Below are positions 1 to 64,000 of a stretch of DNA of 64,000 nucleotides, piece after piece. Made by a program: the position numbers and the translations under genes. Origin of the DNA: Janibacter corallicola NBRC 107790 (GTDB lineage: Bacteria > Actinomycetota > Actinomycetes > Actinomycetales > Dermatophilaceae). How positions within the stretch are numbered: position 1 is the stretch's first letter; each line of letters opens with the position of its first letter. The notes under the pieces are model-generated. The model had not been told where the DNA came from and made no database searches. It saw nothing but the letters and a program-made list of their open reading frames with translations. The stretch is taken from assembly GCF_001570965.1 (NCBI RefSeq), contig NZ_BCSR01000002.1, positions 1-64,000 on the forward strand, written 5' to 3'.

Positions 1-1
1 C

Positions 2-43
2 CGAAGGGGGCCACGCCGCGAGCTCGCGGCGTGGCCCCCTTCG
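2..43. terminator. Perfect palindromic terminator hairpin at left edge
   Basis: The 42 bases form a perfect palindrome: a stem of about 20 bp that starts CGAAGGGGGCC and closes through GAGCTC. There is no clear T-run. It lies just before the HU gene promoter region, so it most likely ends a gene to the left of the window. The same CGAAGGGGGC stem end recurs in several terminators here. Confidence 0.75.
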
Positions 44-179
44 CCGTGGTGGGGCAAAGAGGGTGCAGAAGGCCGGAAAATCAAGGGAAACACGCCGTGC
101 CTCGTGTCGACTCGGGGCCCCACTTCGTGGTTGATTGTCTGTTGTTGAAAGAGACGAACCACGACAGATGGAGAACCCC

Positions 180-455
180 ATGAACAAGTCCGAGCTCGCC
201 AGCGCCGTCGCCAAGGAGGCCGACGTCACCGCGTCCACGGCGTCCGACGTCATCACTGCCCTGCAGGCGGTCCTCTCGGCGAACGTCGCGAAGGGCGAGA
301 AGGTCACGGTTCCCGGCTTCTTCAGCCTCGAGCGCGTCGAGCGCTCCGAGCGCAAGGGTCGCAACCCGCAGACCGGCGAGGAGATGGTCATCCCCGGTGG
401 GTACGCCGCGAAGCTCACCGCCGGCAGCGCGCTGAAGAACGCCGCCAAGGGCTGA
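180..455 (+). CDS. HU family DNA-binding protein
   Basis: This is a 91-residue histone-like HU protein that binds and bends DNA non-specifically as a dimer in the nucleoid. The order MNKSELASAVA (helices), then GEKVTVPGFFSLERVERSERKGRNP, is the HU/IHF fold, and GRNPQTG is the tip of the DNA-binding arm. An upstream in-frame ATG at 168 exists. I chose 180 because GGAG at 170-173 gives a normal ribosome-site spacing and MNKSEL is the usual HU beginning. It lacks the long lysine-rich C-terminal tail of mycobacterial HupB. A strong hairpin follows at 474-514, so it is probably monocistronic. Confidence 0.95.
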   Translation: MNKSELASAVAKEADVTASTASDVITALQAVLSANVAKGEKVTVPGFFSLERVERSERKGRNPQTGEEMVIPGGYAAKLTAGSALKNAAKG

Positions 456-473
456 GTCCCGACCGCCGCGTGA

Positions 474-514
474 CGAAGGGGGCCTGCCACCACATCGGTG
501 GCCGGCCCCCTTCG
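474..514 (+). terminator. Terminator after the HU gene
   Basis: The hairpin starts 18 bases after the HU stop codon. The outer stem CGAAGGGGGCC pairs with GGCCCCCTTCG, and CCACC/GGTGG continues inside. No strong T-run is present, as is common in high-GC actinobacteria. Confidence 0.75.
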
Positions 515-550
515 CGCGTGGCGGAGGCGGCTCTGCGGCAGGATGTGCGC

Positions 551-832
551 ATGCGGCGAGAGGAGCAGGGCCGGCCCATGGGGCTGCGCGCCACGATCGG
601 CAGGTGGGTGCTCGGCGGGCTGCTCGCCGTCGGGGCCGTGGCGCTGCTGCTGAAGCCGGGCGGCATCAGCAAGCTGCTGGCCCTCGTGCTCGCAGGTGGC
701 GCGGTGGCGATGTTCGCCCGTCGCTCCCGCAGCGACGCGGCGATCATCTCGGTGGTGCTGCTCGCCGTGGCCGCCTTCTTCCTCTTCGCCTTCGTCACGG
801 GCAACAGCGAATGGATCACGGACAGGTACTGA
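551..832 (+). CDS. Small three-helix membrane protein, function unknown
   Basis: The predicted protein has 93 residues, or 84 if the ATG at 578 is used. After a short basic N-terminus (MRREEQGRPMGLR) come three hydrophobic stretches: WVLGGLLAVGAVALLL, KLLALVLAGGAVAMF and IISVVLLAVAAFFLF. An Arg/Ser-rich loop lies between the second and third. I recognise no family. Its TGA is immediately followed by the ATG of the acetyltransferase, so the two are probably co-transcribed. The reading frame is open further upstream, but that part runs through the HU terminator. Confidence 0.6.
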   Translation: MRREEQGRPMGLRATIGRWVLGGLLAVGAVALLLKPGGISKLLALVLAGGAVAMFARRSRSDAAIISVVLLAVAAFFLFAFVTGNSEWITDRY

Positions 833-1360
833 ATGCGCGAGGACCTCATCATCCGCCCCGAGGGCCCGGCCGACGCCGAGCCCACCGGACTGCTGCACGA
901 CGCGGCCTTCGGCATCCCGCAGGAGCGGGAGCGCTCGCTCGAGCGTGAGCTGACGGCCGCCCTGCGCGAGGACGGCGACGTGCTGCCCGGGCTGACCTTC
1001 GTCGCCGAGCTGGACGGGCACGTGGTCGGGCACGTCGTGTGCAGCCGGGGGAGCGTGGGGACGCATCCGGCCGTGGGGTTGGGGCCGATCGCGGTCACCC
1101 CGCAGCTGCAGCGCCAGGGGATCGGCGCGGCGCTGCTCATGGCCGTCGTGGCCAGCGCCGACCGCGACGCCGAGTCGCTCATCGCGCTGCTGGGCGACCC
1201 GGAGTACTACGGCTTCTTCGGCTTCGTGCCGGCCTCCGCGCACGGCATCGGCTCACCGGGACCGTGGGAGGAGGCCTTCCAGGTGCTGCCGCTGCGGGCC
1301 TGGCGGGCCGAGATGGCCGGGCCCTTCCGGTACGCCGCCGCCTTCGAGCGCCTCGCCTGA
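833..1360 (+). CDS. GNAT family N-acetyltransferase
   Basis: This 175-residue single-domain protein of the GCN5-related acetyltransferase superfamily transfers acetyl from acetyl-CoA to an unknown acceptor. The acetyl-CoA-binding stretch is visible around residues 80-100, with [20 protein letters not shown] matching the Q/R-x-x-G-x-G/A pattern. It is followed by [16 protein letters not shown], typical of the YhbS-like subgroup. The start is the ATG that abuts the stop of the preceding membrane-protein gene. The substrate cannot be read from the sequence. Confidence 0.88.
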
Positions 1361-1652
1361 GGGCGGCCGCCCCTCCGCCATCGATTTGTGGGGCTCCGCC
1401 CCGCCCCGGTATCGTGGACCAGCGTGCGTGGTACGGCTGTGCCGTGGCGCGCACGAAGGAGGGCCGGGTCGGCTCTCCGCCCCCTCTCGCCGGGCGCCCG
1501 GCCGGGACCCGAGGAGGGCCCGGAAGGGAGTGCAGGGGAGAGCACCGACCGCAGGTCGTCCGATGTCGGAGGGCCGCGGCGGCATCCAAGGAGGACCGTC
1601 CGGGAGGACCCGGTCGGCCGCTGACAACATCACCACACGTACGGAGATCAGG
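1361..1652 (+). promoter_or_regulatory. Leader and promoter region of the str operon
   Basis: This 292-base region between the acetyltransferase and rpsL holds no convincing gene. A promoter candidate is TTGTGG (1386-1391), an 18-base spacer, then TATCGT (1410-1415). The rest, about 235 bases, is GC-rich with many C/G runs able to fold, and would form a long untranslated leader. The ribosome site for rpsL is the GGAG at 1643-1646. Confidence 0.4.
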
Positions 1653-2027
1653 TTGCCTACCATCAACCAGCTGGTGCGCAAGGGCCGGCAGGACAAGACG
1701 ACGAAGGTCGCCACCCCTGCCCTCAAGGGCTCTCCGCAGCGCCGCGGCGTGTGCACCCGCGTGTACACGACCACCCCCAAGAAGCCGAACTCCGCCCTGC
1801 GCAAGGTCGCCCGTGTGCGGCTGACCTCGGGCATCGAGGTCACGGCCTACATCCCGGGCGTCGGCCACAACCTGCAGGAGCACTCCATCGTGCTCGTGCG
1901 CGGTGGCCGAGTGAAGGACCTTCCCGGCGTCCGCTACAAGATCGTGCGCGGCTCCCTCGACACCCAGGGTGTCCGGGGCCGCCAGCAGGCTCGCAGCCGC
2001 TACGGCGCCAAGAAGGAGAAGAAGTAA
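1653..2027 (+). CDS. rpsL: 30S ribosomal protein S12 (uS12)
   Basis: S12 lies at the decoding centre of the small subunit and controls accuracy. It has 124 residues, the usual actinobacterial length, beginning with a TTG codon ([11 protein letters not shown] follows) preceded by GGAG. The loop [13 protein letters not shown] is intact with Lys43, and GGRVKDLPG carries Lys88. These are the two positions where streptomycin-resistance changes usually occur, so the sequence is wild-type there. It is the first gene of the str operon, and its last base is shared with the rpsG start. Confidence 0.97.
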
Positions 2028-2497
2028 TGCCTCGCAAGGGTCCCGCTCCGAAGCGCCCTCTCGTCATCGACCCCGTCTACCAGTCCCCGCTGGTGACGCA
2101 GCTGGTCAACAAGATCCTCATCGAGGGCAAGAAGTCCATCGCCGAGTCCATCGTCTACGACGCCCTCGAGGGCTGCCGCGAGAAGACCGGCACCGACCCG
2201 GTGCAGACGCTCAAGCGCGCACTGGACAACGTCAAGCCGTCCCTGGAGGTCAAGTCCCGCCGCGTCGGTGGTGCGACCTACCAGGTCCCGATCGAGGTCA
2301 AGCCCGGCCGCGCGACGACGCTCTCGCTGCGCTGGCTCGTCGGCTACGCCCGGCAGCGTCGCGAGAAGACGATGACCGAGCGCCTCATGAACGAGATCCT
2401 CGACGCGAGCAACGGCCTCGGGGCCGCGGTGAAGCGTCGCGAGGACACCCACAAGATGGCCGAGTCGAACAAGGCCTTCGCGCACTACCGCTGGTGA
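2027..2497 (+). CDS. rpsG: 30S ribosomal protein S7 (uS7)
   Basis: This 156-residue protein nucleates assembly of the 30S head by binding the 3' domain of 16S rRNA. The start [11 protein letters not shown] and the block [14 protein letters not shown] are characteristic of S7. The ATG overlaps the rpsL stop by one base (TAATG), which indicates translational coupling. A strong hairpin follows at 2504-2535 before fusA. Confidence 0.97.
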
Positions 2498-2503
2498 CAG
2501 CGA

Positions 2504-2535
2504 CGGTCGGGGCCGACCATGGCCGGCCCCGACCG
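2504..2535 (+). terminator. GC-rich hairpin between rpsG and fusA
   Basis: CGGTCGGGGCC pairs perfectly over 11 bp with GGCCCCGACCG around a 10-base loop. It begins 6 bases after the rpsG stop and has no T-run. It could be a partial terminator or a processing site that sets the ratio of S7 to elongation factor G. Confidence 0.55.
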
Positions 2536-2594
2536 AACCGCCTCCGGAGACGGGGGCACCCCAAGACCGCAACGAGCGAGATGAGAATTTTTCA

Positions 2595-4712
2595 GTGGCA
2601 CAGGACGTCCTGACGGACCTCACCAAGGTCCGCAACATCGGCATCATGGCGCACATCGACGCCGGCAAGACGACGACGACTGAGCGCATCCTTTTCTACA
2701 CCGGCGTGAACCACAAGCTGGGCGAGACGCACGACGGCGCCTCCACGACCGACTGGATGGAGCAGGAGAAGGAGCGCGGCATCACGATCACCTCCGCCGC
2801 GGTCACCTCTTTCTGGGACGACACCCAGATCAACATCATCGACACGCCCGGCCACGTCGACTTCACGGTCGAGGTCGAGCGCTCGCTGCGCGTGCTCGAC
2901 GGCGCGGTGGCCGTCTTCGACGGCAAGGAGGGCGTCGAGCCCCAGTCCGAGACCGTGTGGCGCCAGGCCGACAAGTACGACGTGCCGCGCGTCGCCTTCG
3001 TGAACAAGATGGACAAGCTCGGTGCCGACTTCTACTTCACCGTGCAGACGATCAAGGACCGCCTCGGCGCGGAGCCGCTGGTCATGCAGCTGCCGATCGG
3101 CGCCGAGAACGACTTCATCGGTGTCATCGACCTGCTGAGCATGAAGGCGCTCGTGTGGCCGGGGGATGCCAAGGGTGACGTCAGCCTGGGTGCGCAGTAC
3201 GAGACCCGCGAGATCCCCGAGGACCTGCAGGCCAGGGCAGAGGAGTACCGCGAGCAGCTCGTCGAGCGGGTCGCCGAGTCCGACGACGGCCTCATGGAGA
3301 AGTACCTCGGTGGCGAGGAGCTGAGCATCGAGGAGCTCAAGGCCGGCATCCGGAAGCTGACGGTGAACTCCGAGCTCTACCCGGTCTTCTGCGGCTCCGC
3401 CTTCAAGAACCGCGGTGTCCAGCCGATCCTCGACGCGGTGCGCGACTACCTGCCGAGCCCGCTCGACGTCGCCGCCATGGAGGGCCACGCGCCCGGTCGC
3501 GAGGACGAGGTCGTCTACCGGAAGCCGAGCACCAAGGAGCCCTTCTCGGCCCTGGCGTTCAAGATCGCCGCGCACCCCTTCTTCGGCACGCTGACCTTCA
3601 TCCGGGTCTACTCGGGCAAGCTGACCTCCGGCACCCAGGTCGTGAACTCCACCCGGGGCAAGAGGGAGCGCATCGGCAAGCTCTTCCAGATGCACGCGAA
3701 CAAGGAGAACCCGGTCGAGGAGGCCATGGCCGGGCACATCTACGCGGTCGTCGGGCTGAAGGACACCACCACCGGTGACACCCTCACCGACATCCAGGAC
3801 CAGGTCGTCCTGGAGTCGATGAGCTTCCCCGAGCCGGTCATCCAGGTGGCCATCGAGCCGAAGACCAAGGGTGACCAGGAGAAGCTCTCCACGGCCATCC
3901 AGCGGTTGGTCCAGGAGGACCCCACCTTCCAGGTCAGCTTCGACGAGGAGACGGGCCAGACGATCATCGCCGGCATGGGTGAGCTGCACCTGGACGTCTT
4001 CGTCGACCGGATGAAGCGTGAGTTCAAGGTCGAGGCGAACATCGGCAAGCCGCAGGTCGCCTACCGCGAGACCATCCGCAAGACGGTCGAGAAGTACGAC
4101 TTCACCCACAAGAAGCAGACCGGTGGCTCCGGCCAGTTCGCGAAGGTGCAGATCACCTTCGAGCCGCTCGACACCCAGGAGGGCGGCGAGCTGTACGAGT
4201 TCGAGAACAAGGTCACCGGTGGCCGCATCCCGAAGGAGTACATCCCCAGCGTCGACGCGGGCATCCAGGACGCCATGCAGTACGGCATCCTCGCCGGCTA
4301 CCCGGTCGTCGGGGTCAAGGCCGTCCTCCTGGACGGCCAGTTCCACGACGTCGACTCCTCGGAGATGGCGTTCAAGATCGCCGGCTCGATGGCCTTCAAG
4401 GAGGCCGCGCGCAAGGCGAGCCCGGTCCTGATGGAGCCCATGATGGCCGTCGAGGTCCGCACCCCTGAGGAGTTCATGGGTGAGGTCATCGGTGACATCA
4501 ACGCCCGTCGTGGCCAGGTCCAGGGGATGGAGGACGTGAGCGGCGCCAAGGTCGTCACCGGACTCGTCCCCCTCTCGGAGATGTTCGGCTACGTCGGTGA
4601 CCTGCGGTCCAAGACCCAGGGCCGCGCGAACTTCACCATGGAGTTCGACTCCTACGCCGAGGTGCCCAAGTCGGTCGCCGAGGAGATCATCGCGAAGACC
4701 CGTGGTGAGTGA
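2595..4712 (+). CDS. fusA: Elongation factor G
   Basis: This 705-residue translational GTPase drives tRNA-mRNA translocation and, with RRF, ribosome recycling. The G1 loop [14 protein letters not shown] lies at residues 19-32. The switch/G3 stretch DTPGHVDFT and G4 NKMD follow, and domains II-V run to the end. The length is that of standard EF-G1. The start is GTG with [17 protein letters not shown]; no clear Shine-Dalgarno precedes it, while GAGAAT lies 6 bases upstream, so a leaderless start is possible. There is one copy here. Confidence 0.97.
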
Positions 4713-4823
4713 CGGGTAGCATTACCCCGTTCCACCACGCAGACTCGACACACACCAGCAAATCCACGCCACCCTGCCCGGGCCAAGGCGTAACCAAGAA
4801 GAAGTCCTGAGGAGGACAAGCAA

Positions 4824-6017
4824 GTGGCGAAGGCAAAGTTCGAGCGGAGCAAGCCGCACGTCAACATCGGAACCATCGGTCACATCGACCACGGGAAGAC
4901 GACGCTGACGGCTGCCATCTCCAAGGTGCTCGCGGACAAGCTCCCGGACCTGAACCAGGTCGCGGCGTTCGACACGATCGACAACGCGCCCGAGGAGAAG
5001 CAGCGCGGGATCACGATCAACGTGTCCCACCAGGAGTACCAGACCGAAAAGCGTCACTACGCCCACGTCGACGCTCCCGGGCACGCTGACTACGTCAAGA
5101 ACATGATCACCGGTGCCGCCCAGATGGACGGCGCGATCCTCGTGGTCGCGGCGACCGACGGCCCGATGCCGCAGACGAAGGAGCACGTCCTCCTGGCCCG
5201 CCAGGTCGGCGTCCCCTACATCGTCGTGGCGCTGAACAAGTGCGACATGGTCGACGACGAGGAGATCCTCGAGCTCGTCGAGATGGAGGTCCGCGAGCTG
5301 CTGTCCTCCTACGAGTTCCCGGGCGACGACGCCCCGGTCATCAAGGTCTCCGCGCTCAAGGCCCTCGAGGGCGACGAGAAGTGGGCCAACTCCATCATGG
5401 AGCTGATGGACAGGGTCGACGAGTACGTCCCGACCCCGGACCGCGACCTGGACAAGCCGTTCATGATGCCGGTCGAGGACGTCTTCACGATCACCGGTCG
5501 TGGCACCGTCGTCACCGGCCGCATCGACCGCGGCGTCCTCAAGGTCAACGAGGAGGTCGAGATCGTCGGCATCCGCGAGGAGAAGCAGACCACCACGGTC
5601 ACGGGCATCGAGATGTTCCGCAAGCTCCTCGACGAGGGCCAGGCCGGTGAGAACGTCGGTCTGCTCCTGCGTGGTACCAAGCGTGAGGACGTCGAGCGCG
5701 GGCAGGTCGTCTGCAAGCCGGGCTCGATCACCCCGCACACCCAGTTCGAGGGTCAGGTCTACATCCTCTCCAAGGAGGAGGGCGGCCGTCACACGCCGTT
5801 CTACGACTCCTACCGTCCGCAGTTCTACTTCCGGACCACGGACGTCACCGGTGTCGTGAGCCTGCCCGAGGGCACCGAGATGGTCATGCCCGGTGACAAC
5901 ACCGAGATGTCGGTCGAGCTGATCCAGCCGATCGCCATGGAGGAGGGCCTGAGCTTCAACATCCGCGAGGGCGGCCGCACCGTCGGTGCCGGCAAGGTCA
6001 CCAAGATCATCAAGTGA
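4824..6017 (+). CDS. tuf: Elongation factor Tu
   Basis: This 397-residue GTPase delivers aminoacyl-tRNA to the ribosomal A site. The G1 motif GHIDHGKT is at residues 19-26, and [14 protein letters not shown] and the two C-terminal beta-barrel domains follow. The GTG start has a strong ribosome site, AGGAGG, 8-9 bases upstream. The 111-base gap after fusA holds no obvious hairpin. A bidirectional terminator at 6046-6086 closes the str operon. Confidence 0.98.
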
Positions 6018-6045
6018 TCTGCGGCTGACCACTGGTCAGCAGCCG

Positions 6046-6086
6046 CGAAGGGCCCGTCTTCCCCACTCGGGGAGGCGGGCCCTTCG
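6046..6086. terminator. Bidirectional terminator between tuf and the converging LuxR-type gene
   Basis: CGAAGGGCCCG pairs with CGGGCCCTTCG, and the inner stem CCCC/GGGG extends it. A smaller hairpin with arms GCTGACC/GGTCAGC sits just before it (6024-6040). It lies between two convergent genes and can serve both. Confidence 0.75.
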
Positions 6087-6095
6087 CCTGTCCGC

Positions 6096-6761
6096 TCAGG
6101 CAGGGGCGGCGGCCTCCGTCAGGGTCTCCTCGGGCACCCAGCCGTCCGCGACCATGGCGGCCCGCAGCGCTGCCCGTCCACGGGTGGGCACCCCCGCAGC
6201 CCGGTAGCGGGCGCGACCCCGCTCCAGGTGGCTGCGCACCGTGGTGGTGCGCAGCCGGAGCAGGCGGGCCAGGAAGGCGGGGGAGTACCCGCCGGGCATC
6301 ACGTAGAGGCCCAGCACCTGCAGCTCCCGGTCCGTGAGCCGCGCGGTGGGTGCCGGTGCGCACGCGATGTCGGTGCCGGCCGGGGCGGTGCCCCGGCTCG
6401 CGTCGAGGATCAGCTCCGCACATCCGGCCAGTCCGTGGTCGGGCCCCACCCAGGCGATGGCCCCCTCCGCTCCGCACCGGCGGGCGAAGGGGGTGTCCCG
6501 CCCCGGCCCGAGGACCACCACCCGCGATCCCAGCCGGCGCAGGGCCCGGATCTTCAGGGGGAGGGGGACGTGGTCCACGATGAACGGGTCGAGGAGGACG
6601 ACGTCACCGGCGAAGTCCCACTCGGAGCGGAAGTCGTCCCAGGAGTGCACGACGGTGTCCAGCCGCAGCCGGGGTGCCCGACGTGCCAGCTCGCGGCGCA
6701 GCGCGGAGGTCACGACGGGGGACGTGTGCACCACGTCGAGGCGAGGGACGGGAGCTCTCAT
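6096..6761 (-). CDS. LuxR-type regulator with degenerate receiver-like domain (cassette regulator A)
   Basis: The predicted protein has 221 residues. The first ~130 resemble a response-regulator receiver fold (LDVVHTSPVVTSAL, then VVLLDPFI, then RVVVLG), but the acidic pocket and Lys of a true phospho-receiver are not evident. The C-terminal part from about residue 150, LTDRELQVLGLYVMPGGYSPAFLARLLRLRTTTVRSHLERGR, is a LuxR/GerE helix-turn-helix. The start ATG at 6761 gives MRAPVP; an in-frame ATG at 6779 is possible. It is divergent from a second, shorter LuxR-type gene and converges on tuf. The target is unknown; the downstream secreted protein is a natural candidate. Confidence 0.7.
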   Translation of the reverse strand: MRAPVPRLDVVHTSPVVTSALRRELARRAPRLRLDTVVHSWDDFRSEWDFAGDVVLLDPFIVDHVPLPLKIRALRRLGSRVVVLGPGRDTPFARRCGAEGAIAWVGPDHGLAGCAELILDASRGTAPAGTDIACAPAPTARLTDRELQVLGLYVMPGGYSPAFLARLLRLRTTTVRSHLERGRARYRAAGVPTRGRAALRAAMVADGWVPEETLTEAAAPA

Positions 6762-6837
6762 GCGCGACAATGGTGACATGCCTGCTGCGCCCCCGGTCGC
6801 CGTGTGGTCGCGGTGACGTCTGCACGCCGATGCGCTC

Positions 6838-7350
6838 GTGGTCGCACTCGGGGCGCGCAGCGAGCCCGCCGACGTGGTGGCCGACCCGCTGCCGCCGGAC
6901 CTCCTCGTGGCCGGGGCGGCGGCCCCCGACCTGATCCGTGTGCTCCAGCGGCGACGGGCCGCGGGGCGGGAGACCGTGGTGTGGGGCGGGACGCTGTCGG
7001 CGCCCCGCGTGACCGCCCTGCGCTCGGCGGGGGCGAGTGCGTACCTCTCGGCGTTGTGCCGGCCGGGCGAGCTCGTGGCGACGGTCCGCCGGGTCCGCGG
7101 TGGCCACAGCACCCCTGAGGCGCCCCACGTGGCCGGAACCCGGTTGACCGCCCGGGAGCACGAGGTGGTTCGTGCCTACCTCGTCACCGGTGCGGATCGG
7201 ACCCGTCGTGAGGTGGCGGCCGACCTCGGCATCAGCGAACGCACCCTCAAGGCACACATCGCGAACGTCCGGGAGTGGGTGGCCACCGCCGACGCCGGTA
7301 CGAGAGAGGGGCTGCGGCACGCCCTGCGGGCCCACGGACTGCTGCCCTAG
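6838..7350 (+). CDS. LuxR-type regulator, N-terminus apparently truncated by an in-frame TGA (cassette regulator B)
   Basis: From the GTG at 6838 the protein has 170 residues. The C-terminal half, TRLTAREHEVVRAYLVTGADRTRREVAADLGISERTLKAHIANVRE, is a LuxR-type helix-turn-helix. The N-terminal half (PPDLLVAG, ETVVWGG, SAYLSALCRPGELVATVRRV) looks like the later strands of a receiver fold without a phospho-acceptor Asp. No ribosome site precedes the GTG. In the same frame, an ATG at 6778 reads MPAAPPVAVWSR and then hits TGA at 6814, after which receiver-like sequence (LHADALVVALG) continues. The gene may therefore be interrupted. It is divergent from regulator A with overlapping CATG starts. Confidence 0.6.
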   Translation: MVALGARSEPADVVADPLPPDLLVAGAAAPDLIRVLQRRRAAGRETVVWGGTLSAPRVTALRSAGASAYLSALCRPGELVATVRRVRGGHSTPEAPHVAGTRLTAREHEVVRAYLVTGADRTRREVAADLGISERTLKAHIANVREWVATADAGTREGLRHALRAHGLLP

Positions 7351-7516
7351 TCCTTCTTGTGGCATCCGGTCAGTGAACTCCCAGCAGACCGTAGGGTTCT
7401 GCACAGCGGCCTGACAGGGGGTTGCTAGAGCGCCTGGGGAGAGGGGTCTCCAGCCAGCGCCGCTGCATCCAGGCACGGCGCAGGACACCGCGCCTGTCCG
7501 CAGAAGGAAACGCCAC

Positions 7517-8034
7517 GTGAGCAAGGACGCCACCACCCCGCCCCCTCCCGCCGCACCATCGCCAAGGGTGCCGCCTGGGCACTCCCGGCCGTCTCGGTCG
7601 CGGCCGTCGCCCCGGCCCTGGCCGCCTCCACGACCGCCTGCCCGGCGGGCACCCTGCGGGTGACGGTCAGCTGCCCACCGCTGCTGAGCACCAAGCAGCT
7701 CTACTTCACGATCACGAACCCTGATGACACCTGCAGCGTCCCGGCGGGGACCACGTTCACCGTGGACCGTGGTGGCCTGGCCGGTGTCGCCGTCGGCGAC
7801 CTGAACTCCCTCAATGTCAACGCGAACGTCATCTTCAACACCGCCAACCAGGGGGAGCTGACCGAGGACCTCGGGCCGGGCGAGAGCATGGACGTCCAGG
7901 TCTTCCCCCGCGGACTGGCGAGAGTCTCCGCCCTGCAGCGGGTCACCCTGACGATCGCGGGCGCGTCTGCGACGCAGGGCTACACCATCATCTCGGTGGC
8001 CGGCCTGTCCGTGGCCATCTGCGGCCTGGGCTGA
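7517..8034 (+). CDS. Exported cysteine-containing protein, reading frame broken at a C-run
   Basis: A GTG at 7517 follows a good ribosome site (AGAAGGAAA, 7502-7510) and reads MSKDATTPPP. The exported-protein signal, RRTIAKGAAWALPAVSVAAVAPALAAS, is one frame away from position 7549. Adding one C in the run around 7538-7548 joins the two into a protein of about 172 residues. The twin Arg and the APALAAS end suggest a Tat- or Sec-type signal peptide. The mature part is about 135 residues, beta-rich, with four Cys. Without repair, only a GTG at 7660 starts the main frame, and it lacks the signal. No family is recognised. It may be a sequencing error, a real lesion or a slippage switch. Confidence 0.6.
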
Positions 8035-8047
8035 TCGCCCCGACTCC

Positions 8048-8079
8048 GAGGCGCCCGGTGCCGATCGGCACCGGGCCTC
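8048..8079 (+). terminator. Terminator after the exported-protein gene
   Basis: A perfect 24-base palindrome, GCCCGGTGCCGA and its complement (8053-8076), is extended by GAGG/CCTC-type pairing. It starts 13 bases after the stop codon. Confidence 0.7.
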
Positions 8080-8088
8080 TCGCGTGTA

Positions 8089-8112
8089 CGAAGGGCGTGG
8101 CCGCCCCCTTCG
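8089..8112. terminator. Second hairpin of the CGAAGGG type
   Basis: CGAAGGGCG pairs with CGCCCCCTTCG (one bulged C) around TGGC. It lies between the first terminator and the YihY gene, so it may be a backup terminator or part of the YihY leader. Confidence 0.45.
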
Positions 8113-8160
8113 CCATAGGGTGGGGCCGACCCCCGTACCCGAGACGAGGATGACGTCCCC

Positions 8161-9258
8161 ATGGCATCTACCGAGAGCGCCGAGACCCAGACCGGCCCCG
8201 ATGGCTCCGACGGGAACGGTGGCCTGGAGCCGGCGCCGCTGCACCGGCTGAAGCCGCGCGGCTGGGTCTTCGCCGGGAAGGGTGCGGCCAGGGAGTTCGG
8301 CCGCGACGGGTGCACCGACCTCGCGGCCGCACTGACCTACTTCTCGGTGCTCTCGATCTTCCCGGCCCTGCTGGCGCTGGTCTCCATCCTCGGGCTCGTC
8401 GGCGAACCCGAGGAGACCAAGCAGACGGTCCTGGATGTCCTCGAGCAGCTCGGGCAGGGCAAGGCCGTGGAGACCCTCTCCGGCCCGCTGGACCAGATGG
8501 TCAACTCCCCGGCCGCCGGCATCGGCCTGATCGCCGGTCTCGGCGGTGCCCTGTGGTCGGCCTCGGGATACGTCGGGGCCTTCGGGCGGGCGCTGAACCA
8601 GATCTACGGGGTCGCCGAGGGCAGGGGCTTCCTCAAGCGTCGCCCGATGCAGGTCCTCGTGACCTTGGTCCTGCTCGTCCTGGCCGCAGTCATCATCCTC
8701 GCGGTCGCGGTCAGCGGCGGTCTCGCCCGCGCGATCGGCGAGACGATCGGGCTGGGGGAGGCCGCCGTCACGGCGTGGAACCTCGCGAAGTGGCCGGTCA
8801 TCCTGCTGCTCGTCATCTTCATGATCGGGCTGCTCTACTTCGCCACCCCGAACGTGCGCCGGCCCTTCCGCTGGCTGAGCCCCGGTGCGGCCGTGGCGCT
8901 CGTCGTGGCGGTCGTGGCCTCCGTCGGCTTCGGCTTCTACGTGAGCAACTTCGGCTCCTACAACAAGACCTACGGCTCCCTGGCCGGCGTCGTCGTGGTC
9001 CTGCTGTGGCTGTGGATCCTGAACAACGTGCTCCTCTTCGGGGCCGAGTTCGACGCCGAGCTGGAGCGCTCCCGCCGTCTCCAGGGCGGGATGGCCGCCG
9101 AGTCCGGCCGACTGGTCCCGGTGCGTGACACCACGACCTCCGACGCCGCGGCCGAGGCGGAGGCCGCCGCCGAGGAGGAGGCGCGTACGCTACGGATCAA
9201 GGGCCTGCAGGAGCAGGGGCTCTCCACGGCGGAGGCGGCCCCGCAGGAGCAGGACTAG
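8161..9258 (+). CDS. YihY/virulence factor BrkB family inner-membrane protein
   Basis: The protein has 365 residues and about six membrane helices. Family hallmarks are DLAAALTYFSVLSIFPALLALVSILG near residues 57-82, SASGYVGAFGRALNQIYGV near 136-154, and the C-terminal helix pair ending VVVLLWLWILNNVLLFGAEFDAEL. The ~60-residue tail is acidic and Ala/Glu-rich. The biochemical role of YihY proteins is not established; the old label of ribonuclease BN is wrong. It stands alone on the plus strand between the exported-protein gene and the S10 leader. Confidence 0.9.
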   Translation: MASTESAETQTGPDGSDGNGGLEPAPLHRLKPRGWVFAGKGAAREFGRDGCTDLAAALTYFSVLSIFPALLALVSILGLVGEPEETKQTVLDVLEQLGQGKAVETLSGPLDQMVNSPAAGIGLIAGLGGALWSASGYVGAFGRALNQIYGVAEGRGFLKRRPMQVLVTLVLLVLAAVIILAVAVSGGLARAIGETIGLGEAAVTAWNLAKWPVILLLVIFMIGLLYFATPNVRRPFRWLSPGAAVALVVAVVASVGFGFYVSNFGSYNKTYGSLAGVVVVLLWLWILNNVLLFGAEFDAELERSRRLQGGMAAESGRLVPVRDTTTSDAAAEAEAAAEEEARTLRIKGLQEQGLSTAEAAPQEQD

Positions 9259-9582
9259 GGCACTCCCTGCTCGATTTGGATTGCTCCAGCGGGCTCTGGC
9301 ACACTGTTCAGGTTGCTTGTTGACGGCGACGCCGTGACCGGCCATTGCCACGGTCCCGGAGTCGCCGTCTCCCGGTGAGAACGCATCGAACCGCGCTTCG
9401 GCGTGGGGCGACACACCGGAGGAGAGCGCGATCCGGCCGACGGATCGAGGACCAGACGCACGATCTGCCTTCGGGCACGTCGTCGTGGCGCGGGTCGAGT
9501 GCGACACACCCGACCGCGTGGGTCGGAGGTCCGATCGGCCCACAGACCAGGCAAAGCAGGCGAGAGAGAGACGGAAGCACAG
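9259..9582 (+). promoter_or_regulatory. Leader region of the S10 operon
   Basis: These 324 bases contain no credible gene. A promoter candidate is TTGGAT (9276-9281), an 18-base spacer and CACACT (9300-9305), which leaves about 270 bases of leader. The leader is GC-rich with several C/G blocks that could fold. I could not identify an L4-binding structure of the E. coli kind. The ribosome site for rpsJ is weak: a purine-rich GAGAGAGAGACGGAAG stretch ends 5 bases before the ATG. Confidence 0.4.
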
Positions 9583-9891
9583 ATGGCGGGACAGAAGATC
9601 CGCATCCGGTTGAAGTCGTATGACCACGAGGTCATCGACAACTCGGCGCGAAAGATCGTCGACACCGTGACCCGTGCCGGCGCGACGGTGGTGGGCCCGG
9701 TGCCGCTGCCGACGGAGAAGAACGTGTTCTGCGTCATCCGTTCGCCGCACAAGTACAAGGACAGCCGCGAGCACTTCGAGATGCGCACCCACAAGCGACT
9801 CATCGACATCGTCGACCCGACGCCCAAGGCCGTCGACTCGCTGATGCGCCTCGACCTGCCGGCTGACGTCAACATCGAGATCAAGCTCTGA
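9583..9891 (+). CDS. rpsJ: 30S ribosomal protein S10 (uS10)
   Basis: S10 has 102 residues, the normal length. It belongs to the 30S head and, as NusE, joins the Nus antitermination complex. [19 protein letters not shown] and the block [43 protein letters not shown] are typical. The ATG at 9583 is chosen from similarity; the frame is open upstream without a ribosome site. It is the first gene of the S10 operon. Confidence 0.98.
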
Positions 9892-9899
9892 GGCTGACG

Positions 9900-10556
9900 A
9901 TGACTACTACCACCACCAAGACCGTGAAGGGCGTGCTCGGCGAGAAGCTCGGCATGACGCAGGTGTGGGACGAGGACAGCCGCCTCGTCCCCGTCACCGT
10001 CGTCCAGGCCGGCCCGTGCGTCGTCACCCAGGTCCGCACCCTCGAGACCGACGGCTACGAGGCCGTCCAGATCGCCTTCGGCGGCATCGACCCGCGCAAG
10101 GTCAACCAGCCGGCGAGCGGTCACTTCGCCAAGGCCGGCGTGACCCCGCGCCGCCACCTGGTCGAGCTGCGCACCTCGGACGCCTCCGAGTACACCGTGG
10201 GTCAGGAGGTGACCGCCGAGCTGTTCGAGGCCGGACAGAGCATCGACGTCACCGGCACCACGAAGGGCAAGGGCTTCGCCGGCGTCATGAAGCGCCACGG
10301 GTTCGCCGGTGTTGGCGCCTCCCACGGTGCGCACCGCAACCACCGCAAGCCCGGCGCCATCGGTGGCTGCGCCACCCCGGGCCGCGTCTTCAAGGGGATG
10401 CGCATGGCCGGCCGCATGGGCGGCGTGCGCCAGACCACCCAGAACCTGAAGATCCACGCCGTCGACGCCGAGAAGGGGCTGCTGCTCGTCCAGGGCGCCG
10501 TCCCCGGCCCGCGCGGCGGGATCGTCCTCGTCCGCAACGCCGTGAAGGGAGCCTGA
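9900..10556 (+). CDS. rplC: 50S ribosomal protein L3 (uL3)
   Basis: This 218-residue early-assembly protein reaches the peptidyl-transferase centre. The core motif [13 protein letters not shown] and the loop [20 protein letters not shown] are conserved. The short N-terminal Thr-rich extension ([11 protein letters not shown]) precedes the usual [11 protein letters not shown]. It starts 8 bases after the rpsJ stop, with the GAGG of its ribosome site overlapping that stop. Confidence 0.97.
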
Positions 10557-10557
10557 C

Positions 10558-11208
10558 GTGCCGACCATCGACATCATCAGCCCGCAGGGTGGGTCCGCCG
10601 GCACCGTCGAGCTGCCCGGTGAGGTCTTCGACGTCCAGGTCAACGTCCCGCTGATCCACCAGGTCGTCGTGGCGCAGCTCGCCGCCGCACGGCAGGGCAC
10701 CCACAAGACCAAGACCCGCGGCGAGGTCCGCGGCGGTGGCCGCAAGCCCTGGCGCCAGAAGGGCACCGGCCGGGCCCGCCACGGCTCGGTCCGCTCGCCC
10801 CAGTGGGCCGGCGGTGGCACCGTCCACGGCCCGGTCCCGCGGGACTACTCCAAGCGGACCCCGAAGAAGATGAAGGCCGCCGCGCTGCGCGGTGCCCTCT
10901 CGGACCGGGCCCGTCACGGGCGCGTGCACGTGCTCAGCGACCTGGTCGCGGGGGAGACCCCCTCCACCAAGGCGGTCCTCTCCGTGCTCTCCGGCCTGAG
11001 CGAGCGCGCCAACCACCTCGTGGTGCTCGAGCGCGGCAACGAGACCGCGTGGAAGTCGGTGCGCAACCTCACCGAGGTCCACGTCCTCTTCGCCGACCAG
11101 CTCAACACCTACGACGTGCTCTGCGCCGACGACATCGTCTTCACCCAGGCGGCCCTCGAGGCCTTCCTCGCCGGCCGCGCGAACAAGACCGAGGAGGCCG
11201 GCAAGTGA
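10558..11208 (+). CDS. rplD: 50S ribosomal protein L4 (uL4)
   Basis: This 216-residue L4 has a long loop lining the exit tunnel, seen here as [40 protein letters not shown]. The GTG start lies one base after the rplC stop codon. In many bacteria L4 also represses its own operon; nothing in this sequence shows whether it does so here. It overlaps rplW by four bases (GTGA). Confidence 0.97.
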
Positions 11209-11510
11209 GCACCGCATCGCAGCTGACCGACCCGCGCGACATCCTGATCCGTCCGGTCGTCTCCGAGAAGTCCTACGGGCTCCTCGACGACGGCAAGTAC
11301 ACGTTCATCGTCGACCCGCGGGCCAACAAGACCCAGATCAAGATCGCCGTCGAGCAGATCTTCGACGTCAAGGTCGACTCCGTGCACACCATGAACCGCC
11401 CCGGCAAGGCCCGGCGGACCCGGTTCGGCACCGGCAAGCGCAAGGACGTCAAGCGTGCGATCGTCACTCTCCGCGAGGGCACGATCGACATCTTCGGCGG
11501 CCAGGGCTGA
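11205..11510 (+). CDS. rplW: 50S ribosomal protein L23 (uL23)
   Basis: L23 has 101 residues and sits at the tunnel exit, where trigger factor and SRP dock. [49 protein letters not shown] is the family core. The GTG start overlaps the rplD stop by four bases. Confidence 0.97.
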
Positions 11511-11533
11511 CGGAGAGGACAAGGAAGAAGCAC

Positions 11534-12370
11534 ATGGCCATCCGCAAGTACAAGCCGACCACTCCCGGTCGCCGCGGCAGCTCCGTCGCCGACTTCGTCG
11601 AGATCACCCGTGACTCGCCGGAGAAGTCGCTGGTCCGCCCGCTGAGCAAGTCCGGCGGTCGCAACACCTCGGGCCGCATCACCACCCGCCACATCGGCGG
11701 CGGTCACAAGCGCGCCTACCGCGTCATCGACTTCCGTCGCCACGACAAGGACGGTGTCCCGGCCAAGGTCGCGCACATCGAGTACGACCCGAACCGCACC
11801 GCACGCATCGCGCTGCTGCACTACGCCGACGGCGAGAAGCGTTACATCCTGGCCCCGAGCAAGCTGAACCAGGGCGCTTGGATCGAGAACGGCCCTTCGG
11901 CCGACATCAAGGTCGGGAACAACCTCGCGCTGCGCAACATCCCGAACGGCACCACGGTCCACGCCGTGGAGCTGCGTCCCGGGGGCGGGGCCAAGATGGC
12001 CCGCTCCGCCGGGGCGAGCATCCAGCTCCTCGCGAAGGAGGGCCCCTACGCCACGCTGCGCATGCCCTCCGGCGAGGTCCGTCGGGTCGACGCCCGGTGC
12101 CGCGCCACCATCGGTGAGGTCGGCAACTCCGAGCAGATCAACATCAGCTGGGGCAAGGCCGGCCGCATGCGGTGGAAGGGCAAGCGCCCCACCGTCCGCG
12201 GTGTCGTGATGAACCCGGTGGACCACCCGCACGGTGGTGGCGAGGGCCGGACCTCCGGTGGCCGCCACCCCGTCTCGCCCTGGGGTACCCCCGAGGGCCG
12301 CACCCGGCGTCCCGGGAAGGCGAGCGACAAGCTCATCGTCCGTCGCCGCCGTACCGGCAAGAAGCGCTGA
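11534..12370 (+). CDS. rplB: 50S ribosomal protein L2 (uL2)
   Basis: This 278-residue protein is essential for subunit joining and peptidyl-transferase activity. The start [15 protein letters not shown] and the C-terminal block [31 protein letters not shown], with the conserved histidine of the HPHGGGEG loop, are diagnostic. It is preceded by AGGACAAGGAAG as ribosome site. Confidence 0.98.
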
Positions 12371-12388
12371 TAGGAGCGAAGAAGGAAC

Positions 12389-12670
12389 ATGCCTCGTAGC
12401 CTGAAGAAGGGCCCCTTCATCGACGACCACCTCCAGAAGAAGGTGGACGCCCAGAACGAAGCGGGCACGAAGAACGTCATCAAGACCTGGTCGCGCCGTT
12501 CGGTCGTCAGCCCGGACATGCTCGGCCACACCTTCGCCGTCCACGACGGCCGCAAGCACGTCCCGGTGTTCGTCACCGAGGCGATGGTCGGCCACAAGCT
12601 CGGCGAGTTCGCACCGACCCGCTCCTTCCGCGGTCACGTGAAGGATGACAAGAAGGGACGTCGTCGCTGA
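12389..12670 (+). CDS. rpsS: 30S ribosomal protein S19 (uS19)
   Basis: S19 has 93 residues and pairs with S13 in the head to contact the A-site tRNA and the 50S subunit. [19 protein letters not shown] and [16 protein letters not shown] are typical. The ribosome site is GAAGGAA. The stop TGA overlaps the rplV ATG by one base. Confidence 0.98.
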
Positions 12671-13080
12671 TGGCCGCCAACGACACCACCGAGCAGGAGG
12701 CCCTGGTCGCCCAGGCGTCCGCGCGCCACACCCGGATCGCGCCGATGAAGGCGCGCCGAGTGGTCGACCTCATTCGCGGCAAGGACACCCAGACCGCGAT
12801 CGCCACGCTGCAGTTCGCACCGCAGGGCGCCTCCGAGCAGACCCTGAAGGTCCTGCAGAGCGCCATCGCGAACCTGCGCGTGAAGTCCGACGAGCTGGGT
12901 GAGCCCTTCGACGAGCGCAACCTGGTCGTCGCTGCCGCCTACGTCGACGAAGGACCGACCATGAAGCGCTTCCGTCCGCGGGCCCAGGGCCGCGCCGGCC
13001 GGATCAACAAGCGCACCAGCCACATCACCATCCACGTGACGACCAAGCCTGCGAAGGCCGCGAAGGGAGGGACCCGCTGA
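12670..13080 (+). CDS. rplV: 50S ribosomal protein L22 (uL22)
   Basis: L22 has 136 residues; its beta-hairpin forms part of the exit-tunnel constriction, seen here around [24 protein letters not shown]. The N-terminal stretch [23 protein letters not shown] is family-typical. Start and stop both share one base with the neighbouring genes (TGATG), so rpsS, rplV and rpsC should be translationally coupled. Confidence 0.98.
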
Positions 13081-13910
13081 TGGGTCAGAAGATCAACCCG
13101 CACGGCTTCCGGCTGGGCGTCACCGTCGACCACAAGAGCCGCTGGTTCGCCGACTCCAACAAGAAGGGTCAGCGCTACCGGGACTACGTGAAGGAGGACG
13201 TGGCGATCCGCAAGCTCCTGTCCACGGGGATGGAGCGCGCCGGCATCGCCCGCGTCGAGATCGAGCGCACCCGGGACCGCGTGCGGGTGGACATCCACAC
13301 CGCTCGTCCGGGCATCGTCATCGGCCGCCGCGGCGCCGAGGCGGACCGCATCCGCGGTGAGCTCGAGAAGCTCACCGGCAAGCAGGTCCAGCTGAACATC
13401 CTCGAGGTCAAGAACCCCGAGATCGAGGCCCAGCTCGTCGCCCAGGGGATCGCCGAGCAGCTGGCTGCCCGCGTCACCTTCCGTCGCGCCATGCGCAAGG
13501 GCCTGCAGTCCTCGCTGCGTGCCGGCGCCAAGGGCATCCGGATCCAGTGCTCCGGTCGTCTCGGCGGCGCCGAGATGTCCCGTTCCGAGTTCTACCGTGA
13601 GGGTCGGGTGCCGCTGCACACCCTTCGCGCGAACATCGACTACGGCTTCTACGAGGCCCGCACGACCTTCGGGCGCATCGGCGTCAAGGTCTGGATCTAC
13701 AAGGGCGACATGACCGAGAAGGAGTTCGCGGCGCAGCAGGCGTCCGCCGCTCCGCGTGGTCGTGGCCCGCGTCGCGACCGCGACGACCGTCCCGCCCGCG
13801 CCCGCCGCGGTGGTGGCGACCGCAACGCGGCCCCGGCCAAGAAGGCCGAGGCCCCTGCTGCGGAGACCCCCGCCGCCGAGGCGCCGGCCAAGACCGAGGG
13901 AGAGTCCTGA
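13080..13910 (+). CDS. rpsC: 30S ribosomal protein S3 (uS3)
   Basis: S3 has 276 residues, longer than the ~230 of E. coli, because of an Arg/Gly- then Ala/Pro/Glu-rich C-terminal tail from about residue 220, a common actinobacterial feature. The KH domain motif [16 protein letters not shown] is near residues 80-95. It forms part of the mRNA entry channel with helicase activity. The start [14 protein letters not shown] is standard. Confidence 0.97.
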
Positions 13911-13911
13911 G

Positions 13912-14331
13912 ATGTTGATCCCCCGACGGGTCAAGCACCGCAAGCAGCACCACCCCAGGCGTGGCGGCATGGCGAAGGGCGGGACCACCGTCTCCTTCGG
14001 CGACTACGGCCTGCAGGCGCTGGAGGCCGCGTACATCACCAACCGGCAGATCGAGGCCGCGCGTATCGCCATGACGCGCTACATGAAGCGTGGCGGGAAG
14101 GTCTGGATCAACATCTACCCGGACCGTCCGCTCACCAAGAAGCCGGCCGAGACCCGGATGGGTTCCGGCAAGGGCTCGCCCGAGTGGTGGGTCGCGAACG
14201 TCAAGCCGGGCCGGGTCATGTTCGAGATCTCCGGTGTCGACGAGAAGGTCGCTCGCGAGGCCATGCGCCTGGCGATGCACAAGCTGCCGATGAAGTGCCG
14301 CTTCGTCGCGCGTGAGGGTGGTGAGAACTGA
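13912..14331 (+). CDS. rplP: 50S ribosomal protein L16 (uL16)
   Basis: L16 has 139 residues and contacts A-site tRNA near 5S r[27 protein letters not shown] and the loop [24 protein letters not shown] are the usual signatures. The ATG lies one base after the rpsC stop, and the stop overlaps the rpmC start. Confidence 0.98.
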
Positions 14332-14558
14332 TGGCAGTCGGATCCAAGGACCTGACTCCTGCGGACCTGCGTGAGCTGGCCGACGACAAGCTCGTCGAGG
14401 AGCTGCGCAAGGGCAAGGAGGAGCTGTTCAACCTCCGATTCCAGTCGGCCACCGGCCAGCTGGAGAACCACGGCCGCCTCCGCGCGGTCCGCAAGGACAT
14501 CGCGCGCATCTACACCGAGATGCGCGAGCGCGAGCTCGGGATCGGTGAGAGCAAGTGA
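14331..14558 (+). CDS. rpmC: 50S ribosomal protein L29 (uL29)
   Basis: This 75-residue two-helix protein lies near the tunnel exit. [50 protein letters not shown] is the family pattern. It overlaps rplP by one base and rpsQ by four. Confidence 0.96.
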
Positions 14559-14857
14559 GCGAGAACGTGAAGGAAGAGACCGTGAGCAGCGCCAGCGAGC
14601 CCCAGGAGCGGAACTACCGCAAGTCCCGCCGCGGGTACGTCGTCAGCGACAAGATGGACAAGACGGTCGTCGTCGAGGTCGAGGACCGCGTCAAGCACGC
14701 GCTCTACGGCAAGGTCATGCGCCGCAGCGAGCGGGTCAAGGTCCACGACGAGCAGAACCAGGCCGGTGTGGGTGACCTCATCGAGATCATGGAGACCCGG
14801 CCGCTGTCGGCCACCAAGCGGTGGCGCCTCGTCGAGATCCTCGAGAAGGCCAAGTAA
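14555..14857 (+). CDS. rpsQ: 30S ribosomal protein S17 (uS17)
   Basis: S17 is an early-assembling 16S rRNA binder of the S1-like OB fold. The conserved part [45 protein letters not shown] is present. From the GTG at 14555, overlapping rpmC, it has 100 residues with an acidic N-terminal extension. A GTG at 14582 would give 91. I prefer 14555 for its GTGA coupling. It is the last gene of the S10 block and is followed by a hairpin. Confidence 0.94.
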
Positions 14858-14870
14858 TCCTCTTCGGAGA

Positions 14871-14895
14871 CGAAGGGGGCGTCACGCCCCCTTCG
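14871..14895 (+). terminator. Terminator-like hairpin between the S10 and spc blocks
   Basis: CGAAGGGGGCG pairs perfectly (11 bp) with CGCCCCCTTCG around TCA, 14 bases after the rpsQ stop. It ends in TCCCC with no T-run. It marks the border between rpsQ and rplN and may stop or weaken readthrough. Confidence 0.7.
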
Positions 14896-14969
14896 TCCCC
14901 ACAGCCGTAAAAGTCCAGTTCGGCCAGGCTCGCGAGAGGCGAGAACCAGCACGACGACAGGAGTGAGAA

Positions 14970-15338
14970 GTGATCCAGCAGGAGTCGCGACTGCGAGTCG
15001 CCGACAACACCGGAGCCAAGGAGATCCTGTGCGTCCGCGTGCTCGGCGGCTCCGGCCGTCGCTACGCCGGCGTGGGCGACACGATCGTCGCCACCGTCAA
15101 GGACGCCATCCCCGGTGGCAACGTCAAGAAGGGCGACATCGTCAAGGCGGTCATCGTCCGCACCACCAAGGAGAGCCGTCGCGTCGACGGTTCCTACATC
15201 AAGTTCGACGAGAACGCCGCCGTCATCCTCAAGGCCGACGGCGAGCCGCGCGGGACGCGCATCTTCGGCCCGGTCGGTCGCGAGCTGCGCGACCAGCGGT
15301 TCATGAAGATCGTCTCGCTGGCACCGGAGGTGATCTGA
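14970..15338 (+). CDS. rplN: 50S ribosomal protein L14 (uL14)
   Basis: L14 has 122 residues, the exact usual length, and forms an intersubunit bridge and the RsfS silencing-factor site. [35 protein letters not shown] is typical. The GTG start follows a good ribosome site (GGAGTGAGAA). It opens the spc block after the hairpin, so a promoter in 14896-14960 is likely, though I cannot pick clear hexamers. Confidence 0.98.
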
Positions 15339-15339
15339 G

Positions 15340-15678
15340 ATGGCAAAGCTGAAGATCAAGAAGGGCGACCTCGTCCAGGTCCTCAGTGGCCGTGACAAGG
15401 GCCTGCAGGGCAAGGTGATCTCGGTCGACGTCGAGCGGGAGCGCGTCGTCGTCGAGGGCGTCCAGCGCGTCACCAAGCACACCCGGGCCGGCTTCGGCGG
15501 TCAGGCCGGTGGCCTCGTCACGACCGAGGCCCCGATCCACGTGAGCAACGTGGCCGTGGTCGACCCCGAGGACAACAAGCCCACCCGCACCAGGACCCGC
15601 GTCGAGACCATCGAGCGCGACGGTCGCAAGAAGACGAGCCGCACCCGCGTCGGCGTGCGCTCGGGCAAGGACCTCTGA
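15340..15678 (+). CDS. rplX: 50S ribosomal protein L24 (uL24)
   Basis: L24 has 112 residues and initiates 50S assembly. The KOW motif is at the N-terminus ([23 protein letters not shown]). The start lies one base after the rplN stop, and the gene is followed in the same way by rplE. Confidence 0.97.
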
Positions 15679-15679
15679 G

Positions 15680-16249
15680 ATGACCGACACCATCGAGACC
15701 ACCCAGGCACCGCGCCTGAAGAGCCGGTACACCGGTGAGATCAAGGGCGCTCTCTCGGAGCAGTTCGGCTACGAGAACCCGATGCAGGTCCCGCGCCTCG
15801 TCAAGGTCGTCGTCAACATGGGCGTCGGCGACGCGGCGAAGGACTCCAAGCTCATCGAGGGCGCGATCCGCGACCTGACCGCCATCACCGGTCAGAAGCC
15901 GCAGGTGACCAAGGCGCGCCGCTCCATCGCCCAGTTCAAGCTGCGTGAGGGCATGCCGATCGGCGCCCACGTCACGCTGCGGGGCGACCGGATGTGGGAG
16001 TTCCTCGACCGGCTGATCAGCATCGCGCTGCCGCGCATCCGCGACTTCCGCGGGCTGAACGGCAAGCAGTTCGACGGGAACGGCAACTACACCTTCGGGC
16101 TGACCGAGCAGTCGATGTTCCACGAGATCGACCAGGACAAGATCGACCGCGTCCGGGGCATGGACATCACCGTGGTCACCACGGCGACGAACGACGACGA
16201 GGGCCGGGCCCTGCTCAAGCAGCTCGGCTTCCCCTTCAAGGAGAACTGA
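15680..16249 (+). CDS. rplE: 50S ribosomal protein L5 (uL5)
   Basis: L5 has 189 residues, binds 5S rRNA and contacts P-site t[25 protein letters not shown], the block [33 protein letters not shown], and [16 protein letters not shown] are diagnostic. Confidence 0.98.
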
Positions 16250-16250
16250 G

Positions 16251-16436
16251 ATGGCCAAGACCGCCCTGATCAACAAGGCGAACAAGAAGCCGAAGTTCAA
16301 GGTCCGGGGCTACACGCGTTGCCAGCGCTGTGGTCGGCCGCACTCGGTCTACCGCAAGTTCGGTCTGTGCCGTGTGTGCCTCCGGGACATGGCTCACCGC
16401 GGTGAGCTGCCCGGCGTGACCAAGTCCAGCTGGTAA
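16251..16436 (+). CDS. rpsZ: 30S ribosomal protein S14, zinc-binding type (uS14)
   Basis: This is the short 61-residue zinc form of S14. The four zinc-binding cysteines are C24, C27, C40 and C43 (CQRC ... CRVC). A zinc-free paralogue, often carried elsewhere in actinobacteria and expressed under zinc limitation, is not in this window. The gene starts one base after the rplE stop. A 92-base gap without a clear hairpin follows before rpsH. Confidence 0.97.
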
Positions 16437-16528
16437 GCAGCGACCCCAACAACTTCCACATCACTCCTACATCGAAGGTCGCCTCGTGCCCGAGGTGAAA
16501 CCGCGATGAGAGAGGGCAGGCAGAGCCC

Positions 16529-16927
16529 ATGACAATGACCGACCCGATCGCGGACATGCTCACCCGCGTGCGCAACGCCAACTCGGCGTACCACGACGTG
16601 GTGTCCATGCCGTACTCCAAGCTGAAGTCGAACATCGCGGAGATCCTCCAGGCGGAGGGCTTCATCTCCGGGTGGGAGGTCGAGGACGCGACCGTCGGCA
16701 AGACGCTGACCATCGCGCTCAAGTACGGCCCCACCCGGGAGCGTTCCATCGCGGGCGTGCGCCGGGTCTCCAAGCCCGGTCTGCGCGTCTACGCGAAGTC
16801 CACCAACCTGCCGAAGGTCCTCGGCGGCCTGGGCGTGGCGATCATCTCCACGTCCTCGGGCCTCCTGACCGACAAGCAGGCCGCAACCAAGGGTGTGGGC
16901 GGGGAAGTCCTCGCCTACGTCTGGTAA
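16529..16927 (+). CDS. rpsH: 30S ribosomal protein S8 (uS8)
   Basis: S8 has 132 residues and is a primary 16S rRNA-binding protein of the platform; in E. coli it also represses the spc operon. [18 protein letters not shown] and the C-terminal [31 protein letters not shown] are the family ends. Confidence 0.98.
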
Positions 16928-16938
16928 GGGGGAGCACC

Positions 16939-17475
16939 ATGTCGCGCATCGGAAAGAGGCCGGTCGCCATCCCCAGCGGTGTCGACGTCACCATCGAGGG
17001 CCAGACCGTGAAGGTCAAGGGCCCCAAGGGTGAGCTGCAGACCGTCGTGGCCGAGCCCATCACGGTCGCCAGGACCGACGAGGGCGTCGAGGTCGCGCGC
17101 CCGGACGACGAGCGGGAGTCCCGCTCGCTGCACGGCCTGAGCCGCAGCCTCATCAACAACATGGTCGTCGGTGTCACCACCGGGTACGAGAAGAAGCTCG
17201 AGATCCACGGCACCGGTTACCGCGTCCAGAACAAGGGCGGCAACCTCGAGTTCGCGCTCGGGTTCAGCCACCCCGTCGTCATCGAGGCGCCGGAGGGCAT
17301 CACCTTCGCCGTCGAGAACCCGACCCGCTTCGCGGTCCAGGGGATCGACAAGCAGCTCGTCGGTGAGGTCGCCGCCAACATCCGCAAGCTGCGCCGTCCC
17401 GACCCGTACAAGGGCAAGGGCGTGCGCTACGAGGGCGAGCAGATCCGTCGCAAGGTCGGAAAGGCTGGTAAGTAA
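16939..17475 (+). CDS. rplF: 50S ribosomal protein L6 (uL6)
   Basis: L6 has 178 residues in two repeated domains and lies close to the factor-binding stalk base. [33 protein letters not shown] and the C-terminal [16 protein letters not shown] are characteristic. The ribosome site GGGGGAG ends 5 bases before the ATG. Confidence 0.98.
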
Positions 17476-17478
17476 GCC

Positions 17479-17853
17479 ATGGCAATGATCGTCAAGCGAG
17501 CCAAGGGCAAGAGCGCCGCTCGTGGTCGTCGCCACCTGCGCGTCCGCAAGAAGATCACGGGGACCGCGAGCCGTCCGCGGCTGGTCGTCACCCGCAGCTC
17601 CCGGCACGTCTTCGTCCAGGTCGTCGACGACACCGTCGGCAAGACCGTCGCCTCGGCCTCGACCATGGAGGCCGACGTGCGGGCGATGGAGGGCGACAAG
17701 ACCGAGCAGGCCCAGAAGGTCGGCGGGCTCGTCGCAGAGCGCGCCAAGCAGGCGGGCGTCGCCGCGGTCGTCTTCGACCGTGGTGGCAACCGGTACCACG
17801 GCCGCGTCGCCGCGGTGGCCGACGGTGCCCGCGAAGGGGGCCTGGCACTGTGA
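17479..17853 (+). CDS. rplR: 50S ribosomal protein L18 (uL18)
   Basis: L18 has 124 residues and binds 5S rRNA together with L5. [34 protein letters not shown] and the C-terminal [26 protein letters not shown] are typical. It starts 3 bases after the rplF stop. Confidence 0.97.
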
Positions 17854-17887
17854 TGCAGGCCCACAACGTCGAGAAGAGGAACATCTG

Positions 17888-18532
17888 ATGCCCGGACCCC
17901 AGCGTCGAGGCGCCGGTGCCGCCGGCACCAATGAGCGCTCCAACAACAACCGCCGAGACCGCCGCGACGGCGGCCGCGACCGTCACGAGAGCCAGTTCCT
18001 CGAGCGGGTCGTGACCATCAACCGCGTCGCCAAGGTCGTCAAGGGTGGTCGTCGCTTCAGCTTCACCGCCCTGGTCGTCGTCGGTGACGGCGACGGCACC
18101 GTCGGTGTCGGCTACGGCAAGGCCAAGGAGGTGCCCTCCGCGATCGCGAAGGGTGTCGAGGAGGCGAAGAAGAACTTCTTCAGCGTCCCCCGCATCCAGG
18201 GCACCATCCCCCACCCGATCGTCGGCGAGGCCGCCGCGGGTGTCGTCATGCTCCGTCCGGCCTCGCCCGGTACCGGTGTCATCGCCGGTGGCCCGGTGCG
18301 CGCCGTGCTCGAGTGCGCCGGCATCCACGACGTGCTGAGCAAGTCTCTCGGCTCGGACAACGCGATCAACATCGTCCACGCGGCGGTGGAGGCCCTCCGC
18401 GGCCTCGAGCGTCCGGAGGCCGTGGCCGCGCGCCGCGGCATGCCGCTGGACGAGGTCGCCCCGGCCGCCATGCTGCGCGCCCAGGCCGCTGGTCGCGCCG
18501 AGGCCGCCGACACGGCGAAGGCGGGTGCATGA
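17888..18532 (+). CDS. rpsE: 30S ribosomal protein S5 (uS5)
   Basis: S5 has 214 residues; it forms part of the mRNA entry channel and affects fidelity. The conserved core begins at about residue 38 ([31 protein letters not shown]), after an Arg/Asn-rich N-terminal extension usual in actinobacteria. [21 protein letters not shown] is the loop that contacts 16S rRNA. The stop overlaps the rpmD start. Confidence 0.97.
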
Positions 18533-18714
18533 TGGCCCAGCTGAAGGTGACCCAGACCCGTTCCGAGATCGGTGGCCGGGAGAGCCAGCGCAACACCCTG
18601 CGCAGCCTCGGCCTGAAGCGCATGGGCGACGTCGTCGTCAAGGAGGACCGTCCCGAGATCCGCGGGATGGTCAAGACGGTCGACCACCTGGTCACCGTCG
18701 AGGAGGTTGACTGA
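18529..18714 (+). CDS. rpmD: 50S ribosomal protein L30 (uL30)
   Basis: L30 has 61 residues from the first of two adjacent ATGs (18529), or 60 from the second at 18532. [36 protein letters not shown] is the full family pattern. Either start overlaps the rpsE stop. Confidence 0.95.
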
Positions 18715-18716
18715 TC

Positions 18717-19199
18717 ATGGCTGACAGCAAGGCTGACGTCACGCCGGAGGAGGGCGCCCGCGCCCTGAAGGTGCACCACCTGCGCCCGGCGCCCGGCGCC
18801 AAGACCGCGCGTACCCGCGTGGGTCGCGGTGAGGGCTCGAAGGGCAAGACCGCCGGTCGCGGCACCAAGGGCACCAAGGCCCGTTACCAGGTGCCGGAGC
18901 GTTTCGAGGGTGGCCAGACGCCGCTGCACATGCGGCTGCCGAAGATGCGTGGCTTCAAGAACCCGTTCAAGACCGAGTACCAGGTCGTGAACCTCGAGCG
19001 CATCGCGACCCTCTTCCCCGAGGGGGGCACCGTGGGCGTCGAGGAGCTCGTGGCCAAGGGCGCCGTTCGCGCGGGCCAGCCCGTGAAGGTGCTCGGCTCC
19101 GGCGACGTGTCGGCGAAGGTGGACCTCACGGTCGACGCCTTCTCCACCAGCGCCAAGGAGAAGATCGAGGCGGCCGGCGGCAGCATCACGCTGCGCTGA
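18717..19199 (+). CDS. rplO: 50S ribosomal protein L15 (uL15)
   Basis: L15 has 160 residues and assists late 50S assembly. The core [40 protein letters not shown] with the Gly-rich loop is present, then [18 protein letters not shown]. It carries a short acidic N-terminal lead. It is the last ribosomal protein of the spc block before a terminator-like hairpin and secY. Confidence 0.97.
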
Positions 19200-19216
19200 C
19201 CCCCTTCGCACCAGGT

Positions 19217-19250
19217 CGTGAGGCCGTCCCGTCCCCGGGGCGGCCTCACG
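19217..19250 (+). terminator. Hairpin between rplO and secY
   Basis: CGTGAGGCCG pairs perfectly (10 bp) with CGGCCTCACG around a 14-base G/C-rich loop, 18 bases after the rplO stop. It would separate ribosomal-protein expression from secY-adk-map. Confidence 0.65.
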
Positions 19251-19292
19251 CCGTTCCGGCCGGTCGGGTCGGGCATCGCCACCGATGACAGG

Positions 19293-19298
19293 TATCGT
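19293..19298 (+). promoter_or_regulatory. Candidate -10 element for secY-adk-map
   Basis: TATCGT in the context GGTATCGTCG lies between the rplO terminator and the secY start. The same GTATC(G/C)T core occurs before rpsL, infA and glmM. I see no good -35 hexamer. Confidence 0.3.
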
Positions 19299-19369
19299 CG
19301 GACGGGTTGTGCCCGCACGGTCCATCGGCCCGGGGCGCACCACCCGGACCATCCTGGAGGAACCAACCC

Positions 19370-20692
19370 GTGCTCTCCGTCTTCACCCGGGCGTTCTCGA
19401 CGCCCGAACTGCGGAACAAGCTGCTGCTCACCCTGGGCATCCTCGTGCTCTTCCGCATCGGGTCTTCCATCCCCACCCCGAATGTCGACTACTCCGCGGT
19501 GCAGCAGTGCATCGCGGGTGCGAGGGATGACTCGGGGAGCAGCTTCCTCGGCATGGCCAACCTCTTCAGCGGCGGCGCGCTGCTGCAGCTGTCGGTCTTC
19601 GCGCTCGGGATCATGCCCTACATCACCGCGAGCATCATCGTGCAGCTGCTCACGGTCGTCATCCCGCACTTCGAGCAGCTGAAGAAGGAGGGCCAGCAGG
19701 GTCAGGCCAAGATGACGCAGTACACGCGTTACCTGACGATCGGCCTGGCCGTCCTGCAGTCCTCGACCTTCATCACCTTCGCGCGCAACCCCGCGCAGCT
19801 CTTCGCCAATGCCGAGTGCGGCCCGATCATCTACCGCGAGGGCATCTTCGACATCGGCCTCATGGTGCTGACGATGACCGCCGGGACCGGCCTGATCATG
19901 TGGCTCGGTGAGCTCATCACCGACAAGGGCGTCGGCAACGGCATGTCGCTGCTGATCTTCACCTCGATCGTGGCGACCTTCCCCAGCTCGCTGTGGGCCA
20001 TCCAGCAGCGCGACGGCCGCTGGGACATCTTCTTCATCGTCATCGCCATCGGGCTGCTCATCACCACCGCGGTCGTCTTCGTCGAGCAGAGCCAGCGACG
20101 GGTGCCGGTCCAGTACGCCAAGCGGATGGTCGGGCGGCGGATGTACGGCGGCACCTCGACGTACATCCCGATCAAGGTGAACATGGCCAACGTCATCCCG
20201 GTCATCTTCGCCAGCTCGATGCTCGCCCTGCCGCAGATGGTCGCCCAGTTCCAGACCGACCCCCAGGGCAACTCGCCGGCGTGGGTGCAGTGGGTCCAGA
20301 CCTACCTGGTCCAGGGCGACAACCCCATCTACATGGCGGTCTACACCGCCCTGATCATCTTCTTCACGTTCTTCTACGTCTCGATCACGTTCAACCCCAC
20401 GGACGTGGCCGACAACATGAAGAAGTACGGGGGCTTCATCCCCGGTATTCGCGCCGGGCGACCCACGGCCGAGTACCTCCGGTACGTCCTGACCCGCATC
20501 ACCGTGCCCGGGTCGATCTACCTGGCTGTGGTCTCGTTGATCCCGCTCATCGCCTTCGTGCTCGTCGGGGCCAACCAGAACTTCCCCTTCGGCGGCGCCT
20601 CTATCATCATCATGGTGGGAGTCGGCCTGGAGACGGTGAAGCAGATCGAGTCCCAGCTCCAGCAACGTCACTACGAAGGGTTCCTGCGCTGA
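19370..20692 (+). CDS. secY: Preprotein translocase subunit SecY
   Basis: SecY is the 440-residue, ten-helix channel of the Sec export machinery, working with SecE, SecG and Sec[38 protein letters not shown] opens helix 1. The plug region [29 protein letters not shown] and the cytosolic loop [17 protein letters not shown] are present. The GTG start at 19370 follows GGAGG. The gene is coupled to adk by a TGATG overlap. Confidence 0.97.
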
Positions 20693-21255
20693 TGCGTCTG
20701 ATCATCCTCGGTCCTCCCGGTGCCGGTAAGGGCACTCAGGCCGGCCGTATCGCCGAGCACTACGCCATCCCCGCGATCTCCACGGGGGACATCTTCCGCT
20801 CCAACATCAAGAACGAAACGGAGCTCGGGAAGCAGGTCAAGGAGATCCTCGCCTCCGGCGGCTACGTCTCGGACGAGATCACCAACGCCATCGTCGAGGA
20901 CCGCCTCGCCCAGGAGGACGCCGCGGGCGGGTTCCTGCTCGACGGCTACCCCCGCACTCCGGCGCAGGTCGAGGCCCTCGACGGCATGCTGCAGCGGCAG
21001 GGTGCCTCCCTGGACAAGGTGCTCGAGCTCGTCGTCGACGACGAGATGGTGATCGCCCGGCTGCTCAAGCGTGCCGAGGTCGAGGGCCGGGAGGACGACA
21101 CCGAGGAGGTCATCCGCGAGCGCATGGCCCTCTACCACCGGGAGACCGAGCCGCTGGCCTCCGAGTACGCCGAGCGCGGTCTGCTGGTCCAGGTCGACGG
21201 CGCCGGCGAGGTCGACGAGATCGGCCGCCGCATCATCGACGCGCTGGACGACTGA
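20692..21255 (+). CDS. adk: Adenylate kinase
   Basis: This 187-residue enzyme interconverts 2 ADP with ATP and AMP. The P-loop [10 protein letters not shown] is at residues 7-16, and the AMP-binding STGDIFR and the [12 protein letters not shown] block follow. The LID is the short, zinc-free form, which accounts for the length. It starts on the last base of secY; map follows 8 bases later, giving the usual secY-adk-map order. Confidence 0.97.
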
Positions 21256-21262
21256 CCCGGCG

Positions 21263-22111
21263 ATGTCCCTCTTCGGCCGCGAGCGCCTGCCCTCCCGCAC
21301 CCCGGACGAGCTCCGGGCGATGCGGGTGGCGGGGCTGCTCGTCGGCCGCACCCTCGCGATGCTCCGGGAGGAGGCGCGCGAAGGGGTGAGCACCGGCCGG
21401 CTCGACGAGCTCGCCGAGACCTTCATCCGGGACCACGGGGGCATCCCCAACTTCCAGCTCGTGCCCGGGTACAGCCACACCCTGTGCACCTCGATCGGCT
21501 CGCAGATCGTGCACGGGATCCCGGGGGAGCGGGTGCTGGCCCCCGGTGACCTGCTGAGCATCGACTGCGGCGCCGAGGTGCAGGGGTGGAACGGCGACGC
21601 CGCGATGACCGTGGTCGTCGGTGGGGATGACGCGGGCGACCCCGCGCAGGTGCGCCTCAGCGAGGTCACCCGGCGTTCGCTCTGGGCGGGGATCGCCGCC
21701 CTTCGTCCCGGTGGGGACCTGAACGACGTCGGCGGGGCCGTCGAGGACAGCATCGTCGCCGACGGCCGGGATGACGGCATCGACTACGGAATCGTCGAGG
21801 ACTACACCGGCCACGGCATCGGGGAGTCGATGCACCTGCCGCCGAGCGTGTGCAACTACCGGGTGCGCGGCCGGGTCGCCCGCACCCCCGTCGGGGCGAC
21901 CCTGGCGATCGAGCCGATGGTCACCCTCGGCGACCAGGCCAACCACGTCCTGCCCGACGACTGGACCGTCGTCACGAGCGACGGCCTGGCCGCGGCGCAC
22001 TGGGAGCACTCGGTCGCCCTCACCGAGGACGGCGTCGTCGTGCTCACCGCGCTCGACCAGGGTCACTCGGAACTGGTGCCCCGCGGCGTGGCGGTCGGTT
22101 CGCTGGACTGA
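21263..22111 (+). CDS. map: Type I methionine aminopeptidase
   Basis: This 282-residue metalloenzyme removes the N-terminal Met from new proteins. The metal ligands are visible: the two Asp in DCGAEVQGWNGDAAM, the His in GHGIGESMH, the Glu in AIEPMVTLG, and the Glu in HWEHSVAL. The substrate-side His is in YSHTLCTSIGSQIVHGIP. It lacks the N-terminal SH3-binding extension of some actinobacterial MetAPs. infA would normally follow, but the mut genes lie here instead. Confidence 0.96.
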   Translation: MSLFGRERLPSRTPDELRAMRVAGLLVGRTLAMLREEAREGVSTGRLDELAETFIRDHGGIPNFQLVPGYSHTLCTSIGSQIVHGIPGERVLAPGDLLSIDCGAEVQGWNGDAAMTVVVGGDDAGDPAQVRLSEVTRRSLWAGIAALRPGGDLNDVGGAVEDSIVADGRDDGIDYGIVEDYTGHGIGESMHLPPSVCNYRVRGRVARTPVGATLAIEPMVTLGDQANHVLPDDWTVVTSDGLAAAHWEHSVALTEDGVVVLTALDQGHSELVPRGVAVGSLD

Positions 22112-22257
22112 ACCCGCCTCACGACGTGCGGGGAGGCCCGGCGGATGTGGTGTACGCGACGTGGGACGGACCTGTGCCAGGTGAGGCCGGTCGGTAGGCT
22201 GCGAAGCCAGTCATGCCGTCCCCCGGGACGGCCGGTCGACCCCAGGAGCGCCACAGC

Positions 22258-24131
22258 ATGACACTGCCCGACAGCCCCTCCGCCGACGGAGGCACGATGC
22301 GCCTGGCGGAGGGTTTCCCGCAGCTGGGCGACGAGGACTGGGCCGCGATGGCCGCGAAGGTCCTCAACCGCTCCCGGCCGGAGGACGATCACCTGGACCC
22401 GGCCGGCGCCGTCGCCGCGCTGACCAGCGAGCTGCCGGGCGGCCTCGAGGTCGAGCCGATCTACTGGCCGGAGCCGGGCCGCGCGCTCGGGCTGCCCGGG
22501 GCGATGCCCTTCACCCGCGGCCGCGGCCCCCGCGACCCGGAGCAGCCCTGGGACGTCCGGGCGCTGCACGAGGACCCCGACGCCGCCCGCACCCGCGCGG
22601 CCGTGCTCCAGGACCTCGAGCAGGGAGCCACCTCGGTGTGGCTGCACGTCGGCGAGGACGGCATCGCCACCGAGGATGTCGCGACGGTCCTCCAGGACGT
22701 CATGGTCGACCTCGCATCGGTCACCGTCAGCTCGTTGACCGACCAGACCGGCGCCGCCGCGGCCCTGCTCGCCTTCTGGGAGACGAAGGGGGCCGACCCC
22801 GCCACCGTGCGCGGCAGCCTCGGCCACGACCCCATCGGCGCGGCGGCCGCGCTCGGCACCGCGCCGGACCTGGCGCCGCTCGCCGACGCGGTGCGCTCCT
22901 GCACCGAGCGCTGGACCGGCGTGCGCGCCGTCACCGTCGACACCCGGGTCCACCACGACGCGGGCGCCGGCGACGCCGACGAGATCGCGCTGGCCCTCGC
23001 CACCGCCCTGGAGTACGTCCGGCGCCTGCACGCCGACGGCATCGAGCCGGCCGAGGCCTTCCGGCGCATCGACTTCCGGGTGGCCGCGACGGCCGACCAG
23101 TTCGCCACCATCGCCAAGCTGCGGGCGCTGCGGCGCACCTGGGCCCGCGTGGGCGAGGTGCTCGAGGTCCCCGAGGCCGACCGCGGGGCCTGGGTGCACG
23201 CCGTCACCTCCTGGCGGATGCAGACCCGCACCGACCCGTGGGTGAACATCCTGCGCGACACCATCGCCTGCTTCGGCGCCGCCGCCGGCGGGGCCGAAGC
23301 GATCACCGTGCTGCCGCACGACGTCGCGGTGGGGCTGCCGACCCCCTTCGCCCGGCGCATCGCCCGCAACACCCAGACACTGCTCTCCGCCGAGTCCCAC
23401 GTCGCCGCGGTCGCGGACCCGGCCGGCGGCTCGGCCTACGTCGAGTCGCTGACCGACGAGATCGCCCGCGCCGCGTGGCAGTGGTTCGGTGAGCTCGACG
23501 GGGCCGGGGGCACCGCGGTCGCGCTCGCCGACGGACGCATCGCGGACCGACTCGCCGCCACCCGCGCACGGCGCGACGCCGCGCTGGCCACCCGTGAGCT
23601 GCCGCTCACCGGTACCTCGACCTTCCCGCTGGCCGGGGAGACGCTCCTCGAGCGGGAGCCGCGCGCGGAGGTCACCCGCGACGGGCTGCCACGCCGCCGG
23701 GACTCCGAGGCCTTCGAGGCCCTGCGCGAGCGGGCCGGCTCCGACCTCACCGTCCCCGTGCTCGGGCTGGGTGCCGTCAAGGAGCACACCGCCCGGGTCA
23801 GCTTCGTCGGCAACCTCCTCGGGGTCGCCGGCATCCACCCGGAGCTCCACGAGCTCCTCGACGGGCCCGAGGGGGTCGACCTCTCCGGCCTCGAGGGTGC
23901 GCCCGTCGCGATCATCGCCTCCTCGCCGAAGGGGTACGCCGCCCACGCGGAGGCGACCGTCGCCGCCCTTCGCGCCGCCGGCGTGCAGCACGTCGTCATC
24001 GCCGGCGCACCGACCGAGGCCGAGGGCACGTCGGTCGATGACTCCGCGCAGGCGGGCATGGACGTCCTGGCCTTCCTCGAGGACCTCATCGACCGCCTCG
24101 GTACCCGCCAGCAGCCGGCAGGAGCACGCTG

Positions 24132-24132
<1 letters not shown>
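22258..24132 (+). CDS. mutA: Methylmalonyl-CoA mutase small subunit
   Basis: This 624-residue subunit resembles MutB along its length but lacks the B12-binding DxHxxG motif at its C-terminus ([24 protein letters not shown] replaces it). It is therefore the non-catalytic partner of the heterodimer. [21 protein letters not shown] is a conserved mutase block. The start ATG at 22258 has AGGAG upstream. The 146-base gap after map contains no recognisable cobalamin riboswitch. Its stop overlaps the mutB start. Confidence 0.95.
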
Positions 24133-26325
<2,193 letters not shown>

Positions 26326-26333
<8 letters not shown>

Positions 26334-27318
26334 GTCGGTCGCCGATCTCGCTGCCGGCGTCCGGGAGCGCTCCCGGGGGCAGATCGCCCGGGCGATCACG
26401 CTCGTCGAGTCCTCCCGGCCGGCCCACCGCGACCGGGCCAAGGAGCTGCTCGCGCTGCTCGCGCCCGACACCGGTCACGCCGTGCGCGTGGGCATCTCCG
26501 GGATCCCGGGCGCGGGCAAGTCGACCTTCATCGACGCCCTCGGCACCCGGCTGATCGAGGCGGGCCACCGCGTCGCGGTCGTCGCCGTCGACCCGAGCAG
26601 CTCGCGCACCGGCGGGTCGGTGCTCGGCGACCGCACCCGGATGGCGGCGCTGACCGCCAGCGACGACGCCTTCGTGCGCCCCTCGCCCTCGGGGGACCAC
26701 CTCGGCGGCGTCGCCCGGGCGACCCGCGAGTCGATGCTCGTGCTCGAGGCCGCGGGCTTCGACGTCGTCCTCGTCGAGACCGTCGGGGTGGGCCAGTCCG
26801 AGGTGGCGGTCTCCGAGATGGTCGACACCTTCCTCATGCTCGCCCTCGCCCGGGGCGGGGACCAGCTGCAGGGGATCAAGCGCGGCATCCTCGAGATCGC
26901 CGACGTCATCGCGGTCAACAAGGCCGACGGCCCCTACGAGGGCGATGCCCGGGTGGCCGCCCGCGAGCTCTCCGGGGCGATGCGGATGATGAACCCGGAC
27001 CCCGAGGCCCGCCGCCCCCCGGTGCTGACGTGCAGCGCGCAGACCGGCGCCGGCCTCGACGAGGTCTGGCAGGCCGTCCTCGATCACCGCAGCCACCTCG
27101 AGGCGCAGGGGTCGCTCGCCACCCGCCGGGCGGAGCAGCAGCAGGAGTGGATGTGGGCGATGGTCGACGCCGAGCTGCACGACCTCGTGCGCCGTTCACC
27201 CGGGGTGCGCGAGCACCTGGCCGAGCTGACCGCGGCCGTGCGCTCGGGGGAGACCAGCGCCGTGGAGGGCGCCGGACGGGTCATCGACGCCTTCGCCCGG
27301 GACCTCGGCGAGCGTTGA
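26326..27318 (+). CDS. meaB: MeaB-type GTPase, chaperone of methylmalonyl-CoA mutase
   Basis: This 330-residue G3E-family GTPase protects the mutase and gates delivery of its adenosylcobalamin. The P-loop GIPGAGKS is at residues 59-66. [28 protein letters not shown] and NKAD follow. Old annotations call this family ArgK or an arginine transport ATPase, which is incorrect. Its start lies inside the end of mutB (8-base overlap), so all three mut genes form one operon. It converges on the CPBP gene with only 9 bases between. Confidence 0.96.
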
Positions 27319-27327
27319 TCCCGGCGC

Positions 27328-28848
27328 TCAGCCGCGCGCCGGAGCCCCGATCCTCTTCGGTGCGATGCCGGAGCGGCGCGCGAGGAGGAGCAGCACCGCG
27401 GTCATGACGGCGGTGGCGAGCACGCTCGTGCCGGCCGCGGCCCCCGTGCTCGTCGTGTCCGTGCCGACGTAGGCATCCTGCAGCCCGCCGAGCACGCTCA
27501 GGCCCACCGTGATGACGAGGTTGTTGACGACGTGCAGCACGATGGCCGCCTCCAGGCCGCCGGTGCGCCACGTGAGGTAGCAGCAGGCGAGCGCCATGCC
27601 GCCGAGGTCGATGATGATCCACGGGTCGAGCGAGGTGTGCGCGAGCGCGAAGAGGAGGGTCGAGAGGATCGTCCCGACGACCAGGGCCAGGACCGGGTTC
27701 CGGATCCACGCACCCACCCCCTGGAGCAGACCGCCACGGAAGGCGACCTCCTCCCCGGCCGCTTGCAGGGGGGTGGTGAGCAGCGTGACGACCACGAGCC
27801 ACTGCCAGTGCTCCGGCCGGTCGCCGGGTGACTCCCCGGAGAGTACCCACGACCCGGCGAGGTAGGCGCCCCAGAGCACGAGCGTGACGACGAAGGCCCG
27901 CAGCAGCCAGCCCCACCGGATCCGCCCCGCGACCGACCACAGTGCTCCCATCGGGCGCCAGTGCCCAAGCCGCGTCGCGACGAGCGTCGCCGGGATGAGC
28001 GCGGCGAGCATGAGATTGTTGATCAGCATCGAGACCGGGTCGGTCGCCATCGACTCGACCGCGTCCGGAGTCGTGAGCAGGTCGGGTCTCAGCGCGTAGA
28101 GGATGATGCCCAGCACCATGCTCGTGACGAAGAAGACCCCCACCGCCAGCAGCAGTGCCACAAGCGGTCGCCACCAGTGGTACCCCCGCACCCGCATCTG
28201 CGAGACGTAGCTGCGGGGCTCGTCGTCGGGCAGCGGGCGCAGCGAGCCGCCTCCGGTCGGTGCCGGGGGAGGGGCGAAGGGGGCCTGCCTCCCGGACCAC
28301 CGCTGCCGGTGGTGCTCCCGGGCCGCCTGCGCGAAGTCGATGAGCAGCGGGTGCACCCCGTCGTCGGTGGCGAGGGCGTGGTCGATCAGCGTGGCCGGTG
28401 ACCGACCGGCGGCGGCGACCACGGCGGGGCGGCCTCCGCGGTGGGCCTGCGCGGACCAGACGGTGCCCGCGGCCGAGGCGTAGTCGTCGGCGGGGCGGCC
28501 GCCGGCGGGCTGCACCGGCAGTCGCGTCGGGGCGGTGCCGAGCAGGAGGGCCAGCCGGCCACCGGGGGCGGCCACGAGCATCTCGGGCGCGGAGTCGTCC
28601 GCGGCTGCCGGGCCGACGAGCGGCAGGCCCGCACCCAGGGCGTGGGCGATCGTCGTGTCGTGCACGTCGGCCGGTGAGCCGATCGGGGCGGGCAGCAGCC
28701 AGAGGCCGTCCAGATCCGGGGTCGGGGCGGTGCCGTCGGGCAGACCGAGGACCTCGGCCTCCGGGAGCAGGACGGCCAACGCCCGGCGGGCGCGGTCGGC
28801 GCCGGGGTGCTCGGGCGGGCCGACGAGGGCGATGCGCGGGCCGGTCAT
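27328..28848 (-). CDS. CPBP-family intramembrane metalloprotease with an N-terminal soluble domain
   Basis: The protein has 506 residues. The C-terminal ~290 form an eight-helix CPBP (Abi/Rce1-like) domain with all three motifs: GEEVAFRG near residue 364, FALAH, and HVVNN. Residues 1 to about 185 are soluble and begin RIALVGPPEHPGADRARRALAVLLP, then DGLWLLPAPIGSP and AGLPLVGPAA. This is a Rossmann-like alpha/beta pattern, faintly like class-I glutamine amidotransferases, but I see no catalytic Cys. The family is linked to protein processing and bacteriocin immunity; the substrate is unknown. The BCCT gene lies upstream on the same strand, behind its own terminator. Confidence 0.82.
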   Translation of the reverse strand: MTGPRIALVGPPEHPGADRARRALAVLLPEAEVLGLPDGTAPTPDLDGLWLLPAPIGSPADVHDTTIAHALGAGLPLVGPAAADDSAPEMLVAAPGGRLALLLGTAPTRLPVQPAGGRPADDYASAAGTVWSAQAHRGGRPAVVAAAGRSPATLIDHALATDDGVHPLLIDFAQAAREHHRQRWSGRQAPFAPPPAPTGGGSLRPLPDDEPRSYVSQMRVRGYHWWRPLVALLLAVGVFFVTSMVLGIILYALRPDLLTTPDAVESMATDPVSMLINNLMLAALIPATLVATRLGHWRPMGALWSVAGRIRWGWLLRAFVVTLVLWGAYLAGSWVLSGESPGDRPEHWQWLVVVTLLTTPLQAAGEEVAFRGGLLQGVGAWIRNPVLALVVGTILSTLLFALAHTSLDPWIIIDLGGMALACCYLTWRTGGLEAAIVLHVVNNLVITVGLSVLGGLQDAYVGTDTTSTGAAAGTSVLATAVMTAVLLLLARRSGIAPKRIGAPARG

Positions 28849-28861
28849 GGCCCGATCGTAC

Positions 28862-28910
28862 GTGGGCGGCCGGAGACCCCCGGGCCACGGGGGAGCCTCC
28901 GGCCGCCCAC
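28862..28910 (-). terminator. Terminator of the BCCT transporter gene
   Basis: GTGGGCGGCCGGAG pairs perfectly (14 bp) with CTCCGGCCGCCCAC, with an inner CCCCC/GGGGG. It lies 17 bases past the transporter stop codon and just before the CPBP gene on the minus strand. Confidence 0.75.
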
Positions 28911-28927
28911 GGTGGGAGGAGTCCTGA

Positions 28928-30610
28928 TCAGGTGCGGGTCTCGGCCTTCGAGCCCTCCTCCTCCTGCTCGGTCACCGGGAGCTCCCCGGTGACCTCGCCC
29001 CGGTTGAGCGCCTCCCGCCCGGCGAAGACGGCCTCCTCGGGGATGCCCCGCACCTTCGTGACGAACTGCAACCTCTCCTTGCGCAGGGCGATGATGAAGC
29101 TGATCCCCGCGAGGAACATCAGCGTGAACATCGGTAGCCCGACGACCGTGATGACCTGTTGCAGCGCGTCCAGTCCCTGGTCGCCGGCGAGGACGATGAG
29201 CAGCGCGGCGAGCACGCCCTCGCTGACGCCCCAGAAGACGCGCTGGTGGGTCGGTCCGGCGTCGCCGTCGCCGGTGCAGAGCATGTCGACGACGAGGGAG
29301 GCGGAGTCGGAGCTCGTCGCGAAGAAGATCGCGACGATCACCACGGCGAAGCCCTGGATGAAGGTGGTCAGGGGATAGTGCTCGAAGAAGGCGAACATCG
29401 ACAGCGGGATGGAGTCCGAGACGGCCGAGGCGATCTCTCCCTCGGACCCGTTCATGCCGTCGATGCGCATGGCCGACCAGCCGAAGACCACGAACCAGAT
29501 GATCGTGAAGATCGTCGGGGCGAAGAGGACGCCGAGGACGAACTCACGAACGGTGCGGCCCTTCGAGATGCGCGCCAGGAAGATCCCCATGAAGGGGGCC
29601 CAGCTGACCGTCCACGCCCAGTAGAAGACGGTCCAGCCGCCCTGCCAGCCCCAGCCCTCGTCCTTGGTCACCGGGGCGAGCGAGTCGTTCCAGAGCATCA
29701 TCTCGGGCAGCGAGGAGACGAAGTTCCCGGTCGTCTCGAAGATCTCCCGCAGCAGGAAGAGCGTCATTCCGCCGGTGAGGAAGACGAAGATCATCAGGCC
29801 GATCGCCATGGCGATGTTGATGTTGGACAGGAACTTCACCCCCTTGTCCATGCCCCGGACGATCGAGGTGACCGCGACGGCCTCGAGGACGACGATGATC
29901 AGCACCTGCAGGACGGTGTTGTTGTCCCACCCGAAGAGAGCACCGAGGCCGGCGCCGATCTGGGAGGTGCCCAGACCGATCGAGACGGCGACGCCGAAGA
30001 GGGTGCCGAGGATGGCGGTGATGTCGATGGCCCGGCCGATCGGCCCGTAGATGCCGTCCTTGAGGATCGGGTAGAAGACCGAGCTCACGCGCACCGGGAG
30101 CTCGTAGCGGTGGATGAAGTAGGCGAAGGCCAGGCCGGGCAGGCAGAAGATCGCCCAGGTGTGGAGGCTCAGGTGGTACAGGGCGAAGTTCATGCCCTCG
30201 GTGGCCGCCTGGGGGGTGAACGGTTGCACGTCCGCCTTCGGGGGCGTCGTGTAGTGGGAGATCGGTTCCGCCACGCCCCAGAACATCAGGATGGTGCCGA
30301 TGCCGCCGGCGAAGAGCATGGCGAACCACGAGGGGAAGCTGTACTGCGGTGGTTCGTCCTTGCGGCCGAGCTGGACCTGGCCGTAGGGGCTGAAGGCCAC
30401 GCCGAGGAGCATGATCACCCACGCGGTGACGCCGAAGATGAAGTACCACCCCAGGTTGGTGACCACCCACTCGCGCCCGGTGCTGAAGGAGCTGTTCAGC
30501 TGGGCGGGGAAAAGTAGCAGGACGATGAGGAAGAGGATCATCAACCCCGCCGAGACGAAGAAGATCGTCGGTTGCGTGCGCAACCGGAGCCTGCGGGCGA
30601 GTGCGTCCAT
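28928..30610 (-). CDS. BCCT family betaine/choline/carnitine transporter
   Basis: This 560-residue, twelve-helix secondary transporter takes up quaternary ammonium compounds such as glycine betaine or choline, usually with Na+ or H+. The aromatic substrate box WTVFYWAWTVSWAPFMGIFLARISKGRT is intact, as is FWGVAEPISHY. The glycine-rich stretch of helix 3 reads FAGGIGTILMFWG rather than the common AGMGIGLMFWG. The C-terminal tail (~50 residues) is mostly acidic, not the long basic osmosensing tail of BetP. The start ATG at 30610 follows GGAAGGAC. The substrate is inferred from the family only. Confidence 0.92.
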   Translation of the reverse strand: MDALARRLRLRTQPTIFFVSAGLMILFLIVLLLFPAQLNSSFSTGREWVVTNLGWYFIFGVTAWVIMLLGVAFSPYGQVQLGRKDEPPQYSFPSWFAMLFAGGIGTILMFWGVAEPISHYTTPPKADVQPFTPQAATEGMNFALYHLSLHTWAIFCLPGLAFAYFIHRYELPVRVSSVFYPILKDGIYGPIGRAIDITAILGTLFGVAVSIGLGTSQIGAGLGALFGWDNNTVLQVLIIVVLEAVAVTSIVRGMDKGVKFLSNINIAMAIGLMIFVFLTGGMTLFLLREIFETTGNFVSSLPEMMLWNDSLAPVTKDEGWGWQGGWTVFYWAWTVSWAPFMGIFLARISKGRTVREFVLGVLFAPTIFTIIWFVVFGWSAMRIDGMNGSEGEIASAVSDSIPLSMFAFFEHYPLTTFIQGFAVVIVAIFFATSSDSASLVVDMLCTGDGDAGPTHQRVFWGVSEGVLAALLIVLAGDQGLDALQQVITVVGLPMFTLMFLAGISFIIALRKERLQFVTKVRGIPEEAVFAGREALNRGEVTGELPVTEQEEEGSKAETRT

Positions 30611-30846
30611 GTCGCTGTCCTTCCGTCGAGACCGCCTCGCCCTCCCAATGGGGGGCAAGGGACACCCGTGAGTGTGGCACCGTGCGGCGACCACAGGGTG
30701 GATTTCGCCCCGGCAGATTGCATGGCGTATCCTCGAGTGTCGGTCTGTGTGTGCTCCGCCTTCCCGTACCGGGGAGGCGGGATCCATGCGTGACCGACTC
30801 ACGGGGGTCGCCACACAGGTGGCCGCCATCGACGGATTGAGAGGGT
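30611..30846. promoter_or_regulatory. Divergent promoter region between the BCCT gene and infA
   Basis: These 236 bases separate the minus-strand transporter from the plus-strand infA operon and hold no gene I can support. TATCCT at 30728-30733 (context CGTATCCTCG) is a plausible -10 for infA, leaving about 110 bases of leader. No compact inverted repeat stands out. Confidence 0.35.
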
Positions 30847-31068
30847 ATGGCCAAGAAGGACGGTGTCATCGAGGTCGAGGGCACGATCGTCGAAGCGCTC
30901 CCGAATGCGAACTTCCGGGTCGAGCTGACGAACGGTCACAAGGTTCTCGCCCACATCTCGGGCAAGATGCGGCAGCACTACATCCGGATCCTTCCGGAGG
31001 ACAAGGTTGTCGTCGAGCTCAGCCCGTACGACCTGACCCGCGGCCGGATCGTCTTCCGTTACCGCTGA
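30847..31068 (+). CDS. infA: Translation initiation factor IF-1
   Basis: This 73-residue OB-fold protein occupies the A site of the 30S subunit during initiation. [62 protein letters not shown] covers nearly the whole family pattern. It opens the alpha operon; rpmJ follows 99 bases later. Confidence 0.98.
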
Positions 31069-31167
31069 TCGACGCGGCCACCGACGGTGGCCGACGAGAG
31101 CAGCACCCGAGCACGACCCGTCGCCACGTACCGGGGGCGGGAAGATCGAGAAAGATGCGAGACGGCA

Positions 31168-31281
31168 ATGAAGGTTCAGCCGAGCGTCAAGAAGATCTGT
31201 GACAAGTGCAAGGTGATCCGCCGCAACGGCCGGGTCATGGTGATCTGCGACAACCTGCGCCACAAGCAGCGCCAGGGCTGA
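31168..31281 (+). CDS. rpmJ: 50S ribosomal protein L36 (bL36), zinc-binding type
   Basis: This 37-residue protein has the zinc-ribbon residues C11, C14, C27 and H32 (ICDKC ... ICDNLRH). It is the zinc-containing paralogue. No strong ribosome site is visible, only GAGACGGC before the ATG. The ORF remains open upstream, but [17 protein letters not shown] is the universal start. Confidence 0.97.
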
Positions 31282-31507
31282 TCGCGGTCCACCAGGACCG
31301 GTGAGGCGGGGAACCGGGCACCAGCCCAGATCCTCGAGCAACGCCAATTGAAGAGAAGCACCACCCGGCCCCTGCCCCCTTCGCGGAGCAGGACGTCACC
31401 CCCGGTCTCGGAGGCCGGGGACCGCAGCGGCCCGCCCGGAGCGCGGGACCACCCGCCGGACTGGTGGTGCACCAGACCTCCGAGCAGAAGAGAATGGAAG
31501 CCAGCAC
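31282..31507 (+). other. Intergenic leader between rpmJ and rpsM
   Basis: This 226-base gap is unusually long for the alpha operon. It contains a CCCCTTCG copy (31376-31383) and C/G-rich blocks able to pair, but no clean terminator and no credible gene. It may form the leader of rpsM, in which an S4-binding pseudoknot occurs in some bacteria; I cannot confirm such a fold. Confidence 0.3.
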
Positions 31508-31879
31508 ATGGCACGTCTTGTTGGAGTGGATCTCCCGCGCGAGAAGCGCGTCGAGGTCGCCCTGACCTACATCTTCGGTGTGGGACGCACGACTTCGCAG
31601 CAGGCCCTGGCCGCGACCGGGATCGACCCGAGCACGCGGGTGAAGGACCTGACCGACGAGCAGCTCGTCACCCTGCGTGACTACTTCGAGGCCAACGTCC
31701 AGCACGAGGGAGACCTCCGCCGCGAGGTCGCCGCCGACATCCGCCGCAAGGTCGAGATCGGCACCTACACGGGCCTGCGCCACCGTCGTGGTCTGCCGGT
31801 GCGCGGTCAGCGCACCAAGACCAATGCGCGTACCCGCAAGGGTCCGAAGCGCACCGTCGCAGGCAAGAAGAAGGCCTGA
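31508..31879 (+). CDS. rpsM: 30S ribosomal protein S13 (uS13)
   Basis: S13 has 123 residues; it bridges the 30S head to the 50S subunit and its basic tail reaches P-site t[33 protein letters not shown] and [35 protein letters not shown] are the diagnostic ends. Confidence 0.98.
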
Positions 31880-31950
31880 CCCACCCACCGGCGACGCGGC
31901 CCCGCCGCCACCGGTGAGCACGACCCACCGAAGAACTTCGTAGGAGAAAC

Positions 31951-32346
31951 ATGCCCCCCAAGACCCGCGCCACCAAGGTGCGTCGCAAGGTCAAGAAGAA
32001 TGTGTCCGTGGGCGCGGCCCACATCAAGAGCACGTTCAACAACACCATCATCTCGATCACCGATCCCACCGGTGCCGTGATCTCCTGGGCCTCCGCGGGC
32101 CAGGTCGGCTTCAAGGGATCGCGCAAGTCCACCCCGTACGCCGCCCAGATGGCCGCCGAGGCCGCCGCCCGCCGCGCCATGGAGCACGGCATGCGCAAGG
32201 TCGACGTCTTCGTCAAGGGGCCCGGTTCCGGTCGCGAGACCGCGATCCGCTCCCTGACCGCTGCCGGCCTCGAGGTCGGCGCGATCCAGGACGTCACGCC
32301 CAGCCCGCACAACGGTGTCCGCCCGCCCAAGCGCCGTCGCGTCTGA
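31951..32346 (+). CDS. rpsK: 30S ribosomal protein S11 (uS11)
   Basis: S11 has 131 residues and lies on the platform near the Shine-Dalgarno helix. [46 protein letters not shown] and the C-terminal [18 protein letters not shown] are typical. The ribosome site is TAGGAGAAAC. Confidence 0.98.
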
Positions 32347-32374
32347 GCAGCTAGACACGGGAGATAGATAAGAC

Positions 32375-32983
32375 ATGGCTCGTTACACCGGCCCCATCAC
32401 CAAGAAGTCCCGTCGGCTCAAGCTCGACCTCGTCGGCGGCGACAAGAACTTCGAGCTCCGCCCCTTCCCGCCCGGCCAGCACGGCCGTCGGCGGATCCAG
32501 GAGAAGGAGTACCTGACCCAGCTGCAGGAGAAGCAGAAGGCCCGCTTCACCTACGGCGTCATGGAGAAGCAGTTCCTCCGGTACTACAAGGAGGCGGCGA
32601 ACCGTCCCGGCCAGACCGGTCACAACCTGCTGACCATCCTCGAGTCCCGCCTGGACAACGTCGTCTACCGCGCCGGCCTGGCCCGCACCCGCCGGCAGGC
32701 CCGCCAGCTGGTCACCCACGGCCACCTGGAGGTCAACGGCAAGCGGACCAACGTCCCCAGCCAGCGCGTCGAGCAGTACGACATCATCACGATCCGCAAG
32801 CAGTCGGTGGAGGCCTTCCCCTTCCAGCTGGCCCGCGAGACCTTCGGCGAGCGCCCCGTCCCGGCGTGGCTGCACGTCGTCCCGGGCAGCCTGAAGGTGC
32901 TGGTCCACCAGCTCCCGACCCGCGAGCAGATCGACACGCCGCTCACCGAGCAGCTGATCGTCGAGCTCTACTCCAAGAACTGA
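32375..32983 (+). CDS. rpsD: 30S ribosomal protein S4 (uS4)
   Basis: S4 has 202 residues and is a primary binder of the 16S 5' domain. The S4 RNA-binding domain lies near residues 90-155 ([39 protein letters not shown]). The N-terminus ([18 protein letters not shown]) lacks the four zinc cysteines, so it is the zinc-free form. A hairpin and rpoA follow. Confidence 0.98.
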
Positions 32984-32999
32984 GTCAGTTCCACCCAGG

Positions 33000-33029
33000 G
33001 TGGCCCCCGCGGACCGATGCGGGGGCCAC
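33000..33029 (+). terminator. GC-rich hairpin between rpsD and rpoA
   Basis: GTGGCCCCCGC pairs perfectly (11 bp) with GCGGGGGCCAC around GGACCGAT, 16 bases past the rpsD stop, with no T-run. The remaining 69 bases to rpoA could hold a promoter (CATATA near 33064), so rpoA may be partly uncoupled from the ribosomal genes. Confidence 0.55.
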
Positions 33030-33098
33030 CGCCGGGGTCGCGCCCCGGCACTTTCACGAGGCGTCATATAGCGGTCGCCCGTGGGAAGGAAGATCACC

Positions 33099-34124
33099 GT
33101 GCTCATCGCACAGCGCCCGATCCTCAGCGAAGAGGTCCTCGCCGACAACCGTTCGCGGTTCGTCATCGAGCCCCTCGAGCCGGGCTTCGGTTACACCATC
33201 GGCAACTCCCTGCGTCGCACCCTGCTCTCGAGCATCCCGGGTGCCTCGCTCACCTCGATCCGCATCGACGGCGTCCTCCACGAGTTCTCCACCATCCCGG
33301 GGGTGAAGGAGGACGTCACCGAGATCATCCTCAACCTCAAGGGGCTGGTCGTCTCCAGCGAGAACGACGAGCCGGTCGTGATGTACCTGCGCAAGTCCGG
33401 CGCCGGTGCCGTCACCGCCGCGGACATCAACCCGCCGGCCGGTGTCGAGGTGCACAACCCCGACCTGCACATCGCCACGCTCAACGACAAGGGCTCCGTC
33501 GAGATGGAGCTGACCGTCGAGCGCGGTCGTGGCTACGTCTCCGCACAGCAGAACAAGAGCGGCGACCAGGAGATCGGCCGGATCCCGGTCGACTCGATCT
33601 ACTCGCCGGTGCTGGCCGTGACCTACAAGGTCGAGGCCACGCGAGTGGAGCAGCGGACCGACTTCGACAAGCTGATCGTGGACGTCGAGACGAAGAACTC
33701 CATGGTTCCCCGGGACGCGCTGGCCTCCGCCGGCAAGACCCTGGTCGAGCTCTTCGGCCTGGCACGCGAGCTGAACATCGAGGCCGAGGGCATCGACATG
33801 GGCCCGTCCCCGACGGACGCCGCGATGGCCGCCGACATGGCCCTGCCGATCGAGGACCTGGACCTGACCGTCCGCTCCTACAACTGCCTCAAGCGCGAGG
33901 GCATCCACAGCGTGGGTGAGCTCGTCGGGCGCAGCGAGGCGGACCTGCTCGACATCCGCAACTTCGGCGCGAAGTCGATCGACGAGGTCAAGGCGAAGCT
34001 GCACGACATGGGCCTGGCCCTCAAGGACAGCCCGCCCGGGTTCGACCCGAGCACCGCGGACTACGAAGAGTACGACGAGCCCGGTGACGAGGATGCCTCG
34101 TTCGCCGAGGACGAGCAGCTCTGA
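33099..34124 (+). CDS. rpoA: RNA polymerase subunit alpha
   Basis: Alpha, 341 residues, dimerises to nucleate core polymerase assembly and its C-terminal domain contacts activators and UP elements. [48 protein letters not shown] is the N-terminal assembly domain. The C-terminal domain has [44 protein letters not shown]. The GTG at 33099 follows GGAAGGAAG; an in-frame GTG at 33081 precedes that site and is unlikely. The tail is acidic. Confidence 0.98.
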
Positions 34125-34185
34125 ACCACCTCGAGTGACCTGACCGCTGCCGCGGTGAGGTCTGACAGCTCCCAAGGAGAACATC

Positions 34186-34878
34186 ATGCCCACCCCCACC
34201 AAGGGTCCCCGTATCGGCGGAGGTCCGGCTCACGAGCGGCTGATCCTCGCGAACCTGGCCACGTCCCTCTTCGAGAACGACCAGCTGACGACCACCCAGG
34301 CCAAGGCCAAGCGGCTGCGCCCGCTGGCCGAGCGGCTGATCACCTTCGCCAAGCGCGGTGACCTGGCCTCGCGCCGCAGGGTCATGACGGTCGTGAAGGA
34401 CAAGGGCGTCGTCCACCGCCTGTTCGTGGAGATCGCGCCCGACGTGGCCGACCGTCCCGGTGGCTACACCCGGATCACCAAGATCGCCCCGCGCAAGGGC
34501 GACAACGCCCCGATGTGCGTCATCGAGCTCGTCCGCGAGCCGGTCGACGCCAAGCCGAAGCGCGCGGTCGTCAAGGAGGCGGAGGGCGCCGCCAAGCGCT
34601 CCGCCAAGGACGCGGCTGCCGAGCAGGAGGCCACCGAGGCCCCGGCCGAGGACCTGCCCGAGGGTGCCGTCAAGGCGCTCGAGGATGGTGCCGCGCCGAG
34701 TGACGAGTACACCGTCAAGGGCAACCTCGACTCGCAGAAGTACCACGTCGCCGGTTCGCAGTGGTTCGACTCGACCGTCGCCGAGGTCTGGTTCAAGACC
34801 GCCGACGAGGCCAAGGCGGCCGGCTTCGAGCCGGCTGGTGGCGAGAGCAAGCAGCAGGAGTCCGACGAGGAGGCCTGA
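34186..34878 (+). CDS. rplQ: 50S ribosomal protein L17 (bL17) with C-terminal sunset-like domain
   Basis: The protein has 230 residues against ~120 for ordinary L17. Residues 1-120 are normal L17 ([45 protein letters not shown]). Residues 121-172 form a Lys/Ala- then acidic Ala/Glu-rich linker. Residues 174-216 carry VKGN, KYH, GSxWFDxT, VWFxT and EAKAAGF, the pattern of the sunset domain, a small module seen at C-termini of other bacterial proteins. L17 sits at the tunnel exit, so the module would project from the ribosome surface there. I see no frameshift. A strong terminator follows. Confidence 0.93.
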
Positions 34879-34903
34879 GCCTCCCGCGCGGCCCAGCGCC
34901 GGA

Positions 34904-34943
34904 CGAAGGGCGCCGCACCCCACCAGGGGAGCGGCGCCCTTCG
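34904..34943 (+). terminator. Terminator of the alpha operon
   Basis: CGAAGGGCGCCGC pairs perfectly (13 bp) with GCGGCGCCCTTCG, with an inner CCCC/GGGG, 25 bases after the rplQ stop. Confidence 0.8.
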
Positions 34944-35014
34944 CCGTGTCGGGGCCGGCCGCCCGTGGCCGGGTTTCCCGATGGCGGCGGAGCACGCCGC
35001 CTACGCTGGGCCAC

Positions 35015-35845
35015 ATGCGGCTGCGCCTCGACCTCGCCTACGACGGCACCGACTTCCACGGCTGGGCCGCCCAGCCGGGGTTGCGCACCGTGGAGGGGGA
35101 GCTGACTGCCGCCCTCGGGCGGGTGCTGCGTCTCCCGCAGGACCCGTCGGTGACGGTGGCCGGACGCACCGACGCCGGCGTGCACGCCGCGGGGCAGGTG
35201 GTCCACCTCGACCTGGCCGAGGAGGTGCTCGCCGGAGCCGCCGGCCGGTCCGACCGGGACCCGCTCGACGCCCTGCTCACCCGGGTGCGCGGGGTGCTGC
35301 CGCCCGACATCGCCCTGCACCGGGTGGCCCGGGCGCCGGAGGGCTTCGACGCCCGCTTCTCGCCGCTGCAGCGGCGCTACCGCTACCTGATCAGCGACGA
35401 CCCGGCCGGGTTCGACCCCCTTCGTCGTCGGGACGTGGTGGCGCTGCGCACCCCGCTGGACCCCGGGGCGATGACCGAGGCCTCCGCGCTCCTGCTCGGG
35501 CTGCGAGACTTCGCCGCCTTCTGCAAGCGGCGGGAGGGGGCCACGACGACCCGGACGCTGCTGCGCTACGACTGGCGCCGCACGCCGGACGGGCTGATCG
35601 AGGCGACCGTCGTCGCCGACGCCTTCTGCCACTCGATGGTCCGCGCCCTCATCGGTGCCCTCGTGCCGGTCGGGACCGGGCAGCGGGACCTGCGGTGGCC
35701 GCTGGAGGTCCTCGGCGCCGGCGTGCGCGACCCGCGGGTGAAGGTCATGCCCGCCCACGGGCTCTCCCTCGTCGAGGTGACCTACCCCGACGCGGCGCGG
35801 ATGGCCGAGCGGGCGGCGACCACCCGGGCGCGGCGGCCCTCCTGA
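35015..35845 (+). CDS. truA: tRNA pseudouridine(38-40) synthase TruA
   Basis: This 276-residue enzyme makes pseudouridine at positions 38-40 of the tRNA anticodon arm. The catalytic Asp is D53 in AGRTDAGVHA. DLAYDGTDFHGWAAQPGLRTVEGEL and the C-terminal SFCHSMVR-like block (ADAFCHSMVRALIGALVPVG) are family marks. The start ATG at 35015 is chosen from similarity. It follows the rplQ terminator and ends 3 bases before the converging lepB gene. Confidence 0.96.
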   Translation: MRLRLDLAYDGTDFHGWAAQPGLRTVEGELTAALGRVLRLPQDPSVTVAGRTDAGVHAAGQVVHLDLAEEVLAGAAGRSDRDPLDALLTRVRGVLPPDIALHRVARAPEGFDARFSPLQRRYRYLISDDPAGFDPLRRRDVVALRTPLDPGAMTEASALLLGLRDFAAFCKRREGATTTRTLLRYDWRRTPDGLIEATVVADAFCHSMVRALIGALVPVGTGQRDLRWPLEVLGAGVRDPRVKVMPAHGLSLVEVTYPDAARMAERAATTRARRPS

Positions 35846-35848
35846 GGC

Positions 35849-36568
35849 CTACGAGGAGGTGCGCAGCGCGCCGCCGGGCGGCAGCGGCCACCACCGCCAC
35901 TGCACGATCCCCACGACCTGGTCGGCCGGGACGAAGCGGGCAACGCACGTCTCGTCGGCCGGGCGACCACGGCAGGCCGCCACCGAGTCCGAGCTGTTCG
36001 CCCGGTTGTCACCGAGGACGAGGTAGGAGTCCTCGGGCACCGCGACCTCGGGGAAGCAACGGGTCGACGGGGCACGGCCCTCGACCGCCCGGTCGCAGGA
36101 GGTCCCGTGCTCGAAGGGGTGGGGATTCTTGACGTAGGGCTGCGCCAGCGGCTCGCCGTCGACCCGGATCCTGCCGTCGAAGCCGCAGCAGGAGACGGTC
36201 TCGCCGGGCAACCCGATGATCCGCTTGACGGTGTAGGAGTGGTGGCTCGGCCCCACCCCGAGCAGGTCGCCCCCGTAGCGCACGAGGTTCTTCAGGGGCC
36301 GGGGCTCCTCGAGTCGTTCCTCCTCCCACGTGCGTCCGTGCGCGAAGGCGATGACGTCGCCCCGGTCCAGGTCGTGGGTGTCCACGCCGATGACGCGCAC
36401 CGCCACCCGGTCCCCGGTCAGCAGGGTGGGCTCCATCGACTCGCTCGGGATGACGAAGGGCCGCACGACGAAGTGGCACAGCAGGCCCAGCAGGACGAGA
36501 CCGAGCACCACGCGCACGCCCACATCGACGTACCAGGGGCGCACGCCCCGCTGCTCGGTCCTGACCAC
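35849..36568 (-). CDS. lepB: Signal peptidase I
   Basis: This 239-residue membrane-anchored serine protease cuts signal peptides from exported proteins. One membrane helix spans about residues 16-36 (VGVRVVLGLVLLGLLCHFVV). The catalytic Ser44 is in IPSESMEPTL and the general base Lys115 is in VKRIIGLPGE; VLGDNRANSSDS is box E. The GTG start at 36568 lies 10 bases after the stop of the ArsR-like gene, so the two are probably co-transcribed. A longer N-terminus is open in frame but would overlap that gene. Two CCGF-type Cys near residue 128 are unusual but not catalytic. Confidence 0.93.
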   Translation of the reverse strand: MVRTEQRGVRPWYVDVGVRVVLGLVLLGLLCHFVVRPFVIPSESMEPTLLTGDRVAVRVIGVDTHDLDRGDVIAFAHGRTWEEERLEEPRPLKNLVRYGGDLLGVGPSHHSYTVKRIIGLPGETVSCCGFDGRIRVDGEPLAQPYVKNPHPFEHGTSCDRAVEGRAPSTRCFPEVAVPEDSYLVLGDNRANSSDSVAACRGRPADETCVARFVPADQVVGIVQWRWWPLPPGGALRTSS

Positions 36569-36578
36569 GGGGGCCAGC

Positions 36579-37157
36579 CTAGGGACGTCGAGGGAGCGGG
36601 ATGAGCCCGACGGCCGCAGAAACCCGGCGGGCGCCCGGGGTGCCGGCACCGCGCCGGCGGTAACGCTCCAGCACCGCGTCCAGCTCGGCCCGCAGCGCGG
36701 CCAGCTGCGCCTCGTCGACGAGCACCTCGCGCTCCTCGAGACCGCACTCCTCCTGCCAGACGAGCGGCCAGCCCACCTGGCGGTCGATCCAGCCGTGCAA
36801 CCGGCCGGCGTGGTGGTCCACGTGGTCGTGGGCGAGCCACAGCGCGTCGGCGAGCTCCTCGGCGTCGTCGATCGTGCTCACCGCCACCCCGGTGTCCGGT
36901 CCCGATTCCTCCTCGACCTCGGCCGCGGCCCAGACCCGGCTGCGCCCGTCGCCGAGCCCGGTGTCCGTGATGAGCCCGGCCTTCTGGAGCACCCGGGCGT
37001 GGTAGCTCGTCGCCCCGGTGTTGCTCGAGAGCGCCCGGGCGAGGTCGGCCGCGGTGGCGCCGCCGTGCAGTCGCAGGTGGGCGAGGATGCGGGAGCGAAG
37101 GGGGTGGGACAGCAGTCGCCAGGCCTGCGCGGAGGGTGCCGGGGTGGGTTCACTCAC
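36579..37157 (-). CDS. ArsR-like helix-turn-helix transcriptional regulator
   Basis: The protein has 192 residues. A winged helix-turn-helix at about residues 15-75 (AWRLLSHPLRSRILAHLRLHGGATAADLARALSSNTGATSYHARVLQKAGLI) is of the ArsR/HTH_20 type. The remaining ~115 residues are helical and acidic with no cysteine-metal motif, so metal sensing is not supported. The GTG at 37157 is chosen because it begins at the first sensible position after a perfect palindrome. That palindrome (37166-37188) ends 9 bases upstream, which points to autorepression. It precedes lepB in an apparent operon. Confidence 0.85.
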   Translation of the reverse strand: MSEPTPAPSAQAWRLLSHPLRSRILAHLRLHGGATAADLARALSSNTGATSYHARVLQKAGLITDTGLGDGRSRVWAAAEVEEESGPDTGVAVSTIDDAEELADALWLAHDHVDHHAGRLHGWIDRQVGWPLVWQEECGLEEREVLVDEAQLAALRAELDAVLERYRRRGAGTPGARRVSAAVGLIPLPRRP

Positions 37158-37165
37158 CCCCGGAT

Positions 37166-37188
37166 GATTGCACAAGTTTTGTGCAATC
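37166..37188. promoter_or_regulatory. Perfect 23-bp inverted repeat, likely operator of the ArsR-like gene
   Basis: Arms GATTGCACAA and TTGTGCAATC (10 bp, no mismatch) flank GTT. The site is markedly AT-rich for its surroundings and lies 8 bases before the GTG of the minus-strand regulator. It could also affect plus-strand transcription toward rplM, but the rplM promoter candidate is over 100 bases away. Confidence 0.75.
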
Positions 37189-37293
37189 GTCGCCGAGGGG
37201 CTGGGTGGCGAAGCTGCGCAGGGGCCGAAAACCCTTGCCATGCCGGGCTTTCCGGAGGTCCGGCAGCGATTTCGAGCCGCTCCGGACGCTCCG

Positions 37294-37299
37294 TAGAAT
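37294..37299 (+). promoter_or_regulatory. Candidate -10 element for rplM-rpsI
   Basis: TAGAAT is a good match to the -10 consensus, 90 bases before the rplM ATG. TTTCGA at 37270-37275 is a weak -35 at 18-base spacing. Confidence 0.45.
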
Positions 37300-37389
37300 G
37301 GAGTGCAGCAGCGCCGTCCACGCCATGTGCACGGCGCCTCCCTTCGCTCCCGCGAGGGAACCCGCACCACGACTAGCAGAGGCATTCAC

Positions 37390-37833
37390 ATGCGCACCCA
37401 CACAACCAAGGGCGGTGAGATCACCCGTCAGTGGCACGTCATCGACGCCACCGACGTGGTCCTCGGTCGTCTCGCGACGCAGGCGGCGACGCTGCTGCGC
37501 GGCAAGCACAAGACCAACTTCGCCCCCTACCTGGACTGCGGCGACTTCGTCATCGTCATCAACGCCGAGAAGGTCGCCCTGACCGGCGCGAAGGCGGAGC
37601 AGAAGCGCGCCTACCGCCACTCCGGATTCTCCGGCGGACTGTCGTCCTCCAGCTACGCCGAGCTGCTCGAGAAGAACCCCGAGCGCGCCGTCGAGAAGGC
37701 CATCCGCGGCATGCTGCCGAGCAACAGCCTCGGCCGCCAGCAGCTGGGCAAGCTGAAGGTCTATCGCGGGGCCGAGCACCCGCACGGTGCCCAGCAGCCG
37801 ACCCCCTACACGATCTCGCAGGTCGCGCAGTAA
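37390..37833 (+). CDS. rplM: 50S ribosomal protein L13 (uL13)
   Basis: L13 has 147 residues and is one of the first proteins to join the assembling 50[63 protein letters not shown] and [13 protein letters not shown] are characteristic. The ATG at 37390 is the conserved start. It forms an operon with rpsI, 32 bases downstream. Confidence 0.98.
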
Positions 37834-37865
37834 GCGCCGCCGAGAAGGAACCAGAGGCAATTATC

Positions 37866-38384
37866 GTGGCTGACACCACCGACAACGCACCGCAGACCCA
37901 GGACCTCGAGGGCGAGGAGCCCCAGCTGTCCTCCTACACCTCCGAGTCCCAGGGCCCGGTCGGCGACGCCGCGCCCGTGGCCCGCCCCTCGGCCTCCGCG
38001 CCGGGCTCCGGCACCGGCCGCCGCAAGCAGGCCGTCGCCCGCGTCCGGATCGTCCCGGGCAGCGGCGAGTGGCAGGTCAACGGCCGCTCGCTGGAGGAGT
38101 ACTTCCCGAACAAGGTCCACCAGCAGGTCGTGAACGAGCCGCTCGTCGCGCTCGAGCTCGACGGCGCCTACGACGTGCTCGTGCGCGTCCACGGCGGTGG
38201 CCCCTCCGGCCAGGCCGGGGCCGTCCGCCTCGGCGTCGCCCGTTCGTTGAACGGCGTGGACCCGGACACCAACCGCCCGACCCTGAAGAAGGCCGGTTAC
38301 CTCACCCGTGACGCCCGCGTCCCGGAGCGCAAGAAGGCCGGTCTGAAGAAGGCCCGCAAGGCACCGCAGTACAGCAAGCGCTGA
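37866..38384 (+). CDS. rpsI: 30S ribosomal protein S9 (uS9)
   Basis: S9 has 172 residues; its C-terminal tail, ending PQYSKR here, contacts P-site tRNA. The conserved core begins at about residue 50 ([32 protein letters not shown]). The ~48-residue acidic, Pro/Ser-rich N-terminal extension is usual in actinobacteria. The GTG start follows the rplM stop by 32 bases. Confidence 0.97.
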
Positions 38385-38411
38385 TCGGGGCACACCCTCG
38401 CAGCACCGACC

Positions 38412-38442
38412 AGGGCGGCTCCCACGTGGTGGGGGCCGCCCT
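38412..38442 (+). terminator. Terminator after rpsI
   Basis: AGGGCGGC and GCCGCCCT pair around an inner CCCAC/GTGGG, 27 bases after the rpsI stop. TATCCT at 38485-38490 downstream may be the -10 of glmM. Confidence 0.65.
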
Positions 38443-38550
38443 CGTCGTGGCGTCGTCCTCCCGGGGAAGCGCGGCTGCACCCGGTATCCTCGGCCGGGTC
38501 CTGCCCATGGCGCCACGGTGGGCAGGACCTCCACGGAAGGTTGATTCACG

Positions 38551-39912
38551 ATGACCCGACTGTTCGGCACCGACGGTGTCCGCGGCCTCGCCAACGGCGA
38601 GAAGATCACCGCCGGCACCGCACTGCGTCTGGCCCAGGCGGCGGCACGCGTGCTGCCGCTGCCCGACCACGAGGGTGAACGCCCGGTCGCGGTCGTCGGC
38701 CGGGACCCGCGGGCTTCCGGGGAGTTCCTCTCCGCCGCGGTCGTCGCCGGTCTGGCCAGCAGCGGCATCGACGTCCACGACGCCGGGGTGGTCCCGACGC
38801 CGGCGGTGGCCTTCCTCACCGCGGACCTGCACGCCGACTTCGGCGTCGTGCTCTCCGCCTCGCACAATGCCATGCCGGACAACGGCATCAAGTTCTTCGC
38901 GAAGGGGGGCCACAAGCTCCCCGACGCGGTGGAGGACCGGATCGAGGCGGCGATGGTCGAGGAACCGCTGCGTCCCACCGGCCCCGAGGTCGGACGGGTG
39001 CTCCCGATGGGGGACGGGGGGACCCGCTACGTCCGCCACCTGCTGGACGCTCTCGAGCAGCGCCTCGAGGGGCTCACCGTGGTCCTCGACGCCGCGCACG
39101 GCGCCGCGAGCGAGGTCTCCCCGGAGGCCTTCCGCCTGGCCGGCGCCAGCGTGCACGTGATCGGCGCCCGGCCCGATGGGCTGAACATCAACGACGCGCA
39201 CGGCTCCACCCACATCGAGCTGCTGCAGCAGGCGGTCCGCGAGCGCGGTGCCGACCTCGGCATCGCCCACGACGGCGACGCCGACCGGTGCCTCGCGGTC
39301 GACGCCTCGGGCACCGTCGTCGACGGGGACCAGATCATGGCGATCCTCGCCGTCGCGCTCAAGGAGCACGGCGAGCTGGTCGACGACGTCCTCGTCGCGA
39401 CGGTGATGAGCAACCTCGGGCTGCTGCAGGCGATGGAGGCGGCCGGCATCCGCGTCGTGCAGGCGGGTGTGGGGGATCGCTACGTCCTGGAGGAGATGCG
39501 CCGCGGCGGGTACTCCCTCGGCGGCGAGCAGTCCGGCCACGTCATCATCTCCCGGCACGCGACGACCGGCGACGGGGTGCTCACCGGGCTGATGCTCGCG
39601 GCCCGCGTGGCCGAGACCGGCCGGTCGCTGGCCGACCTGGCCGGGGTCATGCGCCGGATGCCGCAGGAGCTGATCAACGTCACGAACGTCGACAAGCAGG
39701 GCGTCGACGACGACGAGGGCGTGCGCGCGGCCGTCCAGCAGGAGGAGGAGCGGCTGGCCGGCGCCGGGCGCGTGCTGCTGCGCAAGTCCGGCACCGAGCC
39801 GCTCGTGCGGGTCATGGTCGAGGCCGACACCGCCGAGCGCGCCCGGGCCAGCGCCGAGCGCCTGGCCGCCGTGGTCCGGGAGCAGCTCTCGATCGGTGCC
39901 CCGGTCTCCTAG
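38551..39912 (+). CDS. glmM: Phosphoglucosamine mutase
   Basis: This 453-residue enzyme converts glucosamine-6-phosphate to glucosamine-1-phosphate for UDP-GlcNAc and cell-wall synthesis. The phosphorylated serine is S104 in [16 protein letters not shown]. The metal loop is [12 protein letters not shown], the sugar-binding loop is GGEQSGH, and the phosphate-binding loop is [12 protein letters not shown]. The order rplM-rpsI-glmM is standard in actinobacteria. It converges on the carbonic anhydrase gene with 6 bases between. Confidence 0.97.
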
Positions 39913-39918
39913 ACCTCC

Positions 39919-40431
39919 TCAGAAGTGCTGGGTGAGCAGCCCGGTGTCCACGTCGTAGCGGAAGCCGCCGATCTTGGCACGGTCGGCGATGAGCGGGTGG
40001 GTCCGCAGCGCGGCGACGTCCTGGCGCAGCGCGTCGATCTGGTCGGCGACGACGTGGAATCCCTGCCACGAGGCGTCCTGGCCCGCGGAGTCACCGACCG
40101 CCTTGCGCAGCTCCTCCTCGCTCATCTTGCCCATCGCGCACTTGGTGTGCGGGATGATCAGGACACGGTCGACGTTGAGCAGGTGCACGCCGAGGACGAT
40201 CGCCTCGAGGGCCGACGGCGTGACCCGGCCGCCCGGGTTGCGGAAGATCTTGGCATCGCCGGGCTTGAGGCCGAGCAGGCCGAGCGGGTCGATGCGGCTG
40301 TCCATGCAGGTGACGATGGCGACGCCGGCATTGGCGATGCCGTCGAAACCGGCCATGCCGAAGCTCTCCGCGTAGCGGGCATTGGCATCGATGAGGTCGC
40401 TGAAGTCCTCGGTGTTCAGGGATGCTGGCAT
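39919..40431 (-). CDS. Beta-class carbonic anhydrase
   Basis: This 170-residue zinc enzyme hydrates CO2 to bicarbonate. The zinc ligands are C42, H95 and C98 (TCMDSR and IPHTKCAM), and D44/R46 form the usual Asp-Arg dyad. The short form resembles mycobacterial Rv1284. The start ATG at 40431 gives MPASLNTEDFSDLIDANARYAE and follows AAAGGACGG. It is monocistronic and divergent from the ABC importer. Confidence 0.94.
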   Translation of the reverse strand: MPASLNTEDFSDLIDANARYAESFGMAGFDGIANAGVAIVTCMDSRIDPLGLLGLKPGDAKIFRNPGGRVTPSALEAIVLGVHLLNVDRVLIIPHTKCAMGKMSEEELRKAVGDSAGQDASWQGFHVVADQIDALRQDVAALRTHPLIADRAKIGGFRYDVDTGLLTQHF

Positions 40432-40585
40432 GAGGGGGAACCGTCCTTTCGTGGGAGGCGGCGGGCGCCGTCTTCCCTGACCATACGTCCGCGGGGGAGG
40501 CTCCCCCTTCGCGCCGGCCGGGTGCCGCAGATCAATCCTTGGTGAAATCGTCAGCGCGCCGCGGCCCTTTCCGGTCGGTTCGGGT

Positions 40586-40623
40586 GTAGACATTCGTCTA
40601 CGGGTGCGTGACGTGTATCACGC
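40586..40623. promoter_or_regulatory. Two adjacent inverted repeats upstream of the sugar ABC importer
   Basis: GTAGAC-ATTC-GTCTAC (40586-40601) and GCGTGA-CGTGTA-TCACGC (40606-40623) are perfect 6-bp-arm repeats, 4 bases apart, between the carbonic anhydrase and the binding-protein gene. They end 28 bases before its GTG. They are plausible binding sites for a sugar-responsive repressor, though no regulator gene is adjacent. Confidence 0.45.
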
Positions 40624-40651
40624 GGCTGCTCTGGACGAAAGGACGAGCGAC

Positions 40652-41965
40652 GTGGATTCGCGACGACGGCGCCGCATCGCCGGCATCGCCGCGGCTGCCC
40701 TGGTCGGCTCCATGGGCCTGGCCGCCTGCGGCAGCAGCGACGGCTCGGGCGGTGGCCCGGTGACCCTGCACTGGTACATCAACCCCGACGGCGGCGGCGC
40801 GGACCCGGAGGGCGGGGGACAGGCGCAGCTGGCCAAGGAGTGCACGAAGAAGTCCGGCGGCGCCTACCGGATCGCCATCGAGCAGCTGCCCAACGAGGCC
40901 ACCGACCAGCGCCAGCAGCTGCTGCGGCGGCTGGCCTCCAACGACACGGGCGTGGACCTGATGTCCATCGACCCGGTCTTCGTCCCCGAGTTCGCCGAGG
41001 CCGGCTTCCTCCAGGAGGTCCCGAAGGATCGTCGGGCGGACTACACCAAGGGCATGGTCGACCCGATCGTGAAGACCGCGAAGTGGAAGGGCGACCTGTA
41101 TGCGGCGCCCTTCTGGGCCAACACCCAGCTGCTCTGGTACCGCAAGTCGGTGGCGAAGGAGGCCGGGCTGGACATGAGCAAGCCGGTCACCTGGGACCAG
41201 CTGATCGAGGCCGCGAAGAAGAACGACACCGAGATCAGCGTGCAGGCCTCCCGCTACGAGGGGTACATGGTCTGGATCAACGCCCTCATCGAGGGCGGCG
41301 GTGACCACATCATCGAGAACCCCGGCGCCGACGGCGAGGCCCTGCAGTTCGGGCTGACCTCGCCGGGCGGCAAGAAGGCTGCCGAGATCATCCGCTCCGT
41401 GGCCAAGGACAAGGTCGGTGGCCCTGCCCTCGGCTCGACGAACGAGACGACCTCGCTGGACATGTTCCAGAACGAGAAGTCCGCGTTCATGGTCAACTGG
41501 CCCTACGTCTACGCGGCCCTGAAGGGGGCAGACGTGCCGTGGATGGACGACCTCGCCTGGACGACCTACCCGGCGACGAGCGAAGGGGAGGACGCCGCAC
41601 CGCCGCTGGGCGGCATCGAGCTGGGCGTCAACCAGGCCTCGACGAAGCAGGAGCAGGCCTGGGACGCGATCTCCTGCATCACCTCCGAGGAGAGCCAGAA
41701 GACCTACATGCTCGGCACCGGCAACCCCGCCGCCGACGAGGCGGTCTACGACGACCCGGAGATCAAGAAGGTCTTCCCGATGGCGCCCCTCATCCGTGAG
41801 TCGCTCAACGCGGGCGGCCCCCGGCCGCAGACCCAGTACTACGGTGACGTCTCCTCGGGGATCCAGCGGGTCTACAGCCCGCCCGGCTCGGTCGACCCGG
41901 GCCGGACCCCGCAGCAGGCCACGTCGCTGCTGCAGGACGTGCTGAAGGGAGATGCGTTGCTGTGA
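40652..41965 (+). CDS. Sugar ABC transporter substrate-binding lipoprotein, LpqY-like
   Basis: This 437-residue extracytoplasmic binding protein is anchored as a lipoprotein. A basic start (MDSRRRRR), a hydrophobic helix and the lipobox LAAC place the lipidated Cys near residue 27. NTQLLWYRKSVAKEAGLD, GEALQFGLTS-, FMVNWPYVYAAL and GGIELGVNQAS match the layout of mycobacterial LpqY, the trehalose-binding protein. The GTG at 40652 follows GAAAGGACGAG. It overlaps the first permease gene by four bases. The substrate (trehalose or a related disaccharide) is inferred. Confidence 0.88.
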   Translation: MDSRRRRRIAGIAAAALVGSMGLAACGSSDGSGGGPVTLHWYINPDGGGADPEGGGQAQLAKECTKKSGGAYRIAIEQLPNEATDQRQQLLRRLASNDTGVDLMSIDPVFVPEFAEAGFLQEVPKDRRADYTKGMVDPIVKTAKWKGDLYAAPFWANTQLLWYRKSVAKEAGLDMSKPVTWDQLIEAAKKNDTEISVQASRYEGYMVWINALIEGGGDHIIENPGADGEALQFGLTSPGGKKAAEIIRSVAKDKVGGPALGSTNETTSLDMFQNEKSAFMVNWPYVYAALKGADVPWMDDLAWTTYPATSEGEDAAPPLGGIELGVNQASTKQEQAWDAISCITSEESQKTYMLGTGNPAADEAVYDDPEIKKVFPMAPLIRESLNAGGPRPQTQYYGDVSSGIQRVYSPPGSVDPGRTPQQATSLLQDVLKGDALL

Positions 41966-42855
41966 TGTCGCAGCGATCCAGGGCCGAGCAGCGCCTGGGG
42001 TGGAAGCTGGCAATGCCCGCCTTCGTGGTCATGGTGCTCGTGACGGGCTACCCGATCCTGCAGGCGGTGTGGAACAGCTTCTTCAACTACCGGCTGACCG
42101 ACCCCGAGAACAAGCGCTTCGTCTTCCTGGACAACTACCTCGTCTCCTTCTCCGACATCGTCTTCTGGAAGTCGATGTGGGCGACGCTGCTCATCACCGT
42201 CATCACGGTCGTCTTCGAGCTCGTCCTCGGGTTCATCATCGCCCTGGTCATGCACCGGATCGTCATCCCGCGCAAGACGCTGCGCACCCTGGTGCTCATC
42301 CCGTACTCGATCATCACGGTCGTCTCGGGCTTCACCTGGCTCTACGCGTTCCAGACCGGGCCGGGCTTCGTGAACCGGTGGCTGTCCTTCCTGCCGGGGA
42401 TCGACCCGGGCTTCGACTGGTTCGGCGGCTTCTGGACCTCGATCGTGGTCATCTCCCTCTCGGAGATCTGGAAGACGACCCCCTTCATGTCGCTGCTCCT
42501 GCTGGCCGGCCTGGCGCAGGTGGACACCTCGATGGAGGAGGCGGCGAAGGTGGACGGGGCCAGCTGGATGCAGACGATGTTCCGGGTGATCCTGCCGAAC
42601 ATGAAGGCAGCGATCATGGTCGCGCTGCTCTTCCGGACCCTGGACGCCTTCCGCATCTTCGACAACATCTTCATCATGACCGGTGGCGCCAACGACACGA
42701 GCTCGTTGTCGATGCTCATCTACCGGCAGACGATCGACCGCACGGAGATCGGGCTCGGGTCCGCGCTCTCGGTCATCCTCTTCGTCTGCGTGCTGATCAT
42801 CGCGGCGATCTTCGTGCGGGGCTTCAAGGTCGACCTGGCCCAGGGGAGGAGCTGA
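41962..42855 (+). CDS. Sugar ABC transporter permease, SugA-like
   Basis: The protein has 297 residues and six membrane helices of the MalF/SugA class. The EAA loop that docks on the ATPase is EEAAKVDGASWMQTMFRVILPNMK near residues 195-218. VWNSFFNYRLTDPENKRFVFLDNY is the periplasmic opening. The gene overlaps the binding-protein gene by four bases and ends 2 bases before the second permease. Confidence 0.92.
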   Translation: MMSQRSRAEQRLGWKLAMPAFVVMVLVTGYPILQAVWNSFFNYRLTDPENKRFVFLDNYLVSFSDIVFWKSMWATLLITVITVVFELVLGFIIALVMHRIVIPRKTLRTLVLIPYSIITVVSGFTWLYAFQTGPGFVNRWLSFLPGIDPGFDWFGGFWTSIVVISLSEIWKTTPFMSLLLLAGLAQVDTSMEEAAKVDGASWMQTMFRVILPNMKAAIMVALLFRTLDAFRIFDNIFIMTGGANDTSSLSMLIYRQTIDRTEIGLGSALSVILFVCVLIIAAIFVRGFKVDLAQGRS

Positions 42856-42857
42856 CG

Positions 42858-43712
42858 ATGGGTACCAATGGCAAGGGCAACGGCCTGTGGACCGTGCTGG
42901 CCGTCCCGATCATGCTCTGGACGGCGCTGCCGCTGCTGTGGATGCTCTCGCTGTCGCTGAAGACCGCGGAGGACCTGGCCAACCCGGACGCGAGCGTCCT
43001 GGGCAACTTCTGGCCGAAGAACCCCACGATGGAGAACTACGAGCTGATCTTCACCGGTGGGGCGAGCGACCTGTTCATGCCGGCGCTGCGCAACTCGATC
43101 ATCGTGTGCGTGCTCGCGACGCTCATCTCGGTGGTCCTGGCGATGTTCTGCGCCTACGCGATCGCGCGGCTGGAGTTCAAGGGCAAGCGGATGATCCTCG
43201 TGACCGCGCTCGCGGTCAGCTTCTTCCCGGTCGTGGCGATGGTGACCCCGCTGTTCGAGGTGTGGAGCAAGATCGGGCTCTTCGACACCATCCCCGGCCT
43301 GATCATCCCCTACCTCGCGCTGACGCTGCCACTGTCGATCTGGACCCTCTCCGCCTTCTTCCAGCAGATCCCCTGGGAGATGGAGCAGGCCGCCCAGGTG
43401 GACGGCGCGAGCAGCTGGCAGGCCTTCCGCAAGGTCATCGTGCCGCTCGCGGCGCCCGGTGTCTTCACCACGGCGATCATCACCTTCTTCGTCGCGTGGA
43501 ACGACTTCGTCTTCGCGATCTCGCTGACCTCGGAGAACGCCCGCACGGTCCCTGCCGCCCTGGCCTTCTTCACCGGAGCCAGCCAGTTCGAGCAGCCGAC
43601 CGGCGCCATCATGGCCGCCGCGGTCGTCGTCACCATCCCCGTCGTGATCCTCGTGCTGTTCTTCCAGCGCCGGATCGTCGCCGGTCTGACCTCGGGTGCC
43701 GTCAAGGGCTGA
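42858..43712 (+). CDS. Sugar ABC transporter permease, SugB-like
   Basis: The protein has 284 residues and six helices of the MalG/SugB class. The EAA loop reads EQAAQVDGASSWQAFRKVIVPLAAPG near residues 175-200, followed by the helix FFVAWNDFVFAISLTS. The start ATG at 42858 has GGGGAGGAG upstream. It forms the heterodimeric channel with the preceding gene. Confidence 0.92.
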   Translation: MGTNGKGNGLWTVLAVPIMLWTALPLLWMLSLSLKTAEDLANPDASVLGNFWPKNPTMENYELIFTGGASDLFMPALRNSIIVCVLATLISVVLAMFCAYAIARLEFKGKRMILVTALAVSFFPVVAMVTPLFEVWSKIGLFDTIPGLIIPYLALTLPLSIWTLSAFFQQIPWEMEQAAQVDGASSWQAFRKVIVPLAAPGVFTTAIITFFVAWNDFVFAISLTSENARTVPAALAFFTGASQFEQPTGAIMAAAVVVTIPVVILVLFFQRRIVAGLTSGAVKG

Positions 43713-43745
43713 GGCCCGCCCGGAGAAACCAGGAGCTAAGGAACC

Positions 43746-44999
43746 ATGGCTGAGATCACCCTGCAGAACATCGTCAAGAAGTACGGCGACGGCTTCCCCG
43801 CGGTCAACGACGTGAGCCTGGACATCCGGGACGGGGAGTTCATGATCTTCGTCGGCCCCTCCGGCTGCGGGAAGTCGACCCTGCTGCGGATGGTCGTCGG
43901 GCTCGAGGACATCACGAGCGGCGACCTGCTCATCGACGGGTCGAAGGTCAACGACCTCTCGCCCAAGGACCGCAACCTCTCGATGGTCTTCCAGAACTAT
44001 GCGCTCTACCCGCACCTGAGCGTCTTCGAGAACATCGCCTTCCCGCTGCGGCTGGCCAAGGGCAAGCACGACGAGGCCCAGATCCGCTCGAAGGTCGAGA
44101 ACGCCGCCGACATGCTCGAGCTGCGCGAGCACCTCGAGCGCAAGCCGGGCAACCTCTCCGGTGGGCAGCGCCAGCGGGTGGCGATGGGCCGGGCGATCGT
44201 GCGGGACGCGGACGCCTTCCTCTTCGACGAGCCGCTCTCGAACCTCGACGCCAAGCTGCGCGGGCAGATGCGCACCGAGATCGCCCGGATGCAGCGGCGG
44301 ATGGGGACGACGACGATCTACGTCACCCACGACCAGACCGAGGCCCTCACCCTCGGGGACCGGGTCTCGGTCCTGAAGAAGGGCGTGCTGCAGCAGTGCG
44401 CGAGCCCGCGCGAGCTCTACGACCAGCCGGTCAACCTCTTCGTCGCGGGCTTCATCGGCACCCCGCCGATGAACTTCCTGCCCGCCGAGGTGCGCGGTGA
44501 CGAGCTCGTGCTCCCCTTCAGCACGGTCCCGATCCCGCCGGCCGTCAAGGAGCGGGCGGCCGGCAAGGACCTGCTCATCGTCGGGATCCGCCCCGAGCAC
44601 ATCAAGGACGCCCGCCTGGGCGACCGCCCGGAGGAGGCCGCCGCCTTCTCGGCGGTCGTGGACGTCACCGAGTGGCTCGGTAACGAGCAGTACGCCTACG
44701 TCCCCTTCTCCGTCGAGGGCGACGTCGCGCACAAGCTCGAGGAGCTGGACCGCGACCTGGACGGGGAGGGCATGCGCACCCAGATGGTGGTCAACCTCGA
44801 CCCGCGCTCGCGCATCCTCGAGGGCGACGAGGCCGACTTCGTCTTCGACCCGGCCGTCATGCACGTCTTCGACCCGGAGGGCGGGGACTGCCTCACCCGC
44901 GACGACGCCAAGGCGGCCGAGATCGCGCAGCAGTCCGAGGCGGACCGCAAGCGGGCGCTGGAGCGCGCCCGGGTGCGGGAGGAGCGGCCCGTCGGCTGA
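43746..44999 (+). CDS. ABC transporter ATPase, SugC/UgpC/MsmK type
   Basis: This 417-residue ATPase powers the importer. Walker A GPSGCGKS is at residues 37-44, the signature is LSGGQRQRVAMGRA, Walker B is DAFLFDEPLSNLD, and the switch His is in YVTHDQTEA. The C-terminal ~170 residues hold the OB/TOBE sugar-importer regulatory domain, with a basic/acidic tail slightly longer than usual. ATPases of this type often serve several importers. It converges on the PfkB kinase gene. Confidence 0.94.
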   Translation: MAEITLQNIVKKYGDGFPAVNDVSLDIRDGEFMIFVGPSGCGKSTLLRMVVGLEDITSGDLLIDGSKVNDLSPKDRNLSMVFQNYALYPHLSVFENIAFPLRLAKGKHDEAQIRSKVENAADMLELREHLERKPGNLSGGQRQRVAMGRAIVRDADAFLFDEPLSNLDAKLRGQMRTEIARMQRRMGTTTIYVTHDQTEALTLGDRVSVLKKGVLQQCASPRELYDQPVNLFVAGFIGTPPMNFLPAEVRGDELVLPFSTVPIPPAVKERAAGKDLLIVGIRPEHIKDARLGDRPEEAAAFSAVVDVTEWLGNEQYAYVPFSVEGDVAHKLEELDRDLDGEGMRTQMVVNLDPRSRILEGDEADFVFDPAVMHVFDPEGGDCLTRDDAKAAEIAQQSEADRKRALERARVREERPVG

Positions 45000-45023
45000 G
45001 CCCCGGCCGGACGGGCTGCGGAC

Positions 45024-45992
45024 CTAACCGGCCCGCCGGCCCCGGAGCTCATCGCGGGTCGGCAGCTGGGCACCGGCGCGGGTGACCGTCGCGGCGCCCG
45101 CGGTGACTGCGCGACGCACGGCCTTCTCGATCGCCTCACGGCTCGCGCCGCGCAGCCGCTTGCGGACGCCGGGGGCGCCCCCGAGCAGCCCCTCGTCGAG
45201 CAGTGCGGACAGCAGCCCTGCCATGGCGGCGTCGCCCGCCCCGACCGTGTCGACGACCTCGACCGAGGGGGCGGGCATCCGCACCCGCCGGCCCGAGGAG
45301 TGCAGCGCGAGGGCCCCCTTCGCCCCGAGCGTGGCGACGACGAGGCCGGGTCCGAGGTCCAGCCAGCGTGCCAGCTCCTCCTCCAGCTCGTCCTCGTCGG
45401 GCTCGTGGCCGAGCAGCCAGGCGATGTCCTCCTCGCTGGCCTTGACCACGTCGCTCACGGCGATCCGGCGCTCCACCTCGGTCATCACCTCCGCGCGCTC
45501 ACCGAGCAGCGCGGGCCGGATGTTCGGGTCGTAGGAGGTCGTCGCCCGCGCCCGGGCGCCGTCCATGGCGGCGAGCACGTCGACCCCGCCCGGTCGCAGC
45601 AGCGCCCCGATCGATCCCGTGTGCACGTGGTCGCTGCGGTCGGGCAGCGCCGGCACCCGCCAGGTGATGTCGAAGCCGTAGTCGGCGACGCCGTGCTCGT
45701 CGAGGGTCGCCGTGGCCACCGAGGTGTCCTCGGCGGAGTCGCTGCCCGGGACGAGCAGCACGCCGGCCTCGGAGAGGTGGGCGCCGATGTCCGCGCCGCG
45801 TTCGTCGCGGCCGATGTGGGTCGCGAGCGTCACCGGGTGACCGAGCCGGGCCAGGCCCACCGAGACGTTCAGCGGTGAGCCGCCGACGTGCTCGGTGCGG
45901 GAGCCGTCGGGGGCGACCACGACGTCGACGAGTGCCTCGCCGATGACGAGGGTCCTGCGCGGGTCCTGTCGGCGGCGGGGGAGCGGTGCCAT
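45024..45992 (-). CDS. PfkB family carbohydrate kinase, probably fructokinase-like
   Basis: This 322-residue ribokinase-fold enzyme phosphorylates a sugar with ATP. VIGEALVDVVV and HVGGSPLNVSVGLARLGHPVTLATHIGRDERG are the N-terminal PfkB pattern. DTVGAGDAAMAGLLSALL carries the anion hole and catalytic Asp. The substrate is uncertain; sequence character and position next to fructose-1,6-bisphosphatase favour fructose. The ATG overlaps the glpX stop (TGATG), so the two form one operon. Confidence 0.88.
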   Translation of the reverse strand: MAPLPRRRQDPRRTLVIGEALVDVVVAPDGSRTEHVGGSPLNVSVGLARLGHPVTLATHIGRDERGADIGAHLSEAGVLLVPGSDSAEDTSVATATLDEHGVADYGFDITWRVPALPDRSDHVHTGSIGALLRPGGVDVLAAMDGARARATTSYDPNIRPALLGERAEVMTEVERRIAVSDVVKASEEDIAWLLGHEPDEDELEEELARWLDLGPGLVVATLGAKGALALHSSGRRVRMPAPSVEVVDTVGAGDAAMAGLLSALLDEGLLGGAPGVRKRLRGASREAIEKAVRRAVTAGAATVTRAGAQLPTRDELRGRRAG

Positions 45993-47005
45993 CAGCCGCC
46001 GTGGGCCGGGGAGACCCGCTGGACCTTGGAGAGGTTGTGGTGGGCCTCGACGACGCGGATGGTGCCGGACTTGCTGCGCATGACCAGCGACTGGGTGGTG
46101 GCGCCGCCGGCGCGGTAGCGCACGCCCTGCAGCAGCTCGCCGTCGGTGACTCCCGTCGCCACGAAGAAGCAGTTGTCGGTCGCGACGAGGTCGTCCGTCG
46201 TGAGCACCTGGTCCAGGTCGTGCCCGGCGTCGATCGCCTGCTGGCGCTCGTCGTCGTCGCGCGGCCACAGCCGCCCCTGGATCACGCCACCGACGCTCTT
46301 GATCGCGCAGGCGGTGATGATCCCCTCGGGGGTGCCGCCGACGCCGAGGAGCAGGTCGATGCCGGTGCCGGGGCGGGAGGCCATGATGCCGCCGGCCACG
46401 TCGCCGTCGGAGATGAAGCGGATGCGTGCCCCGGCCGCGCGCACCTCGTCGGCCAGGTCGGCGTGACGGGGGCGGTCGAGCATGACGACGGTGACGTCCT
46501 CGGGCAGCTCCTCCTTGGCCCTGGCGATGCGACGGATGTTCTCCCCGACCGGCAGCCGGATGTCCACGACGTCCGCCGCGACCGGCCCGGTGACGAGCTT
46601 GTCCATGTAGAAGACCGCGCTCGGGTCGTACATCGTGCCCCGGTCGGCGACGGCCATGACGGAGACGGCGTTCGTCATCCCCTTCGCGGTCAGGGTGGTC
46701 CCGTCGATGGGGTCGACCGCGACGTCGCAGGCGGGGCCCTGCCCGTCACCGACCTCCTCGCCGTTGTAGAGCATCGGGGCCTCGTCCTTCTCGCCCTCGC
46801 CGATGATGACGACACCGTCCATGCGCACGCCCGAGATCATCGAGCGCATCGCGTCCACGGCGGCCCCGTCGGCGCTGTTCTTGTCGCCCCGGCCCACCCA
46901 GCGGCCGCCGGCGAGCGCGGCGGCCTCGGTGACCCGGACCAGCTCCATCGCCAGGTTCCGGTCTGGGTGCATGACCCCGCTGCTGGACGGCTGGGTCTGG
47001 CTCAT
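45992..47005 (-). CDS. glpX: Class II fructose-1,6-bisphosphatase
   Basis: This 337-residue enzyme performs the gluconeogenic hydrolysis of fructose-1,6-bisphosphate. [21 protein letters not shown] and the metal site [11 protein letters not shown] are diagnostic, with [20 protein letters not shown] downstream. The start ATG at 47005 follows GGAGGAG; a more upstream start is open but has no ribosome site. It is divergent from the DUF4245 gene, the same neighbours as in mycobacteria. Confidence 0.96.
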
Positions 47006-47103
47006 TGCTTCTCCTCCGGCATCGCCTGTCATCGGGCCCGAGCCTATCCGTAGCCACTCGGGTGCGCGTGGGGCGCTCGGGGACGCGTGCGACCATGTGC
47101 CCC

Positions 47104-47742
47104 ATGAGTTCCGAGCCCACCCCCGAGGAGCTGGCGAAGCAGCAGGGAGTCCCCGCCCGGGGTGCGAGCCACTACGCGAAGGGCACCGCGGCCAACATCG
47201 TGCGCTCGATGGCGGTCATCGTGGCGATCACCCTGGCGCTGTTCTTCATGACCGGCCGGCAGAACACCTCGACGCCGCAGGAGGTCGACGTCCAGGAGGT
47301 CGCCGTCGACCGTGGCGGGCAGGCCGATGAGCCCTTCGCCTATGCCGAGGGGCTGCCGGACGGCTGGCTCGCGACGAGCGCCCGGTACGCCCGCACCGAC
47401 GGCGACGTCATGATGTGGAATGCCGGCTACACCACTCCCGACGAGGAGTACGTCTCGGTGCGCCAGGCGGTCGACGGGCCCCGGGCGTGGGTGGGCGACC
47501 AGGTCCGTGACGGCCAGCGGAAGGGCAGTTTCGAGACCGAGGACGGCCGCACGTGGGACCGGTACGTCTCGAACGCGGACGGGCAGACCCAGCGCTCCCT
47601 CGTGACCGACCCGAAGGGGAAGGGCCGGCTGACCACCATCGTGCTCGGCACCGGCGACTGGGACCAGGTCGAGACCTTGGCCAACCACCTCGTGGACGCC
47701 GAGCGCCCGTCGAAGAAGGAGAGCGCCCCGGCCGCCTCGTGA
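47104..47742 (+). CDS. DUF4245 family membrane-anchored protein
   Basis: The protein has 212 residues. One membrane helix lies at about 32-50 ([19 protein letters not shown]), followed by an extracytoplasmic domain with [13 protein letters not shown] and [18 protein letters not shown]. This layout and its place beside glpX match the actinobacterial DUF4245 family, whose function is unknown. An in-frame ATG at 47095 is a possible alternative start. It converges on xseB. Confidence 0.85.
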
Positions 47743-47762
47743 GGTGAGGAGCCGGCCTCTGC

Positions 47763-48026
47763 TCAGTCGGCGGCGGCCCCGGAGGAGTCGGCTGACGAGG
47801 CGTCCTCGGGTGTCTCCTGCGCGAGGTTCGCCTCGGCGCGGTCCAACCACGCCTCGCAGTGCGCGGCCAGGGCCTCGCCGCGCTGCCAGAGCTCCATGCT
47901 CTCCTCGAGGCCGACCTGTCCGCTCTCGAGTCGGGCGACGAGGTCGACCAGCTGCTGCCGGGCCTCCTCGTAGCCGAGGTCGGCGACGTCGGCGGCGTGG
48001 TCGGTCTCGGCGCTCTCCTCAGGCAT
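47763..48026 (-). CDS. xseB: Exodeoxyribonuclease VII small subunit
   Basis: This 87-residue helical protein binds XseA to form exonuclease VII, which degrades single-stranded DNA. YEEARQQLVDLVARLESGQVGLEESMELWQRGEALAAHCEAWLDRAE is the family pattern. The tail is acidic and Ser/Ala-rich. The start ATG at 48026 lies 10 bases after the xseA stop, in one operon. Confidence 0.93.
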   Translation of the reverse strand: MPEESAETDHAADVADLGYEEARQQLVDLVARLESGQVGLEESMELWQRGEALAAHCEAWLDRAEANLAQETPEDASSADSSGAAAD

Positions 48027-48036
48027 GGCGCACACC

Positions 48037-49293
48037 CTAGTCGGCGTCCGGACGCCCGTCCTGCCCGTCGGAGACCCGCACCGCGAAGTCCCCGTCGGCG
48101 ACGGTCACCCGCAGCAGGTCGTGCACGGCCACGTCGCCGCGCTCGGAGACCACCTCACCGTCGGGGTGCTGCACGATCGCGTAGCCGCGCTCCAGCGTCG
48201 AGACGGGGGAGAGCACCCGGGCCTGGGCCCGTAGGTGCCCCACCCGGTCCTGCTCGCGCTGCAGCCGGGCCCCGACGTGGTGTCGGGCCCGGCGCCGCAG
48301 CGACGTGACGGCCTCGCGCTGGGCCCGCACGAAGGCGGTCCGGTCCGCCAGCACCGGGCGCGACGTGAGCTCGCGCAGCCCCCTTCGCTCCCGCGCCAGG
48401 CGCTGGGTGAGGTTCGCGCGCAGGCGGGACCTCCCTTCGACGATCGTGGCCCGCTCGGCGGCGGCATCGGGGCAGATGAGCTTGGCCGCATCGGTGGGGG
48501 TGGAGGCACGCACGTCGGCGACGAGGTCCAGCAGCGGGGTGTCCACGTCGTGCCCGACGGCGCTGACCACGGGGGTCCGCGCATTCGCCACCGCCCGGAC
48601 CATCGTCTCGTTGCTGAAGGGCAGCAGGTCCTCCACCGACCCGCCGCCGCGGGTGACGACGATGACGTCGACGTCCTCGACCGAGTCCAGGGCCGCGACG
48701 GCACCGGAGACCTCCGAGACGGCGTTGCTCCCCTGCACCGCGACCTGGCGGATGTCGAAGGGCAGGCCAGGCCAGCGGCGCCGGGCGTTCTCGACCACGT
48801 CGCGCTCGGCGGCGCTGCCGCGACCGCAGACCAACCCCACCCGTCGGGGGAGGAAGGGGGGAACCCGCTTGCGGGAGGCCTCGAAGAGCCCCTCGGAGCG
48901 CAGGTGCTGCTTCAGGTACTCGATCCGGGCCAGCAGCTCGCCCACCCCGACGGGGCGGATCTGGCGCAGGTCCATCATCAGCGAGCCACGCTGGGTCCAG
49001 TAGTCCGGCTTGGCCTGCACGACGACCCGCGCGCCCTGGGTGAGGGGGCTCGGCATCGCGTCGAGGGCGGTGACCCGGATGGAGCAGGAGAGGGACATGT
49101 TCACGTCCGGGTCGCGCAGCGTGAGGTAGGCGGTGCGGGCGCCGGGACGGACGTTGAGCTGGACCACCTGGCCCTCGACCCAGGTGACCGACATCCTCTC
49201 GACGTACTCGGCGATCTTCATGCTCAGCACGCGGACCGGCCACGGCGCCTCGGCGGTGGTCTCGGCGGCCTTCTCCGGCAGGGGCACGCTCAT
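48037..49293 (-). CDS. xseA: Exodeoxyribonuclease VII large subunit
   Basis: This 418-residue catalytic subunit has an N-terminal OB fold (YVERMSVTWVEGQVVQLNVRPGARTAYLTLRD) and a nuclease core with VGLVCGRGSAAERDVVENARRRWP, VIVVTRGGGSVEDLLPFSNE and VSAVGHDVDTPLLDLVADVRASTPTDAAKL. A helical region follows, ending in STLERGYAIV. The ATG at 49293 gives MSVPLPEKAAETT; one at 49302 is an alternative. The gene is divergent from ispH with about 85 bases between. Confidence 0.95.
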   Translation of the reverse strand: MSVPLPEKAAETTAEAPWPVRVLSMKIAEYVERMSVTWVEGQVVQLNVRPGARTAYLTLRDPDVNMSLSCSIRVTALDAMPSPLTQGARVVVQAKPDYWTQRGSLMMDLRQIRPVGVGELLARIEYLKQHLRSEGLFEASRKRVPPFLPRRVGLVCGRGSAAERDVVENARRRWPGLPFDIRQVAVQGSNAVSEVSGAVAALDSVEDVDVIVVTRGGGSVEDLLPFSNETMVRAVANARTPVVSAVGHDVDTPLLDLVADVRASTPTDAAKLICPDAAAERATIVEGRSRLRANLTQRLARERRGLRELTSRPVLADRTAFVRAQREAVTSLRRRARHHVGARLQREQDRVGHLRAQARVLSPVSTLERGYAIVQHPDGEVVSERGDVAVHDLLRVTVADGDFAVRVSDGQDGRPDAD

Positions 49294-49379
49294 GCCCGTC
49301 ATCGTAGGGCGGGACGGGGACGAGCCGGCCCGCGGCGGTACTCGAGCGGACATGGGTTTCCGCGGCCCTCTCGCCTACG

Positions 49380-50441
49380 ATGGAGGGCATGACCACCAGT
49401 ACGACCTCCACCCCCGACACCGAGGCCAGGCAGGACGCCAAGCGGGTGCTGCTGGCCGCCCCCCGCGGGTACTGCGCCGGTGTGGACCGGGCCGTGGTCG
49501 CCGTCGAGAGGGCACTCGAGCTCTACGGTCCGCCGGTGTACGTCCGCAAGCAGATCGTGCACAACAAGCACGTCGTCTCCACGCTGGAGAAGCGGGGCGC
49601 GATCTTCGTCGAGGAGACCGACCAGGTGCCCGAGGGTGCCACCGTCGTCTTCTCCGCCCACGGCGTCGCGCCCGTCGTCCACGACGAGGCCAAGGCCCGC
49701 ACGCTGAAGACCATCGACGCCACCTGCCCGCTGGTGACGAAGGTCCACCGTGAGGCGGTGCGCTTCGCCTCCGACGACTACGACATCCTGCTCATCGGCC
49801 ACGAGGGGCACGAGGAAGTCGTCGGCACCTCCGGCGAGGCACCCGAGAACATCACCCTCGTCGAGGGCCCCGACGACGTGGACAACGTCGAGGTGCGTGA
49901 CCCGGACAAGGTCGTCTGGCTCTCCCAGACCACCCTCTCGGTCGACGAGACGATGGAGACGGTGCGCCGGCTCAAGGAGCGCTTCCCCAACCTGCAGAGC
50001 CCGCCGAGCGACGACATCTGCTACGCGACGCAGAACCGGCAGACCGCCGTGAAGCAGATGGCCACCGACTGCGACCTGATGCTCGTCGTCGGCTCGCGCA
50101 ACTCCTCCAACTCCGTGCGGCTGGTCGAGGTCGCGATCGAGCACGGTGCCCGCGACGGGCACCTCGTGGACTACGCCGACGAGATCGACGACACCTGGCT
50201 CGAGGGGGTCCGCACCGTCGGGGTCACCTCCGGCGCCTCCGTGCCGGAGATCCTCGTGCGCGGCGTGCTCGACTACCTCGCCGAGCGAGGGTTCGAGGAC
50301 GTCCACCCGATCACGGCCGCCGAGGAGAGCCTGCTCTTCGCGTTGCCGAACGAGCTGCGCAAGGACCTCAAGGCCGCCGGGATGAGCGACAAGATGAAGC
50401 ACGACGCGGGTTCGACCACGGACGCCGGCCAGCTGCACTGA
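49380..50441 (+). CDS. ispH: 4-hydroxy-3-methylbut-2-enyl diphosphate reductase
   Basis: This 353-residue iron-sulfur enzyme makes IPP and DMAPP in the last step of the MEP isoprenoid pathway. The three cluster cysteines are in [24 protein letters not shown] and [10 protein letters not shown]. The substrate loop [12 protein letters not shown] is present. The first ATG (49380) gives MEGMTT; the second (49389) has GGAGGG too close upstream, so the first is listed. The acyl-CoA synthetase gene follows after 40 bases. Confidence 0.95.
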
Positions 50442-50481
50442 GCCTCTGGCGCCCGGAAGTGATCCGTGACACGTTGAGGTC

Positions 50482-52203
50482 ATGGACGCAGCCACCGAGA
50501 CCTACCGCACCGCACGCGACCAGCTCCTCGACCTCCGGGGCGAGCCCGACCGCGCCCGGGAGACCTTCTCCTTCCCGGAGTTCGGCGGGCGCTTCAACTG
50601 GGCGATCGACTGGTTCGACGCCATCGCGCGGGGGACCGAGCGCCCCGCCCTGATCGTGCGCGAGGAGGACGGCTCCTCCCAGGAGATCAGCTTCGACCAG
50701 ATGGCGGCGCGCTCGGACCGCGTCGCCGCCTGGCTCGCCGGCCGGGGGGTCGCGAAGGGGGACCCGGTCGTGCTCATGCTCGGCAACCAGGTCGAGCTCT
50801 GGGAGACGATGCTCGGCCTGATGAAGCTCGGGGCGATCATCGTGCCGACGACGACGGCCGTGGGCGGCTCGGACCTGCAGGACCGGATCTCTCGCAGCGG
50901 CGCGCGCTTCGTCATCGCCAATGCCGCGGACGCGCCCACCTTCGCCGACGTGTCGGGGGACTACGGCCGGATCAGCGTCGGGCCGGCGGAGGGCTGGAGC
51001 GACCTGCGGGAGGCCCAGGACCGCGACGTGCCACCGGCCGAGCACCCGGGCACCGCGCCCTCGGACCCGCTGCTGTACTACTTCACCTCGGGGACGACCT
51101 CGCGCCCGAAGCTCGTCGAGCACACCCAGGTCTCCTACCCGGTGGGGCACATGTCGACGATGTACTGGATCGGGCTGCGACCGGGCGACGTGCACCTGAA
51201 CATCTCCAGCCCCGGCTGGGCGAAGCACGCGTGGTCCTGCTTCTTCGCGCCGTGGATCGCCGAGGCGACGATCTTCATCTACAACTACTCCCGCTTCGAC
51301 CCGCCCTCCCTGCTCGAGCAGATCCGGGAGCGCTCGGTGACCACCTTCTGCGCGCCCCCGACGGTGTGGCGGATGCTCATCAACGCCGACCTCTCGGCCG
51401 GGCCGGGCACGCTGCGCGAGGTCGTCGGCGCCGGCGAGCCGCTGAACCCCGAGGTCATCGACAAGGTTCGCGAGCTGTGGGGCATGGAGCTGCGTGACGG
51501 GTACGGCCAGACCGAGACCACGGCCTCCGTCGGCAACCCGCCCGGGTCGGAGCTGCACCCCGGGTCGATGGGCAAGCCGCTGCCCGGCGTCCCCGTCGTC
51601 CTCGTGGAGCCGGTGTCGGGCCAGCGGGTCGACGGTGTGGGCGAGGGTGAGGTCTGCATCGACCTCACGAACGCCCCGATGCCCCTGATGACCGGCTACC
51701 TCGGCGACCCGGAGCGCAACGACGAGGCGATGGCCGGGGGCGTCTACCACACCGGTGACGTCGCCGAGCGGGACGAGAACGGCTACATCACCTACATCGG
51801 CCGGACCGACGACGTCTTCAAGTCCAGCGACTACAAGGTCTCGCCCTTCGAGGTGGAGTCGGCGCTCATCGAGCACCCCGCCGTCGCGGAGGCCGCGGTC
51901 GTGCCGGCCCCGGACGAGGTGCGGCTGACCGTGCCGAAGGCCTACGTGATGCTCGCTCCCGGGTACGAGCCGAGCGAGGAGACGGCCAAGGAGATCCTGC
52001 GCCACGCCCGCCAGAGCCTCTCGCCGTGGCTGCGGGTGCGCCGCCTCGAGTTCGCCGAGCTGCCGAAGACCATCTCGGGCAAGATCCGCCGGGTCGAGCT
52101 GCGCGAGCGCGAGGAGGGCCTGGCCGCCGGCCGCGGCGACGTCGCCTCCTACGGGGACGGCACCGAGTGGCGTGACGACATGTTCCCCGAGATCAAGGGC
52201 TGA
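50482..52203 (+). CDS. AMP-forming acyl-CoA synthetase, ACSM-like
   Basis: The protein has 573 residues and activates a carboxylic acid to its CoA thioester through an acyl-adenylate. The phosphate loop TSGTTSRPK is at residues 202-210, GYGQTETT is near 339, and YHTGDVAERDENGYITYIGRTDDVFKSSDYKVSPFEVES is the hinge region. The catalytic Lys is in LPKTISGKIRR. The layout and the Ser in TSGTTS fit medium-chain acyl-CoA synthetases rather than acetyl-CoA synthetase. The substrate is not determined. It converges on the IclR gene. Confidence 0.9.
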   Translation: MDAATETYRTARDQLLDLRGEPDRARETFSFPEFGGRFNWAIDWFDAIARGTERPALIVREEDGSSQEISFDQMAARSDRVAAWLAGRGVAKGDPVVLMLGNQVELWETMLGLMKLGAIIVPTTTAVGGSDLQDRISRSGARFVIANAADAPTFADVSGDYGRISVGPAEGWSDLREAQDRDVPPAEHPGTAPSDPLLYYFTSGTTSRPKLVEHTQVSYPVGHMSTMYWIGLRPGDVHLNISSPGWAKHAWSCFFAPWIAEATIFIYNYSRFDPPSLLEQIRERSVTTFCAPPTVWRMLINADLSAGPGTLREVVGAGEPLNPEVIDKVRELWGMELRDGYGQTETTASVGNPPGSELHPGSMGKPLPGVPVVLVEPVSGQRVDGVGEGEVCIDLTNAPMPLMTGYLGDPERNDEAMAGGVYHTGDVAERDENGYITYIGRTDDVFKSSDYKVSPFEVESALIEHPAVAEAAVVPAPDEVRLTVPKAYVMLAPGYEPSEETAKEILRHARQSLSPWLRVRRLEFAELPKTISGKIRRVELREREEGLAAGRGDVASYGDGTEWRDDMFPEIKG

Positions 52204-52217
52204 GAGACGGGCCCTCG

Positions 52218-52958
52218 TCACAGCCGGGCCCCGATCGCCCGCGCGGTGGCGCGCACGGCCTCCTCGATGCCGGTGCGCTCCGCCTCGCCGACGTCGTCGT
52301 GGCGGTAGGTGACGGCGACGGAGGCGACCGGGTGCTGGTCCCGGTCCAGGACGGCCGCGGCGACCGAGGACAGCTCGGGGGAGATGCTGCCCTCCTCCAC
52401 GGCGAAGCCCCGTGCCCGCACGTCCACGAGCTCGCGCCGGAGTGCGGACGGCGTCCGCGGGCCCCCCGGCGGGAGCACCGACGCGGAGGGGTGCAGCGCC
52501 GTCACCTGCCGGCGTGAGAGGGCCGCGAGCAGCGCCAGCCCGCTCGCCGTGAGGCTCGCCGGCAGGCGCACCCCGACATCGGTCACGAGCGAAGGGCGCC
52601 CGGCCGCCCGCTCCTCGATGACGTAGAGGACGTCCCGCCCGGAGAGCACTGCCAGGTGCGCGTTGTGGGTGGTGGAGTCCACGAGGCGCTCCACGTGCGG
52701 GCGGGCGAGCCGGGTCAGCGGGTCCTGGCGCTGGTAGCCGGCACCGAGCTCGTGGACGGCGGTGCCGAGGCCGAAGGCGTGGTCCTCCGGGTAGTGCACG
52801 ACGTAGCCGTGCTCGACCAGGACCGCGAGCAGGTGGTAGGTCGAGCTGCGCGGCAGGCCGAGCTCGCGGGCGAGGTGGGCCGCCGGTACCGGCTCGGCCC
52901 GGCTGGCCAGGTGGGTCAGGGCGCGCAGGGCGTGCCCGGCGGCGGTGGCATTGGCCAT
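52218..52958 (-). CDS. IclR family transcriptional regulator, candidate hut regulator
   Basis: The protein has 246 residues. The N-terminal winged helix-turn-helix (LRALTHLASRAEPVPAAHLARELGLPRSSTYHLLAVLVEHGYV) and a C-terminal IclR effector domain (GVRLPASLTASGLALLAAL, EEGSISPELSSVAAAVLDRD, ASVAVTYR) fill it. The ATG at 52958 gives MANATAAGHALRAL. Its divergence from hutH suggests control of histidine use, an inference from position only. The 132-base shared upstream region is G/C-mixed with no perfect long palindrome; GTCT..AGAC at 53020-53035 is a weak candidate. Confidence 0.9.
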   Translation of the reverse strand: MANATAAGHALRALTHLASRAEPVPAAHLARELGLPRSSTYHLLAVLVEHGYVVHYPEDHAFGLGTAVHELGAGYQRQDPLTRLARPHVERLVDSTTHNAHLAVLSGRDVLYVIEERAAGRPSLVTDVGVRLPASLTASGLALLAALSRRQVTALHPSASVLPPGGPRTPSALRRELVDVRARGFAVEEGSISPELSSVAAAVLDRDQHPVASVAVTYRHDDVGEAERTGIEEAVRATARAIGARL

Positions 52959-53090
52959 GGCACTCCCCTTCGTGCTTCGAGGCTCGTCGCAGAGCTCCTT
53001 GCACCTCAGCAACCGAGTCCGTCTCGTATCCCAGACACTAACGCTGCGAGGGCTCTCCCGCAGGGGTGACGCAGCCGGTTGCATGGGGTC

Positions 53091-54680
53091 ATGAGCACCC
53101 AGACCGACACCAGCACCACCGCCGTCACCCTCGGCGACCAGCCGCTGACCGTCGAGCAGGTCGTCGCCGTCGCGCGTCACCACGCGCCGGTCTCGATCAG
53201 CGACGCCGCGTGGGGGCGGGTCCGCGAGTCCCGCGCGATCATCGACGGGCTCGCGGAGGACACCGTCGCCCACTACGGCGTCTCCACGGGCTTCGGTGCC
53301 CTCGCCACGACCCACATCCCCACCGAGAAGCGGACCCGCCTGCAGCGCTCGCTGGTGCGCAGCCACGCCGCCGGCAGCGGGCCGGAGGTCGAGGAGGAGG
53401 TCGTGCGTGCGCTGATGCTGCTGCGCATCCAGACCCTCGCGACCGGCCGGACCGGCATCCGCGAGCAGACCCTGCGCCTCTACCTCGCGCTGCTGGGCGA
53501 GCGGATCACCCCGGTCGTGCACGAGTACGGCTCGCTCGGCTGCTCCGGCGACCTGGCCCCGCTCAGCCACTGCGCGCTGGTCCTCATGGGCGAGGGCGTG
53601 GTCCGCGACGCCACCGGGACGAAGGGGGAGTCCGCCGCCGCCCTCGCCGCCGCCGGCCTGGCCCCTGTGCAGCTGGAGGAGAAGGAGGGTCTGGCCCTCA
53701 TCAACGGCACCGACGGCATGCTCGGCATGCTGTGCCTCGCCGTCCACGACCTGCGCCGGCTGCTCGTCACCGCCGACGTCGCCGCGGCGATGAGCGTGGA
53801 GGGCCTGCTCGGCACCGACGACGTCTTCGCCGCCGACCTGCAGGCGCTGCGCCCGCACCCGGGCCAGTCCGCTGCGGCGCAGAACATGCGGAAGGTCATC
53901 TCCGGCAGCCCGATCCGGGACAGCCACCGGGACCCGGAGGCCTGCACGCGGGTGCAGGACGCCTACTCCCTTCGCTGCTCGCCGCAGGTGCACGGTGGGG
54001 CCCGGGACACCCTCGACCATGCCGCCCGCGTCGCCGGGTGGGAGCTCGCCGCGGCCATCGACAACCCGGTGGTCACGCTCGACGGTCGGGTGGAGTCCAA
54101 CGGCAACTTCCACGGGGCGCCGGTGGCCTACGTGCTCGACTTCCTGGCCGTCGTCCTCGCCGACGTCGCGAGCATGAGCGAACGGCGCACCGATCGCTTC
54201 CTCGACGCCAAGCGCTCGAATGGTCTTCCCCCTTTCCTCGCCAGTGACCCCGGCACCGACTCCGGGCTGATGATCGCCCAGTACACCGCGGCGGGGATCG
54301 TCTCCGAGCTCAAGCGCCTCGCCGCCCCTGCCAGCGCCGACTCCATCCCGAGCAGCGCGATGCAGGAGGACCACGTCTCGATGGGCTGGGCCGCCGCGCG
54401 CAAGCTGCGTCGTGGTGTCGACGGGCTGACCCGTGTCCTGGGCATCGAGCTGCTCACCGCCGCCAGGGGGGTCCGGCTGCGCGCCCCGCTCGAGCCGGCA
54501 CCGGCCACCGCCGCGGTCATCGCGGCGATCGATGCGGCCGGTGAGGCGACGGACGAGGCCGGGGCCACGGCGCCCGGGCCCGACCGCTTCCTCGCCCCCG
54601 ACATCGAGGGGGCGGTCACCGCCGTCACCGAGGGAACGGTGGTGAGCGCCGCCGAGACCGTCACCGGCCGGCTGGAGTAA
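53091..54680 (+). CDS. hutH: Histidine ammonia-lyase
   Basis: This 529-residue enzyme deaminates histidine to urocanate, the first hut step. YGVSTGFGALA with the catalytic Tyr near residue 62 is present. The cofactor tripeptide at 151-153 is Cys-Ser-Gly (GSLGCSGDLAPLSH) where most lyases have Ala-Ser-Gly. The SSDxx-like substrate loop and VKLEEKEGLALINGT-type stretch follow. The start ATG at 53091 gives MSTQTDTSTT, with only a weak GGGG ribosome site; an in-frame TTG at 53079 is less likely. hutU follows 51 bases later. Confidence 0.95.
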   Translation: MSTQTDTSTTAVTLGDQPLTVEQVVAVARHHAPVSISDAAWGRVRESRAIIDGLAEDTVAHYGVSTGFGALATTHIPTEKRTRLQRSLVRSHAAGSGPEVEEEVVRALMLLRIQTLATGRTGIREQTLRLYLALLGERITPVVHEYGSLGCSGDLAPLSHCALVLMGEGVVRDATGTKGESAAALAAAGLAPVQLEEKEGLALINGTDGMLGMLCLAVHDLRRLLVTADVAAAMSVEGLLGTDDVFAADLQALRPHPGQSAAAQNMRKVISGSPIRDSHRDPEACTRVQDAYSLRCSPQVHGGARDTLDHAARVAGWELAAAIDNPVVTLDGRVESNGNFHGAPVAYVLDFLAVVLADVASMSERRTDRFLDAKRSNGLPPFLASDPGTDSGLMIAQYTAAGIVSELKRLAAPASADSIPSSAMQEDHVSMGWAAARKLRRGVDGLTRVLGIELLTAARGVRLRAPLEPAPATAAVIAAIDAAGEATDEAGATAPGPDRFLAPDIEGAVTAVTEGTVVSAAETVTGRLE

Positions 54681-54731
54681 CCCCCGGGCACGGACAAGAG
54701 ACACCCCGCGATCACAAGGAAGTGGAACACC

Positions 54732-56417
54732 ATGGAAGGCGCACGTCCCGTCCGCGCACCGCGCGGCACCGAGATCACCGCGAAGAGCTGGCAGACCGAG
54801 GCGCCGCTGCGCATGCTCATGAACAACCTCGACCCCGAGGTCGCCGAGCGCCCCGATGACCTCGTCGTCTACGGCGGCACCGGTCGCGCGGCCCGCTCCT
54901 GGGCCGCCTTCGACGCCATCACCCGGACGCTGCAGGACCTCGAGCCGGACGAGACGCTGCTCGTCCAGTCCGGCAAGCCGGTCGGCGTCCTGCGCACCCA
55001 CGAGTGGGCGCCGCGGGTGCTGCTCGCCAACTCCAACCTCGTCGGCGACTGGGCGACCTGGCCCGAGTTCCGCCGCCTCGAGGCCGAGGGGCTGATGATG
55101 TACGGCCAGATGACGGCCGGCTCGTGGATCTACATCGCCACCCAGGGGATCCTGCAGGGCACGTACGAGACCTTCGCCGCGGTCGCCCGCAAGCGCTTCG
55201 GCGGCACCCTCGCCGGCACCCTGACGATCACCGGTGGCTGCGGCGGCATGGGTGGCGCCCAGCCGCTCGCCGTCACCCTCAACGGCGGGGCGGTCCTCAT
55301 CGTCGACGTGGACCGGGCCCGCCTGGAGCGGCGCGCCGCGAAGCGCTACCTCGACGAGGTCACCGAGGACCTGGACGAGGCGATCGCCCGCGTCACCGCC
55401 GCGAAGCGGGAGCGCCGGGCCCTCTCGGTCGGCCTCGTCGGCAATGCCGCGAGCGTCTTCCCCGAGCTGCTGCGCCGCCACCGCGCCGGCGAGATCGAGG
55501 TCGACGTCGTCACCGACCAGACGAGCGCCCACGACCCGCTGAGCTACCTGCCGGGCGAGATCCCGCTCGAGGACTGGCAGCAGGAGGCCGAGGGGGACCC
55601 CGACGGCTTCACGAAGAAGGCCCGGGAGTCGATGGCCGCCCAGGTGCAGGCGATGGTCGAGTTCCAGGACGAGGGCGCCGAGGTCTTCGACTACGGCAAC
55701 AGCATCCGCGACGAGGCCCGGCACGCGGGCTACGGCCGCGCCTTCGCCTTCCCCGGTTTCGTCCCGGCCTACATCCGCCCCCTCTTCTGCGAGGGCCTCG
55801 GCCCCTTCCGCTGGGTGGCCCTGTCGGGGGACCCGGAGGACATCCGGGTGACCGACGAGGCCCTCAAGGAACTCTTCCCGGAGAACGAGCACCTGCACCG
55901 GTGGCTCGACGCCGCAGGCGAGTTCGTCGAGTTCGAGGGGCTGCCCGCGCGGATCTGCTGGCTCGGCTACGGCGAGCGGCACCGGGCGGGGCTGCTCTTC
56001 AACGAGCTCGTCCGCGACGGGCGGGTCAAGGCCCCGATCGTCATCGGCCGCGACCACCTGGACTCCGGCTCCGTCGCCAGCCCCTACCGGGAGACCGAGG
56101 GGATGCTCGACGGGTCGGACGCGATCGCCGACTGGCCGCTGCTCAACGCCCTCACCTCGACCAGCTCCGGCGCGACCTGGGTCTCGATCCACCACGGCGG
56201 CGGCGTGGGCATGGGCCGCTCCATCCACGCCGGCCAGGTGGGCGTCGCCGACGGTACCGACCTGGCTGCGCAGAAGCTGGAGCGACTGCTCACCAACGAC
56301 CCGGGCATGGGCGTGCTGCGCCACGTCGACGCCGGCTACTCGCGGGCCGCCGAGGTCGCCGCCGAGCGGGGCGTTCGGGTGCCGATGCCGGCGAAGGTCC
56401 GCGACGGGCAGGAGTGA
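54732..56417 (+). CDS. hutU: Urocanate hydratase
   Basis: This 561-residue NAD-dependent enzyme converts urocanate to imidazolonepropionate. The NAD-binding stretch [22 protein letters not shown], the block [20 protein letters not shown], and the C-terminal [21 protein letters not shown] are characteristic. [23 protein letters not shown] surrounds the conserved Cys region. The ribosome site is AAGGAAG. The M20 gene starts 5 bases after the stop. Confidence 0.97.
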
Positions 56418-56422
56418 GGCGA

Positions 56423-57730
56423 GTGACCCCCTTCGCATCGATGTGGCGTGACCTCTCCGGGGTCGGCCGCCACGGGGAGACCGGTGGCTACCGCCGCTAC
56501 GCGTGGACCGCCGAGGACGCGACGCTGCGGGAGTGGTTCGCGGGCGAGGCGGCCGCCCGCGGGCTGGACCTGGTCGAGGACCGGGTCGGCAACCAGTGGG
56601 CCTGGTGGGGTGACCCCGACGCCCACGTCCGGGAGACGGGGGAGGGCGGCGTCGTCACCGGCAGCCACCTGGACTCCGTGCCCGACGGGGGTGCCTTCGA
56701 CGGCCCGCTCGGCGTGGTCTCCGGCTTCGCGGCGCTCGATGCCCTGCGGGCGAAGGGGGTCCGCCCCACCCGCCCGCTGGCGGTGGCGAACTTCGTCGAC
56801 GAGGAGGGGGCGCGCTTCGGCGTCGCCTGCGCCGGATCCCGGGTGCTCACCGGGGCGATGACGGCGGAGCGGGCGCTCGCGCTGACCGACGGCGACGGGG
56901 TCTCGATGGCCGAGGCGTTCCGGTCGACCGGCCGTGACCCCGGGGCCTACGGCGCCGACCCCGAGGCGCTGCGACGGGTCGGCGCATACGTCGAGCTGCA
57001 CGTCGAGCAGGGGCAGGCCCTCGGCGACGCCGAACGGCTCGCCCGGCTGCGTCTGGACGGCTCCGCGCGCGAGGCCCCACGCGGGGAGGACGCCTGGGGT
57101 GGCGCCGTCGCCGTCGGCACCGCGATCCACCCGCACGGCCGGTGGCGGATCGACCTGCCCGGCGTGGCGAACCACGCCGGCACGACCGCGCTCGAGGACC
57201 GCAGCGACGCGATGCTGCTCGCCGCCGAGGTCACCCTCGCGGTGCGCGAGGCCGCCCGCGCCCACGGCTGCGTCGCGACCGTCGGCCGGGTGGAGGTCAC
57301 CCCGAACGGGATCAACGCCGTCCCCAGCCACGTGCGGCTCTGGCTCGATGCCCGCGGCCCCGAGGAGTCGGAGGTACGGCGGACGGTCGCGCAGGTCGAG
57401 GGGCGTGTCACCGACCTCGGCGGCACGCTCGCCGAGCAGTCCTGGACGGGCCCGACCCCCCTCACCGACGACCTGACCGCGAGGGTGCACGGCGCGCTGC
57501 GCAGTGGTGCAGGTGGCGGGAGCGGCACCGTGCCGCTGCTCTCCACCGGTGCCGGCCACGACGCGGGCGTGCTCGCGACCGCCGGGGTGCCGGCCGCGAT
57601 GCTCTTCGTGCGCAACCCGACCGGGGTCTCGCACAGCCCTGCCGAGCACGCCGAGGAGGCCGACTGCCTCACCGGCGTCGAGGCCCTGACCGCGGTGCTC
57701 GAGGACCTCGTGACGAAGGGGAAGGCATGA
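56423..57730 (+). CDS. M20 family amidohydrolase (allantoate amidohydrolase-like), probable N-formylglutamate deformylase of the hut pathway
   Basis: The protein has 435 residues. Metal-binding residues of the M20/allantoate amidohydrolase group are visible: GSHLDSVPDGGAFDGPLGV, NFVDEEGARFG, ELHVEQGQ and the C-terminal STGAGHDAG. Annotation pipelines usually call such genes allantoate amidohydrolase. Its place between hutU and hutF, with no hutG in the cluster, suggests that it hydrolyses N-formyl-L-glutamate instead. A similar order is known in Streptomyces. The GTG at 56423 begins 5 bases after hutU; it overlaps hutF by four bases. Confidence 0.85.
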   Translation: MTPFASMWRDLSGVGRHGETGGYRRYAWTAEDATLREWFAGEAAARGLDLVEDRVGNQWAWWGDPDAHVRETGEGGVVTGSHLDSVPDGGAFDGPLGVVSGFAALDALRAKGVRPTRPLAVANFVDEEGARFGVACAGSRVLTGAMTAERALALTDGDGVSMAEAFRSTGRDPGAYGADPEALRRVGAYVELHVEQGQALGDAERLARLRLDGSAREAPRGEDAWGGAVAVGTAIHPHGRWRIDLPGVANHAGTTALEDRSDAMLLAAEVTLAVREAARAHGCVATVGRVEVTPNGINAVPSHVRLWLDARGPEESEVRRTVAQVEGRVTDLGGTLAEQSWTGPTPLTDDLTARVHGALRSGAGGGSGTVPLLSTGAGHDAGVLATAGVPAAMLFVRNPTGVSHSPAEHAEEADCLTGVEALTAVLEDLVTKGKA

Positions 57731-59124
57731 CCGCGGCAGCAGGCCGCCCCGCCGGTCCCACGTCGTCGGGGAGCTGGCACGCCCCCTTCGCCCGGCTCCC
57801 GGAGGGGGTCGCCGCCGACGTGCGGATCACGACCGAGGACGGGCGGATCGCCGCCGTCGAGACCGGCACATCCCCTGCCGCAGCGGACATCCGGCTCGGC
57901 GGGCTCGTCCTGCCCGGGCTGGCGAATGCGCACAGCCACGCCTTCCACCGGGCGCTGCGCGGGCGCACCCACGGTGACGGCGGCAGCTTCTGGACCTGGC
58001 GCGAGCGGATGTACCGGGTCGCCGCGACGGTGACCCCGGAGAACTACCTCGACCTGGCGCGCGCGGCCTTCGCGGAGATGGTTCTGGCGGGCTTCACGGT
58101 CGTCGGGGAGTTCCACTACGTGCACCACCGCCCGGACGGCAGACCGTACGAGTGGGACGCGATGCGCGAGGCGGTCGTCACGGCGGCCGCCGAGGCGGGG
58201 ATCCGGCTGACGCTGCTGGACACCCTCTACCTCGCAGGTGGTCTCGACGCCGACGGCCACGCGCCGCTGGACCGGGTGCAGCAGCGCTACTCCGACGGGT
58301 CGCTCCAGGCCTGGGCGGAGCGCGCCTTCGCCTCGCCCGTCGACACGTCGCTCGCGCGGACCGGTGCCGCCGTGCACTCGGTGCGGGCGGTGCCGGAGGC
58401 GGAGCTGGCGCAGGTCCGGGCAAGCCTGGACGACTGCGGCATCGACGTGCTGCACGCCCACGTCAGCGAGCAGGTCGGCGAGGTCGACGCGACCCGCGCC
58501 GCGCACGGCTGCACGCCGGTGGAGCTGTTGCGCCGCAACGGGGTCGTGGACGGGCGCTTCACCGCGGTGCACGCCACGCACCTGACCGGCCAGGACATCG
58601 CGGCGCTCGGTGGGGCGGGCGCCTTCGCGGCCTTCTGCCCGAGCACCGAGGCCGACCTCGGCGACGGCATCGGCCCGGCACGCGAGCTGCACGACGCGGG
58701 CGGTCGGCTGTGCCTCGGATCGGACCAGCACGTGGTGCTCGATCCCTTCGCGGAGATGCAGCGGCTCGAGGGCGGGGAGCGCCTGCGCACCCTCTCCCGC
58801 GGGCGCTTCACCCCGGCCGAGCTGCTCGCCGCCGCCACCGAGGAGGGGTATGCCTCCCTCGGCTGGGACGGTGGCCGGCTCGAGGTCGGCCGGCCCGCGG
58901 ACCTCGTCGCGGTGCGGACCGACAGCGTGCGCACCGCGGGCACCCTGCTCGAGCAGCTGCCGCTGGCCGCCGCAGCGGCCGACGTGACCGATGTCGTCGT
59001 CGGCGGCGCGCAGGTCGTCACCGACGGGCGGCACCGCCTCGGCGACGTCGGCGAGCTCCTGACGGGCGCCCTTCGCCCGTGGGACGGTGCCACCACGCCC
59101 GATCACGGAAGGAACCCCTCATGA
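57727..59124 (+). CDS. hutF: Formimidoylglutamate deiminase
   Basis: This 465-residue amidohydrolase-superfamily enzyme converts N-formimidoyl-L-glutamate to N-formyl-L-glutamate and ammonia. The metal motif HSHAFH ([18 protein letters not shown]) lies near residues 75-85. [16 protein letters not shown] and [19 protein letters not shown] supply the rest of the site. HutF presence means the five-step route is used. It overlaps both neighbours by four bases, so translation is coupled. Confidence 0.93.
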
Positions 59125-60302
59125 CCAGCACCCTCGTCACCGGCATCGGCGAGCTGCTCACCTGCGACGGCACGGGCGAAGGGGGCGCCGGCGCCCGCAC
59201 CGACCACGCCGTCGTCGTCGACCGGCCCGCCGACGACGGGCCGTCGACCATCGCCTGGGTCGGCCCGCAGGGCTCGGCGCCCGCCGCGGACGAGGTGCTC
59301 GACGTCGGGGGGCGGTGCGTGCTGCCCGGTTTCGTCGACAGCCACGCCCACCTCGTCTTCGCGGGGGACCGGTCCGCGGAGTTCGCCGCCCGGATGGCCG
59401 GGGAGCGCTACGACGGCGGCGGCATCGGGGTGACCGTCGAGGCGACCCGCGCGGCCAGCGACGAGCAGCTGCGCGAGGGCCTGGCGACCCACATCGCCGA
59501 GATGCGCGCCCAGGGCACGACGACGGTCGAGGTGAAGTCCGGCTACGGCCTCTCCGTCGCGCACGAGGCCCGCGCGCTGCGGCTGGCCGCGGAGGTCACC
59601 GAGGAGGTCACCTTCCTCGGGGCGCACTTCGTGCCGCCGGAGATGCGCGAGGACCGCGCCGGGTACGTCGACCTCGTCACCGGCGAGATGCTGCGCGAGT
59701 GCGCGCCCCATGCGCGGTGGGTCGATGTCTTCTGCGAGCCGAACTCACCGCACGCCTTCACCGGCGAGGAGTCCCGCCGGGTGCTCGAGGCCGGGCGCGG
59801 GGCGGGTCTGGAGCTGCGGGTGCACGGGAATCAGATCGATCACGGCCCGGGGGTGGCGCTCGCCTGCGAGCTGGGCGCTGCGAGCGTGGACCACTGCACG
59901 TACCTCTCCGCCGATGACGTCGACGCGCTCGTCGACAGTGCGGCCACGACGACGGCGACGCTGCTGCCGGGCGTGGAGTTCTCGACGAAGTCGCCGTACC
60001 CGGACGCGCGTGCCCTCCTCGACGCCGGGGTCTCGGTGGCGCTCGCGAGCGATTGCAACCCGGGGACCTGCTTCTCCTCCTCGATGCCCTTCGTCATCGC
60101 GCTCGCGGTCCGGGAGATGGGCATGACGCCGACGGAGGCGGTGCTCGCCGCGACACGAGGTGGTGCGCGTGCGCTGCGGCGCGAAGACATCGGCCGGATC
60201 GAGGTCGGCGCCCGGGCGGACCTGACGGTGCTCGACGCGCCGAACCACCTGCACCTCAGCTACCGCGCGGGTGTGCCGATCGCCAGGGCGCTGGAGGTCT
60301 GA
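59121..60302 (+). CDS. hutI: Imidazolonepropionase
   Basis: This 393-residue metal-dependent hydrolase opens 4-imidazolone-5-propionate to formimidoylglutamate. [15 protein letters not shown] holds the HxH metal pair, KSGYGL and the [15 protein letters not shown] histidines follow, and ASDCNPGTC has the catalytic Asp. It starts four bases inside hutF and ends the hut cluster. No terminator is visible in the 11 bases before the converging DinB-like gene. Confidence 0.96.
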
Positions 60303-60313
60303 GGGCGGGGCGC

Positions 60314-60889
60314 TCACCCTCCCCGGTCCCAGGGCGTGACCCACGTGGGATCCGGGTCCTCGCCGACGCGGCCGTCGACCGCCTCACGCAGGAGGTCGGC
60401 GTGCCCCGTGTGGCGTCCGTACTCCTCGAGGAGGTCGAGCAGGAGCCGGCGCAGGTTGGCTTGGCCCACCTCGGGGATGCCCATGTGCGTGGCCTGATCG
60501 AGGTCACCGCGCTCGAGCGCGTCGGCGATGCGCTCGCGTGAGCGGGTCACTGCACCGTCGTAGAGGGCATAGAGCTCCTCCGGCGTCGCGTCCGGGCTGA
60601 AGTGCGCCGTCCACCCGCCCTCCTGCTGGAGGCTGTGCCATCGAGCGTCCACCTCGGTACCCGAGAGCTCGTGGCCGGAGTAGAGGTCCTCGACGAAGGC
60701 GAGGTGGTTGAGCAGGCCACCCAGGGTGAGGGACGAGGCGCCGATGCGCTGGGTGAGGCCCTCGCGATCGAGGCCGTCGGTCTTCCACCGGAAGGTCGAG
60801 CGCTGGCGGTCGAGCGCGGCGACGACCTGCTCGGCGTCGGTGCCCGTCAGCGGCGACTCCCAGTCGGGGCTGTCGGGTTCGTCGGTCAT
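60314..60889 (-). CDS. DinB-like (DUF664) family protein
   Basis: The protein has 191 residues in a four-helix-bundle pattern of the DinB/DUF664 superfamily, which in actinobacteria includes mycothiol-dependent enzymes. The likely metal His residues are in LTLGGLLNHLAFVEDLYSGHE and YGRHTGHADLLREAVDGRVG. The substrate is unknown. It is co-transcribed with rmuC: its ATG overlaps the rmuC stop. Confidence 0.82.
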   Translation of the reverse strand: MTDEPDSPDWESPLTGTDAEQVVAALDRQRSTFRWKTDGLDREGLTQRIGASSLTLGGLLNHLAFVEDLYSGHELSGTEVDARWHSLQQEGGWTAHFSPDATPEELYALYDGAVTRSRERIADALERGDLDQATHMGIPEVGQANLRRLLLDLLEEYGRHTGHADLLREAVDGRVGEDPDPTWVTPWDRGG

Positions 60890-62094
60890 GAGGCCTCCTC
60901 CGAGCGTGTCCTGCGACCACCCTCCTCCTGCTCGTCCGCGTGCGCCAGCCCGAGGTCGAGCTCCGGGCGGGCGTCGTCGGCGGCCACCGCGTCCAGCAGC
61001 TCCGGCGCCGTCAGCGGCCGAGAGGTCACGGTCACGGGTGGGACCTCGTCGATGGGGTCGGTGCTCAGCCCGATCTCACCCATCCGGCGGGCGCTGACGA
61101 GCACCCGCGACTCGAGCGAGCCGACGAGCCGGTTGTAGTCCTCGACCGAGCGCTGCAGCGACCGACCCATCCGGGTGGCGTGCTCACCCAGCGTGCCGAG
61201 GCGGGTGTAGAGCTCCCGGCCGATGGCCAACAGCTCGCGGGCGTCGCGAGTGACGGCGTCCTGCTGCCAGGTGAAGGCGACCGTGCGCAGCAGCGCGAGC
61301 AGCGTGCTCGGCGAGGCGAGGACGACCTTGCTCGCCATCGCCTCCTCGTGCAGCCCCGGCGCCTGCGACAGCGCCGCTGCCAGGGTCGCGTCGGAGGGGA
61401 CGAAGCACACGACCATCTCCGGTGAGGGGTCGAAGGCGCTCCAGTACGCCTTGCCCGCCAGCGTGGCGACGTGGCCGCGCAGCGAGGCGGCGTGGCCCTC
61501 GAGGAGGCGGGCCTGCTCCTCGGGGTCGATGTCCTCCGCCTGGGCCTGCAACCAGTGGCTCATCGGCGCCTTGGCGTCGATCACCAGGTGCTTGTCCCCG
61601 GGCAGGTGGACCACGACGTCCGGGCGCACGTCCCGGCCCGCGGCGGTGACCCCCTTCGCCTGCTCCTCGAAGTCGCAGCGCGCCAGCAGACCCGAGACCT
61701 CGAGCACGCGGCGCAGCTGGACCTCGCCCCAGGCCCCGCGGACCGAGGAGACGCGCAGGGAGGAGGCCAGCGAGGCCGCCTCGTGCCCCACCCGGGTCGT
61801 CGTCTGCTCGACCCGACCCAGGGCATCGCGCACGGTGGCGAACTGGCCCACCCGGTCCCGCTCCAGCTGCTCGACCGTCCGCGAGACCCGGCGCAGCGTC
61901 TCACCCATCGGGGCCAGCGCCGCGGCGGTCTCCGCGTCATCGGCGAGGCTCGCCTCGAGGTCGGTCACGCGCTCGCGCAGGCCGTCTCGCTGGGCCGTGA
62001 GGCCCACGACGCGGGCACGGGTCGCCAGGGAGGCCACGAGCGCCCCGACGAGGGCGCCGAGCACCAGGCCGGTCAACAGGGTCGTGATGTCCAT
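60886..62094 (-). CDS. rmuC: RmuC-like DNA recombination protein
   Basis: The protein has 402 residues. It begins with a membrane helix (TTLLTGLVLGALVGALVASLA), continues with a coiled coil (about residues 30-110), and then has the RmuC nuclease-like core VRGAWGEVQLRRVLEVSGLL, DVVVHLPGDKHLVIDAKAPM, and MVVCFVPSDATLAAAL. RmuC limits inversion at short inverted repeats in E. coli; its activity is not well defined. The ATG at 62094 is preferred over a TTG at 62106. Confidence 0.93.
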   Translation of the reverse strand: MDITTLLTGLVLGALVGALVASLATRARVVGLTAQRDGLRERVTDLEASLADDAETAAALAPMGETLRRVSRTVEQLERDRVGQFATVRDALGRVEQTTTRVGHEAASLASSLRVSSVRGAWGEVQLRRVLEVSGLLARCDFEEQAKGVTAAGRDVRPDVVVHLPGDKHLVIDAKAPMSHWLQAQAEDIDPEEQARLLEGHAASLRGHVATLAGKAYWSAFDPSPEMVVCFVPSDATLAAALSQAPGLHEEAMASKVVLASPSTLLALLRTVAFTWQQDAVTRDARELLAIGRELYTRLGTLGEHATRMGRSLQRSVEDYNRLVGSLESRVLVSARRMGEIGLSTDPIDEVPPVTVTSRPLTAPELLDAVAADDARPELDLGLAHADEQEEGGRRTRSEEAS

Positions 62095-62147
62095 GTCGTC
62101 AGCCAATCACCAGGCACCGACAACGCCGGGACCTCTGCGGGTGCCGG

Positions 62148-63806
62148 TCAGAAGGGCGGCTCCTCGGGCAGGGACCCGGCCGTCGTCCCCACCAGTGGGG
62201 ACGAAGCGTTGGTCCCCACGGGCGGGGACGAAGGGGGAGCGCCGCCCCCTCCGTCATCGGCCACCGAGTGCACCGGGAAGGTGAAGGCGACCGTCCCGCC
62301 CGGGGTCACCCACTCGGTCCTGCCGTCCTCGGCGAGGCGGTGGCTCCAGCGGCCGGAGTGCTTCACCCGGTGGTGGTGCCGGCAGAGGGCGGAGAGGTTG
62401 GCCGGGCTCGTCTCGCCCGCGGGCCACGGGGTCGCGTGGTCCACGTCCGCCTTCCACCCCAGGCGCGTGGTGTGCACCGGCCGGTCGCAGCCCCACATCC
62501 GGCAGGTGCCGTCGCGCGCCGCGACGAAGTCCCGCTGCGCCGTCGGGACCGCGTACCGCGGGCTGCGCGTCTCCAGCAGGGTGCCCGTGCGGGCGTCGAG
62601 CAGGGCCCGGGAGACCCGGGTGTCGAGCCGGCTCGTGATGGCGGCGACGACGTCCGGCGGGACGAAGCCGACGCCCGGGATCATCGTCCCCGACATCCAC
62701 GCGGCCGGGCCCTCCGGCCCCAGCAGGCCCAGTGCCTGGGAGGTGACACCGGGGAGCCACTCCTCGGCAAGCACCTCCACCGCGTCGGCCCTCGAACCGA
62801 AGACGATCCGGGAGGTGGGACTGCTCCGGCCGTGGCAGCGGCACTCGTCCCCACCCGCGGGGGCGAAGGTCAGCCGCGAGGCCGCCGAGGCGATGACCGG
62901 GATGCCCAGCCGCACCTCGGCCCGGACCTCGACACCCCGCAGGGCCAGGTCGGCCAGACCGAGGGCACGGGCGGTGCCGACGGGCAGGTCCGGATCCGTC
63001 TCGCGGCGCAGCCGGGCGGCCTCGTCCACGGCCGACTTCAGCGCGGCCCCGATCTCCGTCGGCAGGGTGGCCGAGAGCTCGCTCGTGCCGATGGCTCCCG
63101 GCTCGGTGCGCACGTCGAGCCGTTCCCTGCGGTTGGCCTCCGCCCGCTGCCGGATCAGCTCCGGCTCGAGGCGGGTGACGAGCCGGCGACAGGTCTTGGC
63201 GACCTCGTGCGGCTCCATCTCGGCGATCCGGGTCGAGCCGGGGCGCCCGCGCCGCTCGGCGAGCAGGTGGGCGACGATCGCCGCCGTCGTCCCCGGGTCG
63301 GTGTCCCGGGTGTGCCGATGGACCTGCTCCAGCGCCCGCCGGCACACCTGCCCCTCGGCCATGAGCGTCGCGACGTCGGCGAGGTCGGTCGCAGCGCGGG
63401 CCGCCAGCTCGCACCGCCGCGTGGCCTCGTTCGGCCGGACACCGATGGCCAGCGCGACCGTGTCCGGAGCCATCTCGGCCACCCGTCCCGCCTCGAGGCG
63501 CACGTCGCGGTAGAACCCGTCGGGCCCGCGTTCCTCACCGCGGCGACCGACCTCCGCCACGAGGGCCAGCTCGAGGGCGTCGGCGGACCGACGCGCGGCC
63601 TCGGTCGCGACCAACATCTCCTCGAGGCCCGCGTCGTCCAGCGCGACCGCGTCCGTCAGGGCGTCCTCCCGGGTGTCCCGGAACAGTCCCTTCGCGATAG
63701 CCAACGGGCCCCTCGTGGTCTCGGGGGCGGGCGGGCCCCCTTCGTCCCCCTCCTGCCGGGTGCTCCCCGCTCCCGGCGCTCCGGTGTCGATGTCGGTGAC
63801 CGTCAT
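62148..63806 (-). CDS. DUF222 and HNH endonuclease domain protein
   Basis: The protein has 552 residues. The DUF222 domain covers most of residues 55-340 (LVAEVGRRGEERG, RLEAGRVAEMAPDTVALAIG). The C-terminal HNH nuclease motif reads CDRPVHTTRLGWKADVDHATPW...NLSALCRHHHRVKH. Such proteins (13E12 repeat-like in mycobacteria) are abundant in actinobacteria, often in many copies; their role is unknown. The gene carries three copies of a 22-base GTCCCCAC..GTGGGGAC-type sequence. The ATG at 63806 has GAGAGGGG upstream. Confidence 0.88.
   Translation of the reverse strand: MTVTDIDTGAPGAGSTRQEGDEGGPPAPETTRGPLAIAKGLFRDTREDALTDAVALDDAGLEEMLVATEAARRSADALELALVAEVGRRGEERGPDGFYRDVRLEAGRVAEMAPDTVALAIGVRPNEATRRCELAARAATDLADVATLMAEGQVCRRALEQVHRHTRDTDPGTTAAIVAHLLAERRGRPGSTRIAEMEPHEVAKTCRRLVTRLEPELIRQRAEANRRERLDVRTEPGAIGTSELSATLPTEIGAALKSAVDEAARLRRETDPDLPVGTARALGLADLALRGVEVRAEVRLGIPVIASAASRLTFAPAGGDECRCHGRSSPTSRIVFGSRADAVEVLAEEWLPGVTSQALGLLGPEGPAAWMSGTMIPGVGFVPPDVVAAITSRLDTRVSRALLDARTGTLLETRSPRYAVPTAQRDFVAARDGTCRMWGCDRPVHTTRLGWKADVDHATPWPAGETSPANLSALCRHHHRVKHSGRWSHRLAEDGRTEWVTPGGTVAFTFPVHSVADDGGGGAPPSSPPVGTNASSPLVGTTAGSLPEEPPF
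62185..62233. repeat. Two direct copies of a 22-bp palindromic sequence
   Basis: Copies at 62185-62206 and 62212-62233 share GTCCCCAC(C/G), an A/G-G-T/C centre and GGGGACGAAG, 27 bases apart. Each is itself an inverted repeat. A third copy with two changes is at 62847-62868 in the same gene. They encode the Pro/Ser/Gly-rich C-terminal tail of the DUF222-HNH protein. Confidence 0.6.
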
Positions 63807-63928
63807 GGTCACCACCCCTCTCATGACTTTTCGAACACGTGTACCCATGGTGGTGGTCGGCACCGACAACGCACCCGTCCGAGACCAAGGGGTCAGCGGT
63901 GTCGGACGCGCCGGGTAGCCTCGGTGGC

Positions 63929-64000
63929 ATGACCCCGCAGGAGCCGACCGAGGACGAGGTCAAGGAGGTCACCGCAGCACCGGATCTCGGCACCGAGCGC
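63929..64000 (+). CDS. Start of an unidentified gene, cut by the window edge
   Basis: Twenty-four codons from the ATG at 63929 are open to the end of the window (MTPQEPTEDEVKEVTAAPD). It is divergent from the DUF222-HNH gene. The N-terminus is acidic and low in complexity, and no family can be assigned. TAGCCT at 63915-63920 could be its -10. Confidence 0.45.
   Translation, partial: MTPQEPTEDEVKEVTAAPDLGTER

Follow-up and report, generated by a model that had tools for sequence, protein, structure and literature searches.

NCBIfam holds a set of models for proteins that carry a sunset domain: NF051448 for ribosomal protein L17, NF051449 for L4, NF051450 for L20, NF051451 for S2 and NF051433 for ArfC. 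A described structure is also at hand in the Cutibacterium acnes 70S ribosome, in which L4 (PDB 8crx chain e) ends in the same module as the L17 studied here. This L4 is the sole PDB sequence that matches the sunset profile at E <= 10 (8crx_e and five further entries), with a match over residues 232-290 of the 301 in 8crx_e at E 1.5e-23. The part of the structural report concerned with the uL4 C-terminal extension gives it as solvent-exposed, 100 residues longer than in E. coli, lacking density and likely disordered, and names no domain in it (PMC10085706). The missing density agrees better with a folded bead on a slack tether than with a part that is docked.

Two relatives are known in other settings. 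The Cys-paired sunsets of predicted secreted proteins have the same 42-position domain, but differ in a Cys pair (CPxxxPIKGN ... ExCF and similar) that the type in our DNA lacks, in a more basic charge (median +2 in 25 domains under a looser definition) and in carriers with a predicted signal peptide or lipoprotein-like start. The Ada_Zn_binding domain PF02805 (N-terminal domain of Ada; 1u8b, 1wpk, 1zgw) has a metal site of four Cys around zinc; its motif order in profile alignment is that of the sunset domain, whereas its Cys metal ligands have no equivalent in the type described below.

Here we compare with these systems the rplQ gene of Janibacter corallicola NBRC 107790, which lies in a stretch of 64,000 nucleotides that was analysed whole and is called the window. 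The L17-sunset fusion is already catalogued as NF051448, as a first-pass annotation made from the letters alone had suggested it might be. The NCBIfam models name the fusion only and do not explain its origin and purpose, and a full-text search of open-licence PMC papers for the domain name and the accessions returned no biological paper. The present analysis contributes the derivation from Ada, the exchange of sequence among ribosomal genes, further carriers and a topology rule for the two types.

The L17 gene and its extension

The gene order is rpoA, rplQ, truA, and rplQ starts with ATG. The features are:

33081..34124, + strand, rpoA, the upstream gene of the same cluster (ORF), used for the genus tree
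34174..34179, + strand, AAGGAG, likely ribosome-binding site, read from the sequence
34186..34878, + strand, rplQ, ribosomal protein L17, sunset variant, 230 aa, open frame, NF051448 match of 330.4 bits
34186..34539, + strand, L17 core, residues 1-118, net charge +10 (PF01196 / TIGR00059)
34540..34656, + strand, A/E/K-rich linker, residues 119-157, the fastest-evolving part (pN/pS, 8 Janibacter)
34657..34704, + strand, conserved pre-domain, residues 158-173, counterpart of YGxGSxxPxxDGSxP in other carriers (97-segment alignment, column table)
34714..34839, + strand, sunset domain, residues 177-218 (NF051437, AlphaFold2 model of residues 143-230)
34840..34875, + strand, acidic end, residues 219-230, a version of which is left behind after domain deletion (remnant tails in J. 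hoylei, J. indicus, G752, G754 and G722)

The first-pass annotation had read the gene as an ordinary L17 fused to a C-terminal sunset-like module and had proposed an HMM search, which bears this out. The sunset profile NF051437 matched residues 177-218 of the 230 over profile positions 1-42 of 42 with 66 bits against a cut-off of 27 (69 bits in the whole-genome search), and the protein matched NF051448 ('50S ribosomal protein L17, sunset domain variant') over residues 1-218, as a full-length match, with a cut-off of 280. The core scored 125 bits with PF01196 (cut-off 27) and 115.8 bits with TIGR00059 (cut-off 70), and Pfam recognised L17 alone in the protein. The boundaries given earlier, with the linker from about residue 120 and the module at 174-216, were right to within a few residues; a further conserved stretch lies ahead of the module, at residues 158-173. 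The extension, described as having normal codon use and no frameshift, is of ordinary third-position composition for the locality: core, linker and sunset domain have GC3 values of 0.93, 0.91 and 0.94, against 0.95 in rpoA, and the frame is open with no shift.

The genome has one L17 match, the gene adjoining rpoA, and one sunset match (whole-genome search, E <= 1), so that, barring trimming, every L17 copy in the strain should bear the module. The closest named full-length L17 matches, 77-86% identical, are those of J. terrae, J. limosus, 'J. merdipullorum', J. sp. Soil728 and J. anophelis, and the Marihabitans L17 follows after the Janibacter ones with 75% identity. As a separate observation, ribosomal protein S9 of the window (37830-38384) is extended at its N-terminus by about 60 residues; the part of the C. 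acnes report that covers uS9 gives an N-terminal extension of 46 residues there (PMC10085706).

Carriers of the domain and their predicted location

All listed sunset loci of the class sample were read. At least one sunset occurs in 73 of its 394 genomes, and the 103 carrier ORFs comprise 21 L4, 14 L17, 3 S2 and 65 others, with a ribosomal carrier in 34 of the 73 sunset genomes. The order sample has a sunset in 118 of 396 genomes, and 108 of its loci, a part of all matches, were read. Both samples together give 211 carrier ORFs (61 L17, 50 L4, 6 L20, 3 S2, 3 S16, 4 NuoE, 1 H+-PPase and 83 others), for which the L20, S16 and NuoE assignments were checked by phmmer. In the phylum sample 24 of 246 genomes have a sunset, and among the matches with a locus (all but four) those outside the class add two L22 (L305, L306), one L4 (L326) and one L20 (L304). 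Outside the phylum, a match was obtained in one of 14 control genomes (Bacillus subtilis). By these matches at least six different ribosomal proteins (L4, L17, L20, L22, S2, S16), from both subunits, bear the module, and its place on the particle therefore seems uncritical. Two or three sunset ribosomal proteins occur together in 16 of 123 mapped genomes, a map that is not a census, as it takes in the order sample in part (108 loci) and leaves off some loci of family f11; a rule of one sunset per ribosome was rejected on this count.

The carrier cores of S16 (L139, L143, L159), of both L22 and of NuoE (L111, L123, L157, L164) are recognised by NCBIfam, as is the end of the H+-PPase carrier L190, a fragment with two sunset copies. 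Sunset-variant models exist there for the ribosomal proteins L4, L17, L20 and S2, and none of the S16, L22, NuoE and H+-PPase carriers matched a sunset-variant model of its own carrier in the NCBIfam search. The ArfC sunset model NF051433 (cut-off 100) is passed by proteins other than ArfC, namely the H+-PPase fragment L190 (119.3) and the L20 of locus L304 (103.5), and also by the two-sunset L17 of locus L223 (126.3).

Several carriers were noted in their own right. Locus L223 (1501-2391), in a MAG, encodes an L17 with two tandem sunsets, and a Herbihabitans protein (L267) has three copies in a row. Long acidic ORFs with repeated DDWDxxPPALDD-like units end in a sunset at L006, L028, L141, L149 and L173, and DUF5324-like membrane proteins do so at L010 (E 2e-5, just below the Pfam cut-off) and L029 (by eye). 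At many of the family f11 loci L049-L098 the ORF, about 700 aa long, runs from a membrane segment through R-rich residues into an arm of 160-330 residues with a terminal sunset; the related L042 has LGFP repeats. Four Janibacter loci (L284, L285, L286, L287) encode predicted secreted nucleases, SNase-like by eye, with a Cys-paired sunset at the end.

The plasmid search returned 3 records, the best being an Arthrobacter megaplasmid with 62% identity over 88% of the query. In the Tsukamurella plasmid record NZ_LR134464.1 the sunset match (210527-210646) overlies annotations for rplQ (L17) and an SRPBCC protein; this is perhaps a chromosomal piece. A phage tblastn with a made-up sunset consensus gave no match, and a scan of viral_contigs for the pattern gave 48 stretches with none confirmed as sunset. 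PHROGs matched with phrog_21287 (E 0.0016) and phrog_28030 (E 0.065). BFVD has no structure at E <= 0.001; its best rows, both of probability 1.00, are an unnamed one at E 0.019 and Bacillus phage G Gp605 at E 0.030, and 'Metal binding domain of Ada' is the name of two further rows, at E 1.2 and 1.9. From the PHROGs and BFVD matches, related folds do occur in phages, which may or may not have been the source of the module.

The Cys pair separates the carriers into two types, being present in 23 of the 83 other carriers and in none of the 123 ribosomal, 4 NuoE and 1 H+-PPase carriers. Topology was estimated by a simple hydropathy scan on stop-to-stop ORFs, in which starts are unannotated and a few hits could come from Ala-rich linkers or from sequence ahead of the real start, and by counting K/R in the 10 residues after and before the membrane segment. 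A membrane segment was found in 52 of the 60 Cys-less other carriers, with more K/R after it than before in 45, fewer in 5 and a tie in 2. The Cys-paired carriers have a hydrophobic segment in 21 of 23, with more K/R after it in none, fewer in 16 and a tie in 5, as for a signal peptide. By this K/R distribution the Cys-less sunsets appear to be cytoplasmic for the most part and often end a long arm, the ribosomal form being one case, and the Cys-paired sunsets look secreted. The earlier description of the domain as one otherwise found at the C-termini of nucleases and surface proteins is therefore right in part: such carriers occur, but the Cys-less type is also found on the ribosomal proteins listed above and on predicted cytoplasmic C-terminal arms.

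Relation to the Ada zinc-binding domain

Descent of the sunset domain from the Ada zinc-binding domain, with loss of the metal ligands, is strongly supported by profile comparison and by bridging sequences. An alignment of 97 sunset segments (A1) was compared by hhalign with the Ada domains of related genomes (E 1.2e-4, probability 55%) and with small Ada-like proteins (E 2.4e-6, probability 89%), each time in a single comparison. Repeating this under different settings gave weaker values (P 0.0025 and 0.00042), and in both comparisons none of 100 column shuffles reached the real score (maximum 12.5 vs 17.3 and 5.5 vs 21.5). L321 is an unidentified ORF for which membrane segments are predicted; one of its domains scores over the curated cut-offs of both PF02805 (39.8 bits, cut-off 23) and NF051437 (32.8 bits, cut-off 27), which decides the question of common descent. 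In L323 and L325, by eye SNase-type nucleases, the C-terminus is over the cut-off of PF02805 with 30.3 and 49.4 bits and stays below that of NF051437 with 24.1 and 25.0. These bridging forms retain YHxPSC or FHxPSC ... CxxC, whereas the ribosomal form has no Cys. The window domain itself had no Pfam match at E <= 10 and did not reach the gathering score of PF02805, and its relative L203 matched PF02805 with E 0.021 at best. The Ada Cys are conserved in all 5 Ada rows of the alignment, and the residues aligned with them in the sunset domain are H, S, A or other; none of the 123 ribosomal copies has a Cys in the segment. ORFs of about 90-100 residues with LGGHRxxRIYGRLDCP ... PCxxC, related to the Ada domain, were also noted in three genomes of the family, two of them Janibacter (L274, L275, L276).

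An AlphaFold2 model of window residues 143-230 based on A1 had pLDDT 76 and pTM 0.63. Its top Foldseek match in the PDB was N-Ada 1u8b, a weak one (E 1.5, probability 0.25), and in VIA-align 1u8b (3.6) and 1wpk (3.2) were the sole rows at Z >= 2. A tandem model from 6 sequences shows two well-modelled domains (pLDDT 84, pTM 0.51, with a mean pLDDT of 46-51 in 3 of 5 models). Foldseek placed N-Ada 1wpk first for it, again weakly (E 1.0), and VIA-align gave N-Ada only at Z >= 2 (1u8b 4.0, 1zgw 3.2, 1wpk 3.1). As a comparison of predicted models, the likeness to the N-Ada fold would prove little alone. At that pTM, the tandem model of 6 sequences gave no evidence that two sunset domains pair with each other.

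Possible role, exchange and loss

We tentatively propose, at somewhat less than an even chance, that the sunset tail on L17 is a non-essential cytoplasmic docking tag on a flexible arm. The tail would be a small Ada-descended domain without metal ligands that ends a flexible acidic arm on the outside of the ribosome and may bind a putative cytoplasmic partner; such binding could place or cluster ribosomes and, in other species, complex I, the proton pyrophosphatase and membrane-anchored arms. Any exposed terminus would do for such a tag, which would explain why it is found on L4, L17, L20, L22, S2 and S16, and docking of the whole particle was chosen as the simplest function that is independent of the attachment site. 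The proposal draws on this range of carriers in both subunits together with NuoE and H+-PPase, on the lack of a Cys pair in every ribosomal carrier and the fit of most Cys-less membrane carriers to a cytoplasmic arm, and on the C. acnes L4 arm, which carries the module and is described in the consulted part of its report as exposed and without density. The five Cys-less membrane carriers contrary to the topology rule and the two ties count against it, as does the failure to find a partner. As the window genome has no second sunset protein, pairing between a ribosomal and a membrane sunset cannot be the mechanism here.

The main rival, which we regard as somewhat improbable, is a near-neutral passenger that spreads through recombining A/E-rich, GC-rich 3' ends, is lost by in-frame deletion through the same repeats and has little effect on the ribosome. 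Exchange between genes speaks for it. Genome G305 has its L4 and L17 genes on one contig, at a distance of 51 kb, and a block of 255 bp that spans the linker end, pre-domain and sunset is 98.0% identical in nucleotides between the two; in G502 the S16 and L17 genes share 211 bp at 90.5%. Among 17 genomes with at least two compared carriers, the domain is closest to that of the same carrier elsewhere in 11, with a tie in G622 and misfits, by reading of the comparison, in G305, G502, G583, G587 and G668, so ordinary inheritance prevails between exchanges. For G305, copying solely from L4 to L17 was set aside: the L17 of G722, of the same genus, ends in the remnant ...SEPAGGEAAQQED, which makes the earlier presence of a sunset on L17 probable, and the 98% block may reflect overwriting in either direction.

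Loss within Janibacter speaks for the passenger as well. The mapping across L17 proteins that the first-pass annotation had suggested found the variant on 8 of the 15 L17s recovered from 16 Janibacter genomes. Five of the seven genomes without it have no sunset at all, and in G752 and G754 the sole sunset is of the Cys-paired type, on a predicted secreted nuclease (L284, L285; nuclease by eye); none of the seven has another Cys-less copy. The idea that another protein carries the sunset where L17 has lost it is unsupported in Janibacter on these counts. Deletion remnants are retained in two of the seven L17s, ...AAPAGGEAKQQESDEA in J. indicus / G754 and a different one in J. hoylei / G752, which are two distinct in-frame deletions; G722 belongs to a genus other than Janibacter. 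On a genus tree of rpoA, the L17 core and truA (19 rows) the sunset label changes 6 times, at least 4 of them forced by well-supported branches, and does not cluster more than labels placed by shuffling (216 of 500 shuffles as low). With seven of 15 L17s lacking it, and five of those genomes without any, the module can be dispensed with over evolutionary time.

Selection on the copies that are kept argues against a passenger. In the 8 Janibacter L17s the core has a pN/pS (with bootstrap interval) of 0.14 (0.07-0.24), linker residues 119-163 have 0.57 (0.40-0.78), and the sunset, gap-free over 47 columns, has 0.39 (0.17-0.75); the intervals of linker and sunset overlap. Purifying selection on the kept sunset, moderate and weaker than on the core, is strongly supported by these ratios. 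Residues are near-invariant across carriers and families: in the 123 ribosomal copies K178 is conserved at 98%, G179 at 99%, W202 at 98% and F203, A209 and G213 at 100%, with A212 also within 98-100%. The recurrence of the module on NuoE, H+-PPase and membrane proteins likewise stands against a passenger. The selection and the column conservation support the docking tag, and the frequent loss within one genus means that any benefit of it would be conditional. A wider form of the proposal, in which an exapted metal-free Ada-type domain would serve as a movable cytoplasmic address tag, copied by recombination, that holds ribosomes, complex I, H+-PPase and membrane arms to one shared putative scaffold or partner, we consider doubtful.

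It is rather unlikely that the tail is for solubility, with an acidic arm that acts as an intramolecular chaperone and shields the basic ribosomal protein before assembly. The charges agree with this, the window core (+10) being followed by a linker of -5, a sunset of -4 and an end of -3, and the 123 ribosomal sunset cores having a median of -2 (range -9 to +3). A folded domain is, however, not needed for it, since 41 of the 51 L17s read have no sunset and nearly all 41 have A/E-rich tails by eye, and the sunsets of NuoE and H+-PPase have median charges that are not negative (0 in 4 and +2.5 in 2 domains).

L17 lies near the nascent-chain exit, which a flexible arm could reach, and the first-pass annotation had suggested from this that the module recruits a factor to emerging proteins or acts in hibernation or assembly. 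Such a role at the L17 site is very improbable, because the same module is on L4, L20, L22, S2 and S16 in other lineages and the C. acnes L4 arm is without density in the consulted part of its report; an essential part in assembly or hibernation is made unlikely by the seven Janibacter L17s without the domain, and a conditional one may still be played. A retained Ada-type function in metal or nucleic acid binding, to which the homology and the several Cys-paired relatives on nucleases would point, is scarcely credible for ribosomal copies that are mostly acidic and have His, Ser or other residues, never Cys, at the Ada Cys positions.

The identity of the domain names an unseen arm in a published ribosome structure, that of C. 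acnes L4. Ribosomal proteins are usually seen as fixed parts, and here one folded module appears on at least six of them, has apparently been exchanged recently between two and is lost within a genus. The close relatives with and without the module would thus offer a natural experiment on docking tags that may decorate bacterial ribosomes.
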